Shown here in pieces: positions 1 through 64,000 of a stretch of DNA of 64,000 nucleotides (within the stretch, counting starts at the first letter, position 1; every line of letters begins with the position of its first letter). Under the pieces are notes generated by a model that saw nothing but the letters and a program-made list of their open reading frames with translations, searched no databases and was not told the DNA's origin. Location: assembly GCF_000147715.2 (NCBI RefSeq), contig NC_017934.1:2790001-2854000 (forward strand), in the 5' to 3' direction. Source of the DNA: Mesotoga prima MesG1.Ag.4.2. Its GTDB lineage: Bacteria; Thermotogota; Thermotogae; Petrotogales; Kosmotogaceae. The position numbers and the translations under genes were made by a program.

Positions 1-707
1 CCCAACATCGCTCCGTCGGTCCCACCCACAAGGTCGGGGATAGCGTAAGAACCGAGGGCAGGTATGAATACCAGGATTATTCCTGCTATGATCCCCCCTC
101 TGATCGAAGGGATAAGAACCTTCATTATCGCCTCGGTTCTCTTTGCACCTAGATCCATGGCGGCTTCTACGAGACTGAAGTCGAACTTTTCTATCGCGCT
201 GTAAAGCGGTAGTATCATGTACGGAAGATACATATAGGATATGACAAGTATTACTGAACCCGGCGTATACATGAGCGTCAAGGGTCTATCGAAACCGATG
301 AGCTGTAAAAACGAGTTAATAACCCCATTTCTTCCAAGAATAACCATCCACCCGAATATCCGCACAAGGAAATTCGTCCAGAATGGGACGATTATGAGGG
401 TTAAAAGGATATTGCTTCTCTTCGAGGTAGCTATGAAATAGGCAGTTGGCAGTCCAATTCCCAGACATATGACTGTTGAGACAAGAGATATCCACACGGT
501 CTTCCAGAGTATCTGCCAGTATCCAGCACTGCCGAGCATTCTGGTGTATGCAGCGAGTGTGAAGGGAAGTTCTACTCCTCCATATATTCCCGGAGTGAGA
601 AAGCTGTACAGTATGATTATCAAATATGGAATCAAAAAGAAAACGGTAAGCCACAGGACCCCGGGCATGGAGATCAGAAATCCGGTCAGATTCCGCTTAC
701 TCTTCAA
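1..707 (-). CDS. potB: Spermidine/putrescine-type ABC transporter permease, PotB-like (partial, C-terminus outside window)
   Basis: This inner-membrane permease of a polyamine-type ABC importer is cut by the left edge. The visible frame starts at a TTG at 707, which overlaps the end of potA, and reads MKSKRNLTGFLISMPGVLWL, a first membrane helix. It continues through several hydrophobic segments to the EAAMDLGAKR stretch, the EAA loop that contacts the ATPase and is diagnostic of binding-protein-dependent permeases. The overlap with potA implies translational coupling, and a PotC permease and PotD binding protein are expected beyond the edge. The family call is firm; polyamine rather than another small cation or anion is inferred from the potA neighbour. 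The exact start is less certain, because the ribosome site ahead of the TTG is modest. Confidence 0.82.
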   Translation of the reverse strand, partial: MKSKRNLTGFLISMPGVLWLTVFFLIPYLIIILYSFLTPGIYGGVELPFTLAAYTRMLGSAGYWQILWKTVWISLVSTVICLGIGLPTAYFIATSKRSNILLTLIIVPFWTNFLVRIFGWMVILGRNGVINSFLQLIGFDRPLTLMYTPGSVILVISYMYLPYMILPLYSAIEKFDFSLVEAAMDLGAKRTEAIMKVLIPSIRGGIIAGIILVFIPALGSYAIPDLVGGTDGAML

Positions 708-1824
708 CAGGAACACCGCCTGTCTCTCTTAATACATAACTGTCATCGGCAAACCACCAGACATAGACATCGTCTTTCCACGTGATGATTACTTCATCGA
801 ACAAGTATCTAACGTGTTGCTTGAACGCCTTTAGATATGATTGGCCAATAGCTACCGTGTACTTCGTCTGATTCCCAAGGTAGATAGTCTCGTCGACGAC
901 GCCCTTCAGCACATTCAACTTGACACCTTCGGGAGCAACCGGCATATCCCTAGTAACCTTAACCTTCTCAGGTCTCAACGATACCTGAATTTCCTGCCCC
1001 TCTATCACTTCCATATCTTTGTAGAACCAGATCTCTCCAAATTTCTCGGTGTCCAGCAGGAAGTACTCGTCTTCTACTTTCACGACATTCCCTGTGAAGA
1101 AATTAGTTTCTCCTATGAAGTTGGCTACAAAGGCGTTTACTGGACTCTCGTAGACTTCGAAGGGTGTTCCAAGCTGTATGATCTCCCCCTCATTCATGAC
1201 GGCCACATGATCGGAAATCGACATAGCTTCACTTTGATCGTGAGTTACATAAATAAACGTTATGCCCACTTCATCATGAATCGTGTCTAGCTCTACCAGC
1301 ATGTGTTGCCTTAGTTTCGCGTCGAGAGCCGCAAGGGGTTCATCGAGAAGCAACACTGTCGGTCTCCCCACAAGGGCCCTTGCAATTGCCACTCGCTGTT
1401 TCTGACCTCCGGAGAGCTGGGAAGGCATTTTCTCAACGTGGCCATTGAGACGCGTAAGCTCTATCATTTCCTTGACCTTACGCCTGACCTGATCCTCTGG
1501 CTCTCTTCTCAGTCTAAGGCTGAACGCAATGTTCTCGAATACATTTAGATGAGGAAAGAGTGCGTAGTTCTGAAAAACAGTATTGACTTCCCTTTCGTTT
1601 GGGGGTGTACCGATAATGTTCTTTCCGTTGAGAGTTATGTTTCCGAAGGTGGGGTCCTCAAATCCGGCGATCATTCTTAGTATCGTAGTCTTTCCACAAC
1701 CGGAGGGACCCAGAAGAGAGAAGAACTCGCCCTGTTCTATCGTAAGAGAAACGTTGTCCACAGCAGTGAAAGAATCGTCGAAGATCTTGGTCACGTTCGA
1801 AAGGACAACGGAGTACTCTTTCAA
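697..1824 (-). CDS. potA: Polyamine-type ABC transporter ATP-binding protein PotA
   Basis: This cytoplasmic ATPase should energise the PotB-type permease encoded just downstream. It shows Walker A GPSGCGKT (residues 39-46), the Q-loop FQNYALFPH, signature LSGGQKQR (137-144), Walker B LLLDEP (158-163) and the switch histidine in VTHDQSEA, followed by a TOBE-type C-terminal domain (IQVSLRPEKV). The frame is open further upstream, but a TTG at 1824 sits six bases behind a perfect GGAGGTGAG and gives 375 residues, the usual PotA length. An upstream start would run into the preceding gene, so I use the TTG. The protein is full length with all ATPase motifs intact. The substrate (spermidine or putrescine) is inferred from family only. 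Confidence 0.9.
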   Translation of the reverse strand: MKEYSVVLSNVTKIFDDSFTAVDNVSLTIEQGEFFSLLGPSGCGKTTILRMIAGFEDPTFGNITLNGKNIIGTPPNEREVNTVFQNYALFPHLNVFENIAFSLRLRREPEDQVRRKVKEMIELTRLNGHVEKMPSQLSGGQKQRVAIARALVGRPTVLLLDEPLAALDAKLRQHMLVELDTIHDEVGITFIYVTHDQSEAMSISDHVAVMNEGEIIQLGTPFEVYESPVNAFVANFIGETNFFTGNVVKVEDEYFLLDTEKFGEIWFYKDMEVIEGQEIQVSLRPEKVKVTRDMPVAPEGVKLNVLKGVVDETIYLGNQTKYTVAIGQSYLKAFKQHVRYLFDEVIITWKDDVYVWWFADDSYVLRETGGVPVEE

Positions 1825-1894
1825 TTCATTCTCACCTCCAGTCATCGTTAGAGCAAGTAACAGTATAGCCTTTTGGGTCTTCAGTTGTGTTAAT

Positions 1895-3076
1895 TCAAGT
1901 TGACTTAAGTAGCACAAAGACGACAATGCCGGCCGCAACCGAGAGCAAAGTGACCACCGATATCCTCTTTATGATTCTCGGATACTCGACTTTAAAGTAT
2001 TCGCTCGTCAAAACGAGACAGAGGTGGACCGGCGAAACCAGAACTCCAACAACTGCGAACGTGTAAGCGAGAATCGTTGTAGCAAGTGTACCATAACCGT
2101 TACCCATACTGAGAATTAACGGAAGACTGAGACCTACCCCGGCCTGAGTTACCCCCGTCATGAATCCCATTAGGAACGGAAGAAGAATTACCAGAGTCAG
2201 GGGCGGTATCGACCAGGCGATAAGCTCGCTGCCCATAGATTGCGGAACTTCTGCGATTTCAACAAGGTCTTTGTAAAAGAAGACAGTTAAAAGCAAGATA
2301 AACGTCTTGTATTTGAGAGCCGCTAATAGCACCTTTTTCTTGTTCTTATTGAGAAGCAAATAGACTAGCGATGTCCCGAGGACGGACAGCCAGCCCGGCT
2401 GATTAAGTATCACCAGTATGATTACTGCGATTATCGGCCAGGCGCTAATCAAAAGCTCTTTTAACGCCGAGCGACTGTATCTGATCTTGATCGGCTTTCG
2501 AATCATCAGTAAATATCCGGTAACCAAAGCGACAACCCCTATGGGCATTAGCCAAAGGACAAGCGTATTGAGTCTAATCCTGGATATGCCAGATGCAATA
2601 ACCAGAGCAGGGTACAGAGGCCAGAAGAACTCCATTGCGTGCCTGAACCAGTAGTTGAAGACAAGGCCGTCTTCATTTGAAATAGTGGGGTCGGATTTTG
2701 CTAGATCTTTAACCATGGGCGCGGAGAACATTGCCCCGCCAGGCATCGGAAGGAGTCCGATTATCGCAGGCATCAACGCAATCGAGACTCTTGGCTCGGG
2801 GAAAAGACTTTCAACGGCTCTTACAAATCTTGAAGAATTGCCGCTCTTGTCCATCGTTTCACCCATCAAGTATATGGAGAAAACAGTGATGATTACCTTC
2901 CAGAATTCCCAGTCGCTCACCTCTTTGGCAAAAGCGTTGAAATAGTCTGCAGGTGGAATGAGAAGAACAATACCCAAAGATATCACTGAAAAGAGGAGTG
3001 ACAAAGAGATGTCCTTAAAGAGTTTTAGAGATACAATCAAAACGACGATTGCAATTGCGACCGCTAAAGTATTCAT
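1895..3076 (-). CDS. DUF401 family integral membrane protein
   Basis: A polytopic membrane protein of 393 residues with about ten hydrophobic segments. The conserved LPMPGGAMFSAPMV stretch (near residue 110) and the FMTGVTQAGVGLSLP segment near the C-terminus are typical of the DUF401 family, related to the ion-transporter superfamily. Its substrate is unknown. It lies 70 bp upstream of potA on the same strand, so the two may share a transcript, although the function need not be linked. It is divergent from the hydrolase gene at 3144 across a 67-bp gap that must hold both promoters. The family call rests on remembered sequence character rather than a search. Confidence 0.75.
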   Translation of the reverse strand: MNTLAVAIAIVVLIVSLKLFKDISLSLLFSVISLGIVLLIPPADYFNAFAKEVSDWEFWKVIITVFSIYLMGETMDKSGNSSRFVRAVESLFPEPRVSIALMPAIIGLLPMPGGAMFSAPMVKDLAKSDPTISNEDGLVFNYWFRHAMEFFWPLYPALVIASGISRIRLNTLVLWLMPIGVVALVTGYLLMIRKPIKIRYSRSALKELLISAWPIIAVIILVILNQPGWLSVLGTSLVYLLLNKNKKKVLLAALKYKTFILLLTVFFYKDLVEIAEVPQSMGSELIAWSIPPLTLVILLPFLMGFMTGVTQAGVGLSLPLILSMGNGYGTLATTILAYTFAVVGVLVSPVHLCLVLTSEYFKVEYPRIIKRISVVTLLSVAAGIVVFVLLKST

Positions 3077-3143
3077 CCGTTCCTCCCAGAAGGTACAGGT
3101 TAGCTTATCGAATTATTATATACTTTTATAGAGGTAGATGTAA

Positions 3144-4079
3144 ATGGAAAAGGAGATTTTCGCAAAGCGTTATTCCGATCACCCAGAGATTATCGAGAGA
3201 TTGGAAACAAGCAAAGGTTCTAAGATCTTCCTCAAGTCGAATTATCCAGGCGAATATCCGGAGAATGGCAGCATCCCTCTGTACCTTTACGAAGGGGGCA
3301 GAAAAGGGACGGTGCTGTTTTTTCATGGAAGGGGAGAGAAGAATCTAGATTATCTCAGGTGGTTCCCGGAGAACCTCGCGAAACACGGTTACTCCGGTGC
3401 CATGATGATACTTCCCTTTCATTTTGAAAGAACCCCCGCCGGCCACAAATCGGGGGAGTTGTTTCTGGATCCCAGGACGGATGTTCTAAGAGAAAGGTTT
3501 GAAAACGCCGTTGTGGATGGTTTGACTACTTTAAACTACCTCAAGTGGGAGTGCCCCCCACCCTACTTCCTCATGGGCTACAGCTTCGGGGGTTTTATCG
3601 CGGTCATTACCGCAGCGTTAGAACCTTCCATAAGTGGATTGTCGCTTGTTGTCACCGGAGGCAATTTCTATCACATTACCTGGAAAAGCTTTGTGACCGG
3701 AGTAATGAGGGTCAAGTACGAAGAAGACGGATCCTGTAATAGAGAGAAATGCCGTAAATTGCACGAAGTAGATTACAGAGAGTTCTTGAACTCACTACAG
3801 AAGCCTGAAATCGAAATCGGGAGTGCTCCGATCTCGTGCTTCGAATACGACCCCCTGACTTACGCAAAGTTTGTCAGGTGTCCCACTCTCTTAACTGGAG
3901 CTCTTTTCGATATTTTCATTCCTAGACCTTCTACGAGAGAACTCGCCGAAATGCTTCCAGATGCTACTCTTCGCTGGATGCCTTCCGGCCATCTTACCTC
4001 CATATTGTTCAAAAAGACGATATTGAAGGGTTCTATCGATTTCTTCGAAAGAAAATGTAAAGGGAAGAGTGTTCTCTAA
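3144..4079 (+). CDS. Alpha/beta hydrolase family protein
   Basis: A cytoplasmic serine hydrolase of 311 residues. The nucleophile elbow is GYSFGG (residues 145-150, Ser147). The HGRG motif (61-64) fits the oxyanion-hole region after strand beta-3, and a C-terminal GHLTS histidine can complete the triad. The start ATG has a GAGGTAG site eight bases upstream. No signal peptide or membrane segment is visible. The substrate cannot be read from sequence; related proteins are esterases or prolyl-oligopeptidase-like hydrolases. The gene stands alone, divergent from the DUF401 gene, and is followed by a GC-rich inverted repeat (arms TATCCTC and GAGGATA, about 4088-4136) that may act as a terminator before the repeat block. 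Confidence 0.8.
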   Translation: MEKEIFAKRYSDHPEIIERLETSKGSKIFLKSNYPGEYPENGSIPLYLYEGGRKGTVLFFHGRGEKNLDYLRWFPENLAKHGYSGAMMILPFHFERTPAGHKSGELFLDPRTDVLRERFENAVVDGLTTLNYLKWECPPPYFLMGYSFGGFIAVITAALEPSISGLSLVVTGGNFYHITWKSFVTGVMRVKYEEDGSCNREKCRKLHEVDYREFLNSLQKPEIEIGSAPISCFEYDPLTYAKFVRCPTLLTGALFDIFIPRPSTRELAEMLPDATLRWMPSGHLTSILFKKTILKGSIDFFERKCKGKSVL

Positions 4080-4138
4080 AACGCGCGTATCCTCCGCGGT
4101 CGCGCACACGCGCGAGGATCGAGGATAGAGGCCAGTGG

Positions 4139-4745
4139 TCAGAGCAGAAAATTAGTTGCAAGATGCAGTTCCAAGTTGCAGTAAAAAAGCTTAACAAAAC
4201 GGGTCTGGGGTCTCGTAAAGAGAACCGGCTCATCAATTCACGGTTTTACTGTAACTTAGAAAGTTATCCTGACATCGGTTTGTGGAAGTCCCTCACTCTG
4301 TCATCCCGAACTTGTTTAGGGATCAAGGTTTCGATCTTATCCAAGAACGAAGAACCTGGACGCGCAGCGTCGGAACGAAGAACCGATGCTTCTTGGCGGA
4401 AACGGAGGACCGTTGACGAAAAACGGTTTTTCATAAGCGTACAGGGGTTCTGCAAAGGATCTCGCTCCCAAACCTCTATTTCTTTGTTTCTTGCATCCTG
4501 GCGCGTAAGCGCCAGCATCGCTTCCTGCGTAGCAACCTCACTTCCCCGGACGCTTTTCCGGGCATCACTTCCTGGGATGATTTTCCCAGCATTACTTCCT
4601 CGCGCCAGCAAGCCTCACTTCCCGATGTAGTCGGCTTCGCCTCCTGCCGAAGGCAACTTTGCGTCCGCCGGTGTTCTTCGGCGCCCTGCGTCTAGTCTTT
4701 TATTCTTCTTTGCGCCTAGAGCTTGCAACTTGGAACTGACAACTC
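4139..4745. repeat. Composite intergenic repeat block 1 (hairpin modules)
   Basis: This gap between two convergent genes has no convincing gene. It contains, in order: a TTGCAAG/CCAAGTTGCAG phrase; a segment (about 4190-4325) recurring inverted at 13.1-13.2 and 32.2-32.3 kb; the inverted repeat ATCCCGAA-N5-TTAGGGAT (4303-4323); a copy of the CGCAGCGTCGGAACGAAGAAC phrase also seen at 11.5 and 31.0 kb; and an array of small hairpins at 4498-4690. In that array unrelated stems (CTGGCGC-GTAA-GCGCCAG, CCCGGA...TCCGGG, CTGGGA...TCCCAG) are separated by near-identical linkers of the type CATCACTTCC. Confidence 0.85.
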
Positions 4746-4785
4746 CAAACTGTCCTCTGCGCGAGGCTGAACTGGCCGTCTGTTT

Positions 4786-5745
4786 TCAAATGTAATCAAA
4801 TCCGTAGTTTGGAAGAGAAAGAGGCAGTCCTTTGAATTTGCTGCAGCAAAAGACTTCCTGGTTGAATTCCGCCAATGACAGTCTTTCAACGGTCTCTATG
4901 AATCTGTCATAGTCTTCTGAAGGCATAATCTCCGTGAAGTAGCCCTCCATTTGATCAAAGAAGCTTCTTTTGGAGATAATTTTCGCCGTTCCGGGAAACT
5001 CGAACGGAAGGCTCTCCTCTGCCTTGAAGTGTCTTTCGGCGACGATTATGCATCCCTTGAGTCCGAGTTTTTCGATATAGCCCCTTGTCAATGAGATTAC
5101 GTCTTTGCTGCCTCCGCCGTATTCAATCACGTAATGATTGTCTTCTCTCTCGACAACGGTAATGTAAGCCTTTTCACTCAAGTACGTTTTTGTCTTACGT
5201 GCCTCCGCGTAACCCGTTGAGAAGGTTTTCTCGAAATCTGTGAAGTTCCTTATGTATCTCAGGGGTTTCATTCTGTAAAGATCGAGAATCTTTCCAATGT
5301 CCGAAATTTTCGCTTCCCTCATAGATGCCGTTCTTCCCGGCTTCACGAGAATTCTTTTCGTGCCTGGTGGCCTGACCGCTCCGAACCGCTGATATAGGCC
5401 TCTGCCTCCGGAAATTATGAGTAGTGATAGGCCTATATCTATAGCATGTTCTTCGGCCTTCGCAAGAGTCACGGCTCCGTAGTTCTTCCCACGGTAGTCC
5501 GGGTGAGTGCAGACTGAACCGATGAGACCGACCTTCATCCTGTGTCCGAAGAAAGAGATTTCCCTAGGGAGTAAGCCGATCATCGACACCGGTCTTCCCT
5601 TCTCCTTAACGATTGTCATGTTTTCCACATTCTCTTGCGAAAACAGCACAGGAAAGATCTTTCCCATTTCACTTTTGAAGACAAGAGATGCAAGGTCAAC
5701 CATCCCTTGTAGGTCTTCGATTTCTGCTCGTGCGGGATTGCTCAA
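4786..5745 (-). CDS. GNAT family N-acetyltransferase
   Basis: A cytoplasmic acyl-CoA-dependent N-acetyltransferase. Motif A, which holds the acetyl-CoA pyrophosphate, is visible as VCTHPDYRGKNYGA (residues 78-91). At 319 residues it is twice the length of a single GNAT domain, so a second GNAT-like or sterol-carrier-like C-terminal half is likely, as in Eis-type proteins (inferred). The frame also opens at an ATG at 5760, but GGGAGGTG lies inside that extension and directs a TTG at 5745, which I choose. The acceptor is unknown. The last codons abut the repeat block on the 3' side. The gene is divergent from the TraB-family gene. Confidence 0.78.
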   Translation of the reverse strand: MSNPARAEIEDLQGMVDLASLVFKSEMGKIFPVLFSQENVENMTIVKEKGRPVSMIGLLPREISFFGHRMKVGLIGSVCTHPDYRGKNYGAVTLAKAEEHAIDIGLSLLIISGGRGLYQRFGAVRPPGTKRILVKPGRTASMREAKISDIGKILDLYRMKPLRYIRNFTDFEKTFSTGYAEARKTKTYLSEKAYITVVEREDNHYVIEYGGGSKDVISLTRGYIEKLGLKGCIIVAERHFKAEESLPFEFPGTAKIISKRSFFDQMEGYFTEIMPSEDYDRFIETVERLSLAEFNQEVFCCSKFKGLPLSLPNYGFDYI

Positions 5746-5862
5746 GAGAACACCTCCCATGAATATCTAATGAGCTATATAATTGATAATCTCACAAAGA
5801 AGAGTTGGGTGCAAGATTGTGATTAAATAGAATTTGATAGTCAAATCGAAAGGGTGATTTCG

Positions 5863-7032
5863 TTGTCCGAGACAGTACACAGAATAATGCTTGATGACAA
5901 AGAATTGATAATTATCGGTACCGCTCACGTATCAAAGAATAGCGCCGAAGAAGTAAAGGCGATTATCGAAGAGGAAAAACCCGATTCCGTTGCAATAGAA
6001 CTGTGCAACTCCCGATACCAATCGATACAGGATCAGGATAAATGGAAGAAGACCGATATCGCAAAGGTAGTTAAAGAGAAGAAGTCTTTTCTTCTGCTAG
6101 CTAACCTCATACTTTCCTCTTATCAAAAGAGAATGGCAAAACAAATAGGAATACAGGCAGGACAGGAGATGCTGCAGGCTATTGAGTCGGCAAAAGAGAC
6201 AGGAGCGGAGCTTGTTCTTGCAGATAGAGATATTCAGGTCACTTTCGCAAGAATATGGGGAAATCTTGGCTTCTGGGGAAAGACGAAACTCTTCTTCACT
6301 CTAGTTTTGTCTATCTTCAGCGATGAGAAGATAACAGAAGAAGATCTCGAGAAAATGAAGTCGGGGGATATGCTGACCTCTGCGCTCAGTGAGCTTGCCA
6401 AGTCCTTTCCTCAGCTCAAGGAGTCATTGATTGACGAAAGGGACAAGTATCTCGCCCAGAAGATCAAGACGGCTCCGGGAAAGAAAGTCGTCGCCGTAGT
6501 TGGTGCCGGGCATGTCCCGGGTTTGAAAGAGGCCATAAAAGAGGATCAGGATCTTGTTGCACTCACGAAGATCCCTCCTAAGAAGAAGACCGGTAAGATA
6601 ATCGGCTGGACGATCTCGATAGCGATCATCGCCTTGATTGTTTCAACGTTAATAGTGAATCGCGATGCAGGGTTTGATCAGATTCTAAGCTGGATCCTAT
6701 GGAATGGATCGCTTTCTGCTCTAGGAACTCTTATAGCTTTTGGTCACCCTCTCTCTATACTGACGGCGTTCTTTGTTGCCCCTGTAAGCTCATTGAATCC
6801 GCTTCTGGCTGCGGGATGGTTTGCCGGACTTGTGGAAGCGATCGTAAGAAAGCCCAAGGTCTCGGATTTTGAGAACCTGAACGAAGATGTAAACTCCTTC
6901 AAGGGTTTTTGGAGAAACAGAGTCACGAAAATCCTTCTGATTGTGGTATTCGCGAACGTTGGAAGCAGTGTAGGCACTTTCATTGGGGGAGCCGAAGTAG
7001 TTAGAATTTTCATCAATTCTTTCTTCGGGTAG
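5863..7032 (+). CDS. TraB/GumN family membrane protein (TraB-PrgY type)
   Basis: The N-terminal half is a TraB domain. It begins with GTAHVS (about residues 19-24), followed by a VAIELC stretch and, near residue 215, a VVGAGHVPG segment; these conserved Glu and His residues suggest a metal-dependent hydrolase fold related to Tiki proteases. The C-terminal 150 residues carry about four membrane helices, the arrangement of PrgY/TraB pheromone-shutdown proteins and many uncharacterised bacterial and archaeal homologues. The substrate is unknown. A GTG at 5854 is in frame, but AGGGTGA is five bases ahead of the TTG at 5863, so I use the latter. The stop is followed directly by a small hairpin. 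Confidence 0.82.
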   Translation: MSETVHRIMLDDKELIIIGTAHVSKNSAEEVKAIIEEEKPDSVAIELCNSRYQSIQDQDKWKKTDIAKVVKEKKSFLLLANLILSSYQKRMAKQIGIQAGQEMLQAIESAKETGAELVLADRDIQVTFARIWGNLGFWGKTKLFFTLVLSIFSDEKITEEDLEKMKSGDMLTSALSELAKSFPQLKESLIDERDKYLAQKIKTAPGKKVVAVVGAGHVPGLKEAIKEDQDLVALTKIPPKKKTGKIIGWTISIAIIALIVSTLIVNRDAGFDQILSWILWNGSLSALGTLIAFGHPLSILTAFFVAPVSSLNPLLAAGWFAGLVEAIVRKPKVSDFENLNEDVNSFKGFWRNRVTKILLIVVFANVGSSVGTFIGGAEVVRIFINSFFG

Positions 7033-7048
7033 TAGCACGAAAGTGCTA
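7033..7048 (+). terminator. Short hairpin after the TraB-family gene
   Basis: TAGCAC-GAAA-GTGCTA, a 6-bp stem with a GNRA-type loop, begins directly at the stop codon. There is no T-tract, so it may be an mRNA end stabiliser rather than a true intrinsic terminator. Confidence 0.35.
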
Positions 7049-7566
7049 TCATATCGTACTAATTAATTGAATCAAGGTGAGGAATTCTAATTATTTGAGT
7101 TTGGTCAATATTGTCGGATAGATTGGTATTTCAGGTCTTGAGACCAAGAATCTGGATAACAAGAAATTATCAAATCATTGAAAAAGGAATAATAAGTATT
7201 TATGTAATGTTCTAAAGCTGGAAAATGAACTTCTCAGCGTTATCGAAAAGCTATTTCATGAAGTATTCTCGCACAATAAGGAGTTATAGAAAGACAAAGT
7301 AACAGGGCTGGTTTTATCTGGCAAAGACACCGTAAATTGGGCCTATTTGTTCTTCTGATTTTGCATGTGAATGTAATATAATAATCTTGCAAATACATTA
7401 GCTTCTTCGTGAAGCATGGATTACTTCAGCATCGACAATCAAACACACTGATTTTTCGTTCTATATTTATCTCTCTCGTTTCTTGCCACTACGTAGACGA
7501 AACAACTTTATCCCAGTTCAAGTTGTGACTCGATCGAAACGCTAATTTCTTAAGGAGGCGAAGGAA
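7049..7566. other. AT-rich intergenic region without a recognised gene
   Basis: About 520 bp with stops in all frames. It lacks the hairpin repeats that fill the other large gaps. A TATAAT lies at 7377-7382 but no good -35 is 17 bp upstream. The last bases hold the AAGGAGGCG ribosome site of the next gene. The region probably contains the promoter of the binding-protein gene, but I cannot place it. Confidence 0.4.
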
Positions 7567-10065
7567 GTGAAGAAGCTAACTTATGTGCTGTTGGTCATGC
7601 TATTGCTGCTGGGCGGACTTGCTCTGTCCTCGCAGAAGGGACCTTATCCTGATCTTGTTTACTTCAACGTGAGAATGTCGGAAGAGATCGCGCTGAAGGA
7701 CACGGCTGAAGGTCTTACAGATATATTCATGTGGGGTCTTTCAGGGCCACAGATCTTCGGGCTGGATCAGGCCACTAGAGACAAGCTTGACCTGTATGCT
7801 GTTCCATCAGGATCCTGGTCGCTACTGATGAATCCGATCCCTAACAAAGCGCCATATGTCGTTGAAGTTGGAGGGAAGGAGTACTTCAACGCCTTTGCGA
7901 TCAGGGATATCAGATTCGCGATGAACGACCTGATCAACAGGCAATACCTTGTTGACGAGATTCTCGGAGGAGCCGGGACACCGGCCTTCACAATGGCTAC
8001 TACTGGCCAGCCGGGAACGTACAGGTACAACCTTCTCGCCACAAAGTTTGGCTTGACGGCTGAGGGGAACGAAGCGAGAGCTTTGCAAGTAATAGAAAGC
8101 TCTATGCAAGCTGCAGCCGCACTACCGGAGAATGCCGGAAGACTTGTCAAGCAAGGAGATGGGTTCTGGTACTTCGATAATGAGCCCGTAACAATCAAGA
8201 TTGCTATTAGAGTCGATGATCCTCAAGGTCGTCTAAAGGAAGGAGATTATATCGGGGATCAGCTTGAAAAGGCGGGACTGAAGGCGGAAAGGTTGTACTG
8301 GGACAGGATTAAGTGCAGTAACGTCGTCTACGGAGGCGATCCCGCAGAGTTTACCTGGCAGATGTATACTGAGGGCTGGGGAGCCGGTGCGACGAGGGCC
8401 TTCTGGGAACATATCGTCGCGCAAATGTACGCTCCCTGGTATGGATACATGCCGGGCGGAATGACGGAAGGCTTTTGGAATTACGAACAGGATGAGATCG
8501 ATGAAGTCACGCTAAAGGCTTACACCGGTAACTTCTTGACAGAGGAAGAGTACTGGGAACTTGCGCTAAGAGGCCTTGAACTCGGTTTGGAAGAAGCTGT
8601 TAGGATATACGTTGTCAATCAGCTCGACTTTTTTGTCGCGAACGCATCAAGACTCAAGCAGAGGTTCGCATATGGGCTGGGAGACGGTCTAAACACATGG
8701 TCGATAAGAACGGCCGTTACAGATGACCGAACGCTATTCATAACACAGTTCTCGGCTATGGGGTCTCTCTTCATGGATGCCTGGGACCCGATAGGAACAG
8801 ACGGTTTTGACAGCGTCTATTCGAATTACATTGCCGAAAACCTTTACGATTCAGCGATGTTTGAAAGCCCCGCTTCGGCTATTCCAACACCTCTAAGGGC
8901 CGTACCGGTTGAAGTTCAAACTAAGGCCCGACGTAATGAAGAAGGAGACGTTGTCGGAGATTACGAAGTGCCCGCAAATGCTATCAACTACTGCCCGTTT
9001 AACGAAGCCTGGCTACAAGTTGGAGAAGGAAACAAGTCGATATCCATGGCTACCTATGAATTCAAGTTTGGCAAACTTCACCATGGGCAGCCGATCACGA
9101 TCGTTGACTTCCTATATGCTCAGGCATTCCAGATGGAGTGGGCGAACAAAGAGGGCGACGATGATCTCCAATACGAACAGGCATATTCTTCTTCTCTTAA
9201 GAGTGGTCTCGATACAATCATAGGTTGGGTTTTGAACGAGGACGACACCATAACCGTATACTTCAATTACAACTTCCCGGCAAGCAAGGAAAGAGTTGCT
9301 AGCTGGGCAGCACCAGGTATAAGTGTTTCTTCGTCGGGTCATCCAGTTGGCTGTGCCTGGGAGATAGCAGAAGCCATGTCTCTCCTTGTAACTGAAGGCA
9401 GCGAATCCGGTACTGCTTACTCAATTACAATGGATCCCGCCTTCACAGAAGTAGATGCCATTGCTCCTGCTTGTGTGAAAGACATCCGAGCTAAACTTGT
9501 CGAGATGAAGGAAAGAAAGCATATTCCAAACTACATCAAAGAATTTGTCGACGAGGAATACGTACTTGGTAGATACGAGGCTGCAATTGAATTCATAGAC
9601 AATTACGGCCACGCCTATATAAGCAATGGACCTTTCTATCTGTCGAAATTCGACTCAACTTCCAACTTCATAGAATTGAGAGCTTTCAGAGATCCTGACT
9701 ATCCATACGAAGATACATACTGGATAGAAGAACTGAAAGCTATAAGGATGGAGATAAACAGCTTGGAAACACCTTCCTTTGTGGCTAAGGGCAGCGATAT
9801 TCCCGTAAATGTCTACGTATCAGAAGTGACCTATCCAATAGATGAGGCAGTTCCTGCCACAACAGGAAAGGTTACTCTATCCCTGATAGTTGGACAAGAG
9901 ACACGGGAGTTCGAAGCCGCAATGACTGAAGCCGGACTATTCGAGTGCGTGATACCGGCAAGTGCCGTCATGGATCTCGATCCAGGATCCTACGATATCA
10001 TGGCCATTGCCGAGCTGGAGGGAGCCATTCCCGCTTCTGCTTCGACTTCGATAGTAATCTACTGA
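7567..10065 (+). CDS. Orphan family-5 ABC solute-binding protein with a C-terminal beta-sandwich extension
   Basis: A secreted, OppA-like (SBP_bac_5) binding protein of 832 residues, about 250 longer than usual. A GTG start behind AAGGAGGCG gives a signal peptide (LTYVLLVMLLLLGGLALSS) without a lipobox cysteine. The body shows family features such as the FRDIRFAMNDLINR-like stretch around residue 115. The last 110 residues (after LKAIRMEINSLE) are rich in alternating beta segments (GKVTLSLIVG, YDIMAIAELEG) and look like an Ig-like or fibronectin-like module. No permease or ATPase gene is adjacent; a perfect terminator follows. It may serve a transporter encoded elsewhere or act at the cell envelope. 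The ligand is unknown. Confidence 0.82.
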   Translation: MKKLTYVLLVMLLLLGGLALSSQKGPYPDLVYFNVRMSEEIALKDTAEGLTDIFMWGLSGPQIFGLDQATRDKLDLYAVPSGSWSLLMNPIPNKAPYVVEVGGKEYFNAFAIRDIRFAMNDLINRQYLVDEILGGAGTPAFTMATTGQPGTYRYNLLATKFGLTAEGNEARALQVIESSMQAAAALPENAGRLVKQGDGFWYFDNEPVTIKIAIRVDDPQGRLKEGDYIGDQLEKAGLKAERLYWDRIKCSNVVYGGDPAEFTWQMYTEGWGAGATRAFWEHIVAQMYAPWYGYMPGGMTEGFWNYEQDEIDEVTLKAYTGNFLTEEEYWELALRGLELGLEEAVRIYVVNQLDFFVANASRLKQRFAYGLGDGLNTWSIRTAVTDDRTLFITQFSAMGSLFMDAWDPIGTDGFDSVYSNYIAENLYDSAMFESPASAIPTPLRAVPVEVQTKARRNEEGDVVGDYEVPANAINYCPFNEAWLQVGEGNKSISMATYEFKFGKLHHGQPITIVDFLYAQAFQMEWANKEGDDDLQYEQAYSSSLKSGLDTIIGWVLNEDDTITVYFNYNFPASKERVASWAAPGISVSSSGHPVGCAWEIAEAMSLLVTEGSESGTAYSITMDPAFTEVDAIAPACVKDIRAKLVEMKERKHIPNYIKEFVDEEYVLGRYEAAIEFIDNYGHAYISNGPFYLSKFDSTSNFIELRAFRDPDYPYEDTYWIEELKAIRMEINSLETPSFVAKGSDIPVNVYVSEVTYPIDEAVPATTGKVTLSLIVGQETREFEAAMTEAGLFECVIPASAVMDLDPGSYDIMAIAELEGAIPASASTSIVIY

Positions 10066-10080
10066 TAAGGTTCAAGTTCA

Positions 10081-10116
10081 AGAGGCAGTGTCTACTACGA
10101 CACTGCCTCTTCTTTC
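10081..10116 (+). terminator. Rho-independent terminator after the orphan binding protein
   Basis: A perfect 12-bp stem AGAGGCAGTGTC / GACACTGCCTCT with loop TACTAC, followed by a T-rich run (TCTTTCATTT), 16 bp after the stop codon. Confidence 0.9.
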
Positions 10117-10451
10117 ATTTGTCCTGTACAGCGACTAAAGATGGAGTGGAAGTCTACAAACCCACCAGACGGACTTCTCGTGCACAGTCTGTTTTTTTCA
10201 AACTGAATAAAGCCTTCTGAAATATCAGTAATTCGGTAAAAAGAGAATCGAACCAAAAACAATCGTGAAGTCTAATTGAAGGCAGCAGCGGTTTCCAGTG
10301 GATAAACTCTTTTGACAAGTATATATTTTTCGAGTAAAGAGACAAAACTCCTTCCTTTGAAAAGCAACTGGAGAGAATAAATTCACCCTGAAACGCGGTT
10401 TTATAGGCAATCTCGGGTGCTTCTGCGTGAAAATCTAAAGAATGGCTGAAA
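10117..10451. other. Intergenic region between convergent genes
   Basis: About 335 bp between the terminator and the 3' end of the class II aldolase gene. No gene, repeat module or promoter is recognisable; small open frames here lack ribosome sites. Confidence 0.4.
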
Positions 10452-11081
10452 CTACTCCTTAGATCCTCTTATTTTTTTCAAGAACTTCTCCACATCTTCG
10501 GAAGGGATTTCGAGGTAACCGGGTTTGGCACCGGAAAGGAGGGTGATCTGAGCCAGAAACTCCAGCGTCTCGAGCTTTGCATATGCCTCTTCAATACTAC
10601 TTCCGCCGACTGTAACACCGTGGTTTCTCAAAACGAAGGTTCGCGAGCCAAGCTTCAAACCCTCGTCGAATACCTCCGCAAAATCATCCGTACCAGGCAT
10701 TCTGTAGGGAAGATAGGTTATCGGAGCCAGCATGAGCGCAGTTTCAGGAAGAATATTCACAGGAAACTTCTTCTGCTGAACTGCGATAGTTGTCGCGTAA
10801 ACGGGATGAGCATGGAAGACGGAAACCACGTCTTCACACTCTCTGTAAATCTTCAAATGCATCCTGTATTCCGATGATGGTTCGCGCCTCCCACTAACTT
10901 TCCTTCCATTCAGATCTACCTCGACAAGATCCTCTTCCGTGAGAAAGTGCTTCACCATTGTTGTGGGGGTAATCACAAAATGATCTCCATTTCTAACGCT
11001 CATATTTCCACCGGTACTCTCGGTAAGTCTTCTGTCCCATGCCAGCCTCGCGAAAAGGACCAGCTCTTTTCTCAAATCCAT
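10452..11081 (-). CDS. Class II aldolase/adducin family protein, L-fuculose-phosphate aldolase-like
   Basis: A zinc-dependent class II aldolase or sugar-phosphate epimerase/decarboxylase of the AraD/FucA family, 209 residues, close to family length. The substrate-phosphate loop GGNMSVR is near residue 27; the zinc ligands are the two histidines of HAHP and that of LRNHGVTVGG; and the catalytic Glu lies in the SSEYRMH region. An ATG at 11081 follows GGAGGTCACT directly and is preferred to the in-frame ATG at 11093. It cleaves or epimerises a sugar phosphate, typically releasing dihydroxyacetone phosphate or glycolaldehyde phosphate, but the true substrate is not readable. The gene is isolated between a terminator and a repeat block. 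Confidence 0.85.
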   Translation of the reverse strand: MDLRKELVLFARLAWDRRLTESTGGNMSVRNGDHFVITPTTMVKHFLTEEDLVEVDLNGRKVSGRREPSSEYRMHLKIYRECEDVVSVFHAHPVYATTIAVQQKKFPVNILPETALMLAPITYLPYRMPGTDDFAEVFDEGLKLGSRTFVLRNHGVTVGGSSIEEAYAKLETLEFLAQITLLSGAKPGYLEIPSEDVEKFLKKIRGSKE

Positions 11082-11189
11082 AGTGACCTCCATTTTGTTC
11101 TATATTTTGTTCCATATATAGCATGAAATAACTATAAGTCGATTCTATTATAGCCAGTCACGCTACACGTGACCATCAGGCTTTTCCTG

Positions 11190-11672
11190 GCCAGTCTATC
11201 CTTTGGCGGGACGCATTGCACCAAGGAGCAGCAGTAGTCGCAATGACAGCAAGCCTCTGAAAAAGCGATGCTTACGCTTGCACACCAGGAGGCAAGAAAC
11301 AAAGAAATAGAGGTTTGGGAGCGAGATTCTTTGCAGAACCCCTGTACGCTTATGAAAAAACCGTTTTCCCTCAACGGTCATCCGTCCTCCGAGAAGACCA
11401 AGTCGTCCTTGGTCCTTCGTCCAAGAACATGGACCCGTCCTTCGGGAAGACTGGTTCTTCGTTCCGACGCTGCGCGTCCAGGTTGTTCGTTCTTGGTAAA
11501 GAATTCCGTCATGACTGAAAAATGAGGTCCGTTCTTGATGTGAACACACCCCGTCGACGATGAAGCCGTCGACATCCTTCTCCAGAGGGGATTAAAGAAC
11601 TTTTCAAGATCCCAGAACCTTACTTGCTCTCTTTGCTTTTCCCTTCTCTCTACTCTCTGAATAATGGTTTGG
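11190..11672. repeat. Composite intergenic repeat block 2
   Basis: This gap upstream of the aldolase gene holds repeat modules only. About 11268-11345 matches block 1 in the opposite orientation (TTTGTTTCTTGC, GGGTTCTGCAAAG phrases). About 11390-11590 is nearly identical to 30905-31110, including the TCCTTGGTCCTTCGTCC phrase and the paired GTCGACG arms. About 11610-11672 matches 31620-31695. The block stops abruptly at about 11673, where the IS110 element begins. Small open frames on either strand recur with each copy and lack ribosome sites. Confidence 0.85.
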
Positions 11673-11715
11673 CTTCTACTATGTCAACAGTTACAAAAAA
11701 GGCAGACTGAAAGGA

Positions 11716-12942
11716 TCAAGCAGTAGACCGGCAGGTAGCTACTGAAGATACTTTCAGCGAGTATTCAGGCTTCTGTTTTCTCTCCTTTTTAGAAGTAGTA
11801 TAATCAGAAGGAGGATTCCTCTTGAGGAATTTCTCTTCTGAGTAGGGAGTCAAATCCCTAAGCATGGCGAAGGCGATTTTGAGGATGGTGTTCGCCAATG
11901 CACGGAGGGCATGAGCAGAGCTCTTGCCCTCGCTCTTTTTGTTGTCGTAGAATCTTTTCATCCATTTAGAGCTATTTGTTGCAGCAAGACTGGCTATATG
12001 AAGAGTCCCTCTGAGATAGTGATTGCAGTTACTTCTCATCTTGGTGGTATTCTTGTTACCGCTTCCATAGTAAGTCGGAGTAGTTCCCGCGTACCTTTGA
12101 AGGTCTCTGTAGGAACTGAACTTGTGTGTTAGGTAGGCAACTATGAGCTGGCTGGCGATTATTACTCCCACTCCAGGTAAGGTGAGAAGCACACTGAATT
12201 CGCTTTTCTCAATGATTTCTTTCATCTGCTTGCCTATCTCTTCCTTCATCACTTTCTTCTCCATAGCGTACCTTGAGAAAGCGACTATCAATGTCCTTAT
12301 GGAAGCTGGCACATATCTTTCAAGCGCGATTTTTCTGAGCTCCTTCAGCTTGCTTTTGAGATTGCTATTTATCAGGAAACCCATCTCTTTAAGCTTCAGG
12401 AGTATCTCTTTATCAGACATTGAGAGAAAGTCTTTTGCAGTAGGACAGATGGATATAAACGCCAGTTTTCTGGCGGAAGTGCCACTGAAAACTTCTTTCA
12501 CCTCCGGCCAGTACCTTTCAAGGTATGCATCCAGCCTTCCTATATCCTGCATCATAGATACATTTATCACAGCGTTCTCTTCAACCAGTACATCCAGCTC
12601 AAAAGCTATCCCTTCCCTCTTCACTTGCAAACACCATTCGGGGTTATGCTCATAGGTCATCGCTATTACCTTCGAATCAATGAAATCGCTCTTGCCTTCT
12701 ATCACGAAGAATGACCTGGCTTCGCTCGATCTCCTGCTTGGAAGTATGTACACCTGCCTGTTGTTCCTTAGAAGATAATCGACGATCCTGTTATTGCCAT
12801 CCTCAATAACATAGACCGCCTCCTTTATCTTCAGAAGCTTCGCAAAATCTTCTTCCTTGTTCTTTAAAACTAACTTCTTACCCTGGTGCAAAAGATAACA
12901 GTAATGCTTCTTTCTTCCCCAATCAATTCCAACTATCTCCAT
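11716..12942 (-). CDS. IS110 family transposase
   Basis: A 408-residue RuvC-like (DEDD) transposase of the IS110 family. The four acidic residues are Asp7 in GIDWG, Glu47 in VIEDGN, and Asp86 and Asp89 in KSDFIDSK. The C-terminal Transposase_20 domain shows TLPGVGVIIASQL, DLQRYAGTTP and YYGSGNKN, whose serine corresponds to the serine nucleophile of the family. The start ATG follows GGAGGTGCAGTT. The frame is complete, so the element may be active. IS110 enzymes act with a structured bridge RNA encoded in the element's non-coding end; the candidate region is listed separately. Confidence 0.95.
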   Translation of the reverse strand: MEIVGIDWGRKKHYCYLLHQGKKLVLKNKEEDFAKLLKIKEAVYVIEDGNNRIVDYLLRNNRQVYILPSRRSSEARSFFVIEGKSDFIDSKVIAMTYEHNPEWCLQVKREGIAFELDVLVEENAVINVSMMQDIGRLDAYLERYWPEVKEVFSGTSARKLAFISICPTAKDFLSMSDKEILLKLKEMGFLINSNLKSKLKELRKIALERYVPASIRTLIVAFSRYAMEKKVMKEEIGKQMKEIIEKSEFSVLLTLPGVGVIIASQLIVAYLTHKFSSYRDLQRYAGTTPTYYGSGNKNTTKMRSNCNHYLRGTLHIASLAATNSSKWMKRFYDNKKSEGKSSAHALRALANTILKIAFAMLRDLTPYSEEKFLKRNPPSDYTTSKKERKQKPEYSLKVSSVATCRSTA

Positions 12943-13075
12943 AACTGCACCTCCGTTGCTTGTTTGGCAGTTTGTTGAGTGTTTCGTTTACCGCTGTTTT
13001 GGTCCTGAAGCATTCCTGCTCCGGATATTCTACTATCGTTCCTGAACACTCCTGGATGCAAGATGTTCTTGCCCA
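12943..13075 (-). ncRNA. Candidate bridge RNA region of the IS110 element
   Basis: The stretch of about 130 bases upstream of the transposase start lies between the gene and the presumed element end, where IS110-group elements encode their bridge RNA. It opens with a hairpin GCAAGA-TGT-TCTTGC (13058-13072) and continues with further short self-complementary segments. Position and family knowledge support the call; the target- and donor-binding loops were not identified. Confidence 0.4.
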
Positions 13076-13077
13076 AC

Positions 13078-13519
13078 CGAAGCCCAGATCCCGAAACAAG
13101 TTCGGGATGACAATTTGAGGGACTTCGCAAACCCGCTGCCCGGACAACTTCCTCAGTTGCATTGAAACCCTGAATTGATGAGCCGGTTCTGTTCGCGAGA
13201 CCCCAGACTCGAGACTCGAGACCCGTTTTGTTGGACTTTTCTACTCACACTTGCAACTGGTTTTTTGCTCTTCCGACCACCAGCCTGCTACCCGCAACCC
13301 CGGTCTTTCGGAAGATCAGATCCCGAAACAAGTTCGGGATGACAGCCTCAATAGCACTGGGGTCGTGATGGTTTAACCACTTGTATTCGCGAGACCCCAG
13401 ACTCGAGACCCGAGACCCGTTTTGTTGGGCTTTTTTACTCGCAACTCACAACTTAGAACTTGAGACTGGTTTTTTGCTCTTCCAACCTCTGACTACTGAC
13501 CTCTAACCTCGGTTTCTTT
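13078..13519. repeat. Composite intergenic repeat block 3
   Basis: Two tandem copies of one module series. Copy one starts at the inverted repeat ATCCCGAA-ACAAG-TTCGGGAT (13088-13108) and runs through GCCCGGACAACTTCCTCAG and CGCGAGACCCCAGACTCGAG phrases. Copy two starts at the same inverted repeat at 13320-13340 and ends in CTGACCTCTAACCTCGGTTTC. The second copy abuts the stop codon of glcD at 13520. No gene is present. Confidence 0.88.
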
Positions 13520-14926
13520 TCAAAGATCCACTATTTTCCCCGGATTGAGTATGTTGTTTCTATCAAAGGCCTTTTTTATGCCTCGAATTAGGTCAAGTTG
13601 CGCTTCGTCTACTATCGATGCGAGATATTTCTTTCTCTTGATACCTATACCGTGTTCTCCGCTGATGCAGCCCCCTAACTCTGTGGTTTCGTCAAAGAGC
13701 TCTTTCTCGGCCAGCGGGAGATTTCTGTCCCAATCTTCCTGTGGAAGGTCTCCCTTTATAAAAGTGACATGGACATTTCCGTCTCCGGCGTGGCCAAAGG
13801 CAATCATTTCGAGTCCGCGCTTCTTTGCGATCTCTTCAGACCTCTTTATTAGCTTAGGTATATTCGCCATCGGAACGGAGACGTCTTCCATGCTGTGCAC
13901 CGGGCTTATTGCGGCCAGTGCCTCCGCAATCGACTTTCTGGCCTTCCATAGTTTGTCTCTCGTATTCCGGTTGTCTGCCACAAAGGCTTCAAGCCCGCCC
14001 GCTTCGATGGCGGCTTCTCCGAGTTTGACGTAATCGTCGAATATCGAATCCTTGCTGTTGCCTTCGACTTCTATTATCAGATGAGCTCCGGCGTCAGCGT
14101 ACGGAAACTCGATGTTCAGGAAGCTGCAGGCCGCCCTTATCGACGAGCCATCCATAAACTCCAGAGAAGTAGGGACAACACCTGAACCGCTCATCAATCC
14201 AGGTACTGCTGCAATTGCCGTGTCGATATCCGGGTATGGTACGAGCAAGGCCACCGAATACTTCGGCTTTGGCAGCAGCCTCAACGTTATTTTCGTGACA
14301 ATTCCAAGCGTGCCTTCAGATCCGACCATTAGATGGACGAAGTCCAGGCCGCTGACATCCTTCAGTCTTTTTCCTCCGAAATATGTGATCTCGCCTGAGG
14401 GCAGGACTACCTCAAGGCCGTAAACATGGTAACCTGTCGGTCCATATTTCATGACTTTGTTCCCTCCGGCGTTTTCCGCAACGTTGCCCCCGATCGAGGA
14501 GCTCTCGCTGCTGCAGGGGTCACCTCCGTAAACGAGGTTATGCCTGTCTGCCAGTTTCTGAATTTCGCCGGTTATCACTCCCGGTTCGACGGTAATCATC
14601 ATATTTGCTTCGTCGAACTCGAGAATTCTGTTCATCTTCTCGAAGCTCATGACGATTCCACGGTATGAAGGCACCGCGCCTCCCGAAAGGCCCGTTCCCG
14701 CACCTCTTGGGGTAACTGGAATCAGATGCCTGTTTGCGAATTTCATGATCTCCGACACTTCCTGAGTACTTACAGGGAAAGTGACGACCTCCGGTCTAAC
14801 GGCTTTCAATTCCGCCGTCTCGTCTCTAGAATATCTATCCAGTGACTCCTCATCGTATTTGACGGGGATGTTAAGTAGTGATTGTAACTCTTCGATCAGG
14901 TCCGCGTTGAGCCGTCCGTAATTCAT
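13520..14926 (-). CDS. glcD: FAD-linked 2-hydroxyacid (lactate/glycolate) dehydrogenase, GlcD-like
   Basis: A cytoplasmic flavoprotein of 468 residues in the FAD-binding PCMH/oxidase-C family. The N-terminal PCMH domain shows TPRGAGTGLSGGAVP and the FAD-contact segment GGDPCSSESSSIGGN; the C-terminal domain ends with FGHAGDGNVHVTF, GEHGIGIKRK and NPGKI, all typical of GlcD and D-lactate dehydrogenases. It overlaps etfA by 4 bp in an etfB-etfA-glcD operon. In anaerobes this gene order encodes an electron-confurcating lactate dehydrogenase: lactate oxidation with NAD+ is driven by reduced ferredoxin through the Etf flavins. The substrate, lactate rather than glycolate, is inferred from the operon. 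The start ATG has a perfect GGAGGTGA. Confidence 0.88.
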   Translation of the reverse strand: MNYGRLNADLIEELQSLLNIPVKYDEESLDRYSRDETAELKAVRPEVVTFPVSTQEVSEIMKFANRHLIPVTPRGAGTGLSGGAVPSYRGIVMSFEKMNRILEFDEANMMITVEPGVITGEIQKLADRHNLVYGGDPCSSESSSIGGNVAENAGGNKVMKYGPTGYHVYGLEVVLPSGEITYFGGKRLKDVSGLDFVHLMVGSEGTLGIVTKITLRLLPKPKYSVALLVPYPDIDTAIAAVPGLMSGSGVVPTSLEFMDGSSIRAACSFLNIEFPYADAGAHLIIEVEGNSKDSIFDDYVKLGEAAIEAGGLEAFVADNRNTRDKLWKARKSIAEALAAISPVHSMEDVSVPMANIPKLIKRSEEIAKKRGLEMIAFGHAGDGNVHVTFIKGDLPQEDWDRNLPLAEKELFDETTELGGCISGEHGIGIKRKKYLASIVDEAQLDLIRGIKKAFDRNNILNPGKIVDL

Positions 14927-15921
14927 CTCTTCACCTCCGACTCAAGAGACTTTGCAAGTTCGTTCAGAATCTCGACAGCGTCTCCAACAAGCCCAATATC
15001 TGCGAAGTTGAAAATCGCAGCGTTCCTGTCTCTGTTTATCGCAACGATGAACTCTGCGGTTTGCATCCCCGCAATATGCTGAACGGCGCCGGAAATACCC
15101 GCAGCGATGTAGATCTTCGGTTTAACTGTATGGCCGCTCAATCCGACCTGAGCTTCGTGTCCTATCCACTTCGAATCAACGATCTTCCTTGAAGCGCCAA
15201 CGGTTCCGTTGATCATTTTTGAAAGCCTGAAGATCGGTTCCATGTTTTCAACCTTTCGAAGTCCCATGCCTCCGGCGATTATCACTTCGGCGTCCTGAAC
15301 TCCCTTCTGCCCCGCTCCTATTGGATGAAACTCGATTAGTTTTGCTTCAGTTTGGGTCAAATCTGGAGTCACTTCAAAGTTAACCAGTTCACTTTTGCTT
15401 TCATACGCTTCCTTCAGAGCCGAGAATGTCTTGGGCCTCACGGTGGCCATCTGAGGCCTGTGATTCGGGGTCTTTATCGTCGCCATTATGTTGCCGCCTA
15501 TGGCAGGTCTTGTCTGAAGAAGATTTCCAGTTTCCTCTTCTATATCTAGGCCGGTGCAATCGGCCGTCAGGCCAGTCTTCAAGAGAGCCGCCAGGCCGGG
15601 CATATAGGTTCTGCCTGAAGTTGTGGCCGGTGCAAGTACGATCTCTGGAGCGAACTCTCTTACTATAGAAGCCAGAGTCTTAGTGTATGGTTCGAAATTG
15701 AATCTGGAGAAGCTTCTATCCACTGCCAGGATAATTCGATCAGCACCACCTGAGAAGAGAGAGTTGGCTGAATCTTCTTCGACAGGCTTGTCGGAAAGAA
15801 CCACTACAGAAACCGTAAGAGGCCGCTTTATGGATAACTCCCTTGCCTTTCCAAGTAGTTCGAATGTACTTGAGTGGATTTCATTTCCTCTTCTTTCTGC
15901 GATTACCAGGAGATCACTCAT
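14923..15921 (-). CDS. etfA: Electron transfer flavoprotein subunit alpha
   Basis: The alpha subunit of the EtfAB heterodimer, 332 residues. The C-terminal FAD-binding domain is clear: SKWIGHEAQVGLSG, KPKIYIAAGISGAVQH, and AINRDRNAAIFNFADIGLVGD near the end. The start ATG has GGAGGTGAACC and overlaps the end of etfB by 8 bp, so the three genes are translationally coupled. Together with EtfB it should shuttle electrons between the neighbouring GlcD-type dehydrogenase, NAD(H) and ferredoxin. The membership of this Etf in the bifurcating group is inferred from context, not from diagnosed residues. Confidence 0.93.
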   Translation of the reverse strand: MSDLLVIAERRGNEIHSSTFELLGKARELSIKRPLTVSVVVLSDKPVEEDSANSLFSGGADRIILAVDRSFSRFNFEPYTKTLASIVREFAPEIVLAPATTSGRTYMPGLAALLKTGLTADCTGLDIEEETGNLLQTRPAIGGNIMATIKTPNHRPQMATVRPKTFSALKEAYESKSELVNFEVTPDLTQTEAKLIEFHPIGAGQKGVQDAEVIIAGGMGLRKVENMEPIFRLSKMINGTVGASRKIVDSKWIGHEAQVGLSGHTVKPKIYIAAGISGAVQHIAGMQTAEFIVAINRDRNAAIFNFADIGLVGDAVEILNELAKSLESEVKR

Positions 15922-16711
15922 GGTTCACCTCCAGATAGGGTGCCAACCTCTTTTTTATCTCATCAATTCCGTCTCTGATACTGCTTCCCTCATACATCTC
16001 TACCTTCCTAGAGAGCTTCGGGGTTCCTATTCTTACTACCCTTGTGGGTGATCCTTTCAAGCCGATCTCAGATGGATCTAATTCCAGAAAATCGTTGCCG
16101 ATCCTCTCTACTGATGCGTTTCTCGCGAGTTTCTTTCCATTCAAGGTAGGGAGTCTGGGTTCATTGACATCCTTAGTCACCGAAACAAGCGAAGGTAGGG
16201 GTAGCTTCCATATTTCCTTTCCTTCTTCCACTTCGCGTTCGATTGTTATGCCCGATTCATCTAGCTCAACTATTCTCGAAACATATGTAGCAACGGGAAT
16301 ACCCAGCATAGCACCGGTTTCGGGGCCCACCTGACCGGTCTCACCGTCGGTAGCCTTCTCTCCGGCCAGGATTAGGTCGAAGGGACCTTCCTTTTCCGCA
16401 AACCTCGCGAGAGCCATTGATGTAGCCCACGTATCGGCACCTGCGAATTTACGGTCAGTCAGCAGAACCGCCCTGTCGGCACCCATTGCTATTGCTTCCC
16501 TCACGGCCTCTTCTGCTGCTGGTGGTCCCATAGAAACAACCGTAACGGAGTGATCTCCAGTCTCTTTAATTCTCAATGCCGTTTCCAGCGCGTGCAGGTC
16601 GAGAGGATTGATTACGGTGCCAACACCCTCTCTTATCATTGTTCCCGTCTCTGGATTGAGCTTCACCTCATCGGAGTCCGGGACCTGTTTTAGAAGAACG
16701 AGTATTTTCAA
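15914..16711 (-). CDS. etfB: Electron transfer flavoprotein subunit beta
   Basis: The beta subunit of the electron transfer flavoprotein, 265 residues. The N-terminus ILVLLKQVPDSDEVKLN is a hallmark, as are NPLDLHALETALR, AIAMGADRAVLL and LILAGEKATDGETGQVGPE, which forms part of the nucleotide site. The start is a TTG at 16711 behind GGGGGGAATT. It is the first gene of the etfB-etfA-glcD operon, so the promoter must lie in the upstream gap, where an inverted repeat is found 17 bp from the start. In bifurcating Etfs this subunit carries the NAD(H)-reactive second FAD; whether this one does is inferred. Confidence 0.93.
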   Translation of the reverse strand: MKILVLLKQVPDSDEVKLNPETGTMIREGVGTVINPLDLHALETALRIKETGDHSVTVVSMGPPAAEEAVREAIAMGADRAVLLTDRKFAGADTWATSMALARFAEKEGPFDLILAGEKATDGETGQVGPETGAMLGIPVATYVSRIVELDESGITIEREVEEGKEIWKLPLPSLVSVTKDVNEPRLPTLNGKKLARNASVERIGNDFLELDPSEIGLKGSPTRVVRIGTPKLSRKVEMYEGSSIRDGIDEIKKRLAPYLEVNHE

Positions 16712-16727
16712 GACAATTCCCCCCAGG

Positions 16728-16757
16728 CGTGTATTCTCTCTTCAATCTTAATACACG
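16728..16757. promoter_or_regulatory. Inverted repeat upstream of etfB, possible operator
   Basis: Arms CGTGTATT and AATACACG separated by 14 bases, located 17-46 bp ahead of the etfB start codon. The position suits a repressor site or 5' leader structure. No regulator gene lies beside it. Confidence 0.4.
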
Positions 16758-17097
16758 TGTCGATTACTTTCGCGGCCTTAGTCTAGATTATGGACCGAAA
16801 GTCCATGAAAGACTTGTTTTTAGCCACTTGATTATTATTGACTGTTATGCTTTGAAAACCGATGAAAAATTAATCAAGTGATGTAATTGTTAGCACAAAG
16901 TGGAAGTGCACAAATGTAGACTGCAAAAACTTTTAGGTATTTTTCCATAATATTGCTTTTGAGTTAATGGAAAGTACTTTGTAGTCTGCTTGCGAGCGAT
17001 AAATATTACCCACAAATGATTCCACTGAATTCCGGGTTTTTAGAACTTCAATTATTCGTAATGATTGTGCTATCATATCAATAATCGGGGTGAATCG
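16758..17097. other. Divergent intergenic region
   Basis: AT-rich spacer between the etf operon and the diguanylate cyclase gene. It contains an inverted repeat TTTCCAT...ATGGAAA near 16945-16975 and a GGACTTTCGGTCC palindrome near 16790. It must hold both divergent promoters, but I could not assign -35/-10 pairs with confidence. Confidence 0.35.
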
Positions 17098-18906
17098 ATG
17101 AAGAACGGGAAGGCTTTCTTATCATTTTTCTTGGTTCTACTAAGTACTTTTGCTTTTGCGGACAAGCTCACTTTCGGCGGTGATAGTGCCTATCCTCCGT
17201 ATGAGTTTGTTGATGAAAACGGTGAGTACACGGGATTCAATGTGGACTTGATGAAGGCCGTCTCTAGAGTCGCCGAGCTGGATATTGAAATAGAGCTCGG
17301 TGAATGGGATCTCGTTGTTGAAAAATTCAAGTCGGGAGAACTTGACGGACTAATAGGCATGGCTGTCACTCCCGAACGGCAAAAGATATACGGTTTTTCG
17401 ATTCCCCACAATACTCTGCATATGGCGATCTTTTACAGAAAAGGCTCCCAGGAACCTACCGTGGATGATCTGAGAGGAAGGGAAATTGTTGTTCAAAGGA
17501 ACGGTGTCATGGACGACTATCTCCTTGAAAACTCAATAACCGACAAGATTGTCGCGGTTGAATCTCCTCTTGACGGCTTGAAGCTTCTTTCATCGGGCAC
17601 CGGGGATTTTGGTCTCTTCGAGAAGTATCAGTCCCTTTATTTTGCGAAAGAGAATGAGATCGATAATCTCGAGGTTTCCGGTGCCACGGTCTTCGAGAGA
17701 GATTATGCCTTCGCAACGGCAAAGGACGACTTCGCTCTTCTCAATAAGTTGAATAAAGGACTCCTGCTTGTAAGGGAGAGCGGCGAGTACAGGGATATAT
17801 TCGAAAAGTGGTTTGGCTCGGCAAACTGGTTCGAACAGAATAAGAGGAATCTGTTGGTGACCGCAGGAATTCTCGTTTTCTTTGTCATTGGTCTGTTTGT
17901 CCTCTGGTTCTGGAATCACACTCTTAAAGTACGTGTCAAGGCAAGAACTGAGGAGCTTGAAAGAAAAGCGATCGAGAACGAAGCGCTGAGAGCGAAGATA
18001 AGAAGTCTCCATGACATTGCTTTCAAAATGGAAAGTTGTACAGAGGAAGAGGATGTTTTTGATCTAATAGTGAAAGCGGCCACAGAGATTCTGAGTTTTG
18101 ATTATTACAGTCTTGATGTTGTTGAAGGAGACTACCTGGTAGTTAAGAGACACTCGGATAACATAGAGGTCAACTCTCGTGTTCCGAAGTATGAGGGAAT
18201 AGCGGGAAGAACATTGAGAACAGGGAAGACAATTATTCTGGACGATGTTTCGAAAGAAGACGACGCCATGCCTTCAAGCAGCAAAATCAAAGCTCTGTTA
18301 AGTGTTCCGATTGGAACGATCGGAGTATTTCAGTCGGTGACTATTGAGTCTGGCAGTTTCAACAATGAAGACGCGGAGCTTGCCGAGTTACTGATGTTTC
18401 ATGCTCTTGGAGCCCTTGAAAGGATCAAGAAGACTAGAGAAATACAGTTCCTTGCTTTTCACGATTCGCTGACCGGTCTTTACAACAGGACCTTCTTCGA
18501 TGAGGAAGTATCGAGAGTAGACACTTCGAGAAATCTTCCAATTTCCGTAATTTTCGCGGATGTAAACGGGCTGAAGGGTTTGAACGACCGTTTCGGCCAT
18601 TTCTACGGCGACGATTATCTGAAGACTATATCTTGCACAATCAAAGAATCCTGCAGGCACGAGGATCTAGTTGTTCGATGGGGTGGAGATGAGTTCGTTG
18701 TCCTTCTTCTGAGAACAGACACCGAAATGGCAGAGGAAATCGTTTCAAGAATCGAGAAAAATCTGAGCAAGATAGACTGTTTCGCCGTGGAAGCTAGTGT
18801 CTCATTTGGAGTAGCCACTAAGAGAGACATTCTAACTGATTTTCAAGATGTGCTGAGAAATGCGGAGCTTGCAATGTATTCGAAGAAAAGAGAACTCAGA
18901 AGATAA
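17098..18906 (+). CDS. Membrane diguanylate cyclase with periplasmic solute-binding sensor (SBP_bac_3-TM-GAF-GGDEF)
   Basis: A 602-residue one-component receptor. Order: signal peptide (1-21); a family-3 solute-binding domain (about 22-242) with PPYEFVDENGEYTGFNVDL; one membrane helix (252-273); a charged coiled coil (280-303); a GAF domain (about 305-445); and a GGDEF domain whose active site GGDEF is intact at 529-533, with an RHED inhibitory site at 520-523. It should make cyclic di-GMP when a periplasmic amino acid or similar ligand binds. An upstream in-frame start adds a non-signal leader, whereas the ATG at 17098 follows GGGGTGA by five bases. The gene is monocistronic. Confidence 0.9.
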   Translation: MKNGKAFLSFFLVLLSTFAFADKLTFGGDSAYPPYEFVDENGEYTGFNVDLMKAVSRVAELDIEIELGEWDLVVEKFKSGELDGLIGMAVTPERQKIYGFSIPHNTLHMAIFYRKGSQEPTVDDLRGREIVVQRNGVMDDYLLENSITDKIVAVESPLDGLKLLSSGTGDFGLFEKYQSLYFAKENEIDNLEVSGATVFERDYAFATAKDDFALLNKLNKGLLLVRESGEYRDIFEKWFGSANWFEQNKRNLLVTAGILVFFVIGLFVLWFWNHTLKVRVKARTEELERKAIENEALRAKIRSLHDIAFKMESCTEEEDVFDLIVKAATEILSFDYYSLDVVEGDYLVVKRHSDNIEVNSRVPKYEGIAGRTLRTGKTIILDDVSKEDDAMPSSSKIKALLSVPIGTIGVFQSVTIESGSFNNEDAELAELLMFHALGALERIKKTREIQFLAFHDSLTGLYNRTFFDEEVSRVDTSRNLPISVIFADVNGLKGLNDRFGHFYGDDYLKTISCTIKESCRHEDLVVRWGGDEFVVLLLRTDTEMAEEIVSRIEKNLSKIDCFAVEASVSFGVATKRDILTDFQDVLRNAELAMYSKKRELRR

Positions 18907-18964
18907 GACAGAGTCCAGAAGACCAACCTTTCCTGAAACAACTGGCGATGATTAAGAGTGATTA

Positions 18965-18988
18965 AAGACGATTATGTCTTCTTTTTTT
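18965..18988 (+). terminator. Weak terminator after the diguanylate cyclase gene
   Basis: A 5-bp stem AAGAC / GTCTT around GATTAT, followed by C and seven T residues. The T-tract is good but the stem is short. Confidence 0.45.
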
Positions 18989-19030
18989 CTCTAAAGTTCT
19001 TATCACTAAGATTTCCTCTGTCATTCAAAT

Positions 19031-19059
19031 TTGTTTCGAGTTCGTTCGCTTGTTATAAT
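19031..19059 (+). promoter_or_regulatory. Sigma-70-type promoter of the pentose operon
   Basis: TTGTTT (19031-19036), a 17-bp spacer, then a consensus TATAAT (19054-19059). The transcription start would fall near 19066, just ahead of the palindromic operator-like sequence. Confidence 0.75.
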
Positions 19060-19068
19060 TATTATGTT

Positions 19069-19098
19069 TGTACGTACATGTGTACATTCGTATGTACA
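19069..19098. promoter_or_regulatory. Overlapping palindromes, candidate operator for the GntR regulator at 26342
   Basis: TGTACGTACA (perfect, 19069-19078) overlaps GTACA-TG-TGTAC (19074-19085), and another TATGTACA follows at 19091-19098. The cluster lies at about +4 to +33 of the predicted transcript, where a bound repressor would block initiation. GntR/HutC-type sites are usually short palindromes with GT...AC arms, and the only regulator in the operon is of that type. Confidence 0.55.
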
Positions 19099-19126
19099 GA
19101 ACAACTTTATAAGGAGGGTTTTGCTA

Positions 19127-20095
19127 ATGCGAAAAGTACTTATGTTACTTGTCATGGCTTCACTTCTTTTCGGAGCCACACTGGGATTTGCAGTTTACGA
19201 AATTGCCTTCATAGTCAAGGCAACGGATTCTGACTTCTGGCAGTACACGATAGTCGGCGCCGAGAACGCCGAACACGATCTACAGGGCCTTGTTAATGTC
19301 ACGGTCTACGGACCTCCGTCCGAATCAGACATCGACAAGCAGGTCGCTATTCTTGAGGACGTTGTCAACAAGAAGCCAGACGCAATCGTTATTTCTTCGA
19401 CAAGCTCGGAAGCTCCTTCTCTGATTCTAGACGAAGCTTACAAGCAGGGTATCAAGATCATTCTCATTGACAACTTTGTCTATGACACCGGATACAATTC
19501 ATTCCTCGCCACCAACAACAAAGTCGGAGGCGCTCTTGCAGCCGACAAGCTTGTTGAATATCTCAAGGCAGCAGGTAAGGACCTCAAGGGTAAGATCGGT
19601 CTAGTAAGCGCAATGGCTGGTGTTCAGGTTCTTACAGATAGAGACGATGGATTCAAGACAAGACTCGCCGAGATAGCTCCTGATCTAGAAGTCCTCCCCA
19701 CGATCTATGTTGACAACGACATTTCTAGAGCGGCCAACGCTACGGAAGACCTCTTAATCGCTTACGACGATCTAGTTGGAATGTTTGCGGACAACAACCA
19801 CACAGGTGACGGAGTTGCCAGAGTTATCGAGCTTCAAGGTCTTCAGGATGAAGTCATCGCGGTTGCATACGACTCGGACCCGCAGGAAATTGATGCTCTC
19901 AGAAACGGCTCCTTGAAGGCTCTTATCGTTCAGGATCCTCACGGTATGGGTTACAAGGGTGTCATGTTTGCCTTCATGGCAATCAATGGCGAACCGCTTC
20001 CCGAGTATTTCGATACTGGAGTCTACGTAGTCGAGAAGGATATACTTGATGATTCTATGTGGGTTCTCGACCCATTCTCAAGGAAGAAGTACTGA
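19127..20095 (+). CDS. rbsB: Sugar ABC transporter substrate-binding protein, RbsB-like
   Basis: A periplasmic binding protein of 322 residues in the Peripla_BP_4 (ribose/galactose) family. The signal peptide is MRKVLMLLVMASLLFGATLGFA with no lipobox cysteine. The mature part begins YEIAFIVKATDSDFW and shows LVSAMAGVQVLTDRDDGF and GMFADNNHTGDGVARV, ligand-binding lobe motifs of RbsB proteins. The start ATG follows AAGGAGG; an in-frame upstream GTG/TTG region overlaps the promoter and is discarded. It is the first gene of the operon to 30758 and is separated from deoC by a terminator, which should make it more abundant than the rest. A pentose ligand is inferred from the neighbours. Confidence 0.9.
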   Translation: MRKVLMLLVMASLLFGATLGFAVYEIAFIVKATDSDFWQYTIVGAENAEHDLQGLVNVTVYGPPSESDIDKQVAILEDVVNKKPDAIVISSTSSEAPSLILDEAYKQGIKIILIDNFVYDTGYNSFLATNNKVGGALAADKLVEYLKAAGKDLKGKIGLVSAMAGVQVLTDRDDGFKTRLAEIAPDLEVLPTIYVDNDISRAANATEDLLIAYDDLVGMFADNNHTGDGVARVIELQGLQDEVIAVAYDSDPQEIDALRNGSLKALIVQDPHGMGYKGVMFAFMAINGEPLPEYFDTGVYVVEKDILDDSMWVLDPFSRKKY

Positions 20096-20118
20096 TACCT
20101 TAAGTTTCTAACGATTAT

Positions 20119-20141
20119 GGGCAGCGAAAGCTGCCCTTTTT
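20119..20141 (+). terminator. Partial terminator between rbsB and deoC
   Basis: Perfect 7-bp stem GGGCAGC-GAAA-GCTGCCC followed by five T. It lies inside an otherwise continuous operon, so it probably reduces rather than ends transcription. Confidence 0.8.
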
Positions 20142-20172
20142 CAGAAATTTTTGCCTATCCCGGGAGGTATTT

Positions 20173-20868
20173 ATGAATAGAGACATTCCTTTTAACAGGC
20201 GTTTCGATAATACTTTGCTGAATCCCGAATCAAAGTGGGAGGATATTGAGAGCTTCGTTGACGATACACTCGAGTACAATTTCAGAAATGTGGTTGTTCC
20301 GTGGTATGCGATCCCTACTTATGTTATTGAAAAAGTCGAGGGAACTGAGGTTGGAATTAACGTAGGCCCAGGAGGCTTTCCGCTCGGCATGGTTCCCACA
20401 GAGTTGAAAATGAGAGAAATAGAATACTACATGTCTCTCGGAGAGGCGGTTACTGATTTCGACATTGTGATAAACGTATCCGCAGTCAAATCAAGAAACT
20501 GGGATCTGATGAAACGGGAGTTCGTAACTCTTTCCGAGCGAGTGAAGAAAGGAAACAGAGTCTGTAAATTCATAATCGAGACCAGCAGGTTGACTGAAGA
20601 GGAAATAGTCAAGGTATGTGAACTGATAGTCGACGTTCCAACGATCGACTTCGTTAAGACCGGGACGGGTTTCGGTCCCAGAGCAACCTCCTATCGCGAT
20701 GTTGAACTCATTAACTCCATCGTTTCCGGGAAGAAACAGATCAAAGTTTCCGGCGGCGTCAGAACTCTCGAACAGGTCGAGAGATTCATGAAACTGGGAG
20801 CCACAGTCTTCGGTTCGAGTTCCAGCGTCTCCATATACAAAGAGTATGAAAAGAAATACGGTGGCTAA
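20173..20868 (+). CDS. deoC: Deoxyribose-phosphate aldolase family protein DeoC
   Basis: A class I (Schiff-base) aldolase of 231 residues. The catalytic lysine is Lys162 in FVKTGTGFGP, the proton-relay lysine is Lys191 in IKVSGG, and the matching aspartate is Asp97 in FDIVINV, so all three DERA active-site residues are present. The expected reaction is 2-deoxyribose 5-phosphate to acetaldehyde and glyceraldehyde 3-phosphate. The N-terminal third is less typical, and VGPGGFPLGM takes the place of the usual substrate loop, so a related sugar phosphate could be the true substrate. The ATG follows GGGAGGTATTT. Confidence 0.85.
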   Translation: MNRDIPFNRRFDNTLLNPESKWEDIESFVDDTLEYNFRNVVVPWYAIPTYVIEKVEGTEVGINVGPGGFPLGMVPTELKMREIEYYMSLGEAVTDFDIVINVSAVKSRNWDLMKREFVTLSERVKKGNRVCKFIIETSRLTEEEIVKVCELIVDVPTIDFVKTGTGFGPRATSYRDVELINSIVSGKKQIKVSGGVRTLEQVERFMKLGATVFGSSSSVSIYKEYEKKYGG

Positions 20869-20882
20869 AGGAGAGCGATGAC

Positions 20883-22406
20883 ATGCCCGAGGAAAAGACC
20901 GTAATTGAACTAGAAGGTATAAACAAAACCTTCCCTGCCGTTAGAGCTCTTGACAATGTCTCCCTCTCCGTCAAGAGTGGTGAGGTAAGAGGCCTTGTGG
21001 GAGAGAACGGAGCTGGGAAATCTACACTTATAAAGATAATCACAGGTGCTTACACGAAGGACTCAGGGACAATGATCTTTGAGGGAAATGAAATTACCAG
21101 GAACTCACCATTGATATCCAAGGGGTTGGGAATCTACGCCGTTTATCAGGATGTAATGGTAACTCCCGATCTTTCAGTGGCAGAAAACTTCTTTCTGGGG
21201 CAGCAACCTAAGATTGGCCCATTCATAAACTGGAAGAAGATGTACAAAGAATCAATGGAGTTTCTGGAAAACATCGGTCTGGATATAAACGTTCGCAAGA
21301 GCATTAAAGAGTTGAGCATTGCTGAAAGTGAAATGATTACAATTTCCAAGGCACTCTGGCAGAAGCCCAGACTCGTCATCTTTGATGAACCGACTGCCGT
21401 GCTTACAAGAAACGAGACTAAAATCCTCTTTCAGATAATAGATGAGCTCAAAAATCAGGGAACGGCCGTAATCTATATCTCGCATAACCTTGAGGAGGTC
21501 TTTGACATCTGTGATACGGTTACCGTTTTGAAAGACGGGGCCACGGTGGGAACTTACACAACGGAAGAGCTTGAAAACGTTGAGAAGCTGATCCCCCTAA
21601 TGGTTGGAAGATCGATCGAGGAGATGTATTTGAAGAAGGATACAGAACCCGGCAGAGAACTCCTAAGGGTTGAGAACCTTTCCGGAGAGAGATTCGAGAA
21701 TATCAGTTTTCATGTCAGGGCAGGCGAAGTCGTGGGATTCTTTGGCCTGGTGGGCGCTGGAAGAACTGAGATTGCACGGGCGCTTTTCGGTGCCGATCTT
21801 CTCAAAGAAGGGAAAATAGTAGTTGAAGGCAAAGACGTTTCGATCAAGACACCGAAGGATGCGCTGATGAAGGGTATTGGCTATCTTCCGGAAGACAGGA
21901 GAAAACAAGGAATCTTCTTGCAGCAGGATATAGATTTCAATATAAACATAATTAACTTTGACAAGGTGATGACGGGTCCTATCATCAACTATGGGAAGGC
22001 TCATTCACAGGCCAGAGAATATATCGACAAGCTCTCAATAAAGATTGGCAGCATCTTCCAGCCGGTTTCCGAGCTGAGTGGTGGAAACCAGCAGAAGGTA
22101 ATCATCGCGAGATGGCTCTGCAAAAACACAGATGTTCTAATCTTCGATGAACCGACCGTCGGAATCGACGTTGGGACGAAATCAGAGATATACAAACTCT
22201 TCGGTGAGATACTCTCCAGCAACAAGGGAATAATTTTAATCTCTTCATATCTTCCCGAGCTAATGGGAATGTCCGACCGCATCTACGTTATTTCTAACGG
22301 TAGAATGGCTGGCGAGGTTCATAAGAAAGATTTTTCCGAGGAGTTTTTGCTGACACTGGCAATGAAGAACATTGTCTCAAGAGAAAAGGTAAAGGAGGCG
22401 GTCTGA
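20883..22406 (+). CDS. rbsA: Sugar ABC transporter ATP-binding protein, RbsA-like (two ABC domains)
   Basis: A duplicated ATPase of 507 residues, standard for CUT2 sugar importers. The first half has Walker A GENGAGKST, signature-like LSIAESEM and Walker B VIFDEPTA. The second half has the usual degenerate Walker A FGLVGAGRTE, signature LSGGNQQKV and Walker B LIFDEPTVGIDVG. It should energise the RbsC-like permease encoded 2 bp downstream, with RbsB as the receptor. The start ATG lies behind GGAGAGCG. Confidence 0.94.
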   Translation: MPEEKTVIELEGINKTFPAVRALDNVSLSVKSGEVRGLVGENGAGKSTLIKIITGAYTKDSGTMIFEGNEITRNSPLISKGLGIYAVYQDVMVTPDLSVAENFFLGQQPKIGPFINWKKMYKESMEFLENIGLDINVRKSIKELSIAESEMITISKALWQKPRLVIFDEPTAVLTRNETKILFQIIDELKNQGTAVIYISHNLEEVFDICDTVTVLKDGATVGTYTTEELENVEKLIPLMVGRSIEEMYLKKDTEPGRELLRVENLSGERFENISFHVRAGEVVGFFGLVGAGRTEIARALFGADLLKEGKIVVEGKDVSIKTPKDALMKGIGYLPEDRRKQGIFLQQDIDFNINIINFDKVMTGPIINYGKAHSQAREYIDKLSIKIGSIFQPVSELSGGNQQKVIIARWLCKNTDVLIFDEPTVGIDVGTKSEIYKLFGEILSSNKGIILISSYLPELMGMSDRIYVISNGRMAGEVHKKDFSEEFLLTLAMKNIVSREKVKEAV

Positions 22407-22407
22407 A

Positions 22408-23400
22408 ATGGCTGGAAGGAGAGAAAGGAAGACATTTACTGAAAGAAACCTTTTGATCATTCTGGTTGTGATGTGGGTCTTTCTGGCCATCGCAACAGGA
22501 GGCAACTTTTCCTCATGGGCTAACATAACCAATCTCATCAGGCAGTCATCCATAAATGGTGTGGTTGCCATCGGTATGACCCTTATAATCATAACTGGCG
22601 GAATAGATCTTTCGGTTGGTTCTATAGTTGGACTCAGCGGAATGGTATTTGCGATATTCACTTCTACTAGGGGAGAATTTCAGTTTCCCACAATTGTAGG
22701 TATATTGCTGGCACTGGGAATCAGTGCGCTAATAGGTTTGGTCAACGCAGTTGCCGTACATGATGGAAAGGTACCGGCCTTCATTGCAACCCTAGGTATG
22801 ATGACGCTCGTAAGAGGTGTAGTAATGTATATATCCAGCGGAAGAATGGTAACTGCCGTTCCTCTGGAGTACAGGAGATTCGCAGTTTTAGAGTTTCTCG
22901 GAATACCGGCGCTCGCTTGGACGTGGATAATTCTCGCCGGCTTCATGATGCTCGTGCTCAAATACACAAAATTCGGAAGGAATCTATACGCCATAGGAAG
23001 CAATGAGGAAGCTGCAAGGCTGTCAGGTATAAATATCCGGCTGAACATGTATTCCTTCTACATTGTGGCCGCATTGTTCAGTGCTATAGCCGGTTTGATG
23101 CTGGGAACGAGAATGGCCGCAGGGGTCCCGACAGGGGGAGACGGTTACGAACTCGACGCCATAGCCTCGGTTGTCATCGGAGGAGCAAGTCTGAGCGGAG
23201 GGGTAGGAACCGTTCTTGGGACGGCCCTTGGCGCTCTTATAATCCAGACCATAAGAAATGGCGGTAATCTTCTTGGTGTAGATCCATTTATAATGCAGAT
23301 CGTTATCGGAGCAATAATAATCCTTGCGGTCTTCTTCGATCAGTTCATAAAGAGCAGGAAGAAGGGCGAAGGTCTTAAGAAACTCTTCAAAAGGGCGTGA
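22408..23400 (+). CDS. rbsC: Sugar ABC transporter permease, RbsC-like
   Basis: A CUT2-family inner-membrane permease, 330 residues, with about eight to ten helices. Family motifs include GGIDLSVGSIVGLSGM near residue 63, IATLGMMTLVRG, and NEEAARLSGI, the loop that contacts the ATPase, followed by GVGTVLGTALGALI. It starts 1 bp after the rbsA stop with AAGGAGG inside rbsA, so translation is coupled. It completes a three-part importer with the products of 19127 and 20883. Confidence 0.94.
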   Translation: MAGRRERKTFTERNLLIILVVMWVFLAIATGGNFSSWANITNLIRQSSINGVVAIGMTLIIITGGIDLSVGSIVGLSGMVFAIFTSTRGEFQFPTIVGILLALGISALIGLVNAVAVHDGKVPAFIATLGMMTLVRGVVMYISSGRMVTAVPLEYRRFAVLEFLGIPALAWTWIILAGFMMLVLKYTKFGRNLYAIGSNEEAARLSGINIRLNMYSFYIVAALFSAIAGLMLGTRMAAGVPTGGDGYELDAIASVVIGGASLSGGVGTVLGTALGALIIQTIRNGGNLLGVDPFIMQIVIGAIIILAVFFDQFIKSRKKGEGLKKLFKRA

Positions 23401-23406
23401 TAGATA

Positions 23407-23820
23407 ATGAAGATAAATAAGTTCTTTCATGTGGCAGTAGAAGTTCCCGATCTCGATAAAGCGCTCGAGTTCTATATAGGCCTTCTCGGGTTGAAACTGG
23501 TTAACAGAGAGAAGCTGCCTGAAAAGAAACTCGAAGTAGCATTCGTTGCCGGCGAAGGTTGTGAAATCGAACTCATGTGCTACGAAGATAGCAAGGAGAG
23601 GAAATTTGCTCCCGAGTCACAGTCTCACTTTCAGCACCTCTCTTTCGTTGTAGATGACATTGAAAAAGCAATGGATTATTTGAAGAGCAACGGCATTGAA
23701 CTCGAATCGCCCGATCCTATTCCGGTTTTTGACGGAAAGGTTTTCTACAACACGTTCAAGGGTCCGGGCGGTGAATTGCTGGAGATCGCGGAAGAGAAGA
23801 GACCCAGATTGAATCATTAA
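23407..23820 (+). CDS. VOC family metalloenzyme (glyoxalase I / epimerase-like)
   Basis: A single vicinal-oxygen-chelate protein of 137 residues with two beta-alpha-beta-beta-beta halves. Candidate metal ligands are His8 in FHVAVEV, Glu in CEIELM, His in FQHLSFVV and Glu in LLEIAEE, the layout of lactoylglutathione lyase and methylmalonyl-CoA epimerase. It lies between the permease and ribokinase genes, so a role in the sugar pathway, for example removing a reactive carbonyl or epimerising a keto sugar, is likely but not readable from the sequence. Confidence 0.8.
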   Translation: MKINKFFHVAVEVPDLDKALEFYIGLLGLKLVNREKLPEKKLEVAFVAGEGCEIELMCYEDSKERKFAPESQSHFQHLSFVVDDIEKAMDYLKSNGIELESPDPIPVFDGKVFYNTFKGPGGELLEIAEEKRPRLNH

Positions 23821-23838
23821 ACTTTTTGGAGGTATCAG

Positions 23839-24771
23839 ATGAACAAAGTGACAGTATTTGGTAGCTATGTAATGGATCTCACTACCCTTTCTCCCCATAT
23901 ACCCGTTGTAGGAGAGACGGTCTTTTCCGGTCCCTTCAAGATGGGCCCCGGAGGCAAGGGATTCAACCAGGCTGTGGCTGCCAGAAAGGCAGGATCTGAC
24001 GTCAAGTTCATGACTAAGATCGGCAAAGACTTGTTTGCTCCATTTGTGAAGGATGCATTCGATAAATTTGGAATCACAAAAGATTATCTTCTCGAGTCGG
24101 ATACTGCCGGAACAGGAGTCGCTCTGATAATAGTAGATGAGAACAACGGAAACAACGCCATTGCAGTTGCGCCAGAGGCCTGCAACGAGTTGACTGTCGA
24201 AGATGTTATAAGACACAGAGATATCTTCACCTCTTCCGATGTCTTTCTTACCCAGTTTGAAGCGAATCTCGACGCAACTTACGAGGCGATAAAACTCGCC
24301 AGAGACTCCGGAGCGAGAGTTCTGCTAAACCCCGCGCCCGTGAAGGAATTTGATCATTCGATCCTAAAATATGTCGACATTATTATGCCGAACGAGATAG
24401 AGGCCAGCCTAATGACGGGAATTCCGCTGGACGGAATGGAGTCGATAGAGGCCATAGCTTCTGAATTGAAGAAGTCGGTGGACACAGTGCTGATAACTCT
24501 CGGAGGCAAGGGGGTTTACTGTCCATCGGTCAATGGAGGGCTCGTTCCCGCCTGCAAGGTAAAGACTATCGATACAACCGGAGCTGGAGACGCATTTGCC
24601 GGAGTTTTTGCTGCATATCTCTCGAGGGGAGAGAGCTTGGAAAGAGCCATCGACTACGCCCGTGCCGGAGCGGCCATTTCTACGACTAGATTTGGCACTT
24701 CGCCTTCAATGCCGGAAAGGGAAGAAATAGAAGCTCTCGTTAATGAGATAACTGGAGGCGATGAGAAATGA
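23839..24771 (+). CDS. rbsK: Ribokinase (PfkB family)
   Basis: A PfkB-family sugar kinase of 310 residues. The N-terminal sugar-binding glycines are in GPGGKGFNQAVAARKAG (residues 34-50), which matches ribokinase very well, and the ATP/anion-hole motif is DTTGAGDAFAG near residue 246 with the catalytic aspartate. The expected reaction is D-ribose plus ATP to ribose 5-phosphate; deoxyribose is possible given the deoC neighbour. The start ATG is behind TTGGAGGTATCAG, and the gene overlaps the FGGY kinase gene by 4 bp. Confidence 0.9.
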   Translation: MNKVTVFGSYVMDLTTLSPHIPVVGETVFSGPFKMGPGGKGFNQAVAARKAGSDVKFMTKIGKDLFAPFVKDAFDKFGITKDYLLESDTAGTGVALIIVDENNGNNAIAVAPEACNELTVEDVIRHRDIFTSSDVFLTQFEANLDATYEAIKLARDSGARVLLNPAPVKEFDHSILKYVDIIMPNEIEASLMTGIPLDGMESIEAIASELKKSVDTVLITLGGKGVYCPSVNGGLVPACKVKTIDTTGAGDAFAGVFAAYLSRGESLERAIDYARAGAAISTTRFGTSPSMPEREEIEALVNEITGGDEK

Positions 24772-26297
24772 AATACGTCATCGCATACGATCTGGGAACC
24801 ACCGGGAACAAGGCGACGCTATATGGAATAGACGGGAAGCTCCTGGCGAGTTCCTTCTCAGGTTACAAGACCTATCATCCCGGTCCGAATCAGGTAGAGC
24901 AGGATCCTCTGGAGTGGTGGGAGTCCGTCAAGAATACGACCCCGGATCTCATCGCCAGGGCCGGTGTCAATCCCGAAGAGATAGTCGCTATAAGCTTCAG
25001 CGGTCAGATGATGGGGGCAATCCCCGTTGACAGGGACGGAAAGCTTCTTAGAAGGGCCATAATATGGGCCGATCAGAGAAGCGTCGAACAGTCGGCAAGG
25101 CTCGAAGAAGTGGGCAATGATTTCGTATACAGGCTCACTGGATCTAGGATAACGCCGACCTACTCCGGTCCGAAGATTGCCTGGATAAAAGATAACGAAC
25201 CTGAAATATACAATAAAGCACATAAATTCCTGAATGCGAAGGATTACATCGTCTCAAGATTTACCGGAGAGTTCGGGACTGACCACTCAGATGCGTCGAT
25301 GACGCTTCTCTTCGATATCGAAAACCTGAAATGGTCGGAGAAACTCGTTGAAGTGTTCGGGCTGGATATGGAAAAACTTCCCAATGTGACCTCCTCTACG
25401 AATGTCGTCTCGGAGATACTGCCAAAGGTGGCGGAGGAACTGGGACTGTCGAAGAAGACTCTAATAGTCCGCGGCGGCGGAGACGGCGCCTGTGCCTGCC
25501 TGGGAGCAGGGGTTGTCAGTCCAGACGAGGCCTATCTCTATCTCGGTTCATCTAGCTGGGTGAGCACATGTTCCACGGAACCTATTTTCGACGAGAAATC
25601 TAGGACATTTAACTTCGCATATCCCATTGAGGGTTTCTATTGCCCGACTGGAACAATGCAGGCCGGGGGAGCTTCGTATCAATGGGCTAAGGACGCTCTC
25701 TGCCAGCATGAAGAAGAGAAGGCAAAGGCACTGGGGCTGAGCGCCTTCACGATTATGGACGATCTGGTTGACCAGACAAGACCCGGAGCCGGGAACCTCA
25801 TCTTTCTGCCTTATTTGCTCGGGGAGAGAAGCCCGAGGTGGAACATTAATGCTAGAGGAGCCTTCATAGGACTTTCATCTACACATAGAAAGGCCGATAT
25901 GCTGAGGGCGGTGCTCGAAGGTGTGGTCTTCAACCTGAAAATAGTCCTGGATATTCTCGAGACTAAGGGGAAGTTCGACAAGATTCGCCTTATCGGCGGA
26001 GGAGCAAAGGGAAGGAACTGGAAACAGATTGTGGCAGATATATTTGGGAAGACGGTTACGATACCCGAGTATCTCGAAGAGGCAACGTCAATGGGAGCGG
26101 CTATTATTGGTGCTGTTGGAGCTGGAGAGATGACGTTCAAGGAAGCCTCTACTTTTGTAAGGGATGTTCAGTTCATCAAATACAACCCAGAGAATCACAG
26201 GTACTACGAAAGACTTTTCGAGGTTTTCGATAGGGCCTACAGTTCGCTCATAGAAACCTATGAAGACCTTGCCAAGCTGAGAACATATACGAATTAG
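24768..26297 (+). CDS. FGGY-family carbohydrate kinase, xylulokinase-like
   Basis: A 509-residue two-domain kinase. The phosphate-1 loop AYDLGTTGNKATLY starts at residue 5; ISFSGQMMGAIPVD and IIWADQRS carry the catalytic aspartate; the phosphate-2/adenosine region includes GGGDGACACLG and RLIGGGAKGRNWKQI. XylB-type xylulokinase is the closest class by feel, but ketopentose, ribulose and pentitol kinases share these motifs. With ribokinase in the same operon, two different pentose entry points are likely. It overlaps rbsK by ATGA. Confidence 0.88.
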   Translation: MKYVIAYDLGTTGNKATLYGIDGKLLASSFSGYKTYHPGPNQVEQDPLEWWESVKNTTPDLIARAGVNPEEIVAISFSGQMMGAIPVDRDGKLLRRAIIWADQRSVEQSARLEEVGNDFVYRLTGSRITPTYSGPKIAWIKDNEPEIYNKAHKFLNAKDYIVSRFTGEFGTDHSDASMTLLFDIENLKWSEKLVEVFGLDMEKLPNVTSSTNVVSEILPKVAEELGLSKKTLIVRGGGDGACACLGAGVVSPDEAYLYLGSSSWVSTCSTEPIFDEKSRTFNFAYPIEGFYCPTGTMQAGGASYQWAKDALCQHEEEKAKALGLSAFTIMDDLVDQTRPGAGNLIFLPYLLGERSPRWNINARGAFIGLSSTHRKADMLRAVLEGVVFNLKIVLDILETKGKFDKIRLIGGGAKGRNWKQIVADIFGKTVTIPEYLEEATSMGAAIIGAVGAGEMTFKEASTFVRDVQFIKYNPENHRYYERLFEVFDRAYSSLIETYEDLAKLRTYTN

Positions 26298-26341
26298 CCT
26301 GTTTGTCTCTCTAGTACCGTAAAGAAGGATGTGATTTCATC

Positions 26342-27091
26342 ATGCTTTTTAATGCAGACAGAAGAATAGCCCTTGATAGAGCAAGTCCGGTTCCACTCTA
26401 CTACCAGATTTACAGGATAATTTCTGATTATATGAAGGAACCGGGCGCCGTTGGCAGAAAACTTCCAACGGAAGAAGCCATGATGAAAGTGTTCGATGTA
26501 AGCAGGGCGACCGTTAGGAGAGCTTTGCAGGCCCTGGAAAGCAGCGGACAGATCTCAAGGTCTCGTGGAAGGGGGACTATCATAACGAACAACGCTTCTC
26601 AGGAGCAGCTTACAACTATTCGAAGCTTTACCGAACAGATGAGACTTGAGAACCATGTGCCGATTACGAAGGTTGTTGAGGTGAAGAAAGTCAAGGCCGG
26701 TTCGGAAATGGCTAGAATTCTCCAGGTATCGGAAGACGAAGAGTTGCTTCAAGTTACCAGACTGAGGGGAAATGAATCCTACTTTCCTCTTGCGCTCTTC
26801 ATATCCTTTCTTACATCTAGATCAAACCTTACCGGAGAAGAGAACTTTGAGGGTTCTCTTTATGAACTGATGAGAAATAGGGGAACGGCCGTAGTCGAAG
26901 GAGACGCGATCATAGAGGGACGGCTCGCAGAAGGGAGAATAGCGAAGCTTCTGAAGATAGAAGAGGGGGCGCCGATCCTATATTACGAAAGAGTAGGCTG
27001 TACTGCTATCGGTGAGTATGTTGAATTCGTGCAGTGCTGGTACGAAGCGACCCACTACAAATTCCGGATACATTTGACTACAAAGATTTGA
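26342..27091 (+). CDS. GntR family transcriptional regulator (HutC/UTRA type)
   Basis: A 249-residue regulator. The N-terminal winged helix (about 15-80) shows PLYYQIYRIISDYM, KLPTEEAMMKVFDVSRATVRRALQAL and the wing SRGRGTII. The rest is a UTRA effector domain that binds a small sugar or sugar phosphate. It is inside the pentose operon and most likely represses it from the palindromes at 19069-19098. Its release would be triggered by a pathway intermediate (inferred). Confidence 0.9.
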   Translation: MLFNADRRIALDRASPVPLYYQIYRIISDYMKEPGAVGRKLPTEEAMMKVFDVSRATVRRALQALESSGQISRSRGRGTIITNNASQEQLTTIRSFTEQMRLENHVPITKVVEVKKVKAGSEMARILQVSEDEELLQVTRLRGNESYFPLALFISFLTSRSNLTGEENFEGSLYELMRNRGTAVVEGDAIIEGRLAEGRIAKLLKIEEGAPILYYERVGCTAIGEYVEFVQCWYEATHYKFRIHLTTKI

Positions 27092-27105
27092 AGGGAGAGA
27101 TAATT

Positions 27106-27507
27106 ATGAAGAAAAGCGGAATTCTGAACAAGGAGATATGCAATCTAATAGGTTCGATGGGCCACACAGACTTACTGGTAATATCTGACTCAGGGCTGCC
27201 TATTGCTTCTGACAGATACAGGATTGACGTAAGCATTGTAGGCGGAAAGCCAGGGGTCTTCGATGTTCTAGATCCCGTGCTGGAAGAGCTTGAAGTCGAG
27301 AAGGTTATCTTCTCCGAAGAGATGAAGACCGTTAGTCCGAAATGCCTCGAGGAGACGTTGAAGCATCTTCCTGAAGGCATAGAAGTGGAGTTCGTTCCCC
27401 ATGTCAAATTCAAGGAACTCACCAACACGCAGTCTAAGGGAGTAATCAGAACCGGCGAGCAGATACCATACTCAAGTATCATTCTCGTTGGCGGGGTAAC
27501 CTATTGA
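27106..27507 (+). CDS. rbsD: D-ribose pyranase RbsD
   Basis: A 133-residue mutarotase that interconverts pyranose and furanose forms of ribose so that ribokinase can act. The catalytic His20 is in GSMGHTDLLVI, and the C-terminal stretch VIRTGEQIPYSSIILVGGV is the family signature. I chose the ATG at 27106 with GGGAGAG upstream; an in-frame extension into the GntR gene is unlikely. It overlaps the next gene by 4 bp. Its presence argues strongly that D-ribose, or a near relative, is one substrate of the operon. Confidence 0.92.
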   Translation: MKKSGILNKEICNLIGSMGHTDLLVISDSGLPIASDRYRIDVSIVGGKPGVFDVLDPVLEELEVEKVIFSEEMKTVSPKCLEETLKHLPEGIEVEFVPHVKFKELTNTQSKGVIRTGEQIPYSSIILVGGVTY

Positions 27508-28160
27508 TGATCCGTTTACAACTCGCAAACGACACTCACATAAAGGATAGCTTTTTAAAGACTGCCAAAGAAGTCGCCGATTACATAGACATTCTCGAAG
27601 TCGGTACGCCTGCCGTTCTTGCGCACGGTATGACTCTGGTGAGAGAGATAAGCGAGATCCTGCCCGATCATGAGATTCTTGCAGATATGAAGATTGTAGA
27701 TGGGGGTTATCTCGAAGCGGCGATGGCCTTTGAAAGCGGGGCAGATATCGTGACGGTTCTTGGGTTCGCTTCCTTCAAGACGATTTCGGAAGTCAGAAAG
27801 GCTGCCGACCAGTTTGGCGGAGAACTTATGTTGGATACAATAGAGATTTCGGATCTCCAATCCTTTGCCGAAAAGGTCTCTCCGCTATCACCGGATTACA
27901 TATGCATCCACACTTCGGCCGATCTGAGCGGTGTGGGTGAGAGCCTGCACCTTCTTGAGTACGCGAAAAAGATAGAGATTATACGGAGAGTTCTTCCGGA
28001 GGCAAAGATCGCCGTTGCTGGCGGAATATCTCCCGACAATCTCTCCCATGTCTTCCCGTTGAAGCCCGATGTGGTGATCGCGGGACGATCGATCTGGGAG
28101 GCTGAGGACCCTGCAAGAGTAGCGTTCCAGATAAAGACGAGACTGGAGAAAGGTTCATGA
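27504..28160 (+). CDS. hxlA: 3-hexulose-6-phosphate synthase (OMP decarboxylase superfamily)
   Basis: A 218-residue TIM-barrel enzyme of the orotidine-monophosphate-decarboxylase suprafamily. The metal/catalytic D-x-K-x-x-D motif is Asp61-Met-Lys63-Ile-Val-Asp66, and IHTSAD after strand 5 resembles hexulose-phosphate synthase (HTGxD) more than 3-keto-L-gulonate-6-phosphate decarboxylase. The reaction is ribulose 5-phosphate plus formaldehyde to D-arabino-3-hexulose 6-phosphate, or the reverse. The next gene encodes the partner isomerase, overlapping by 4 bp, which supports the HPS call over KGPDC. Confidence 0.85.
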   Translation: MMIRLQLANDTHIKDSFLKTAKEVADYIDILEVGTPAVLAHGMTLVREISEILPDHEILADMKIVDGGYLEAAMAFESGADIVTVLGFASFKTISEVRKAADQFGGELMLDTIEISDLQSFAEKVSPLSPDYICIHTSADLSGVGESLHLLEYAKKIEIIRRVLPEAKIAVAGGISPDNLSHVFPLKPDVVIAGRSIWEAEDPARVAFQIKTRLEKGS

Positions 28161-28717
28161 AATTCGAAGGCACGCTTGATCTTGTTATTGACGAGATAAG
28201 ATCGGTCCTTTCGGGAGTTACAGATGAATCGATCGAAGAGCTTTCCGAAAGTATTCTAAATGCAAGAAGAGTCTTTCTCTTTGCGATGGGCAGGTCTGGC
28301 CTGGCGATCAAGGCCTTCGCGATGAGGCTTATGCATCTGGGTTTGAAGGTCCATGTTGTGGGAGAAGTAACCAGCCCCTCTTTGGGAGAGGGAGACCTTT
28401 TAATCATCGGATCTGCATCGGGGGAGACTCCTTCAGTGGTTCTTAACTCCAAAAAGGCCCGAAAATTTGGAGCCGGAATAGCTTCCATAACTGCCAGCAA
28501 AGAATCTACTGTGGCGGGAATAAGCGATATAGTCATTACGATTCCCACAAAGACTCCCAAAGTGCCCGACAGGGCTGGTGTCTCTTCGGTTCAACCGATG
28601 GGAAATCTATTCGAGCAATCACTGTTGATCCTAACGGATATTGTTGTAATGAATTTAATGGAGAGGTTGAGCATAGATTCGGAAACGATGTTCAAGAACC
28701 ACGCAAATCTCGAATAA
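28157..28717 (+). CDS. hxlB: 6-phospho-3-hexuloisomerase (SIS domain)
   Basis: A 186-residue SIS-domain isomerase converting 3-hexulose 6-phosphate and fructose 6-phosphate. The hallmark strings are GRSGLAIKAFAMRLMHLG (residues 45-62), VGEVTSPSLGEGDLLI, SASGET, and near the C-terminus VQPMGNLFEQSLLI and KNHANLE, all nearly invariant in PHI enzymes. With HPS it makes the ribulose monophosphate module, used in methylotrophs to fix formaldehyde and in archaea to make pentoses from fructose 6-phosphate. Here it sits among pentose uptake genes, an uncommon context. Confidence 0.93.
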   Translation: MKFEGTLDLVIDEIRSVLSGVTDESIEELSESILNARRVFLFAMGRSGLAIKAFAMRLMHLGLKVHVVGEVTSPSLGEGDLLIIGSASGETPSVVLNSKKARKFGAGIASITASKESTVAGISDIVITIPTKTPKVPDRAGVSSVQPMGNLFEQSLLILTDIVVMNLMERLSIDSETMFKNHANLE

Positions 28718-28731
28718 GGGAGGCGAAGGAA

Positions 28732-29718
28732 TTGAAGTACAAAAAAGTGGAAAAGATAGATGAGAAGCTGTCGGCGCTCGGTTACGGCTGCTGGGGAATC
28801 TCAGGCCCGTCTTTCTGGGATGGGACGACAGATGAAGACTCGATCAAGACGATCCAGAGGGCAATAGCCGGAGGAATAAACTTCTTCGATGTGGCGCCGG
28901 TGTATGGTCTGGGACACGCCGAGGAGGTGCTCGGGAAGGCAATAAAAGGTTTGAGGGATAAGATCTTCATTGCAACCAAGTGTGGTCTTCTCTGGGACGA
29001 TCAGGGAAGGACGAGAAACTGTCTCAAACCTGAGAGCATAAGAAAAGAGATTGAAGATAGTCTCAGAAGACTCGGGACGGATCATGTAGATCTCTATCAG
29101 CTTCACTGGCCCGATCCTGAGGTCGAAATCGAAGAGACAATGGAGACTATGGTCGAGCTGAAGAAAGAGGGAAAGATCAGATACATAGGGCTGTCAAATT
29201 TTTCCATTCCCGAGGCGAAAAGGGCGATGAAGGTTGGAGAGGTATGCAGTATGCAGGGCCTCTACAATATGCTCGAAAGGAATCCAAAGAGCTACCATAA
29301 TATTCCGCTCGATTACAGAGTCGAAGATGAAGTCCTTCCCTTCGTTCTGGAGAATGGAATGGCCTTTCTGCCATATAGCCCGCTCTTCCAGGGCCTCCTG
29401 GCTGGAGCGATAAGCGACAAGAAGAAGTTCAGCGAACACGATGTGCGGGCCGCTAATCCGAAGCTAAATTCACCTGAGTTCAAGAAATACTACGAGGTCG
29501 TCGTAAAACTGAACAGACTGGCGCATGAGATAGGGAAGCCTCTGAGTCACATAGCCATCAACTGGCTTATCAGAAATGAAGCAGTAACTTCGGTAATTGC
29601 AGGCGCTCAGAAGGTCGAACAGATAGAACAGAATCTCGGCGCCGTCGAATGGGATATGGATGACGGACTATATGAAAGAATAGAAGAGATAGTCTCCAGT
29701 TCCAATCTGGAGCTGTAG
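28732..29718 (+). CDS. Aldo/keto reductase
   Basis: A 328-residue NAD(P)H-dependent TIM-barrel reductase. Catalytic residues are visible as the Asp and Tyr of FFDVAPVYGLGHAEEVLG, the Lys of IFIATKCG and the His of YQLHWPDP, with GLSNFS and the C-terminal cofactor segment SVIAGAQKVEQIEQN. The start is a TTG at 28732 behind GGGAGGCGAAGGA. It belongs to the subfamily acting on sugars and small aldehydes. In this operon it may reduce an aldose or an aldehyde released by DeoC, but the substrate is not shown. Confidence 0.88.
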   Translation: MKYKKVEKIDEKLSALGYGCWGISGPSFWDGTTDEDSIKTIQRAIAGGINFFDVAPVYGLGHAEEVLGKAIKGLRDKIFIATKCGLLWDDQGRTRNCLKPESIRKEIEDSLRRLGTDHVDLYQLHWPDPEVEIEETMETMVELKKEGKIRYIGLSNFSIPEAKRAMKVGEVCSMQGLYNMLERNPKSYHNIPLDYRVEDEVLPFVLENGMAFLPYSPLFQGLLAGAISDKKKFSEHDVRAANPKLNSPEFKKYYEVVVKLNRLAHEIGKPLSHIAINWLIRNEAVTSVIAGAQKVEQIEQNLGAVEWDMDDGLYERIEEIVSSSNLEL

Positions 29719-29729
29719 GGGGTGTCTAT

Positions 29730-30758
29730 TTGAAAGCCGCGTTTGTAAAATCGCCGTTCAAATTCGAGATTCGGGAGGTAGAACTTCCCCCTTTGAAACC
29801 AAATGACGTACTGCTGAAGATAAAGGCCTCGGGAATCTGTGGAACAGATCTCCACACAGCAAGAACTGAAGCCAAAGATTGGCAGACCTTCGGCCACGAG
29901 ATAGTCGGCATTGTGGAAGAGATCGGTTCATGTGTCGAAAATGTCAAGGTCGGACAGAGTGTGCTGGTAGAAAGCGGTTCTTTCTGCGGGACATGCGAGG
30001 ACTGCAGAAACGGGAGAGTAGATCTCTGCCATGACAGAGCGCCCAACGTTTTCATAAGGGCCGAGAAAGAGAATCTCACGATGGGCTTTGCCGAGAAGGT
30101 AATAATAGACAAACAAAATGCAGTTCCCTTCGAGGGAGTTCCTTTTGAGGAGGCCTCTCTCGTCGAGCCAATGGGAGTTGCGCTGGATCTCACATACACG
30201 GTTGATCCTAGGCTGAACGACGACGTGCTGGTAGTTGGTCTGGGTCCGATTGGTCTCATGGCCGTTCAGATAGTCAAGGCCATGGGAGCGAGAAGAATCT
30301 TTGTCGCCAACCATTCAAGATCTAAGATAAGGATAGATGTTGCAAAGAGCTTTGGAGTGGAGGATGTTATACTCGTCGACAAGACGCCGATCAGCTCCTA
30401 TAAATTCCCCAAGGGCGGAGTCGATAGAGCTCTCGTAACCGCACCGCCTTACGTGATCCCCGAAGTTCTTGACGTCATGAATTTTGGAGGAGTCGTCGGC
30501 TTCATCGGAATAGATTACGGGGAGGGACGCTTCATAAAGTTCGATGCAAACAAGTTCCACTTCAACAAGCTTCAGCTTAGGGCCTCACATGCAGTTCCGG
30601 CTCTCTACTTTCCAAGATGCGTAGATATGATAAAGAGCGGAGCAGTAAATGTGAAACCGCTGATTACCGATACCTTCAAACTGGAAGATATCGGTGAGAT
30701 GATGGTCAGAGCGGAGAACGAGAAAGACAAAGTAATCAAAGCGGTAATGCTAGATTGA
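29730..30758 (+). CDS. Zinc-dependent alcohol (sugar/polyol) dehydrogenase
   Basis: A medium-chain dehydrogenase of 342 residues. Catalytic-zinc ligands are in GICGTDLH and TFGHEIVGIV; structural zinc is held by four cysteines in SFCGTCEDCRNGRVDLC; the Rossmann motif is GLGPIGLMAVQ. It is closest in character to sorbitol, threonine and related polyol dehydrogenases. The last gene of the operon, it probably oxidises a pentitol or reduces a keto sugar. The start is a TTG at 29730 behind GGGGGTG. Confidence 0.88.
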   Translation: MKAAFVKSPFKFEIREVELPPLKPNDVLLKIKASGICGTDLHTARTEAKDWQTFGHEIVGIVEEIGSCVENVKVGQSVLVESGSFCGTCEDCRNGRVDLCHDRAPNVFIRAEKENLTMGFAEKVIIDKQNAVPFEGVPFEEASLVEPMGVALDLTYTVDPRLNDDVLVVGLGPIGLMAVQIVKAMGARRIFVANHSRSKIRIDVAKSFGVEDVILVDKTPISSYKFPKGGVDRALVTAPPYVIPEVLDVMNFGGVVGFIGIDYGEGRFIKFDANKFHFNKLQLRASHAVPALYFPRCVDMIKSGAVNVKPLITDTFKLEDIGEMMVRAENEKDKVIKAVMLD

Positions 30759-30771
30759 AAATGAATACAGG

Positions 30772-30798
30772 GGCCCGCCTCAATGGCGGACCTTTTTC
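30772..30798 (+). terminator. Terminator of the pentose operon
   Basis: Stem GGCCCGCC / GGCGGACC with one mismatch and loop TCAAT, then a run of five T. It ends the operon 14 bp after the dehydrogenase stop. Confidence 0.85.
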
Positions 30799-30814
30799 TT
30801 TGAGATCGGCCTGA

Positions 30815-31110
30815 AGAGAAGGAGTATTGTCGAGAGCTCGCTGCGCTTAAAGGCGGAGAACCCGCTGAGCGCTGATGAAAACCGCGTTGTCCGTCAACGG
30901 TCCACCGTCCTCCGAGAAGACCAAGTCGTCCTTGGTCCTTCGTCCCAGACCATGGACCCGTCCTTCGGGAAGACTGGTTCTTCGTTCCGACGCTGCGCGT
31001 CCAGGTTGTTCGTTCTTGGTAAAGAATTCCGTTATGACTGAAAATGAGGTCCGTTCTTGATGTGCACACACCCCGTCGACGATGGAGCCGTCGACACCCC
31101 TCTCGAGAGC
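30815..31110. repeat. Composite intergenic repeat block 4a
   Basis: Starts with a CGCTGCGCTTAAAG...CCCGCTGAGCGCTG phrase that also occurs at about 40490-40530 and 40620-40650. From about 30895 to 31110 it is nearly identical to 11380-11590, including the sequence around TCCTTCGGGAAGACTGG and the arms GTCGACG...CGTCGAC. It ends with a double-hairpin unit whose first hairpin is CTCTCGAGAG. No gene. Confidence 0.87.
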
Positions 31111-31221
31111 TCATCACTACCCACATCGTCTTCTTCGGAGCTCAATCATTTTGCTCCTCAGTTCCAGAATCAGTTAGCATTAGTAGTAAATAATGACGGT
31201 TTCATGGATCTCTATGTTCTT

Positions 31222-31501
31222 GATCTTAAATCCCCGCTTGAGCGGGGGGGACCGCTTGCGGTGGGGTGTGTGCTCTTTGAACAACGTTTATAATAGATTG
31301 GCCTGTTTGAAATTGAACGACAAATTCGCTCTTAACGTTATTTGGTCTGTGATCCATATGTATGCTCCTACCAGAGACCAAGAACTAACATCGAGCAACC
31401 ACTCACATCGGACTATTTCAGAGCATCGGTTTTTTCGCATACAAAGACCAACACCCTCCGCCACTACGTGGCCCTCCTCCCTCAAGGGAGGACTTAAGAT
31501 C
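31222..31501. repeat. 280-bp element bounded by inverted double-hairpin arms
   Basis: The left arm (31222-31279) starts GATCTTAAATCC; the right arm (31442-31501), read on the other strand, starts GATCTTAAGTCC. Each arm contains a first hairpin with loop TTGA (CCCCGC...GCGGGG on the left, CCTCCC...GGGAGG on the right), a second hairpin (ACCGC...GCGGT; GCCAC...GTGGC), a GGGTGT tract and a shared TCTTTG end. Two stem positions differ by paired changes that keep the pairing. The 160-bp interior has no long open frame. It may be a MITE-like unit or just two facing repeat copies. Confidence 0.7.
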
Positions 31502-31589
31502 AGGATCATCAGGAGCCAAACACAGCATTCGCACGAGAACCAACATATTAATGGAATTTAACTCTTTGACTCATATGTAATGATGAACT

Positions 31590-32411
31590 CTTTAGGGAAA
31601 CTGAAGAGCTCTTCAAGGCTTTTCAAGAACCCAGAACCTTACTTGCTCTCTTCGCTTTTCCCTTCTCTCTACTCTCAGAATAATGGTTTGGCAAGAACGG
31701 TTATTCCGAAAACACCCAATTCCGTCATTCCGACAAAGCTCCTGGTCGGAATCTCGATGCTACTGCTTCAAGGCTCTCCTCGGGAAACGGAGAACCATTC
31801 AACAGCCAGCCAGTCCCTTTGCTCTTCCTACTACCAACCTCCGGCCTCCAACGCCGGTTTTACAATTCACAACTTTGAACTTGGAACTGATCCTTTGCTT
31901 TTCCAACCTCTGACTACTGACCTCTAACCTTGGTTTCTCAAAAGCCCAGATCCTGAACAGGAGCGCTTCAGGATGACAAAATGAGTTCGTTTGATCAGAT
32001 TACTTCACTTTGCTCGCTCTTTTTCCTTGGTTTTTGCCTCCTGGCACGTAAGCGCCAGCATCACTTCCCCGGATGTTCTTCCGGGCATCACTTCCTCGCG
32101 CGAGCGAGCCTCACTTCCTGCCGGAGGCAGCATCACTTCTGATCTTGATGCCACCAACCCCCGGCCTCCGACACCCCGACAACGGTCTTCAAAAGTGCAG
32201 ATCCCGAAACAAGTTCGGGATGACAGAGTGAGGGGCTTCCACAAACCGCTCCCGGACAACTTTCTCAGTTGCTTTGAAACCCTGAACTGATTGGCGGTTC
32301 TCTTCACGAGACCCGAGACCCGTTTTGTTGGACTTTTCTACTTACAACTCACAACTTTGAACTTGCAACTGATCCTTTGCTCTTCCAACCTCTGACTACT
32401 GACCTCTAACC
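31590..32411. repeat. Composite intergenic repeat block 4b
   Basis: Fills the gap before the opp operon's 3' end. About 31620-31695 matches 11610-11672. About 31830-32165 matches 40965-41320 over roughly 300 bp, including the inverted repeat ATCCTGAA...TTCAGGAT (31950-31974) and a hairpin array with CATCACTTCC linkers (32041-32145). ATCCCGAA-ACAAG-TTCGGGAT follows at 32201-32221. The last module ends in CTGACCTCTAACCTCAGG, which supplies the stop codon of oppF on the other strand. Confidence 0.88.
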
Positions 32412-33398
32412 TCAGGTTTTATGCAGCCAGCAGGCGACTTTATGTCCCTCGGCCACCTCAAAGTTTCCGGGCATTTCTTCGCTGCAGATGTCCATTTTGT
32501 AGGGGCATCTAGGGTGAAACGGGCAGCCAGAAGGTGGATTTATCGGGCTAGGGGGCTCCCCTTCCAGTTTGATATTCTGAAGCTTCCGGTCCTCGGGATC
32601 CCAGTTTGGAATCGAAGCCATAAGCGCCTTTGTGTAAGGGTGAGCGGGGTTGTTGAAGAGTTCCCTCGCTTCGGCAGTCTCTACGACGTTTCCGAGATAC
32701 ATTACCATTATTCTGTCGCTCATGTGGTGTACGACGTCTAAGTTGTGCGAGATGAAGATATAGGACATCTCGCTTTCTTCCCTCAGCTCCTGCAACAGGT
32801 TTATGATCTGGCTTTGAACGGAAACGTCGAGGGCAGATGTAGGTTCATCACATATAATCAGTCTCGGTCTAACCGAGATCGAACGGGCTATCGCGATCCT
32901 TTGCCTCTGTCCCCCGGAGAACTCGTGAGGGTAACGCTGAGCGTATTCGGGATAGAGACCGACTTTCATCAGAAGCTCTCCAACGTAATCTTCTGCTTCT
33001 TTTTTGGATAAGAGATTGTGTGCCTCGATCGGTTCCCGTATAATATCCCTTACCGTCATTCTGGGGTCAAGTGAATCGAAGGGATTCTGAAAGATCATCT
33101 GAACATCTCGCCGGAATTTCGAGCGCACGTTCTTTCCAAGCCCTTTGGTTATGTCGTGTTCCTCTCCATTTTCGTCATGGTAGAGTATCTTCCCACCGGT
33201 CGGCTCGTAGATCTTTACTATGGTCCTGCCCAGAGTACTCTTGCCGCAGCCCGACTCCCCGACGACTCCGATTGTCTCTCCCCTGCTTATCTCAAGGGTA
33301 ACAGACTGCATTGCCCTTACATGACCGACTACCTGGAAGAAGACACCGGCCTTTATCGGAAAGAACTTCTTAAGTCCTTCTGTAGAAAGTATCTTCAT
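32412..33398 (-). CDS. oppF: Oligopeptide-type ABC transporter ATP-binding protein OppF
   Basis: An ATPase of 328 residues for a peptide-class importer. Walker A GESGCGKST, signature FSGGQRQRIAIAR and Walker B LIICDEPTSALD are intact, and the C-terminal oligo_HPY extension GCPFHPRCPYKMDICSEEMP, with its conserved cysteines, is the mark of OppD/OppF proteins. It overlaps oppD by 4 bp. The TGA stop lies within the adjacent repeat module, so the final codons may have been set by insertion of the repeat. Confidence 0.94.
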   Translation of the reverse strand: MKILSTEGLKKFFPIKAGVFFQVVGHVRAMQSVTLEISRGETIGVVGESGCGKSTLGRTIVKIYEPTGGKILYHDENGEEHDITKGLGKNVRSKFRRDVQMIFQNPFDSLDPRMTVRDIIREPIEAHNLLSKKEAEDYVGELLMKVGLYPEYAQRYPHEFSGGQRQRIAIARSISVRPRLIICDEPTSALDVSVQSQIINLLQELREESEMSYIFISHNLDVVHHMSDRIMVMYLGNVVETAEARELFNNPAHPYTKALMASIPNWDPEDRKLQNIKLEGEPPSPINPPSGCPFHPRCPYKMDICSEEMPGNFEVAEGHKVACWLHKT

Positions 33399-34372
33399 TT
33401 TTCGGATCCCCCCTCGAAAAGCCAGCAGGCAGCGGTGTGGCCGTCACCAACATAGAATTCGGGCGGGTCTTTTTGTCGGCAAATCTCCATCGCGTGAGGG
33501 CATCTAGGGTTGAATCGACAGCCTTCTGGGAATTCATATGCCCTGGGAACGTATCCTTCAATGTAAGGCAGTTTCTTCCCCTTGAAGGATCTTGTCACTC
33601 TAGAGCTGAGAAGACCCTTGGTGTACGGATGCGAGGGCGAGGAATATAGTTCCTTCACCCCGGCCTTCTCGACAATCTTTCCGGCGTACATTACGTGTAC
33701 TCTGTCGGCCAGTTCGGCAACTACCCCGAGATCATGGGTGATGAAGATTATTGAACTGCCGAATTCACCCTGGAGCTCTCTCATAATGTTCAGGACCTGA
33801 GCCTGAATTGTGACATCCAGTGCGGTGGTTGGTTCGTCCGCTATTATTATCTCCGGATTTGTTATTAAGGCCATCGCAATCATAATTCTTTGAAGCATTC
33901 CGCCGCTCATTTCGTGGGGATACTCTCTGTACCTCTTCTCCGGTTCTGGGATATTTACCCTCCTGAGAATTGAAATGATCTCATCGTAGGTTCTGGTCTG
34001 GTCCCAGTTCATGTGTGCTCTGGCAACTTCCGTTAGCTGGAACCCTATCGTGTACAGGGGATCGAATGCCGACATAGGTTCCTGAAAGATCATACTGATT
34101 TCCTTGCCCCTTATGTCCCTGTACGCCTTGTTAGAAAGTCCCACGAGGTTCTTTCCCTTGTACAAGATCTCTCCCTCAACCTTGGCCGGCGGCACTTTTA
34201 TCAGACCGAGAATTGTCTGGACGGTAACGCTTTTACCACAGCCGGATTCTCCGACAAGTGCGAGGATCTCTCCCTTCTCGAGATAGAAGCTTATGTCGTC
34301 CACAGCTTTGACCAGACCGTCCGGGGTCCTGAAATAAGTTTTGAGATTCTTCACCTCGAGTATCGCGCTCAT
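33395..34372 (-). CDS. oppD: Oligopeptide-type ABC transporter ATP-binding protein OppD
   Basis: The second peptide-class ATPase, 325 residues: Walker A GESGCGKS, signature MSGGMLQRIMIA, Walker B IIIADEPTTALD, and an oligo_HPY tail GCRFNPRCPHAMEICRQKDP. OppD and OppF normally form a heterodimer under the two permeases. It overlaps oppC and oppF by 4 bp at each side, so the stoichiometry is translationally coupled. Confidence 0.94.
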   Translation of the reverse strand: MSAILEVKNLKTYFRTPDGLVKAVDDISFYLEKGEILALVGESGCGKSVTVQTILGLIKVPPAKVEGEILYKGKNLVGLSNKAYRDIRGKEISMIFQEPMSAFDPLYTIGFQLTEVARAHMNWDQTRTYDEIISILRRVNIPEPEKRYREYPHEMSGGMLQRIMIAMALITNPEIIIADEPTTALDVTIQAQVLNIMRELQGEFGSSIIFITHDLGVVAELADRVHVMYAGKIVEKAGVKELYSSPSHPYTKGLLSSRVTRSFKGKKLPYIEGYVPRAYEFPEGCRFNPRCPHAMEICRQKDPPEFYVGDGHTAACWLFEGGSEK

Positions 34373-35460
34373 ACCTTCTCCACCGCCCTGTAAGGATCGA
34401 CGGCGTCTCTCAAGGCGTCTCCCACGAAGTTGAAGGAGAGAACCGCAACGATTATGAAGATTCCCGGAACCATTAGCCAGGGATGGGCCTCAAGTTCAGA
34501 TATAGACTGGGCCTGTTTCAACAGCAGGCCCCAGCTTGTCATAGGTTCCTTTATACCGAGCCCCAGGAAGCTAATCGCGCTCTCTCCCAGAATCATTCCC
34601 GGTATTGAAAGAGTAGAGACGACTATGAGGTAGCTTATCGTGTTAGGAATCAAGTGACGCGTTATTATTTTCATGTTAGATACACCGGATACTCTGGCGG
34701 CCAGAATGAACTCCTTCTCTCTCAGGCTCAGGACCATTCCTCTGACAACACGCGCAACACCCATCCAGCCGATTAGTGAAAGAACGATTACGATTCCGAA
34801 ATAGACCCATGTACTTGGCCATTGAGGAGGTAGAATCGTGGCAAGCGCGAGCCAGAGGGGAATCCTCGGAAAGGATCTCAGAAGCTCAATGAAACGCTGT
34901 ATGACTACGTCTATAGTCCCGCCGTAGAATCCCGAAAGCGCTCCAACTATCGCTCCTATGAATACGCTTATCAGAGTGCCGACGAGGCCGACTGTCATTG
35001 AGACCTTCCCCCCGATCAGGACCCTGGAGAATAGATCCCTGCCAAATCTGTCGCCGCCAAAAAGAAGAACCATCGCTATATCGGAAGATTCTTCAACACC
35101 GAAGAGATGGAGATCAGTCTTGAAAATCCCCCAGAATCTGTATTCCTCCCCTCTGACGAAGAACTTCACAGGAACTGGCCGGCTGGTGTCTTCGGAGAAT
35201 TCCAGCCTGTAAGTCACGGGGTTTCTGACCTTCTTCATCCCGTACACGAAGGGGCCGATCCATTTACCTTCTTCATCGAAGAATCGGATCTTCGAGGGGG
35301 GCGCATAGACGAAATTCCTGTGGGAAGTCACATAGTTGTATGGCGCTATGAAGTCGGAAAATATGACGAGCAGATACATGATAGAAAGGGCTATTAAGCC
35401 AACAACACCAAGTTTATGTTTGAAGAAATTCTTTGCAATCCGGCTTTTCGTGCTCTGCAT
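34369..35460 (-). CDS. oppC: Oligopeptide-type ABC transporter permease OppC
   Basis: A 363-residue permease. After the first membrane helix (GVVGLIALSIMYLLVIFSDF) there is a hydrophilic insert of about 90 residues (from about 40 to 130) before the transport domain; such OppC_N segments occur but this one is longer than usual. The core has about five further helices and the EAA-type loop AARVSGVSNMKIITRHLIPN. It pairs with OppB, encoded 1 bp upstream. Confidence 0.92.
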   Translation of the reverse strand: MQSTKSRIAKNFFKHKLGVVGLIALSIMYLLVIFSDFIAPYNYVTSHRNFVYAPPSKIRFFDEEGKWIGPFVYGMKKVRNPVTYRLEFSEDTSRPVPVKFFVRGEEYRFWGIFKTDLHLFGVEESSDIAMVLLFGGDRFGRDLFSRVLIGGKVSMTVGLVGTLISVFIGAIVGALSGFYGGTIDVVIQRFIELLRSFPRIPLWLALATILPPQWPSTWVYFGIVIVLSLIGWMGVARVVRGMVLSLREKEFILAARVSGVSNMKIITRHLIPNTISYLIVVSTLSIPGMILGESAISFLGLGIKEPMTSWGLLLKQAQSISELEAHPWLMVPGIFIIVAVLSFNFVGDALRDAVDPYRAVEKV

Positions 35461-35461
35461 A

Positions 35462-36430
35462 TCAGCTCATCCTTATCCGTGGGTCGAGAACGGCAAGCGC
35501 TATGTCGGCAAATAGATTCCCGATCTGGGTTATGATGGCGATGAACATAAGGAACGTCATTACTAGATACTGGTCGTGGTTGAGAAGCGCGTTATAGAAG
35601 AACGGTCCCATCGTCGGCAGATTCAGGACGATAGCGGCTATTATGGTGCCGCTGAATACGTTAGGAAGCTCCGTTCCGGCTATGCTGACCATCGGATTGA
35701 GTGCGTTTTTTATCGCGTGCCTTTTTACGGTCTTTTCATCGAGCCCGTGAGCCCTGAGCGAGGTGACAAAGGGAGAAGAAATGACATCTAACATGTTCCC
35801 GCGCATGACACGCATGAGTCCAGCAAGACCGCTCATGCCTACTACAACGAGAGGAATCCACAGGTGTTTAAGTAGATCCACAAACTTTTCCAGGCTGAAA
35901 GGCGCCCCAACGAACTGTGGCGAAAAGAGGCCACCGACCGAGGTCGCCCCCATCTGCAGCATGAGGTACATAAGGATCAGTGCCAGGAAGAAGTCCGGTA
36001 CAGAAAGACCTATGAAGCCAATAACTGTTAGCGAATAGTCACCAAATGAATATGGATGCAGCGCAGAGTAGATTCCCATCGGAACGGCAAGGATCCATTG
36101 AAAAACGATGGCTCCTAGTGCAACGAAGACCGTCCAGCCCATTCGTTCCCATATAAGCTCTCCAACAGGTCTTTGAAAGGCAAAGGAGTAGCCGAAGTCC
36201 CCTCTGGTGACTATCCCCTTGATCCAGTTCCAGTATCTTATGTGGGCCGGTTCATCGAGCCCGAGATTCTTTCTGAGTAGCTCGATCTGCGCCGGTGAAA
36301 TTCTCGGGTTGTCCAGATACTGGCTTATGAAATCACCGGGTTGTAGCTCGGTGATCACGAAGCAGATCACGGATATGAAGAACATCATTGGAATCATTAT
36401 AAGCAATCTTCTAGCGATAAAAGACCACAT
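35462..36430 (-). CDS. oppB: Oligopeptide-type ABC transporter permease OppB
   Basis: A 322-residue permease with the OppB/DppB N-terminus (FIARRLLIMIPMMFFISVICF) and the proline-rich region LQPGDFISQYLDNPRISPAQIE. The EAA loop is LRAHGLDEKTVKRHAIKNAL. It follows the binding-protein gene after a strong hairpin, and a CGGAGGAAG site precedes its ATG. Confidence 0.92.
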   Translation of the reverse strand: MWSFIARRLLIMIPMMFFISVICFVITELQPGDFISQYLDNPRISPAQIELLRKNLGLDEPAHIRYWNWIKGIVTRGDFGYSFAFQRPVGELIWERMGWTVFVALGAIVFQWILAVPMGIYSALHPYSFGDYSLTVIGFIGLSVPDFFLALILMYLMLQMGATSVGGLFSPQFVGAPFSLEKFVDLLKHLWIPLVVVGMSGLAGLMRVMRGNMLDVISSPFVTSLRAHGLDEKTVKRHAIKNALNPMVSIAGTELPNVFSGTIIAAIVLNLPTMGPFFYNALLNHDQYLVMTFLMFIAIITQIGNLFADIALAVLDPRIRMS

Positions 36431-36452
36431 AATCTTCCTCCGGAGAAGTAAA

Positions 36453-36475
36453 GCGGGAGGAGAATCTCCTCCCGC
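36453..36475 (-). terminator. Intercistronic hairpin between binding-protein and oppB genes
   Basis: A nearly perfect stem GCGGGAGGAGA / TCTCCTCCCGC of 10-11 bp with a minimal loop, 11 bp after the binding-protein stop. The following bases (TTTACTTC) are only moderately T-rich, so it may protect the upstream message as much as terminate. Confidence 0.65.
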
Positions 36476-36486
36476 AGATGAAGCAC

Positions 36487-38232
36487 TTATTTCTTAAATA
36501 CGGTCCAGGAAGAGTAAGAGAGAAGCCCCTCTTCGTTCTGTTCGACGTTTCCTAGCGACTTGTTCGCGGCGTAAAGATTCATTCCTTTGCACACGAAAAT
36601 CACGGGAAGATACTCCGCGTAGATCTCCTGCCATTCGTCGTAATAGGATTTTCTTTCGACCGGGTCCATTGCGACCTGGCCCTTTTCAAAGAGTTCGTAC
36701 ACTCTCTTTTCCCAATCAAGCATGTTTTCCATGATAGGAAGATTGGTGTCGGGGTCTCTCGTTGTTCTGTGCCAGTAGTAGAGCTGAGTTCCCGGCTGCC
36801 AGATCGCCTTTCTCAACTGGGGATCGGGCTGGTTCCCAAAGGCCCTGATTCCAGCTTCGAAACTGCCGGCGCCAAACATCTGTCCAGTTAGCGAGCTATC
36901 GAGTATCTGGAGGTTGACCTTTACTCCGATACTCTGCAAGTCCTGAGAGTAAATGTATGCGATGTCCTGGTACTCCTGCGGAGAGCTCTGCAGGGTAAGC
37001 ACGAACTCGAACTTCGTCCCGTCGGGATACTCTCTGAAGCCGTCTCCGTCATTGTCTTTGAGTCCAAGCTCGTCTAGAATTCTCGCGGCCTCTGCCAGGT
37101 TGAAGGGTCTGCGAATCTCTTCGATTTTTGGATTGTAGAAGGCCTTGTTAGAGGGAAGTACAGGCACTCCTCCAAGAACGGCCAGTCCATTGTAGACCTC
37201 ATCGATGATCCTCTCTCTGTCAAGGGCATATTCCATTGCCTGGCGGAACTCGGTAGTTCTGAAAACCTCTCTGAGTTTCGGGTTCTCAACATCGAAATTG
37301 AATGCGATGTGAATCGGGCTTGGAGTAGGCTGAGTAGGCTCGGCAAGGAAGACTCTAAATGGACCGCCGGCAAGTTCCCTCTCCTTGAGGATCGGGAAGT
37401 CGTTTCCACTCACGGCCATGTAGTCGAGCTCTCCTGCCATGAACTTGGCAAGCCTCACCTGTGCATCGCTTACAACGAGGTACTCGATCTTGTCCACGTA
37501 AGGAAGCTTGTTGCCATATTCATCGACCTTCCAGTAGTTTGGATTTTTCGTCATGACGACCTTCTGGTCTATTATGTATTCCGAGAGCATGAAGGGTCCA
37601 TTTGCTGGAATCTCGTTCAGAGGAGTGTTTGTTAGCCATACATCGTTGACCGAGTCGGGTCTGTTCTTGTCGATCTTGCTTTCAAGCGCATGGGACGGGT
37701 AGATATAGGCGTGCGATAGAACTGTGAAGAAGGCAGCGTACGGCGCGGGCAGAATAGCCTTGACAGTGCTGTCGTCGACCTTTACCCACTCAATTGGTTT
37801 TGCTTCGATTGTGAATCTGGCTACGGAGTTTCCTCTGGCTACGGGATTCATAACGAAGTGCTCAAATGTGAAGATTACGTCATCGGCGGTCAGAGGGACG
37901 CCATCAGACCACTTCACATCTCTCAGGTGGAAGGTGACCTCCTTGTTGTCTTCCGAGACTTCCCACGACTCTGCAAGGGCGGGCCTGATTGCCGACGTAA
38001 CCGGATGAGCCTCGACGAGTCCTGTGAGCATCTGTCCTGCAACGGAGTAAGCGTTGCTATCGAGAGTGCCGTAGAAATTGAATGACTGGGGGGAACCGGT
38101 AAGTGCCAAGTACAGCGTCCCTCCCATTCTGGGGTTTGGATCAGGTGTCAGCATGCTGTCTTCCACGAATGGAGCTGCCATTAACATGGCGGTGAAAAGA
38201 ACTGCGAGAACTAACAGAAAGATTCGCCTCAC
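36487..38232 (-). CDS. oppA: Family-5 ABC solute-binding protein (OppA-like)
   Basis: A secreted binding protein of 581 residues. The signal peptide MRRIFLLVLAVLFTAMLMA has no lipobox. Family features include the N-terminal GGTLYLALTGSPQSFN, VTFHLRDVKWSDGVPLTADDVIFTFE (about 91-116) and FRQAMEYALDRERI. It is cotranscribed with a serine hydrolase and AnmK upstream and the permeases downstream, so its ligand is probably a cell-wall muropeptide or peptide (inferred, compare MppA of enterics). The start is a GTG behind AAAGGAGG. Confidence 0.9.
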   Translation of the reverse strand: MRRIFLLVLAVLFTAMLMAAPFVEDSMLTPDPNPRMGGTLYLALTGSPQSFNFYGTLDSNAYSVAGQMLTGLVEAHPVTSAIRPALAESWEVSEDNKEVTFHLRDVKWSDGVPLTADDVIFTFEHFVMNPVARGNSVARFTIEAKPIEWVKVDDSTVKAILPAPYAAFFTVLSHAYIYPSHALESKIDKNRPDSVNDVWLTNTPLNEIPANGPFMLSEYIIDQKVVMTKNPNYWKVDEYGNKLPYVDKIEYLVVSDAQVRLAKFMAGELDYMAVSGNDFPILKERELAGGPFRVFLAEPTQPTPSPIHIAFNFDVENPKLREVFRTTEFRQAMEYALDRERIIDEVYNGLAVLGGVPVLPSNKAFYNPKIEEIRRPFNLAEAARILDELGLKDNDGDGFREYPDGTKFEFVLTLQSSPQEYQDIAYIYSQDLQSIGVKVNLQILDSSLTGQMFGAGSFEAGIRAFGNQPDPQLRKAIWQPGTQLYYWHRTTRDPDTNLPIMENMLDWEKRVYELFEKGQVAMDPVERKSYYDEWQEIYAEYLPVIFVCKGMNLYAANKSLGNVEQNEEGLLSYSSWTVFKK

Positions 38233-38272
38233 GGTAAAAACCTCCTTTATGTTTTCTCTCCCGTCGGGGAGA

Positions 38273-39388
38273 TCAAGGTAAAGCCAGTTTTCCTAGGACA
38301 ACTCTCTTTCTCGCTCCTGTTACAGACGGAACGTTTGCCTCTACCCCGTTAAAGAACTCCTGGGCTAGAACTGCCATGCCAATCGCTTCCTTTGCCTGCA
38401 AGAAGGTTTTGTCAGGCACTTCTACATCAAGGCCGCTAAGCTGTTTAAGATCCTCGATCATAACGGGGTTAAGGGCCCCTCCTCCCGTAACTACTATTCT
38501 TTTCCCCAAAGGTAAATATGAATTGATGCTTTGAACCAACTGGAATACGCTGAACCTAACGAGTGTTCTAACAAGGTTTTCCGGAGAGGAGAAGGAGATC
38601 CCCTCCAGGAAGGTTTCGTTGTAGATCTCTCTTCCCGTCGATTTTGGGGGCTGCCTCTCAAAATATCTTCGGTCTCTCTCTATGAGAACGTCGAGTATCG
38701 CGCTGTCGACTGAGCCCCGGGCGGCGATCTTGCCCCCTTCGTCAAACTCCATGTTGAAATACCTTTTTGCTACTAAATCTATCAGGCAGTTGGCGGGACC
38801 TGTGTCGAAGGCTTTCATGTCTTCAAGCTTCTCGGCCACATAGCTAACGTTCGCTATACCACCTAAATTTACTGCGTAGATGCCGCTTTCAAAATAGATC
38901 CAGTCGAAATAAGGAATGATAGGCGCTCCCTCACCCCCGAAGACCATGTCCTTCTTCCTGAAATCAAAGACCACCGGAAGGCCAGTCTCGGACGACACGA
39001 TGTCCGCTTCACCAATCTGAAGAGTGGCATGCACTGCGGGATCGTGGTAAACGGTTTGTCCGTGGTAAGCGATTGCGTCAACCTTGACTTCCGTTCCATT
39101 TAGAAAAGACTTGATTGCATCCGCATGTCTTTTCCCGATGAGGAAGTTCATCGAATTGACTCTGTCCACACCAGAAAGCGAAGGGTCGAAAGTTTTCACT
39201 ATTTCATCGTGGAAACTCGACTCGAACTGAACGGAAGAGTGCTCGAGAAGCTTCACCTTCATGGACTTTCCGCTCCCGGAACAATTAACAATTGCAAGCT
39301 CCAAACCGTCGGCCGACGTTCCCGACATGACTCCGAGAATGCTTCTTGTTCCGCTGGAGAGAAGATCTCTTATCTCATTCCAGATCAT
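38273..39388 (-). CDS. anmK: Anhydro-N-acetylmuramic acid kinase AnmK
   Basis: A cytoplasmic ASKHA-fold kinase of 371 residues that hydrolyses and phosphorylates 1,6-anhydro-MurNAc to MurNAc 6-phosphate, the substrate of MurQ. Hallmarks are GVMSGTSADGLELA at residues 19-32, the AYHGQTVYHDP region, VNLGGIANVSYV, AFDTGPANCLID and VTGGGALNPVM. It overlaps the serine hydrolase gene by 4 bp (ATGA). Finding it in one operon with a peptide importer fits uptake of anhydro-muropeptides released by lytic transglycosylases. Confidence 0.95.
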   Translation of the reverse strand: MIWNEIRDLLSSGTRSILGVMSGTSADGLELAIVNCSGSGKSMKVKLLEHSSVQFESSFHDEIVKTFDPSLSGVDRVNSMNFLIGKRHADAIKSFLNGTEVKVDAIAYHGQTVYHDPAVHATLQIGEADIVSSETGLPVVFDFRKKDMVFGGEGAPIIPYFDWIYFESGIYAVNLGGIANVSYVAEKLEDMKAFDTGPANCLIDLVAKRYFNMEFDEGGKIAARGSVDSAILDVLIERDRRYFERQPPKSTGREIYNETFLEGISFSSPENLVRTLVRFSVFQLVQSINSYLPLGKRIVVTGGGALNPVMIEDLKQLSGLDVEVPDKTFLQAKEAIGMAVLAQEFFNGVEANVPSVTGARKRVVLGKLALP

Positions 39389-40404
39389 CCGAGGCTCCCG
39401 AAGACAAGGTTGTGCAGGCGTCTTCTGATCTGCTGAATCTGCGGTATCGTATCCCGCCTGCTGATATTGGTTCGGTTGGACAGCATAATAACGAATAGTC
39501 CCGTAAGTGGATCGACCCAGATCGACGTTCCGGTAAAGCCGGTGTGTCCAAAAGCCTCTTCTCCAAGCATGTCACCTGCACTGGAACCTCTTGCAGGTGC
39601 CATCCAGCCTAGATGCCGTTTGCTTTCACCTATCGATACTGTTTCAGATATGAACGTTTCAAAGACCCTGGAAGGTACCAGCCTAGCATACATTAGACTG
39701 GAGACGAACTTGAAAAGATCTTCAACCGATGAAAAAACGCCGGCATTTCCGCTCACTCCACCGAGATAATACGCTAGTTCGTCATCCGGCAACCCTCTTA
39801 GAATCTTTCCTTCCCGTTCGCTTGTCGGCGCCACGTGATCTAGGCTCTTCGGCAGATACGTGGTCGAATTCATCCCGAGTGGTTCGAAAATCTGTTGTGA
39901 ACAGAACTCGTCGAATTTTACAGAAGTGACTTTCTCGACAATGGCCATGAGAGTTATGAAGTTCAGGCATGAATAGTTTATCTTTTCCATCGGTACGGTC
40001 TCGGGTTCTAGATCTATGATGGATTTCAGCAATTCACGCCCCTTAAGCTCTCGCCATGCCTCGGAATATGGCTGCATACCTGAAGTGTGCGTGAGCAGAT
40101 GAAAGATCGATATCCCCTTCTTCGATTCCGGAACATCGAAGAAATCTCCGAGCGTATCCCAAAGAGAAAGCTCCCCGCGCGAAACGAGAATCATTATCGC
40201 GCTTGTGGTTGCAACCACCTTGCTCATGCTTGCGATGTCGTAAACAGTTTCAAATGTCGTGGGGGTATTGTCGTCTACCGCAATGAAGCCATAGGTATTC
40301 TTGTAGAGGACCTCGGTATCCTTTCCCACCAAAACTACAGCTCCCGGGTACACTGCTTTTTCAATACCGCACGAGACTATTTCGTCAACCCTATTCCAGA
40401 TCAA
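39385..40404 (-). CDS. Beta-lactamase-fold serine hydrolase (AmiE/YbbE-like), cytoplasmic
   Basis: A 339-residue enzyme of the class C beta-lactamase / penicillin-binding family. The SxxK motif is Ser59-Met-Ser-Lys62; the second motif is Tyr144-Ser-Cys rather than Tyr-x-Asn; the third is His-Thr-Gly in AFGHTGFTG. The mature-like N-terminus MIWNRVDEIVSCG shows no signal peptide. In Bacillus subtilis the homologous gene next to nagZ and namZ encodes the N-acetylmuramyl-L-alanine amidase AmiE, so removal of stem peptides from MurNAc is the likely role (inferred). The start is a TTG behind AAGGAGG, the first gene of the operon; its leader is repeat DNA. Confidence 0.83.
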   Translation of the reverse strand: MIWNRVDEIVSCGIEKAVYPGAVVLVGKDTEVLYKNTYGFIAVDDNTPTTFETVYDIASMSKVVATTSAIMILVSRGELSLWDTLGDFFDVPESKKGISIFHLLTHTSGMQPYSEAWRELKGRELLKSIIDLEPETVPMEKINYSCLNFITLMAIVEKVTSVKFDEFCSQQIFEPLGMNSTTYLPKSLDHVAPTSEREGKILRGLPDDELAYYLGGVSGNAGVFSSVEDLFKFVSSLMYARLVPSRVFETFISETVSIGESKRHLGWMAPARGSSAGDMLGEEAFGHTGFTGTSIWVDPLTGLFVIMLSNRTNISRRDTIPQIQQIRRRLHNLVFGSLG

Positions 40405-40423
40405 AGCGAGCCTCCTTATGTAT

Positions 40424-41340
40424 TGCGTTGTCCGCTAACGGTCAGCAGTTACAAGTTGTCAGTTACAAGTTGCTAGCATAAGAACCGCTGTGCGCTTAAG
40501 AGAAAAAACCCGCTGAACGCTGCAAAGAGCCGTCCTTGGTCCTTCGTCCCAAACCATGAACCCGTCCTTCGGAAGAGCAGTTGCAAGTTGACTGTTCCAA
40601 GTTGCGAGCATAAGAACCGCTGTGCGCTTAAGAGAAAAAACCCGCTGGTCGCTGAGCGAAAGAATTCGTCATCTGAACTTGATTCAGAATCTTTGTTTGA
40701 AAGTCATTTGGAACAAGCTACCTGCTATGCATGCCCACGGTTTCCAAAGACAGTAGATCCCGAAACAAGTTCGGGATGACAGCGTATGGTTACTCCGAAA
40801 ACGCTACAACGCATCATGCTGAACTCACTTCAGCATCTCTTGTTCGTGGTTTTTGACTTTAACCAAGAACTAAGAACAGATCCTTGCTCTAGAACGAATA
40901 ACAGATTCTCCTTGGAGAACGGAGAACCATTCAACGTCCAACCAGTTCCTTTGCTATTTCCTACCACCAACCTCCGACCCGCAACGACGCCGGTTTTACA
41001 ACTCACAACTCACAACTTAGAACTTGCAACTGATCCTTTGCTCTTCCAACCTCTGACCACTGACCTCTAACCTCGGTTTCTCAAAAGCCCAGATCCTGAA
41101 CAGGAGCGCTTCAGGATGACAAAATGAGTTCGTTCTGATCAGATTACTTTAATTTGCTCGCTCTTTTTCTTTGGTTTTTGCCTCCTGGTGCTTAAGCGCC
41201 AGCATCACTTCCCCGGATGCTCTTCCGGGAATCACTTCCTCGCGCCAGCGAGCCTCACTTCCTGCCGGAGGCAGCATCACTTCTGATCTTGATGCCACCA
41301 ACCCCCGACCTCCGACCCCCAACCACGGTTCTTCCAACAG
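40424..41340. repeat. Composite intergenic repeat block 5
   Basis: Fills the gap between two divergent operons. It starts about 20 bp from the serine hydrolase start codon. Contents: two GAACCGCTGTGCGCTTAAG phrases (about 40492 and 40615), a shortened TCCTTGGTCCTTCGTCC copy, ATCCCGAA-ACAAG-TTCGGGAT (40757-40777), ATCCTGAA...TTCAGGAT (41093-41117) and a hairpin array with CATCACTTCC linkers (41185-41297). About 40965-41320 matches 31830-32165. No gene is present. Confidence 0.88.
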
Positions 41341-41445
41341 CAATGCTATCGCATTTTCTTTCTGTATCCAAGTTTTCCCTCGGTTACTTAAATGGAACTA
41401 TAGTCAAATATGATCGATAGGCAGCGGAATCTAAGGTTATGTATA

Positions 41446-41510
41446 TTCATACTATACAAATTTACAATTGACAATACAAGGTAATAAAAACTAGAATTGT
41501 ATCGTATGAA
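41446..41510. promoter_or_regulatory. Inverted pair of 14-bp sites flanking the nagZ promoter
   Basis: TTGTATCGTATGAA at 41497-41510 (plus strand) and TTGTATAGTATGAA at 41446-41459 (minus strand) agree at 13 of 14 positions. One lies just upstream of the -35 and one overlaps the start of transcription, which suits a dimeric repressor, most simply the GntR protein of the same operon. Confidence 0.6.
41468..41497 (+). promoter_or_regulatory. Promoter of the nagZ-murQ operon
   Basis: TTGACA (41468-41473), an 18-bp spacer, then TAGAAT (41492-41497), 31 bp ahead of the nagZ start. Confidence 0.75.
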
Positions 41511-41528
41511 AACCAGGGAGAATTCAGA

Positions 41529-43067
41529 ATGAATTTCGACGAAGCCGTAGGACGGTTGTTTTTGATTGGAATACCCGGTCCGGAAATCGATAGCGAGACC
41601 GAAAGGACACTTCGAGAAGTCAAACCCGGGGCGGTTATTCTCTTTTCGAAGAATATCGTCGATGCTGTTCAGGTAAGGGCTCTCGTAGATGACATTCAAA
41701 GAGTCCTTGGATACAAGCCCGCAATTGCCATCGATCAGGAAGGTGGGATAGTAAGCCGACTGAGGGACGGCTTCTCTGTTTCGCCCGGAGCTATGGCAAT
41801 AGCCGCCACTGGAACCACCGAAAACTCCTTCGTTGTTGGAAGAATACTTGCCAGAGAGATGAACGCCATAGGTGTGAATTGGAATCTCGCTCCCGTCGTC
41901 GATATTAACTGCAATCCCAAAAACCCGGGAATCGGAGTAAGGAGTTTCGGCGATTCTCCGGATCAGGTTATAGCCTACGCAAGGGCCTTTGTAGAGGGTA
42001 TGAAGAGTGAAAGAGTGATGAGCTGTTTGAAGCATTTTCCCGGCAAGGGAAGGGTAGATGTTGACGCTCATCTGGATTTACCGATTCTGGACATCCCCCA
42101 ATCTTTACTTTATGAATACGAACTGAGACCATTCAAGGAAATTCAAGCAGACTCGATAATGCCTTCGCATATATACATGCCTCAGCTTCAGGCCTCCCGG
42201 GTTCCGGCATCGATGTCGAGAGAGATATTGACGGATCTTGCCAGGAACGTGCTGAATTATCGGGGGGTCCTTGTCGCAGATGATCTGGGAATGGGGGGAG
42301 TGAGCAACTACTTCACGCCCGAGGAAGCCGCTATACAGGGTCTGAGAAATGGAATGGATTATCTGACTTACTGCCACGATCCGGTTGTCCAGAGAAGAGT
42401 CAAGAAGATTCTGATTAGAGAGATAGAAAAATCGCCGGAGCTGGAAAAGCGTTTCCAGGAATCTCTACAAAGAGTTGAGAAGTTCCGGGTAGAGGCGACC
42501 AGTGCCGACAGGTTCTCGATCGAAGAGATCGCCTCCCAGGAGAGTCTGAATGCGATGCAGGAGATTTCCGATAGATCTATCACGGCCATTCTGGAAGACA
42601 GTTCTCTTCTTCCCCTTCCAATCGAGAGTGTGAGCGGAATATTCTCTGTAAGACTTTCAAGATTGGTTCAAGTTGAAGACGGTCCCCAGAAGGGAGTTCC
42701 CACTGTGGCCAGAGAGATCGCGCAGATGTCAGACTGTCCGATAATTGACTTCTCGCCTAACATAACCGTCGAAGAAGCGGACAGACTGGCTGCCAATTCC
42801 CCGGGCAAGGGAGTAAGATTGGTCTTTACGGAGAACGCTCACCTTCACGAAGGTCAGAGAAAGTTACTCTTGAAGCTTTCGCAAAGAACGGGAAGAACGC
42901 TGGTAATAGCATTGAGAAACCCATACGATGCTTTCCTGGAAGGCGTTAAGAACTGCATAATCAGCTACGGCTACGAAGCGGTTTCGCAAAGGAGCCTTAA
43001 GAAGATTCTAGACGGCACGATCAAAGCGCAAGGGAAACTTCCGATAAAGATACCGCAGGAGGTCTAG
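41529..43067 (+). CDS. nagZ: Beta-N-acetylhexosaminidase NagZ (GH3), cytoplasmic
   Basis: A GH3 enzyme of 512 residues that removes GlcNAc from GlcNAc-MurNAc muropeptides. The family signature is KHFPGKG (168-174) followed by the Asp179-Ala-His181 acid/base dyad unique to NagZ-type GH3 enzymes; the nucleophile aspartate is Asp251 in VADDLGMGG. A C-terminal domain of about 180 residues is present, as in Gram-positive NagZ. There is no signal peptide, so the enzyme is cytoplasmic. AGGGAG is eight bases ahead of the ATG. It is the first gene of a four-gene operon. Confidence 0.93.
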   Translation: MNFDEAVGRLFLIGIPGPEIDSETERTLREVKPGAVILFSKNIVDAVQVRALVDDIQRVLGYKPAIAIDQEGGIVSRLRDGFSVSPGAMAIAATGTTENSFVVGRILAREMNAIGVNWNLAPVVDINCNPKNPGIGVRSFGDSPDQVIAYARAFVEGMKSERVMSCLKHFPGKGRVDVDAHLDLPILDIPQSLLYEYELRPFKEIQADSIMPSHIYMPQLQASRVPASMSREILTDLARNVLNYRGVLVADDLGMGGVSNYFTPEEAAIQGLRNGMDYLTYCHDPVVQRRVKKILIREIEKSPELEKRFQESLQRVEKFRVEATSADRFSIEEIASQESLNAMQEISDRSITAILEDSSLLPLPIESVSGIFSVRLSRLVQVEDGPQKGVPTVAREIAQMSDCPIIDFSPNITVEEADRLAANSPGKGVRLVFTENAHLHEGQRKLLLKLSQRTGRTLVIALRNPYDAFLEGVKNCIISYGYEAVSQRSLKKILDGTIKAQGKLPIKIPQEV

Positions 43068-43068
43068 G

Positions 43069-43977
43069 ATGAAGTTTGATCAACTGGAGACAGAGAGATC
43101 TAATCCCAGAACGAGGAATTTAGATGAGCTATCGACGTACGAGATGCTTAGAATTATGAACGAAGAGGATGCAACAGTTCCACTGTCTGTTAGAGAGGTT
43201 CTCAATGAAGTTGCCTCTGCGGTTGAGTTATGCGTCAGGTCTCTTGAAATGGGAGGAAGAATCGTATATGCCGGTGCGGGCACAAGCGGCCGTCTAGGCG
43301 TTCTTGATGCTGCGGAGGTCGTTCCCACTTTTGGCGTTTCGAAAGACCTGTTTGTAACCATGATAGCCGGGGGCCAGGAAGCCCTCGCAAATGCAGTCGA
43401 ACAAGCCGAGGACAGCATTGAGTTAGGCGAAGAAGAAGCAAAAAAGGTAGATATAACTGAAAAGGACGCTGTAGTGGGGATCTCGGCATCGGGACGGACA
43501 CCTTATGTGGAAGGAATACTGAAGTACGCGCGAAAGCAGGGAGCCAGAACCATCTTGATATGCAACGTCGGGACTCCCCGGCTCACCGAGCTTGCCGATG
43601 TTACGATAGCCGTCAGGACCGGCCCCGAAGTGATTACCGGCAGTACAAGGCTGAAGGCCGGTACGGCTCAGAAGATGGTCTTGAACATGATCAGCACGAT
43701 CACGATGGTCAAGGTCGGCAGAGTCTTCGGAAACTACATGATAGGGGTGAAGATCCTCAATCGCAAACTGGTGGATAGGGCAACCAGAATAGTCTCGGAG
43801 ATCAGCGAGCTCTCTTACGAAGAATCGGAGAAGATACTGGAAGCCTCAGGCAGGGAGGTACCTCTTGCGATTCTCATGGCCCTTACCGGTCTCGGAAAGG
43901 AAAAGTGTGAGGAATCTCTCAAACGCAACAGGGGTCATGTGCGTTCGGCTCTCAAAGAACTTGGAGGGGTGAGTTGA
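43069..43977 (+). CDS. murQ: N-acetylmuramic acid 6-phosphate etherase MurQ
   Basis: A 302-residue SIS-domain lyase that removes D-lactate from MurNAc 6-phosphate to give GlcNAc 6-phosphate. Catalytic glutamates fall at Glu83 (LDAAEVVPTFG) and Glu114, the same numbers as in E. coli MurQ, and the sugar-phosphate loop YAGAGTSGRLGVLD is intact. It starts 1 bp after nagZ and overlaps the GntR gene by 4 bp. The released lactate could feed the GlcD/Etf enzyme encoded at 13.5-16.7 kb (inferred). Confidence 0.97.
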   Translation: MKFDQLETERSNPRTRNLDELSTYEMLRIMNEEDATVPLSVREVLNEVASAVELCVRSLEMGGRIVYAGAGTSGRLGVLDAAEVVPTFGVSKDLFVTMIAGGQEALANAVEQAEDSIELGEEEAKKVDITEKDAVVGISASGRTPYVEGILKYARKQGARTILICNVGTPRLTELADVTIAVRTGPEVITGSTRLKAGTAQKMVLNMISTITMVKVGRVFGNYMIGVKILNRKLVDRATRIVSEISELSYEESEKILEASGREVPLAILMALTGLGKEKCEESLKRNRGHVRSALKELGGVS

Positions 43978-44699
43978 TAGAAGCGGGAGCTCCGGTCTAC
44001 TACCGGATATATAAAGAACTTAAACGACGGATAGGAAAGGGAGTCTATTCGAAGAGACTTCCGACCGAAAAGGAGCTCTGCAATGAATTCAACGTAAGCA
44101 GACTTACGCTTCGAAGGGCTTTGGACGAGCTTAAAAGAGAGTCGGTTATCGAGTCTGCCAAAGGCCGGGGAACCTTTATTGTCGACGAGAAGCGAGAGGA
44201 GAGCATAAGCTCTCTTACAGGGTTCACCGAGGAGGCCGCCCGAGACAAGCAGAGGGCAAGATCCGTTGTCCTGAGCGATGGGTTGATGGTTCCGTCGGAA
44301 GAGATCGCAAAGCTCTTCGGAATTCCCGATGACGCGATGGTTGTGTTGCTGGAAAGGGTAAGATATCTCAACGACGAGCCCTACGGAATTGAAAGGGCTT
44401 ACCTGAACCCGCTGGCAGATATCAGGATTCTCAACATCGTGAACAGAGATATGAGCGAGGCATCGCTTTATAATATCCTGAAGAACGAGCTTTCACTGGT
44501 TCTCGATCACGCGTTGGAGAACATCGAGGTCTGCAGACTGACGAAAGAAGAGGCGAAGCACCTCAAGGTCAACGAGAATAGCTATGGAATAAGACGCGAG
44601 AGACAGACATTTACCGACAAGAACATCTGTGTTGAAGTGGTGAGATCCGTATACAGAGGCGACCGTTACAGACTTAAAGTTGTGAGGAGAGTAGAATGA
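43974..44699 (+). CDS. GntR family regulator (HutC/UTRA type) of the amino-sugar operon
   Basis: A 241-residue regulator: winged helix at about 8-75 (VYYRIYKELKRRI, LPTEKELCNEFNVSRLTLRRALDEL, wing AKGRGTFI) and a C-terminal UTRA ligand domain. Similar regulators (NagR/YvoA) respond to GlcNAc 6-phosphate or GlcN 6-phosphate, the product of MurQ, so feedback induction is plausible. The start is a TTG that overlaps murQ. In Bacillus the corresponding position is held by MurR of a different family. Confidence 0.9.
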   Translation: MIEAGAPVYYRIYKELKRRIGKGVYSKRLPTEKELCNEFNVSRLTLRRALDELKRESVIESAKGRGTFIVDEKREESISSLTGFTEEAARDKQRARSVVLSDGLMVPSEEIAKLFGIPDDAMVVLLERVRYLNDEPYGIERAYLNPLADIRILNIVNRDMSEASLYNILKNELSLVLDHALENIEVCRLTKEEAKHLKVNENSYGIRRERQTFTDKNICVEVVRSVYRGDRYRLKVVRRVE

Positions 44700-45562
44700 C
44701 CAGAAAGATAATAGCGATGGATGGAGGCGGGACGAATCTTAGAGTCACTTGCATATCCAGCGAGGCCAGGTTCAGGAAGAACTATGGCACCGGAGTCAAT
44801 ATTACGGCTGTCAGTAGCGCGAATTTAGTATCGATCTTCTCGCTGGTTCGAGACGACGTTGGAATTCCCGATTACATAGTCGCGGCCTTCTCCGGCGCTG
44901 GAGACAAGACTCGCGAAGAAAAGCTGAGACAGGCGCTGCATTATGTTTTCGGCAATATTGAGATTGAAGTTATCATGGATATAGAAGGTCTGTACAGAGC
45001 TGCCGTCGGAGAGGCTAGAGGTGTCGTGGTCGTTTCGGGAACGGGATCGACAGTCTACGGTCATGACCGGGAAGGAAAGGCCGTCAAGTCCGGCGGCTGG
45101 GGCCATATCTTCGATGACGAGGGAAGCGCCTACTGGATTTCTAAGGAATTGATCACTGCCTCTCTGAAGTATAGGGACGGTCTGATTCCTCACGACCCCA
45201 TCTTCGACAAATTGGTCGAGTTCTTCGAAATGAGTACTATTGAAGAGCTCGTAAACCTCACCCTCATGCCCGACATGAAGACAGAGATAGCGTCTTTCAG
45301 CAGGGTGGCGCTTGAAAACCCCACCGGGCTTGCAAGAAGAATCGCTGACGAAGGAATAGAGATACTCGCAAAGAGAACACTCAATGTCCTGGAAAAAACA
45401 GGCGAGGTAGAAACCATCCATACATTTGGTGGTTCCTTTGCCTCGGCCTACTATAACAATAAGTATTCAGAGATGATAAACAATCACAGGACAACGCTCT
45501 TCACGGGCAATGTCGATGAGATCCTTGCCGAGCAGGCATTCGAGAAACTCAATAGATCCTGA
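44696..45562 (+). CDS. N-acetylglucosamine / N-acetylmuramic acid kinase (BadF/BadG family)
   Basis: An ASKHA-fold kinase of 288 residues. Phosphate-1 loop AMDGGGTNLRVT, sugar-site motif VVVSGTGSTVYG and GGWGHIFDDEGSAYWI are characteristic of eukaryote-type NagK and of clostridial MurK, which phosphorylates both MurNAc and GlcNAc at O6. The free sugars made by NagZ and NamZ would need such a kinase before MurQ. Substrate preference cannot be read. It overlaps the GntR gene by 4 bp, and its 3' end overlaps the convergent namZ gene by 14 bp. Confidence 0.88.
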   Translation: MTRKIIAMDGGGTNLRVTCISSEARFRKNYGTGVNITAVSSANLVSIFSLVRDDVGIPDYIVAAFSGAGDKTREEKLRQALHYVFGNIEIEVIMDIEGLYRAAVGEARGVVVVSGTGSTVYGHDREGKAVKSGGWGHIFDDEGSAYWISKELITASLKYRDGLIPHDPIFDKLVEFFEMSTIEELVNLTLMPDMKTEIASFSRVALENPTGLARRIADEGIEILAKRTLNVLEKTGEVETIHTFGGSFASAYYNNKYSEMINNHRTTLFTGNVDEILAEQAFEKLNRS

Positions 45563-46724
45563 ACTCTCTTACTAGATTCTCGAACTCTCTCTGCTCGTCT
45601 TTCCACAACCCGGAAAGTTCGGCGGCCGTGGCTCCTTCCAGGAGCCTTTCTCTGTACTGCTCGTCGCCCATTATAAGGTCGAAATGGTACCTGCCGTCCC
45701 ACATCTTGTTCAGTGGGATGCTGGTTCCGTGATAATGAACATCCCAGTCGAATTTTTCCGGCCAAAGCTTCATGAGAGTGGCGATAATATCTAGGGCAAG
45801 TTCCAAAGGTTTGATTGCGTTTCTATCAGTAACATAGAACTCGAGGCCATTACAGGGCTGGTCGTGAAGCTTGAATGCTCCCGGAATGAAACTCCTCTCT
45901 CTGAAGGCAACACCAGGATGATCGTGCTCTTTAAGTTCCTTATAGAGCGGTGCCGAGTCGATCCATGGCGCTCCTATGTATTTGAAGGGATGAACGGTAC
46001 CGCGCCCCATTGACAGGTTCGTGCCCTCGAAGAGGCAGAAGCCCGAGTAGAGTATTGCGTGCTCGAGCGAGGGAATATTCGGGGAAGGTGTGCTCCAGAG
46101 ATGACCGGTCTCATCATAGTACATATACTTCTCGTAATTCTCCATCGGAACTACTGTAAGATCGGCACCGATATCGAAGACCTTGTTGAAGTACTTTGCC
46201 ACCTCTCCAACGGTCATGCCATATCTCAGAGCCAGGCCGTACCCGCCGACAATGCTGTCAAGCCTCTTCTTTATTGTGGGGCCCGCGATCTTGCATGAAA
46301 GCGGATCTGGTCTATCGAGGATGACTACCTCTATCCCCCTTTTCGCGCACTCCTCCATTGAATAGACGAGGGAGTAGAGATAAGTATAGAATCTAAGACC
46401 TACGTCCTGAATATCGTAAACGAAGGCATCGATTCCGGAAAGCATCTCTTCCGTCGGTCTTATCACATCTCCAAAGAGCGAATAGATCGGTATACCATAC
46501 TTTGGGTCCACCGCGTTGTTGACGCTCACTCCATCGGCTGCGGCTCCCGAGATACCGTGCTCGGGTCCGAAAAGCTTCACGATGTTGAATCCCCCGTTCA
46601 GCATGAGATCGACGTTGATTTTCAGATCTCCGTTTACGCCGCTCGAATTCGTCAGCAACCCGATCCGTTTCTTCTTCAGTATGTCGCTCTCTAAGAGACA
46701 GTCTATACCAAGCTTAACTTTCAT
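45549..46724 (-). CDS. namZ: Exo-beta-N-acetylmuramidase NamZ-like (DUF1343, GH171), without signal peptide
   Basis: A 391-residue DUF1343 protein. Family strings include LTNSSGVNGDL, LFGPEHGISG, DIQDVGLRFYTYLYSL, VILDRPDPL, NIPSLEHAILYSG and EGTNLSMGRGT. The founding member, Bacillus NamZ, removes MurNAc from the non-reducing end of MurNAc-GlcNAc. Unlike that secreted protein, this one begins MKVKLGIDCLLESDIL with no signal sequence, so it should act inside the cell on imported saccharides. I use the ATG at 46724, six bases behind GTGAGGTG, rather than an in-frame upstream codon at 46733. It is the last gene of a CUT1 transporter operon. Confidence 0.9.
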   Translation of the reverse strand: MKVKLGIDCLLESDILKKKRIGLLTNSSGVNGDLKINVDLMLNGGFNIVKLFGPEHGISGAAADGVSVNNAVDPKYGIPIYSLFGDVIRPTEEMLSGIDAFVYDIQDVGLRFYTYLYSLVYSMEECAKRGIEVVILDRPDPLSCKIAGPTIKKRLDSIVGGYGLALRYGMTVGEVAKYFNKVFDIGADLTVVPMENYEKYMYYDETGHLWSTPSPNIPSLEHAILYSGFCLFEGTNLSMGRGTVHPFKYIGAPWIDSAPLYKELKEHDHPGVAFRERSFIPGAFKLHDQPCNGLEFYVTDRNAIKPLELALDIIATLMKLWPEKFDWDVHYHGTSIPLNKMWDGRYHFDLIMGDEQYRERLLEGATAAELSGLWKDEQREFENLVREFRIY

Positions 46725-46734
46725 ACCCAGCACC

Positions 46735-47562
46735 TCACTTTATTGCTCCTTGCGTCATGCCCGTTATAAACTGCCTGGAGAACAACAGGAAGAGTATTAT
46801 CGTTGGAGCGACGGCCAGCGTAAGTCCCGAGAACAAAAGATGCCACTGGTTCACATACTCCCCGAAGAAGATCGAAACTGCCAGAGTGATTGTCGCCTTC
46901 GATCTATCCGTGATGAAGATGAGCGGGAAGAAGAAGTCGTTCCATACGTTGACGAAGCTGACGATCGAGACTATCGACAGGGCAGGCTTGACCAGAGGAA
47001 GAATTATTCTCCAGTAAATCTGCATCGGAGAAGCGCCGTCGATTCTTGCAGCTTCTGAAAGCTCGTTAGGGACTCCGTCAATAAAATTCTTCAGAAGGAA
47101 TACGGAGAACGGGATGTTGATTGAAGTGTAGATTATTATCAGTCCCAGTAGCGAGTTCGTCAGATCGAAGTTTCGCATCAGTATGAATATAGGAATAATA
47201 GCGAGTCTCGCCGGAAAAGCCAGACCCAGCATAGAGTAAATAAAGAGGAATCTTCTTCCTTTGAAAGTGTACTTCGAAATCGCGTAAGCGAACATCGAAG
47301 AGACAATTACAATACCGATGACGGATACCCCGGCAACGATCAAACTGTTCTTGTAACCCGTTCCTATTCCGGCCTGTTGCCATGCCTTCGAATAGTTTTC
47401 GAAGAGGACTTTCGACGGGAATGAAAATGGTTGCAAATAGATCTCTCTCATTGATTTGAGAGAGTTCATGATCATAATGAAAAACGGAACCAGAATGATC
47501 AAACAGTAAACAACCAGAAGGAAGTAGACTACGATTTTACCGAAAAGGCTAAGCTTCAGCAT
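46735..47562 (-). CDS. Carbohydrate ABC transporter permease, MalG-like (CUT1)
   Basis: A 275-residue permease with about six helices. It shows the MalG-type N-terminus and the EAA loop SEAARIDGASPMQIYWRIILPLVKPAL. It lies 3 bp from the partner permease gene and 10 bp from namZ, implying import of a MurNAc-containing saccharide (inferred). No ATPase gene is in the operon, so a shared MsmX-type ATPase is probably used. Confidence 0.92.
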   Translation of the reverse strand: MLKLSLFGKIVVYFLLVVYCLIILVPFFIMIMNSLKSMREIYLQPFSFPSKVLFENYSKAWQQAGIGTGYKNSLIVAGVSVIGIVIVSSMFAYAISKYTFKGRRFLFIYSMLGLAFPARLAIIPIFILMRNFDLTNSLLGLIIIYTSINIPFSVFLLKNFIDGVPNELSEAARIDGASPMQIYWRIILPLVKPALSIVSIVSFVNVWNDFFFPLIFITDRSKATITLAVSIFFGEYVNQWHLLFSGLTLAVAPTIILFLLFSRQFITGMTQGAIK

Positions 47563-47565
47563 GAT

Positions 47566-48468
47566 TCATGAACTCCTTTGTCTCTTCTCGACTATGAAGA
47601 CATACAATATAGAGACGGGCATGACTATGGCAAAAATGAAGACCGTTACCGAAGCCCCCAGCCCCATATCAACGGCTCCGCTACCAAGTCCACCGAAGGC
47701 CGTTCTGTAGAAAAGCGTTCCGAGAACGTCTGTAGATCTGTAGGGACCGGCTTGAACGCCTTCCAGAGCATATACCATGTCGAATATATTGAAACTCCAG
47801 ATGAAGAGGAGAATTGCTAGCGTTCTGAATGTGGAGAATGCCAGCGGGAATATGATTCTCCAGGTTATCCTCCAGTTGTTCGCTCCGTCGATATAGGCGG
47901 CTTCTATCAGTTCGGGTGAAATATCCAGAATCGCCGCCAGAATTACAAGCACATAGAATCCGAGATTTCGCCACACGTTTACAAGAATTATTGTTGTAAG
48001 AGCTGTGTTTGCCTGACCTAACCAGGGTTGGGCCAAACTGCCCAGTCCGACAGTTCTTAAGAGCTGGTTCACCAGTCCGGCCTGAGGATTCAGAAAGAGA
48101 ACCCACATGAAGCCGACCAGAACAAGAGGTATCATATTCGGGATATACGTGACTACCCTGAATACTCCGGCTCCCTTTATCTTGCTTGCCAGCATCAAAG
48201 CGATCAAAAAGCCCAGTCCAAGTTCGAGAATCGTGAGCATTATGAAGAAGTAAACGTTGTGGAAAAATGCGTTGAACAACTCCTTGGAAAAGCTTCCGGA
48301 GAAGAGAGTTTGAAAGTTCTTCAGTCCGACGAAGGTTCTCGGCCCCACGCCCGACCAGCTGAAGAAGCTCAGAATTAAGCTGTCAAACAGCGGATAGATT
48401 ATGAATATCGAATACAGGATTAGAGCAGGTAAGATGAAGACGAGAAGGTATCTGAGTTTTATTTGCAT
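47566..48468 (-). CDS. Carbohydrate ABC transporter permease, MalF-like (CUT1)
   Basis: A 300-residue permease with six predicted helices and the EAA loop IEAAYIDGANNWRITWRIIFPLAFS. It begins with LRYLLVFILPALILYSIFIIYPL, a first helix typical of MalF/UgpA partners. It forms a heterodimer with the MalG-like protein encoded downstream and receives substrate from the binding protein encoded upstream. Confidence 0.92.
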   Translation of the reverse strand: MQIKLRYLLVFILPALILYSIFIIYPLFDSLILSFFSWSGVGPRTFVGLKNFQTLFSGSFSKELFNAFFHNVYFFIMLTILELGLGFLIALMLASKIKGAGVFRVVTYIPNMIPLVLVGFMWVLFLNPQAGLVNQLLRTVGLGSLAQPWLGQANTALTTIILVNVWRNLGFYVLVILAAILDISPELIEAAYIDGANNWRITWRIIFPLAFSTFRTLAILLFIWSFNIFDMVYALEGVQAGPYRSTDVLGTLFYRTAFGGLGSGAVDMGLGASVTVFIFAIVMPVSILYVFIVEKRQRSS

Positions 48469-48492
48469 CTTCGTTCTCCTCTATAAACTCCT

Positions 48493-48510
48493 CCCCGCCT
48501 ACCGGCGGGG
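48493..48510 (-). terminator. Intercistronic hairpin between binding-protein and permease genes
   Basis: Perfect 7-bp stem CCCCGCC / GGCGGGG with a 4-base loop. On the coding strand T residues precede rather than follow it, so message protection is more likely than termination. Confidence 0.6.
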
Positions 48511-48529
48511 AAGAGAAAAAATCTATCGT

Positions 48530-49768
48530 TTACTGATTCATCAAAGGTGGGTACCACTGAGATATTGCGTCCTGAGCCATCTGAGAGAGTCCTTCGGGGG
48601 TAAGCTTGCCTGCGTAAAGAGCTTGCATTCCCGGGCTGAGAACGTCGTCGTACAGAGAAGGCTTCTGTGTCGTGAAGACAGATCCTACCCAGTAGACCCA
48701 TGGAGAAGCGTTGTTGTTGTAGACATCCAGAACTTCTTCAAGAAGAGGATCCGGTGGAATCGATGCTCCGAGAACGGCAGGGATGTTGTAGGTGATTCCG
48801 GCGAATATCGTTCCGAATTCAGGTGTAGCACAGAACTTGATTATCTCCTTGGAGTCCTCGAGGTTCTTGACATTAGATGTCAATGCTATGGCTCCGTCGA
48901 GATACGTGTAGGCATAAGGTGTCTGATCCTCGGTAAGTGGTGGGACCATGAAATATCCGACATTTAGATCTGGATTCAGATCTTTCCATGTCTGGTAACC
49001 CCAGGCGCCGTAGAACACCATCGCTGCCTGGCCGAAGGCAAATGCCGCGTCCTGATCTACAGTCGTGTTTCCCATGAAACCGTCCTGATAGTAAACCTTC
49101 AGGTCGTTCAGTCTCTTGTTCAGATCGGTGAACTTTGGATCGAGGAAGTTTGTTTTGCCTTCTGTTAACGCCTTTATCCAGTCGGGTCCAAGCACACTGA
49201 CACCACACATCGCGTGCTGCATCGTGAGTGCCCAAGCTTCCTTCCCGTAGAGGAAAAACGGTGTGATTCCCTTGTTCTTGATAACTTCAGCGTTGGCGAC
49301 TAATTCATCCCATGTTGCAGGTTCCTCTAGTCCGAATTCTTCGTAATAGTCTTTGTTGTAGAATATTCCAACTACTTGGACTGCAAAGGGAACTCCGTAA
49401 ACCTTATCTTGCCAGGTAACTGAGTTCAGAGCGGCCTGCGGGAAGTTCGACATATCCGTAAACTCGTCGATTGGAAGGTAAAGGCCATTCTCGATCAGAA
49501 CCTGAGTCCTTCCTCCGGGAAGTCTTCTAGAGTATACGATATCCGGACCTTCGCCGGTCTGGAGAGCAAGGGCAACCTTCGAGTCGTATTCCGTTGGTGC
49601 GAATGCCGTGTATTCGATCGTGATGTCGAGACCTTTGCTCTTCAAAGCCGCTTCGACTTCTTCCCATACCTGAGCATCCTGCGTCCGCCAGCTCCAGATT
49701 GTGACTTTGCCAGCAAATGCGCTTACAGCAATGATCGCGACCAAAGCCAGTAACAAGAATTTCTTCAT
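48530..49768 (-). CDS. Carbohydrate ABC transporter substrate-binding protein (CUT1, family 1)
   Basis: A secreted binding protein of 412 residues. The signal peptide MKKFLLLALVAIIAVSAFAG lacks a lipobox. The mature protein opens KVTIWSWRTQD and contains LALQTGEGPDIVYSR and KVYGVPFAVQVVGIFYNKDYYEEFGL, typical of family-1 sugar receptors. It heads the operon that ends with namZ, so its ligand is probably MurNAc-GlcNAc or a related amino-sugar oligomer (inferred). Confidence 0.9.
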   Translation of the reverse strand: MKKFLLLALVAIIAVSAFAGKVTIWSWRTQDAQVWEEVEAALKSKGLDITIEYTAFAPTEYDSKVALALQTGEGPDIVYSRRLPGGRTQVLIENGLYLPIDEFTDMSNFPQAALNSVTWQDKVYGVPFAVQVVGIFYNKDYYEEFGLEEPATWDELVANAEVIKNKGITPFFLYGKEAWALTMQHAMCGVSVLGPDWIKALTEGKTNFLDPKFTDLNKRLNDLKVYYQDGFMGNTTVDQDAAFAFGQAAMVFYGAWGYQTWKDLNPDLNVGYFMVPPLTEDQTPYAYTYLDGAIALTSNVKNLEDSKEIIKFCATPEFGTIFAGITYNIPAVLGASIPPDPLLEEVLDVYNNNASPWVYWVGSVFTTQKPSLYDDVLSPGMQALYAGKLTPEGLSQMAQDAISQWYPPLMNQ

Positions 49769-49800
49769 ACTTTCCCCTCCTACAAAATAAAGTTGAGTAC

Positions 49801-49839
49801 ATACTTACGGTATAACACAATAGAAATATCACAGATCAA
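49801..49839 (-). promoter_or_regulatory. Probable promoter of the namZ transporter operon with a small inverted repeat
   Basis: On the minus strand TTGATC (49839-49834), an 18-bp spacer and TTATAC (49815-49810). The -10 overlaps an inverted repeat ATAC-N5-GTAT (49801-49813) that could be a regulator site. Confidence 0.45.
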
Positions 49840-50290
49840 ACAAAACCCGGTAAAGACCGCGCTTGCCGTTCATAGAAATAAAGAAGAACAAGAACTTATG
49901 CCCAATATTGTTAGTATGATTATACAATATGTACTAATCCAAAATAAAACTCCGAAAACCATTGCACAGGCAAGATCAGTAGAGCTCATTGCCAGAATTC
50001 AACACTATGCCGGCCTCAATGCAAGACAAGAGAGATCGATCCTGCAAAATTCCATTTTCCACGCAAACAAACTACCTTTACTGAGAAAATATCAGAAATT
50101 CTTCAATACAAGCATCCATGAAAACCCGCTAATTTGAGACTACTTATTCAAGAGTGTGGTTTAGGTGGGAAATTGACTTCATGAAAACAGACTAATCGGA
50201 TAGAATCATGATATAAGTAGTAAACACGACATCAGATGATCCCGTCAACCGGAGTTTTGTGATCACTGCATTGTCTCTTGGAGGTGGCAG
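49840..50290. other. Intergenic region between divergent operons
   Basis: AT-rich, about 450 bp, with no hairpin repeat modules. A 114-codon open frame at 49793-50137 has no ribosome site and low-complexity content, so I do not call it. The end carries the GGAGGTGGCAG site for the next gene. Confidence 0.4.
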
Positions 50291-50596
50291 ATGGAAAGGG
50301 TTATCGTAACTATTGAGGCCAGTATGGAAGGTACTGTTGATAACTTCCTGTTGATGAGACACAGAGATGTCGAGTACCTAAAAGAGGCGCTTGTCACGGA
50401 TGATTTCGAAAGAATGATGGAGATTGTGAAAAACTTGAATAACGAGGGAAGATGCTGCGGTTTTGACTTCATTGCTTCGATTGGGACGAAGCTCTTCGCC
50501 GCCGCCTCTGAGAAGAACAAGCTGGCCGCCGAAATTTGCGTGGACCTTTTCAGCTGGTATATGACGAGAATCAGGACGGAAGTATTCGGAGAGTGA
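50291..50596 (+). CDS. Small helical protein, possibly an Hpt-like domain lacking the phosphorylated histidine
   Basis: A 101-residue, mostly helical cytoplasmic protein with a strong ribosome site (GGAGGTGGCAG then ATG). The central part IVKNLNNEGRCCGFDFIASIGTKLFAAA resembles the core helix of histidine phosphotransfer domains, where the motif is His-x-Leu-Lys-Gly followed by Gly-Phe six to seven residues later. Here the histidine position is occupied by Lys, and Asn-Asn replaces Lys-Gly, so phosphotransfer is unlikely. The resemblance is by eye and may be chance. It lies 37 bp upstream of the PdxA-family gene and may be cotranscribed. Confidence 0.6.
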   Translation: MERVIVTIEASMEGTVDNFLLMRHRDVEYLKEALVTDDFERMMEIVKNLNNEGRCCGFDFIASIGTKLFAAASEKNKLAAEICVDLFSWYMTRIRTEVFGE

Positions 50597-50633
50597 TACA
50601 GTTTCATACGAAGAGAGGTCTTGGAGGTTACGA

Positions 50634-51668
50634 TTGATTCTGAAACCCATGGAGCAGCCGGTTTTACCGGAAAGGATATCAGATAAACCTGCAATAGCCA
50701 TCACCGAAGGTGATCCTGCCGGGATTGGGCCGGAAATCGTCTCGAAAACCATCGCCAGTGGAGAGATCTTCGAGATCTGCAGACCGATTGTGATAGGTGA
50801 GTTCGGGACTCTTCAAAGAGAAATAGACAGAAACCATTTAGGCATGAAAATAGAGACGGTCTCCGAGATAACCGATCAGACGGAATTCTCCCCGGGAACT
50901 CTCTCTTTGATCGACATGGCAAACCTCTATAGACTTCCGGAGTATGGAAAAGTCGATAGAGCATGCGGGAGAGCGGCTTTTGAATTTCTCGAGAAGGCGG
51001 TAGAGCTGGCAGAAGAGGGAAGAGTGTCTGCAATTACAACCGCCCCAATAAACAAGCTTTCTATAAAGGCTGCGGGAATACCTTATGCGGGGCACACCGA
51101 GATTCTCGGCGCCCTGACGGAGACAATAGATCCCCTGACGATGTTTGAGATCGCGGGAGAGATGAGAGTTTTCTTTCTCTCCAGACACCTATCGCTAATA
51201 GACGCCTGTAGAATGGTCAAGAAAGACAGGGTCTACAATTACATATTGAGATGCGAAGCTGCTCTGAAACGGCTTGGAATACAGCTGACGAAGCCGATCG
51301 GTGTGGCGGCTCTCAATCCTCATGGGGGAGAAGGCGGTCTCTTCGGAAGCGAAGAAACCGAAGAGATTATTCCGGCAGTAGAACTAGCAAGAAAGAAGGG
51401 CATAGATGTTGTTGGTCCCATAGGTGCCGATTCGATCTTTAACATGGCGAGGAGGGGTGTCTTCTCCGCCATCATCTCTATGTATCATGATCAAGGACAC
51501 ATTGCAACGAAGACCCTCGATTTCGAGAGGACGGTCTCAATAACCCTGGGAATGCCTTTTCTTAGAACTTCCGTGGATCACGGAACGGCCTTCGACATAG
51601 CCGGAAAGGGAATCGCCGATCCCACAAACTTGATCGAGGCAGTGAAAGCCGCGGCTCGATATTCTTAG
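50634..51668 (+). CDS. PdxA-family dehydrogenase (4-hydroxythreonine-4-phosphate dehydrogenase or PdxA2 type)
   Basis: A 344-residue metal- and NAD-dependent dehydrogenase. GDPAGIGPEI near the N-terminus, TTAPINKLSIKAAGIPYAGHTEIL, LNPHGGEGGLFGSEE and MYHDQGHI hold the metal and substrate ligands, including three histidines. Classical PdxA works in pyridoxal phosphate synthesis; PdxA2 proteins oxidise four-carbon sugar-acid phosphates such as D-threonate or D-erythronate 4-phosphate. No other vitamin B6 genes and no DUF1537 kinase are near, so the branch is undecided. The start is a TTG behind TTGGAGG. Confidence 0.85.
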   Translation: MILKPMEQPVLPERISDKPAIAITEGDPAGIGPEIVSKTIASGEIFEICRPIVIGEFGTLQREIDRNHLGMKIETVSEITDQTEFSPGTLSLIDMANLYRLPEYGKVDRACGRAAFEFLEKAVELAEEGRVSAITTAPINKLSIKAAGIPYAGHTEILGALTETIDPLTMFEIAGEMRVFFLSRHLSLIDACRMVKKDRVYNYILRCEAALKRLGIQLTKPIGVAALNPHGGEGGLFGSEETEEIIPAVELARKKGIDVVGPIGADSIFNMARRGVFSAIISMYHDQGHIATKTLDFERTVSITLGMPFLRTSVDHGTAFDIAGKGIADPTNLIEAVKAAARYS

Positions 51669-52160
51669 ATTCAGTCAATCTTCTTCATTGGGTGGTTTGA
51701 TGTTGATTTAGGCTTCATGAAAGTCTGTTGTGATTGCTTGACAAGTATCGTGCCCGGCTGCTTTTACTAAGGTCTTCAAACATTAGCAAATCGATTTTTC
51801 AAAAACCGAGTCCCTTTTCAGCTTTGGTTCAGGGTTTCTGCACGGGATCTTATTCCTACATTATTGCTCTTCCTCACATGATCAATGTAGCGTAGAAGAA
51901 AATAAGCATCGGAAAGATTCATGAATTATCTAGAGGATTCACGTAAATCTAATGCAAAAAACCGAGTCTGTCCTTTTTCAACAATATCCGCTTTCGTGAT
52001 TTTTCGACTACCTGCTTTCTGAAGATTTTCCATGCTTCTTTCGAGTAGATTCAATCTGATGCAACGTTAGAGAATGCTGGAGAATAGCACCGCTTCCCTG
52101 AAGCGAAGCATGGAATGGTCTATAATAGAAGATCAAATACTTTTCCAGAAAGGAAGCTTC
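51669..52160. other. Intergenic region
   Basis: About 490 bp without a supported gene. A TTGACA at 51738-51743 has only a poor -10 partner. A consensus TATAAT at 52121-52126 lies 35 bp ahead of the next gene but lacks a -35. No hairpin repeat modules of the other blocks are present. Confidence 0.4.
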
Positions 52161-52853
52161 ATGAATACAGTTGAAGGCCGAAGAGTCGATCCAATGGTAT
52201 CCAGCGAAAACTCCAACGAAGGATTCAATGCGATAAGCCATATATTGGCTGCCGTTCTTGGTCTTGCAGGGCTGGTCCTGCTAGTTGTTTTTTCTGCCAT
52301 TCAACAGAAGTGGCTCCATCTGGTAAGCTTTTCGATATACGGAACGACCGTCGTCGTTTCAATGACCTTGAGCGGTCTTCTCCACTTCTTTCTCTGGTTC
52401 AGAAAGTATTACAGGATCTTCGCGATCCTCGATCACAGCGCAATATACTTGCTTATCGCCGGTACCTACACCCCTTTCTGTCTCGTTGTAGTAGGAGGCT
52501 GGGTTGGCTGGACGGTCTTCGGGATAATCTGGGGACTTGCCATCCTCAACATCGTGCTGAAGTCTGTTTTCTTCTCCACTATGCCGCTATGGGTTTCGAT
52601 GGCGGGCTATCTCTCGATGGGGTGGCTGTCGCTTGCCATGGTCTACAGTGTTTACATACGTCTGGGGCTATCGGCAATCCTCCTTCTGCTTTTCGGCGGC
52701 TTCTTCTATACTGTGGGCGCGGTGATCTTCATACGTGAGAAACCGAATCCCTTCCCCGGTAAGTTCGGTAACCATGAGATCTGGCATATCATGGTTATGC
52801 TTGGCAACCTTACCTTTCTCCTGATGATGTTTATCTACGTCTTGCCTCTCTAG
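52161..52853 (+). CDS. PAQR / hemolysin III family membrane protein
   Basis: A 230-residue protein with seven membrane helices. The conserved metal-site residues of the family are visible: SGLLHF, ILDHSAIYLLIAGTYTP and NHEIWHIMVMLGN, whose three histidines and aspartate would bind zinc at the membrane face. Bacterial members are linked to membrane lipid homeostasis or were named hemolysin III; a ceramidase-like hydrolase role is inferred for the superfamily. The ATG at 52161 follows AAGGAAGC; upstream in-frame codons have no ribosome site. Confidence 0.87.
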   Translation: MNTVEGRRVDPMVSSENSNEGFNAISHILAAVLGLAGLVLLVVFSAIQQKWLHLVSFSIYGTTVVVSMTLSGLLHFFLWFRKYYRIFAILDHSAIYLLIAGTYTPFCLVVVGGWVGWTVFGIIWGLAILNIVLKSVFFSTMPLWVSMAGYLSMGWLSLAMVYSVYIRLGLSAILLLLFGGFFYTVGAVIFIREKPNPFPGKFGNHEIWHIMVMLGNLTFLLMMFIYVLPL

Positions 52854-52949
52854 AAACTGCCATCACATGATATTAACAGAATAATCGAATCATTCTGAAT
52901 TATTCGGTTATAGATGTCCCAGAACGCCCATAGTCGTTCTAGAATTGCT

Positions 52950-52978
52950 TTGGACCTAAGTTACTAAGGTGTTAGAAT
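52950..52978 (+). promoter_or_regulatory. Promoter of the LacI-controlled glycan operon
   Basis: TTGGAC (52950-52955), an exact 17-bp spacer and TAGAAT (52973-52978), immediately followed by the tandem operators. Confidence 0.75.
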
Positions 52979-52982
52979 AAAT

Positions 52983-53008
52983 GCAAACGTTTCCGCAAAC
53001 GTTTGCGG
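52983..53008. promoter_or_regulatory. Tandem LacI-family operators
   Basis: GCAAACGTTTCC (52983-52994) is followed by CGCAAACGTTTGCG (52994-53007), a perfect 14-bp palindrome extendable to 16 bp, with centres 12 bp apart. AAACGTTT cores are typical LacI/CcpA-family sites. They cover the predicted transcription start, so the regulator encoded 30 bp downstream probably represses its own operon. Confidence 0.85.
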
Positions 53009-53037
53009 CATCGTTGGTGAATTTGGAGGTGTCCCGA

Positions 53038-54024
53038 ATGGCTAGAATCACCATAAAGGATGTTGCAAAGTCACTTGAGCTTTCAGTATCGACTGTTTCT
53101 CGAGCCCTGAATGATAAGGGGGATGTTGATGAGAAGACCAGAGAGAAGGTTAAGAATAGAGCGAGGGAACTCGGTTACACGCCAAACATGATGGCGAAGG
53201 CGCTAAAGGGAAAGACGCTTGGGTTGCTCGGAGTAATAATTGATGACAATACTAACCCTTTTTACGCGGAAGTCGTTAAGGGAATGGAGAGAGAAGCTAA
53301 GAAGCATGAATTCCACCTTCTTCTTGTGAACACTGCTGCTGATTACGAGGAACAGGTCTTTGCAATCGAGTTCTTGCAGAACAAGGGAGTAGACGGAATC
53401 CTTATCGCTCCTGTCGATGATACGAAACCTGTCGAGATGGATGGTATCAAGGTACCTTTTGTAATAGTCGGTAGGCACTTCGAGAAGAGCGATTTCTGTG
53501 AAGTCTACAATGATGAGGAACTTGGGGGATACATCGCAACTCGACACCTGCTCGAATCGGGGCGCTCAAACATCATCACAGTTCAACCGGATATGAATAT
53601 CTTCCCTACCCGGGGAAGAAGTCTCGGCTATAGAAAGGCGCTGCAGGAATATTCCGCTGAATCTGCAAATTCGGCCATCGAACTCAAATCTTCTCCAGAA
53701 AACGCCGGGAAAGTTGTTCTAGAGTATCTTGAATCCAGCGGAACTTGCGATGCAGTTTTTGCCTACAACGACATGTATGCTCTCGAGATAATCGCCCTAC
53801 TACGTTCTAAGGGTATGAGAGTTCCCGAAGAGATCGCGGTGGTCGGATACGATGACATACCCTATTCGGTCTATGTTTGTCCAACCCTTACTAGCGTTGC
53901 GCTTGATAAGGATTGGCTCGGAAGAACCAGTACCGAGATGCTCATCAAGATGATCAAAGGCAAGAAAATTAGAGAGAAGAGATATGTGCAGAAACCTGTT
54001 CTCAGAGTTAGAGACTCTGGGTAG
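53038..54024 (+). CDS. LacI family transcriptional repressor
   Basis: A 328-residue regulator: helix-turn-helix and hinge (residues 1-58, TIKDVAKSLELSVSTVSRAL and PNMMAKALKGK), then a periplasmic-binding-protein-like effector domain (GLLGVIIDDNTNPFYAEVVKGME; FAYNDMYALEII; VVGYDDIPYSVYVCPTLTSV). The ATG at 53038 follows TTGGAGGTG; an in-frame upstream ATG falls in the operator and is discarded. It is first in an operon with a CUT1 importer and three glycosidases; the inducer is presumably a beta-linked oligosaccharide (inferred). Confidence 0.93.
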   Translation: MARITIKDVAKSLELSVSTVSRALNDKGDVDEKTREKVKNRARELGYTPNMMAKALKGKTLGLLGVIIDDNTNPFYAEVVKGMEREAKKHEFHLLLVNTAADYEEQVFAIEFLQNKGVDGILIAPVDDTKPVEMDGIKVPFVIVGRHFEKSDFCEVYNDEELGGYIATRHLLESGRSNIITVQPDMNIFPTRGRSLGYRKALQEYSAESANSAIELKSSPENAGKVVLEYLESSGTCDAVFAYNDMYALEIIALLRSKGMRVPEEIAVVGYDDIPYSVYVCPTLTSVALDKDWLGRTSTEMLIKMIKGKKIREKRYVQKPVLRVRDSG

Positions 54025-54052
54025 GAATAACCGAACAAGGGAGGGGTTTTTT

Positions 54053-55300
54053 GTGAAGAAACTGCTTGTTTTCTCATTGTCAGCCTTACTTTTCTTCTCA
54101 GTCTCTGCTTTTGGATTAGTCACTCTCGAATACTGGACGGGTTTTACAGGGCCCGACGGTAGTTTCATGCAGGAACTTGTCGACAAGTTCAACGAAGAAC
54201 ACAAGGACGAGATTCAGGTAAACATGAGCACCATGCTATGGGCGGACTATAACACAAAGGTGCCCATAGCACTTGCAAGCGGAAAGGGACCGGATGTTGG
54301 TATTGCCCATGTGGACAACATCAGAAGTTTTGTGAGTCAGGGAATGCTTCTACCTTTGGATGAGTACCTTGAGATCATGAACATGAAAGAGGGAGACATA
54401 GTCTCTTCGGTTTGGGATGCCGTTCATGTAGACTCAAGTGTGTACGGAATTCCACTTGATGTCCATCCTCTCGTCTTCTACTGGAACAAGGACCTTTTCG
54501 AAGAGGCCGGTCTTGATCCAGAGAATCCTCCGACGACTCGAGATGAATTCGTTGAGGCCGCGAAGCTTCTTACGAAGGACACTAACGGAGACAGAACAAT
54601 CGACCAGTGGGGCACAATGATTCCAGTAGGTTGGCCTAACTACTTCATATGGTTTTCTACCTTCTTCTCCAATGGGGGAGTGCTGTTCAACGAAGATTTG
54701 ACGAAGGCCGCCTTCAATAGTCCTGCCGGAATCGATGCAATGCAGTTCTTGGTGGATCTGGTTTTCAAGCATAAGGTTTCGCCAGAAAAGGTACAGGTCG
54801 ACGCAGACATCGACGCTTTCAAGAGAGGTACCTGCGCAATGGAATTCAACGGAATCTGGATGCTGACTGACTACATGAAAGTTGAAGGTCTGAATTTCGG
54901 CGCCGGGCCGGTCCCACAATTAGGGTCTGAAAAGCCGGCAAACTGGGCCGGTTCTCACACTATGGTCATCTACAAACAGAGAAAACAGGACAAAGAAAGA
55001 ACTGAGGCCGCTGCCAAGTTCATAAGCTGGATAAGCAATCACAGCTACGAATGGGCACTTGCAGGCCAGATTCCCGCTAACATCTCTGTTCAGAATAGTC
55101 CGGAGTTCCTGTCCTTGCCGTATCACAGCACAATTGCCAAAGGTGCTGAATACGTTGTTTTCCCGCCTTTCTTCCCAAAGTACGGCGATGCTACAGGCCC
55201 GATATGGGAAGCGTTGAACCTTGCCATTTTGGGACAAAAAACGGTTGAACAAGCTCTTAGCGACGCGGAAAGAATAAGCAACGAAATTCTTCAAGACTAA
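54053..55300 (+). CDS. Carbohydrate ABC transporter substrate-binding protein (family 1)
   Basis: A secreted sugar receptor of 415 residues. The GTG start behind AAGGGAGGGG gives the signal peptide MKKLLVFSLSALLFFSVSAFG with no lipobox cysteine; the mature part starts LVTLEYWTGFTGPDG. It contains ALASGKGPDVGIAHVD and VYGIPLDVHPLVFYWNKDLFEEAGLDPENPP, typical of oligosaccharide receptors. The upstream in-frame extension overlaps lacI and has no ribosome site. Confidence 0.92.
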   Translation: MKKLLVFSLSALLFFSVSAFGLVTLEYWTGFTGPDGSFMQELVDKFNEEHKDEIQVNMSTMLWADYNTKVPIALASGKGPDVGIAHVDNIRSFVSQGMLLPLDEYLEIMNMKEGDIVSSVWDAVHVDSSVYGIPLDVHPLVFYWNKDLFEEAGLDPENPPTTRDEFVEAAKLLTKDTNGDRTIDQWGTMIPVGWPNYFIWFSTFFSNGGVLFNEDLTKAAFNSPAGIDAMQFLVDLVFKHKVSPEKVQVDADIDAFKRGTCAMEFNGIWMLTDYMKVEGLNFGAGPVPQLGSEKPANWAGSHTMVIYKQRKQDKERTEAAAKFISWISNHSYEWALAGQIPANISVQNSPEFLSLPYHSTIAKGAEYVVFPPFFPKYGDATGPIWEALNLAILGQKTVEQALSDAERISNEILQD

Positions 55301-55310
55301 CTGAACCTTA

Positions 55311-55343
55311 TGTCCCTTCCGGAGAGGTTTTCCGGAAGGGACA
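55311..55343 (+). terminator. Strong intercistronic hairpin after the binding-protein gene
   Basis: A perfect 13-bp stem TGTCCCTTCCGGA / TCCGGAAGGGACA with a 7-base loop, without a following T-tract. It lies between the receptor and permease genes and probably protects the 5' message or slows transcription. Confidence 0.7.
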
Positions 55344-55361
55344 TTCATCGAGGAGGTTCTC

Positions 55362-56261
55362 TTGAGAACAAAGAAGGTTATTCCATATATTCTCATTCTG
55401 CCCCATGCGGTGTTCTTTGGCGTGTTTTTCATTTTCCCGTTATTCAAGAGTGTTTATATGAGCCTCACAGAGTGGGGATTGTTTCAAGGCATGATTAAAT
55501 ATGTCGGGTTGGATAATTACGAGAAGATCTTCGATTTCAGTGGATATAGATCGGAATACTTCTGGAAGGCAATATGGGTAACCGTTCAATTCGTTATCTA
55601 TTCTGTACCCGTGCTTGTTTTTGTTGCAACCGGGCTGGCTCTTATGCTAAACAGCAAGAAGCTGAAGGCAAAGAGCCTGCATCTTACGGCGACTTTTGTT
55701 CCTACCGCGCTCTCCGTAACCGTCGTGGCTGTAATGTGGAGATGGATATTGAACAATCACTCCGGCCTGCTGAACTACGTTCTGAGTTTCTTCGGCATCG
55801 ACAAAGTCCCCTGGCTCACAGATCTACCCTGGGTTTGGTTTTCTATTGTCATCGCGACAGTATGGTGGACAGTAGGCTGGAACACCGTGATCCTTCTGGG
55901 CGGGCTCAAAAAGATTCCCGATTCTCTGTATGATTCTGCCAAGGTCGATGGGGCAAATTCAATTCAAAGGTTTTTCTATGTAACGCTTCCCGGTCTGAAG
56001 CAAGTGATGATGTTTGTAGTCATAACTCAGGTACTTGCCGGATTCGGGTTGTTTGCTCAACCTCAACTGATGACTGGCGGTGGTCCCGGGAGGGAGACGA
56101 TTCCGATAATGCTCCACATTTATGGAGAGGCATTTAATCCTTCGAGGCCGAGAATGGGTTACGCAACAGCCATGTCATTAATCACGGGAGTGATAGTAGT
56201 TTCCGTAACCTTCCTCCAGTACTATCTCTTCACAAGAAGTAGCAAGGAGGACCGGCGATGA
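55362..56261 (+). CDS. Carbohydrate ABC transporter permease, MalF-like (CUT1)
   Basis: A 299-residue permease with six helices. VIPYILILPHAVFFGVFFIFPLF is the first helix; the EAA-type loop is YDSAKVDGANSIQRFFYVTLPGLKQ. The start is a TTG behind GAGGAGG. It overlaps the partner permease gene by 4 bp. As in the namZ transporter, no ATPase gene is present. Confidence 0.92.
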   Translation: MRTKKVIPYILILPHAVFFGVFFIFPLFKSVYMSLTEWGLFQGMIKYVGLDNYEKIFDFSGYRSEYFWKAIWVTVQFVIYSVPVLVFVATGLALMLNSKKLKAKSLHLTATFVPTALSVTVVAVMWRWILNNHSGLLNYVLSFFGIDKVPWLTDLPWVWFSIVIATVWWTVGWNTVILLGGLKKIPDSLYDSAKVDGANSIQRFFYVTLPGLKQVMMFVVITQVLAGFGLFAQPQLMTGGGPGRETIPIMLHIYGEAFNPSRPRMGYATAMSLITGVIVVSVTFLQYYLFTRSSKEDRR

Positions 56262-57085
56262 GGAGAAGAGGTTTTGGAATAAACATAGTTGCTTTACTGA
56301 TCTCTCTCATATTCCTTTTCCCGCTTTACTGGACTTTCCTGACCGCATTCAGAACTGAAGCCCAGATACTGGCCTGGCCGCCTGACTTCTTGCCAAGAAA
56401 CCTTACGACTTCGAACTTCAAAGAGGTTCTGTCACATCCTCACGATACTCCAGTTTTTCGGTGGTTCTTGAACAGTGTGATCGCCGCCGTGAGCTACGCA
56501 AGCCTTTCAGTGTTTGTGGGGATTCTTGCCGCCTTCGCTCTTGCAAGGTTGAAATTCAGATTCAGAGATACTTATTTCAAGCTGATGCTGGTTTCCATGG
56601 CGGTACCTGGGATGATTCACTTTCTTCCCAACTATACTACGGTAGAAGCCTTTGGATGGACAGACAGTCTTATAGCGATAATCGTTCCGGGTCTGGCCTC
56701 CACTTTTGGAATCTTTCTCTTGAGGCAGTTTTTCATAAGCATTCCGAGAGAAATCGAAGAGGCTTCTATAATAGACGGGGCAAACATCAGGCAGCGAATC
56801 CTTTACATTATAGCGCCCCTTGCGAAAGAGTCAATAATCATTCTATGGGTGATGAACTTCATGTCCAACTGGAACGACTACTTATGGGCGCTTGTCGTTC
56901 TTTACTCTCCTGAGAAGAGGACCATGCCGGTAGGAATCTCGACACTTCAGGGGAAGTACGTTACGCAGTACGGCCCTTTGATGGCCGGTGCTCTCTTTGT
57001 TGCCGTTCCCTCAATACTAATATTCCTCCTGGTCCAGAGGTACTACATTAAGGGAATAGACATAAGCGGTGGAGTAAAGGAGTAA
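56258..57085 (+). CDS. Carbohydrate ABC transporter permease, MalG-like (CUT1)
   Basis: A 275-residue permease. NIVALLISLIFLFPLYWTFLTAFRTEAQI is the N-terminal helix with the usual MalG segment, and the EAA loop is EEASIIDGANIRQRILYIIAPLAKES. It completes the importer of the LacI-controlled operon and ends just before the secreted glycosidase gene. Confidence 0.92.
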   Translation: MRRRGFGINIVALLISLIFLFPLYWTFLTAFRTEAQILAWPPDFLPRNLTTSNFKEVLSHPHDTPVFRWFLNSVIAAVSYASLSVFVGILAAFALARLKFRFRDTYFKLMLVSMAVPGMIHFLPNYTTVEAFGWTDSLIAIIVPGLASTFGIFLLRQFFISIPREIEEASIIDGANIRQRILYIIAPLAKESIIILWVMNFMSNWNDYLWALVVLYSPEKRTMPVGISTLQGKYVTQYGPLMAGALFVAVPSILIFLLVQRYYIKGIDISGGVKE

Positions 57086-57090
57086 TGCTC

Positions 57091-58536
57091 ATGAAGAGAC
57101 TATTCGTGATTATTCTATTCTTGGCGGTGGCTTTCAGCGGAATAGCTTCGTTTGTCAAGATATCACCCGCCGGGAAGTATTTCGAACACAACGGAAGAGC
57201 GATTGTTCCTGTAGGATTCAATGACGCAATAACCTGGCCTTCATTGATTTCTCTGAGCTATGGCAACAAGGAGGCCGCCGAGGAGTACTTCGAGAAGCTC
57301 TCCCACTATGGAGTGAATACACTGAGGATCATGTTTGAATATGCACAGGACAGGTCTGGTCTATCACTTTTCGAGTCACCGCTCGGAACATACAACGACA
57401 CCGTAATAGGTATATGGGACAACATAATCTCTCTTGCCGAGAAGTACAATATCTACCTCATAATAACGCCCTGGGACCCTTTCTGGATGTATGAAAACTG
57501 GGATGTAAATCCTTACAACGCCGACAACGGCGGCCCGATATCTACAATGGCCGAGTTTCTTACAGATGAAGAAGCGCTGGAATGGCAGAAGGCCAGATTT
57601 AAGTTCATGATCGAAAGATATGGAGCAAGCGAGCAGATTCTTGCATGGGAGCTAAACAACGAAATCGAGTTGTGGTACGGTCACATCTTCTATAAGGCAG
57701 ATTACTCAGTTGGCAATGAAGCGAGAAAATGGATCGAAGAGATCTCGACTTTCATAAGGGCGTTGGAGAGAGATCTCTACGGAGAAACTCACCTCCTGAC
57801 AGTCTCGACTGCGAAGCCTGCCCTTACGGGTATTCTGTCCGGAAAGCTCTACAGATTCGATCACATTGATTTCTTCACTACACATTTCTATTTTGACACG
57901 ATAAAGGATCCGAAGGATCCCATAAAGATCGCCGAAGACGTCGTAATGAACATAAATTACCACAATTATCTCTTCAACGATTCTATTCCATTCATGGACA
58001 GCGAGAGCGGACCCATAGATCGATGGCCTCAACCCTCAAGATTCGATACGGCCTGTTATAAGGCATTTTCCTGGGCCCACCTTGCTTCGGGAGGTACTGG
58101 AATCGGAATGCGGTGGCCATATACTTCTCCACACCTCATGCCTGATTATCTGCTGCAAGTTCTGAAACCGATCTCACAGTTCATAGAATCCGAAGGAATC
58201 GACTGGCTCGATTTCTCGGGAATCAATCTTGATAACGAAATCATCATTAGTTCAGATAAAGATATATTTCATACATGTAGCGGGAATAGTTTCGAAAATC
58301 TCACCTCGGTGATCGGATGGGTCGCTTCCAAAGAGACAATTGGAAATGTAGTTATTAAATCTTCTGCTCTTGATGAGGGCACTTACTTACTTGAGATTTG
58401 GAGCGACAGTTACGAAAGGGATGTCGATTCTTATATTTTAGGCTCTTTTAAGTTTGATTCGAAAGACGACTTCTCTCTGCAGCTATCTATAGATCAATCC
58501 AGTTTTGCATACAAGATTTACAGGATAGAATCATGA
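57091..58536 (+). CDS. Secreted clan GH-A glycoside hydrolase, GH5-like
   Basis: A 481-residue exported enzyme: signal peptide MKRLFVIILFLAVAFSGIASF, then a TIM barrel. The acid/base glutamate is in AWELNNEIELW (Asn-Glu, near residue 192) and the nucleophile glutamate in PFMDSESG (near 309), the spacing of GH5/GH2-clan enzymes. The C-terminal 100 residues form a small beta domain. It probably cuts a plant or microbial beta-mannan or beta-glucan outside the cytoplasm; the exact substrate and GH family are not certain. The ATG at 57091 has AAAGGAG at a good distance; the ATG at 57085 is too close. Confidence 0.8.
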   Translation: MKRLFVIILFLAVAFSGIASFVKISPAGKYFEHNGRAIVPVGFNDAITWPSLISLSYGNKEAAEEYFEKLSHYGVNTLRIMFEYAQDRSGLSLFESPLGTYNDTVIGIWDNIISLAEKYNIYLIITPWDPFWMYENWDVNPYNADNGGPISTMAEFLTDEEALEWQKARFKFMIERYGASEQILAWELNNEIELWYGHIFYKADYSVGNEARKWIEEISTFIRALERDLYGETHLLTVSTAKPALTGILSGKLYRFDHIDFFTTHFYFDTIKDPKDPIKIAEDVVMNINYHNYLFNDSIPFMDSESGPIDRWPQPSRFDTACYKAFSWAHLASGGTGIGMRWPYTSPHLMPDYLLQVLKPISQFIESEGIDWLDFSGINLDNEIIISSDKDIFHTCSGNSFENLTSVIGWVASKETIGNVVIKSSALDEGTYLLEIWSDSYERDVDSYILGSFKFDSKDDFSLQLSIDQSSFAYKIYRIES

Positions 58537-58665
58537 ATTGGGGCAAAGATCATATTTTCTTAGTTTAAGAAGGAAGGAAACGGAACCCTCTCACATTAGA
58601 GCGCCTCAAACATTTCAATGAATACTGCTAAAGACAGATTATCATTAGAGGATCGGGTGAGTATG

Positions 58666-59880
58666 ATGAAAAAAGAGTTCATGTGGATAGCGGGAATTGA
58701 AGACACATTTGTGACAAAGACGGACAGGACTTCGGCAAGATCTCTCGATGAGTACGAGCTCACACAACATTACTCGAACTGGGAAGGAGATCTTGAGATT
58801 ATCGCAGATACGGGGTTCAAGTATGTTAGGTATGGAATTCCCTGGTATACGGTGAACCCGGAAAAAGGAAGATTTGATTTCTCATGGACCGACAGAGTAT
58901 TTGATTTCATGGGTGAGAGGGGCCTTATCCCAATAGTTGACTTCATTCACTACGGTACACCTCACTGGATGGACAATGGTTTTCTCAACAGCTGTTTTCC
59001 GGATTACATGGCTGACTATGAGTTGGAGGTTCTTGAAAGGTATAAAAAGTCAATTGATCTCTTCACTCCCATGAATGAACCGTTCATTACCCAGGAATTC
59101 TGCGGCCGCCAGTCAATCTGGCCCCCTTATTTAAGTGGGGACGACGGTTTTGTCAAACTCCTCATCGCGACGGCAAAAGGGATAATGAAATCAGTTTCGT
59201 CCATAAAGAGAGAACTACCTAACAAATACGCCCTTCACGTCGAAGCGTCGGGCATCTTCTTTTCGGCCGAACGAGAACTTCAAGAGGAAGTGAAGAAGAT
59301 GAATGAAATGAGATATTTGACCTATGATCTTATACAGGGGAAGGTAGACACCAAACACTGTCTTTTCGATTACCTGTACAAAAACGGGGTTGGTAGTGAA
59401 GATCTCGACTGGTTCACAGAAAACAGAATAACGGTCGACGGATTCGGGGTTAATTACTATCCACAACTTAGTGTCTTCGAAGTCTCGAAAGAAAAGGGAA
59501 AAATACGCACCACACCGTTCTATGGAGGGACAGAATATCTCGAGAAACTGATTGTGAGTTATCACGAGAGATACGGTGGCCCGATATTCCTTACGGAAAC
59601 AAGCATAAACGGAGAGCCAGATCATCAGATTCTCTGGTGGAGAGAGTCGCTCAAACTCGTAGAAGATCTGATAGATAGAGGGATAGACCTGAAAGGATAC
59701 ACGTGGTTTCCCGCAATAGATCTGATAAACTGGGATTATCGTTATGGATCCGAGCCAGTGGAGAAGTATTTAGAACCCATGGGTTTCGTCAGTCTCAAGA
59801 TGGACCCCTTCAGGCAGTTCAGGAGATCTACGGGAGAACTAGCAACTGTCATGAGGAACGACTTGCGAGGCGAAGAGTAG
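58666..59880 (+). CDS. GH1-like beta-glycosidase, cytoplasmic
   Basis: A 404-residue family-1-like enzyme. The acid/base motif TPMNEPFITQ and the nucleophile motif FLTETSING are both present, and GYTWFPAIDLINWDYRYG replaces the usual C-terminal sugar-binding segment; YPQLSV follows the strand-6 region. It is shorter than the 440-470 residues of classical GH1 enzymes and lacks a signal peptide. It likely hydrolyses imported beta-oligosaccharides. The start is ambiguous: ATG codons at 58663 and 58666 follow CGGGTGA, and an upstream ATG at 58618 has no ribosome site. Confidence 0.82.
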   Translation: MKKEFMWIAGIEDTFVTKTDRTSARSLDEYELTQHYSNWEGDLEIIADTGFKYVRYGIPWYTVNPEKGRFDFSWTDRVFDFMGERGLIPIVDFIHYGTPHWMDNGFLNSCFPDYMADYELEVLERYKKSIDLFTPMNEPFITQEFCGRQSIWPPYLSGDDGFVKLLIATAKGIMKSVSSIKRELPNKYALHVEASGIFFSAERELQEEVKKMNEMRYLTYDLIQGKVDTKHCLFDYLYKNGVGSEDLDWFTENRITVDGFGVNYYPQLSVFEVSKEKGKIRTTPFYGGTEYLEKLIVSYHERYGGPIFLTETSINGEPDHQILWWRESLKLVEDLIDRGIDLKGYTWFPAIDLINWDYRYGSEPVEKYLEPMGFVSLKMDPFRQFRRSTGELATVMRNDLRGEE

Positions 59881-59929
59881 TATTCTCGAAGATTATTTTT
59901 GGCAGACATCAGAAAGCAGGTAAAGAACT

Positions 59930-62383
59930 ATGAGAAGAAGAATAGATCTTGGCGGGGATTGGCTGTTCGAAATCCTTGAGAATGAACCAGATGACGTTGG
60001 TAAAATTGAGCCGACAAAAACCATTGAGATCCCCGGGTGTGTTGAGAGAACGTATCCCGAAGTTACATCCTCTCAGAGGTATCTGTATTTCGAAAGGGAA
60101 TTTGAGTACGAAAGGAATTCGGATTGCAGTACAATTCTAGCGTTCGGAGCGGTGGACTATCTTTGCAAAGTCTTTCTGAACGGCTCCCGGTTGGGCAGCC
60201 ATCGGGGCGGGTACCTGCCTTTTGAATTCGACATATCCGGAGTACTGTCATCACGCAACAGACTCCAAGTTCTTGTCTTCGATCCCATAGACGACAGGAA
60301 GATTAACTTCAGGCTTATTCCTCACGGAAAACAGAATGGAGATCCAAACTGGTACACGAATATCTCAGGCATCTGGCAAGGAGTGTGGATAGAAGAAAGA
60401 CCCCCGGTCCACATATGTCGGCTGAGAGTTGACACCTCGTATTTAAAGAGGAGCCTGGAGGTCGCGTTCACCACAAATGAAGAATTCGACCGAGCATGCA
60501 TAGGAGTATTCGACAAATCAGACCGGCTTTTAGCGTCTAAGAGAAGCGTGGACAAGAGTATTTCGCTTAGCCTTCCCAGCTGCCTTCCGTGGTCTCCCGA
60601 AACTCCCAGTCTTTACAGACTTGTAGTCACTCTTGAATCAGGGAAGAGCAGAGATGTCATCGAGAGGAGGGTTGGGTTCAGAGACTTCGTAGCCGAAAAC
60701 GGGAAGCTCTTCCTGAATGGACGCGACTTCTATATGAAAGCGGTTCTCGATCAGGATTTCTATCCCCAAACCCTTTACACGATTCCTTCAGAGGAGTTTT
60801 TGAGGGAGAGTTTTGCAAAGCTGAAGAAAATCGGTATCAACACGATCAGGCATCATGTGAAGGTTCCCGATCCTAAATATATGGATATTGCAGATGAGGT
60901 TGGTTTGATCGTTTGGCAGGATGCGCCGCACTTTGATCTCTTTTCTGATGAGGGAAGCGAAGAACTTCTGGAATTAATCGACGGTGCCGTGAGAAGAGAC
61001 TCTCACCACCCATCGCTTTGTCTGTATTCGATTATCAACGAATCTTGGGGAATAAATCAAACAGATCCACGGCAGGTGAAATGGCTGATCGAAGCGTATG
61101 AGAGATTCAAGGAGAGATTCCCAGGTATCGTCTGGATCGACAACTCTGCCTGTGTGGGGAATTACCATTTGAAGAGTGATCTGAACGACTACCACTTTTA
61201 CGTAAGCTCCATCGACAGACAGGATAAGTGGAACTCGCTGATTGAACTCTACTCTGAAAGCCCCAAAAGCTTCTACAAAGGGGAACACAAAAATAATGCA
61301 GAAGGAAGGCCCCTTGTCGTTTCTGAATTTGGGAACTGGTCGCTGCCCCCTGAAATCTGGCTACGAAAGAAAGAAAAACCGTACTGGTTCAATCATATGT
61401 TTAACGATGTCCCCATGACGAAACCGGAAGGGGCTTTAGAGAGATTCGACAATAGCGAAATATCGAAGGAATATAGTTATCGAGAGCTTTTCGAGCTTTC
61501 CGTTGAAAACCAGGAAGAAAACCTGAATATTGAAATCGACAAAATGAGACTTCACGAGAACATAAGGGGATTCGTAATAACTGAACTAAGTGATGTCTTC
61601 TGGGAGTGCAACGGTCTTCTTGACTTCGATAGAAACTTCAAGATCGATCCCGAAAGAATGCGAGCAATTCTAGACAACGACCTTTTCGTCTCTCTTCTAG
61701 ATAAAGAGGAATTATGGATCGGAGAAGAGGTAAACCTCAGAATCTTTCTCCTGAAGGATATTAAGAGAGAAACGCTCAGGATAAAGATTGGAGAAGAGAT
61801 CCGAGAGATGCCGTTATCTGGGGAGAAGGGTGACACGGTCAGAGTATCCCTGGAGACGGACAAATTCAGCGAGGGGCTGCTCAAGATTGAAATTCTGCTC
61901 GATAAGTGTGTTGCAACGCTCCACGCTGTTCTTTCCCGCAAAGATATTGCCGAGATCACGATCATCAATAATCCTCATTTCGGACTGCAGAAACCGCTTG
62001 ACAGAAAATCGGTTGTTATGCTCGATAGACCGGGCGCTTCCTTTGAATACAATGGATACAAAGCGTCAACTGTTGCGAAGGATGATTTGCTCTCGGGCGA
62101 CTGGATAACGGGAATCTTCTGGAACTCGAAACTGCTCTCCGACGTATTTCCCGGTGGATTGTTCAGGAGATGTCATCGCAGTCTAATAGAAGATAGGCCA
62201 ATGATAAGCAGCTCGGGCTACAGCAGAAGGCTTTCCGGTGTTGTCTATGGATGGCTCACCGATTTCTACGGTTATATCGATATGGTAGATGATTCCATCT
62301 ACCTATCCACTCTCCATCTCGACCCCAAAAGACCGCTGGCAAATCTGTTGCTTAGACGCCTTTCAGATCTTCATTCCATCTAA
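59930..62383 (+). CDS. GH2 beta-glycosidase (beta-mannosidase/beta-galactosidase-like)
   Basis: A cytoplasmic 817-residue GH2 enzyme. The N-terminal jelly-roll sugar-binding domain includes YLYFEREFEYE, AVDYLCKVFLNG, and GGYLPFEFDIS; a beta-sandwich follows (to about 275). The TIM barrel has the acid/base SIINESWGI (near 368) and the nucleophile VVSEFGNWS (near 468). About 270 further residues form C-terminal beta domains. No signal peptide is visible. It is the last gene of the LacI-controlled cluster. Beta-mannosidase, beta-galactosidase and beta-glucuronidase share these motifs, so the sugar is not assigned. Confidence 0.88.
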   Translation: MRRRIDLGGDWLFEILENEPDDVGKIEPTKTIEIPGCVERTYPEVTSSQRYLYFEREFEYERNSDCSTILAFGAVDYLCKVFLNGSRLGSHRGGYLPFEFDISGVLSSRNRLQVLVFDPIDDRKINFRLIPHGKQNGDPNWYTNISGIWQGVWIEERPPVHICRLRVDTSYLKRSLEVAFTTNEEFDRACIGVFDKSDRLLASKRSVDKSISLSLPSCLPWSPETPSLYRLVVTLESGKSRDVIERRVGFRDFVAENGKLFLNGRDFYMKAVLDQDFYPQTLYTIPSEEFLRESFAKLKKIGINTIRHHVKVPDPKYMDIADEVGLIVWQDAPHFDLFSDEGSEELLELIDGAVRRDSHHPSLCLYSIINESWGINQTDPRQVKWLIEAYERFKERFPGIVWIDNSACVGNYHLKSDLNDYHFYVSSIDRQDKWNSLIELYSESPKSFYKGEHKNNAEGRPLVVSEFGNWSLPPEIWLRKKEKPYWFNHMFNDVPMTKPEGALERFDNSEISKEYSYRELFELSVENQEENLNIEIDKMRLHENIRGFVITELSDVFWECNGLLDFDRNFKIDPERMRAILDNDLFVSLLDKEELWIGEEVNLRIFLLKDIKRETLRIKIGEEIREMPLSGEKGDTVRVSLETDKFSEGLLKIEILLDKCVATLHAVLSRKDIAEITIINNPHFGLQKPLDRKSVVMLDRPGASFEYNGYKASTVAKDDLLSGDWITGIFWNSKLLSDVFPGGLFRRCHRSLIEDRPMISSSGYSRRLSGVVYGWLTDFYGYIDMVDDSIYLSTLHLDPKRPLANLLLRRLSDLHSI

Positions 62384-62502
62384 AGCCTCTCCATATGAGA
62401 AAAAACAAGAACGCAGTCTCCATCTATCGGAAAATTACAACTAAAATAATTGGTTCCTAGTACAAGAAATTGAAGTCAATCTAAATATATTTAAGGTAAT
62501 GT

Positions 62503-62531
62503 TTGACTTTTCAAGTTAGAAGTTGTATAAT
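62503..62531 (+). promoter_or_regulatory. Promoter of the DUF2089-DUF4097 cassette
   Basis: TTGACT (62503-62508), an exact 17-bp spacer and a consensus TATAAT (62526-62531). Confidence 0.85.
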
Positions 62532-62558
62532 GAATGTGGTTGAAAGTATCTTTAGGTT

Positions 62559-62570
62559 CAACTTAAGTTG
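62559..62570. promoter_or_regulatory. Perfect palindrome in the DUF2089 leader, candidate operator
   Basis: CAACTTAAGTTG lies in the 5' leader just ahead of the GTGGAGGTGG ribosome site. Half-sites CAAGTT and AAGTTG recur in the spacer of the promoter (62511-62525). The first gene encodes a helix-turn-helix protein that could bind here. Confidence 0.55.
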
Positions 62571-62583
62571 TGGAGGTGGACCG

Positions 62584-62958
62584 ATGAAATACTCTATAAG
62601 CAACTGTCCCGTCTGCGGGGGGAAAATGACGATCACTGAGTACAAATGTGATAGTTGCGGTACCACGATAAGGGGAAGATTCGAGCTTGACGATATTATG
62701 AAACTCTCCGCCGAACAGCTTGATTATCTGAAGACCTTTATCAAGAATCGAGGCAATCTCTCCGAGGTTCAGAAGGAGTTGGACATCTCCTATCCGACGG
62801 CGAGAAACAGACTCGAAGATATAGTGAGGGCAATGGGCTATCAAGTTGTCGACAAGGACAGGGAAGAGGCGTCGAGAATCCTAGAGAGGCTTGAATCCGG
62901 AGAACTGCAGCCAGATGAAGCTCTCGAGATGCTCAGGAAAGTCAGAAAAAAGAAGTAG
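62584..62958 (+). CDS. DUF2089 family protein (zinc ribbon plus helix-turn-helix)
   Basis: A 124-residue cytoplasmic protein. The N-terminus is a zinc ribbon with two Cys pairs (CPVCGG and CDSCGT), followed by a conserved helical region LSAEQLDYLKTFIKNRGNLSEVQKELDISYPTARNRLEDI (about 42-82), which reads as a helix-turn-helix, and a C-terminal segment GELQPDEALEML that resembles the start of the next protein. It is probably the DNA-binding regulator of the cassette. I use the ATG at 62584 behind GTGGAGGTGG. It is followed 9 bp later by the next gene. Confidence 0.88.
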   Translation: MKYSISNCPVCGGKMTITEYKCDSCGTTIRGRFELDDIMKLSAEQLDYLKTFIKNRGNLSEVQKELDISYPTARNRLEDIVRAMGYQVVDKDREEASRILERLESGELQPDEALEMLRKVRKKK

Positions 62959-62967
62959 GTGATCTAA

Positions 62968-63330
62968 TTGGATAGGGAAGAGGTTCTAAAAATCCTGAAG
63001 CTCGTTGCAGATGGTAAGGTTTCTCCCGAGCAAGGAAGGGACTTGCTTGAAGAGTTCTTTGAATCATATGAAGAAGAAAAGTCGGGAAGGAAATTCTCTA
63101 TAGAGGTTGTGGATAACCATTCGGGGAAGGTCGAGGCCCATATAAGACTTCCCGTGAGGCTAGCAAAATTCGTCGGAAACTTTGTAAAGGAAAAGGACGC
63201 GAACTTCAAGATAGGAGACAGGGTTGTCGACTACAATCTGAAGGAAGTCCTCGAAGAGGTAATCAAGAGCGGCGAATCCGTTGAAATAGAAACCGGGGAC
63301 AAGAGAGTAACGATAAAGATAGAGGATTGA
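62968..63330 (+). CDS. SHOCT-like domain protein of a DUF4097 cassette
   Basis: A 120-residue soluble protein. The N-terminal 35 residues (REEVLKILKLVADGKVSPEQGRDLLEEF) form a short two-helix SHOCT-like segment also seen at the end of the preceding protein. The rest is beta-rich (KFSIEVVDNHSGKVEAHIRLP). The start is a TTG behind AGGTGATC. Genes of this type commonly sit between a DUF2089 regulator and a DUF4097 protein and are linked to envelope-stress systems such as YvlB/LiaRS targets in Firmicutes; function here is unknown. Confidence 0.75.
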   Translation: MDREEVLKILKLVADGKVSPEQGRDLLEEFFESYEEEKSGRKFSIEVVDNHSGKVEAHIRLPVRLAKFVGNFVKEKDANFKIGDRVVDYNLKEVLEEVIKSGESVEIETGDKRVTIKIED

Positions 63331-63342
63331 GGGGGTATGGTC

Positions 63343-64000
63343 GTGGAGAAAAAGTTTGAATTTGACAGCGCCGGAATCGAGATTCTTAAGATCTCTTCAG
63401 CTAGCGCGGATCTTCAGATCGACCTTGTGGAAGATGGAAATGTGATTGCATACGTCGAAGTAGATTCTAATGATTATGTGCCCGAAGCTGAGAGTTCAGG
63501 GAAGAGGCTGAGTATAAAGTTCCAGAAGGGAACGAATATAAACATTCCCTTCATAAAGAATCTCTTTGACGGCGGAGCAGAGGTCAAGAGCGTAAGACTT
63601 CTCGTGCCTAAGTCTGTAAGGGAGTTAGACGCCAACAGTGCTTCCGGTGATATCGTCATAACCGACTTCGATCTTAGAAGCCTTAAGATAAGCAACGTCA
63701 GCGGTGACGTGAAGATCGAGAACTGCTCTGTAGAAAACCTGAACTTCAGTACGGTAAGCGGAGACTTGAACTTCATAGCCTCGAATTATAGAAGAGGTAA
63801 ATTCGGCTCGGTATCGGGTGATCTCAGCATTAAGGGGCTTCCTCCTATGGAAAGGGAAACAATAGTTTCTTCAGTCAGTGGAGACGCCATTGTCTCCTAT
63901 TCGGGAGAGCCTAAGTTCGATGCCACAATCTCCTCCGTGAGCGGTGACATCTCATCTGACGTCGGGCTTGTGAAGATAGATAAGAAACACTATAGATCGG
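63343..64000 (+). CDS. DUF4097 family beta-strand repeat protein (partial, runs off window)
   Basis: At least 219 residues are visible. The protein is built of repeating beta units, with a Ser-x-Ser-Gly-Asp or VSGD turn in each (SASGDIVI, NVSGDVKI, TVSGDLNF, SVSGDLSI, SVSGDAIV, SVSGDISS), a right-handed beta-helix-like adhesin or sensor architecture. No signal peptide or membrane helix is seen in the visible part. A GTG at 63343 lies seven bases behind GAGGGGG and is preferred to the ATG at 63337, which is too close. It is cotranscribed with the two preceding genes. Confidence 0.85.
   Translation, partial: MEKKFEFDSAGIEILKISSASADLQIDLVEDGNVIAYVEVDSNDYVPEAESSGKRLSIKFQKGTNINIPFIKNLFDGGAEVKSVRLLVPKSVRELDANSASGDIVITDFDLRSLKISNVSGDVKIENCSVENLNFSTVSGDLNFIASNYRRGKFGSVSGDLSIKGLPPMERETIVSSVSGDAIVSYSGEPKFDATISSVSGDISSDVGLVKIDKKHYRS

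Follow-up and report, generated by a model that had tools for sequence, protein, structure and literature searches.

Anatomy of the element

The window, a 64,000-nucleotide stretch of the Mesotoga prima MesG1.Ag.4.2 genome (G000), contains a gene-less element at positions 31205 to 31518 (no strand assigned) that consists of two facing arms and a conserved noncoding interior of about 150 nt. The left arm (31222 to 31279, plus strand) begins with GATCTTAA (31222 to 31229) and continues with hairpin 1, CCCCGC(TTGA)GCGGGG (31232 to 31247), hairpin 2, ACCGC(TT)GCGGT (31251 to 31262), and GGGGTGTGTG (31263 to 31272), followed by CTCTTTG up to 31279. The right arm (31442 to 31501, minus strand) has the same opening GATCTTAA, a hairpin 1 of TCCTCCC(TTGA)GGGAGGA (31492 to 31475), a hairpin 2 of GCCAC(GTA)GTGGC (31472 to 31460), and GGAGGGTGTT (31459 to 31450), followed by TCTTTG down to 31442. 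Each arm thus runs inward from GATCTTAA[A/G]T through hairpin 1, whose loop is TTGA, and hairpin 2 to a G-rich, TGT-containing motif and (C)TCTTTG. In this motif, as the earlier note does not mention, a segment of the 3' strand of hairpin 1 recurs (GGGG in the case of CCCC..GGGG, and GGAGGG in that of CCTCCC..GGGAGG), so that hairpin 1 would be able to pair with either. Rereading of the sequence confirmed the two facing double-hairpin arms that an earlier note on this DNA had described, together with its two paired differences between the arms in hairpin 1 (C-G/T-A and G-C/C-G).

In a repeat search, the arms emerged as an inverted repeat of 49 nt with 73% complementarity; the predicted fold of the whole unit was better than that of 100 out of 100 shuffles (z of -3.1), and the DNA fold of the right arm had z values of -2.4 and -2.8. 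No gene was found in the interior (31280 to 31441, no strand assigned): there was no Pfam match to the open reading frame that spans the element (31193 to 31558), and tblastn revealed no similarity to DUF559 within the interior, the place occupied by a DUF559 gene in a gene-bearing version of the element (L058, genome G009). The boundary of the Mesotoga element is obscured by nested repeats. Between 31111 and 31590, the element of approximately 290 bp seems to lie within a longer repeat, the outer ends of which resemble a diverged inverted repeat (CTCATCACTACCC... / ...GTAATGATGAACTC); this longer repeat seems in turn to have inserted into hairpin 1 of the solo arm, and intergenic repeats in the genus are mosaic.

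Copies in Mesotoga

In the window genome there were 23 matches to the left arm, for 10 of which the identity reached at least 90% across 66 to 86 nt, and among the Mesotoga loci that were fetched, 19 copies of the left arm and 25 of the right arm could be told apart by their flanks. Copies of the whole element scored hundreds of bits in the genome search, far above chance; near-complete copies of about 290 bp numbered about ten in G000, and there were more in G001 and G009. At the site orthologous to that in the window, the element was present in G001 (93% identity) and missing from G009, G004, and G003. The dispersal of copies and their presence or absence between relatives show that the window unit is not a fixed regulatory structure but an element that is dispersed and polymorphic.

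The two further units that the earlier note had regarded as related both proved to be solo arms of a third subtype, on the minus strand, as identified by comparison with the sister genome G008, whose intact orthologue has hairpin 1 CCCCTC(TCGA)GAGGGG, a hairpin 2 of the GTCGACGG..CCGTCGAC type, and GGGGTGTGTG. The arm at about 31063 to 31110 is truncated inside hairpin 1, where CTCTCGAGAG meets CTCATCACTACCC, and G008 carries an intact arm at the same site; in the arm at 11545 to 11596, hairpin 1 has decayed, and a 67-nt alignment with the intact arm of G008 shows 92.5% identity. A gene for an IS110-family transposase (11716 to 12942) adjoins this second solo arm. No transposase was found for the ends of the Mesotoga element, although the note had pointed to one as a possible associate; the gene linked to the arms encodes a DUF559 nuclease.

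Association of the arms with DUF559 genes

In a sister genus (G010), facing arms of the same kind enclose a DUF559 gene, and arms adjoin all the short DUF559 genes found in 103 genomes of Thermotogota. A search of genome contigs with four Thermotogota DUF559 proteins yielded 80 loci that span more than ten phyla, with hosts among the Bacteroidota, Neomarinimicrobiota, Calditrichaceae, Acidobacteria, Cyanobacteria, and Nitrospirae, several proteobacterial classes, the Dehalococcoidia, one spirochaete, the Bacillota, and others. Of the 73 testable loci, an automated scan found 62 with an arm within 350 nt of the DUF559 gene, 28 of which had arms on both sides, compared with 5 of 485 control windows per strand from the same loci and about 1% of block-shuffled flanks; in all 11 loci that the scan missed, arms were visible by eye. 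The facing orientation is clear by eye, but the script also detected opposite-strand arms in 28 to 32 of the 73 loci, and in some distant relatives (L186 and L189) the arms face outward. The suggestion in the earlier note that relatives occur in distant phyla is thereby borne out, the same arm plan recurring around DUF559 genes in a dozen or more bacterial phyla.

In general, an arm is built of hairpin 1 and a G-rich motif, with or without hairpin 2 as well; the motif repeats a section of the hairpin-1 3' strand and ends in TGT or TGG. An example with hairpin 2 is AATTCCCCTCC-NNN-GGAGGGG-TGCCCGAAGGGC-GGGGTGG, and one without it is GTCCCC-TTGA-GGGGAC-TTTA-GGGGTGT. The two arms of one locus resemble each other beyond chance: of 31 loci, 18 have the same hairpin-1 sequence in both arms (permutation mean of 9.1, maximum of 15), and the arms agree in plan (P = 0.0004). 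The match of the third motif is only modestly significant (P = 0.01). Downstream of position 3342 in L151, at least six arms stand in tandem in one orientation, with varying hairpin-1 loops.

Within the window's own genus, a decayed DUF559 gene in L058 (G009) lies between a left arm that is 91% and a right arm that is 87% identical to those of the window, in the same orientation, in an element of about 550 bp end to end as opposed to 314. Since these arms match those of the window around a DUF559 gene, the window element carries DUF559-element ends around an interior that is different and free of genes; it shares both ends with a gene-bearing element, as a gene-less miniature inverted-repeat transposable element (MITE) does. 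The window genome has no DUF559 gene, which leaves present-day mobility there unexplained. Beside the DUF559 genes of about eight viral contigs (L171, L174, L176, L177, L179, L180, L182, and L183), no arms were detected, and these genes may be ordinary free-standing homing genes; seven matches to the hairpin-2 pattern in a scan of viral contigs are apparently due to chance in GC-rich DNA.

The DUF559 nuclease

The proteins of L055, L057, L099, and L154 scored 93 to 117 bits against the DUF559 profile (PF04480), for which the gathering cutoff is 20.6. The family profile matched PDB entry 3hrl, a DUF559 protein from Neisseria (8e-32), and 3r3p, the homing endonuclease I-Bth0305I (7e-5); an AlphaFold model (pLDDT of 87) matched the folds of 3hrl, 3r3p, and Vsr (1vsr), with 3r3p at rank 2 and TM scores of 0.61 and 0.80. 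Residues R26, E33, W37, F50, Q53, I60, D62, F63, E73, D75, G76, H79, D86, and R89 were invariant in 47 proteins. By fold and sequence, the DUF559 protein is thus predicted to be of the EDxHD, or Vsr-like homing-endonuclease, type.

DUF559 was assigned to the EDxHD homing family in 2022 (PMC9403480), according to the passage of that paper that deals with it. VsrA of Caulobacter, which has the same domain as the element nuclease, is described as causing a DNA damage response in a methylase mutant and is read as a Vsr-like nuclease with a proposed role in mismatch repair (PMC12907096); the passages on DUF559 in these two papers make no mention of hairpin arms or hairpin repeats. In the literature searched, which left subscription journals mostly outside, we found no paper that connects DUF559 or Vsr-like proteins with hairpin or inverted repeats and mobility.

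Covariation in the arms

The earlier note had taken the paired differences between the arms as covariation and hence as a sign of selection on the folded form. Covariation was found between subfamilies: in an alignment of 29 arms across phyla, both sides of a pair changed in 19 cells, compared with 4.7 expected, and none of 500 shuffles reached 19, while slid registers gave 3 to 13 both-sided cells. Three rows of this alignment are misaligned, which works against the structure, and hairpin 2 was used in selecting most of the 29 rows, so that its score is partly built in. Arm lengths were too variable for a clean seed alignment for a covariance model, and the analysis relied on direct detectors with controls. 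When hairpin 1 played no part in detection, an upstream stem of at least 4 pairs was found in 49 of 68 matches, as opposed to 5.5% of shuffles, and with a detector blind to hairpin 2, the pairs of hairpin 2 still changed jointly.

Among copies within the genus, by contrast, there was no compensatory change. The left and right Mesotoga subtypes had 0 both-sided, 16 one-sided unpaired, and 4 G-U changes, although the per-site change in their stems (0.011 and 0.036) was lower than elsewhere (about 0.09). A comparison of unpaired with paired stem changes, which the note itself had named as its refutation, therefore came out against it when run on these copies; the difference between left and right is an old subfamily difference, and selection on the folded form is not supported as it was stated. 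Covariation between subfamilies and its absence within the Mesotoga subtypes indicate that the fold matters at the level of the founding subfamily and that single copies drift.

Insertion and movement

In L157, a recent insertion, arms and a DUF559 gene lie after alaS, and the 54-nt 3' end of alaS is exactly duplicated on both outer sides. In 19 relatives there is no element, and alaS is followed directly by other sequence, mostly a terminator-like hairpin. This is the one clear case of an exact long target duplication, and thus an insertion of the REP/RAYT type, without duplication, is not what was found. Diverged duplications of 36 to 95 nt, of the starts of flanking genes, were seen in L108 and L128. 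Long target duplications occurred in 4 of 67 loci compared with 1 of 195 controls; because they are rare and an arm-like repeat accounts for one of the four, those beyond L157 are suggestive only as evidence of movement.

Of 61 Winogradskyella genomes, 13 carry an element at one intergenic site and about 45 have this site empty, with just 27 to 57 bases between the matched flanks in some of them. In the filled copies (L230 to L242), the DUF559 frame stays open across the right arm and is joined to the gene that follows downstream, giving an open reading frame of 440 to 470 residues; the downstream gene resembles threonine dehydratase, and the fusion is kept in about a dozen species. Across the 61 Winogradskyella genomes, element-type DUF559 genes and dispersed arms co-occurred (25/13/2/21; Fisher P = 1.2e-5, not corrected for phylogeny), and DUF559 in long open reading frames showed no co-occurrence with dispersed arms (P = 0.59). 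Thirteen of these genomes have arms without an element-type DUF559 gene, like the window genome. The same genome search found many back-to-back arm doublets (minus then plus) with starts about 54 to 122 bases apart, which are REPIN-like and leave no space for a gene.

Some genomes carry several DUF559 genes, with 6 in G112 and 5 in G106. On a plasmid of Pseudanabaena galeata (L186, 403 to 3336), a DUF559 element lies in frame inside an intact open reading frame for a PglX-like methylase (1,621 amino acids); its arms are translated as peptides of the PSPLMGEGGRG type, and L143 and L133 resemble this case.

Discussion

The window unit is probably a nonautonomous, MITE-like copy of a mobile element in which one small DUF559 nuclease gene stands between a left and a right arm that face each other, and this gene-less copy looks like a member of an undescribed and very widespread family of mobile DNA. 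Support for this reading comes from the anatomy of the arms, their position flanking the gene across phyla, the dispersed multicopy gene-less arms, the insertion polymorphism, and the one exact long duplication; the nuclease would be the driver of movement.

The nearest rival holds that DUF559 is a homing endonuclease gene that invaded preexisting palindromic repeats, the arms being its target site and having spread by another process. The homing-endonuclease fold of the protein and the placement of DUF559 in the EDxHD homing family (PMC9403480) speak for it; moreover, lone arms were more numerous than gene-bearing copies in the Winogradskyella genome search, and arms persist in genomes without DUF559. 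We nevertheless consider it unlikely, as the gene sits between two facing, sequence-matched arms and not within one split arm, the gene-less elements of Mesotoga retain both arms around an unrelated interior, and L157 already resembles a joint insertion of the arm pair and the gene at a previously arm-free site. It is very improbable that the arms are REP-like sequences mobilized by a Y1 transposase of the RAYT/IS200 type, with the DUF559 gene as a passenger. REPINs, which are inverted doublets of short palindromes linked to RAYT (PMC3116915), do look alike, and some Mesotoga genomes contain Y1_Tnp genes, but Y1_Tnp (PF01797) is absent from G000 and G001, which have at least 20 element matches, and present in G007, which has one; beside the arms, it was seen in no locus that was read, whereas DUF559 was. 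RAYT was rejected as the driver, as it does not track copy number in Mesotoga.

We give still less credence to the idea that a conventional host transposase of the DDE or IS110 type moves the units in trans as ordinary MITEs and that the link with DUF559 outside Mesotoga reflects a convergent repeat. The IS110-type gene near the solo arm at 11545 and the interior of the window element, devoid of any trace of DUF559, would fit this idea, but nearly identical arms enclose DUF559 within the genus (L058 in G009), so that the link is not confined to the outside of Mesotoga, and in other phyla, too, arms of the same plan accompany DUF559. Least likely of all is a functional RNA or a set of terminators of flanking genes kept in place by selection, for which the stable double hairpins and the paired changes between subfamilies might speak: the 64-kb window has no Rfam match at the gathering score, no terminator-like site was found, the positions are dispersed and multicopy and differ by presence or absence at an orthologous site between close relatives, and some insertions lie inside open reading frames.

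If the mobile-element reading is correct, the DUF559 protein would recognize the folded arm, probably in single-stranded DNA during replication, and would nick beside it, and the target would be nicked on its two strands tens of bases apart. Host repair might then copy the element between the ends by microhomology, which would produce the long and variable target duplication. As recognition would be a property of the arms, any gene-less copy, lone arm, or arm pair could spread in trans and outlast loss of the gene, as they may have done in the window genome.

The elements recall several known systems. Like REP/REPIN sequences with their RAYTs, and like IS200/IS605, they combine inverted pairs of short palindromic hairpins and many gene-less copies per genome with one small associated enzyme gene and likely recognition of folded DNA; those systems use a Y1 HUH transposase, whereas the DUF559 elements have a nuclease of the PD-(D/E)XK/Vsr type, arms of two hairpins, and a repeated G-rich motif. 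With EDxHD (Vsr-like) homing endonucleases such as I-Bth0305I, they share the nuclease fold and sequence profile (3r3p), but the DUF559 gene lies between hairpin arms of its own type and not in an intron or intein, and the arms also exist gene free. MITEs, too, are small gene-less elements whose inverted ends are related to a gene-bearing element, here one of a sister genome; they depend on a DDE transposase and have a short, fixed target duplication, whereas for the DUF559 elements no DDE transposase was found, the ends are double hairpins, and the duplication appears long and variable.

A comparable arrangement is seen in Escherichia coli, where the DUF559 protein matches the equivalog PRK09767 and its gene is, we presume, ycjD. 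Just downstream of this gene lies a 44-nt hairpin repeat, CCCTCT..AGAGGG-TT-AGGGTGAGGGG, which is present in 5,395 of 5,426 genomes at a median of 17 places each; only one flank of the gene carries such an arm-like repeat. Judged by its length and copy number rather than by a published sequence, the repeat near ycjD is probably boxC. Published boxC elements are 50 to 56 nt long and have 22 to 32 copies (PMC2267715).

There is no agreed function for DUF559, a gene family that is very common in bacteria, and palindromic repeats dispersed through genomes have for decades been cataloged, mostly without a known origin; the link between arms and DUF559 supplies a candidate enzyme for such repeats and a candidate substrate for the enzyme. 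We tentatively suggest, as a possibility somewhat short of even, that these elements form a new class of bacterial mobile DNA in which a nuclease of the Vsr/homing type is the sole mobility gene, the ends are double hairpins that are recognized when folded in single strands, and staggered nicks are combined with host repair, and that this class is the source of a large share of bacterial palindromic repeats, including the E. coli repeat near ycjD that is presumably boxC. What is claimed as new is the hairpin-ended element whose sole gene is a nuclease of this type, a claim that would shrink to that of a novel form of a familiar type if a homing gene has colonized existing repeats. Should the nuclease move the arms, it would represent a class of mobile-element enzymes distinct from the DDE, HUH, serine, and tyrosine recombinases. 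Some elements have also inserted in frame into coding sequence, for example within a gene for a PglX-type methylase or as a fusion with a downstream biosynthetic gene, so they shape proteins too.
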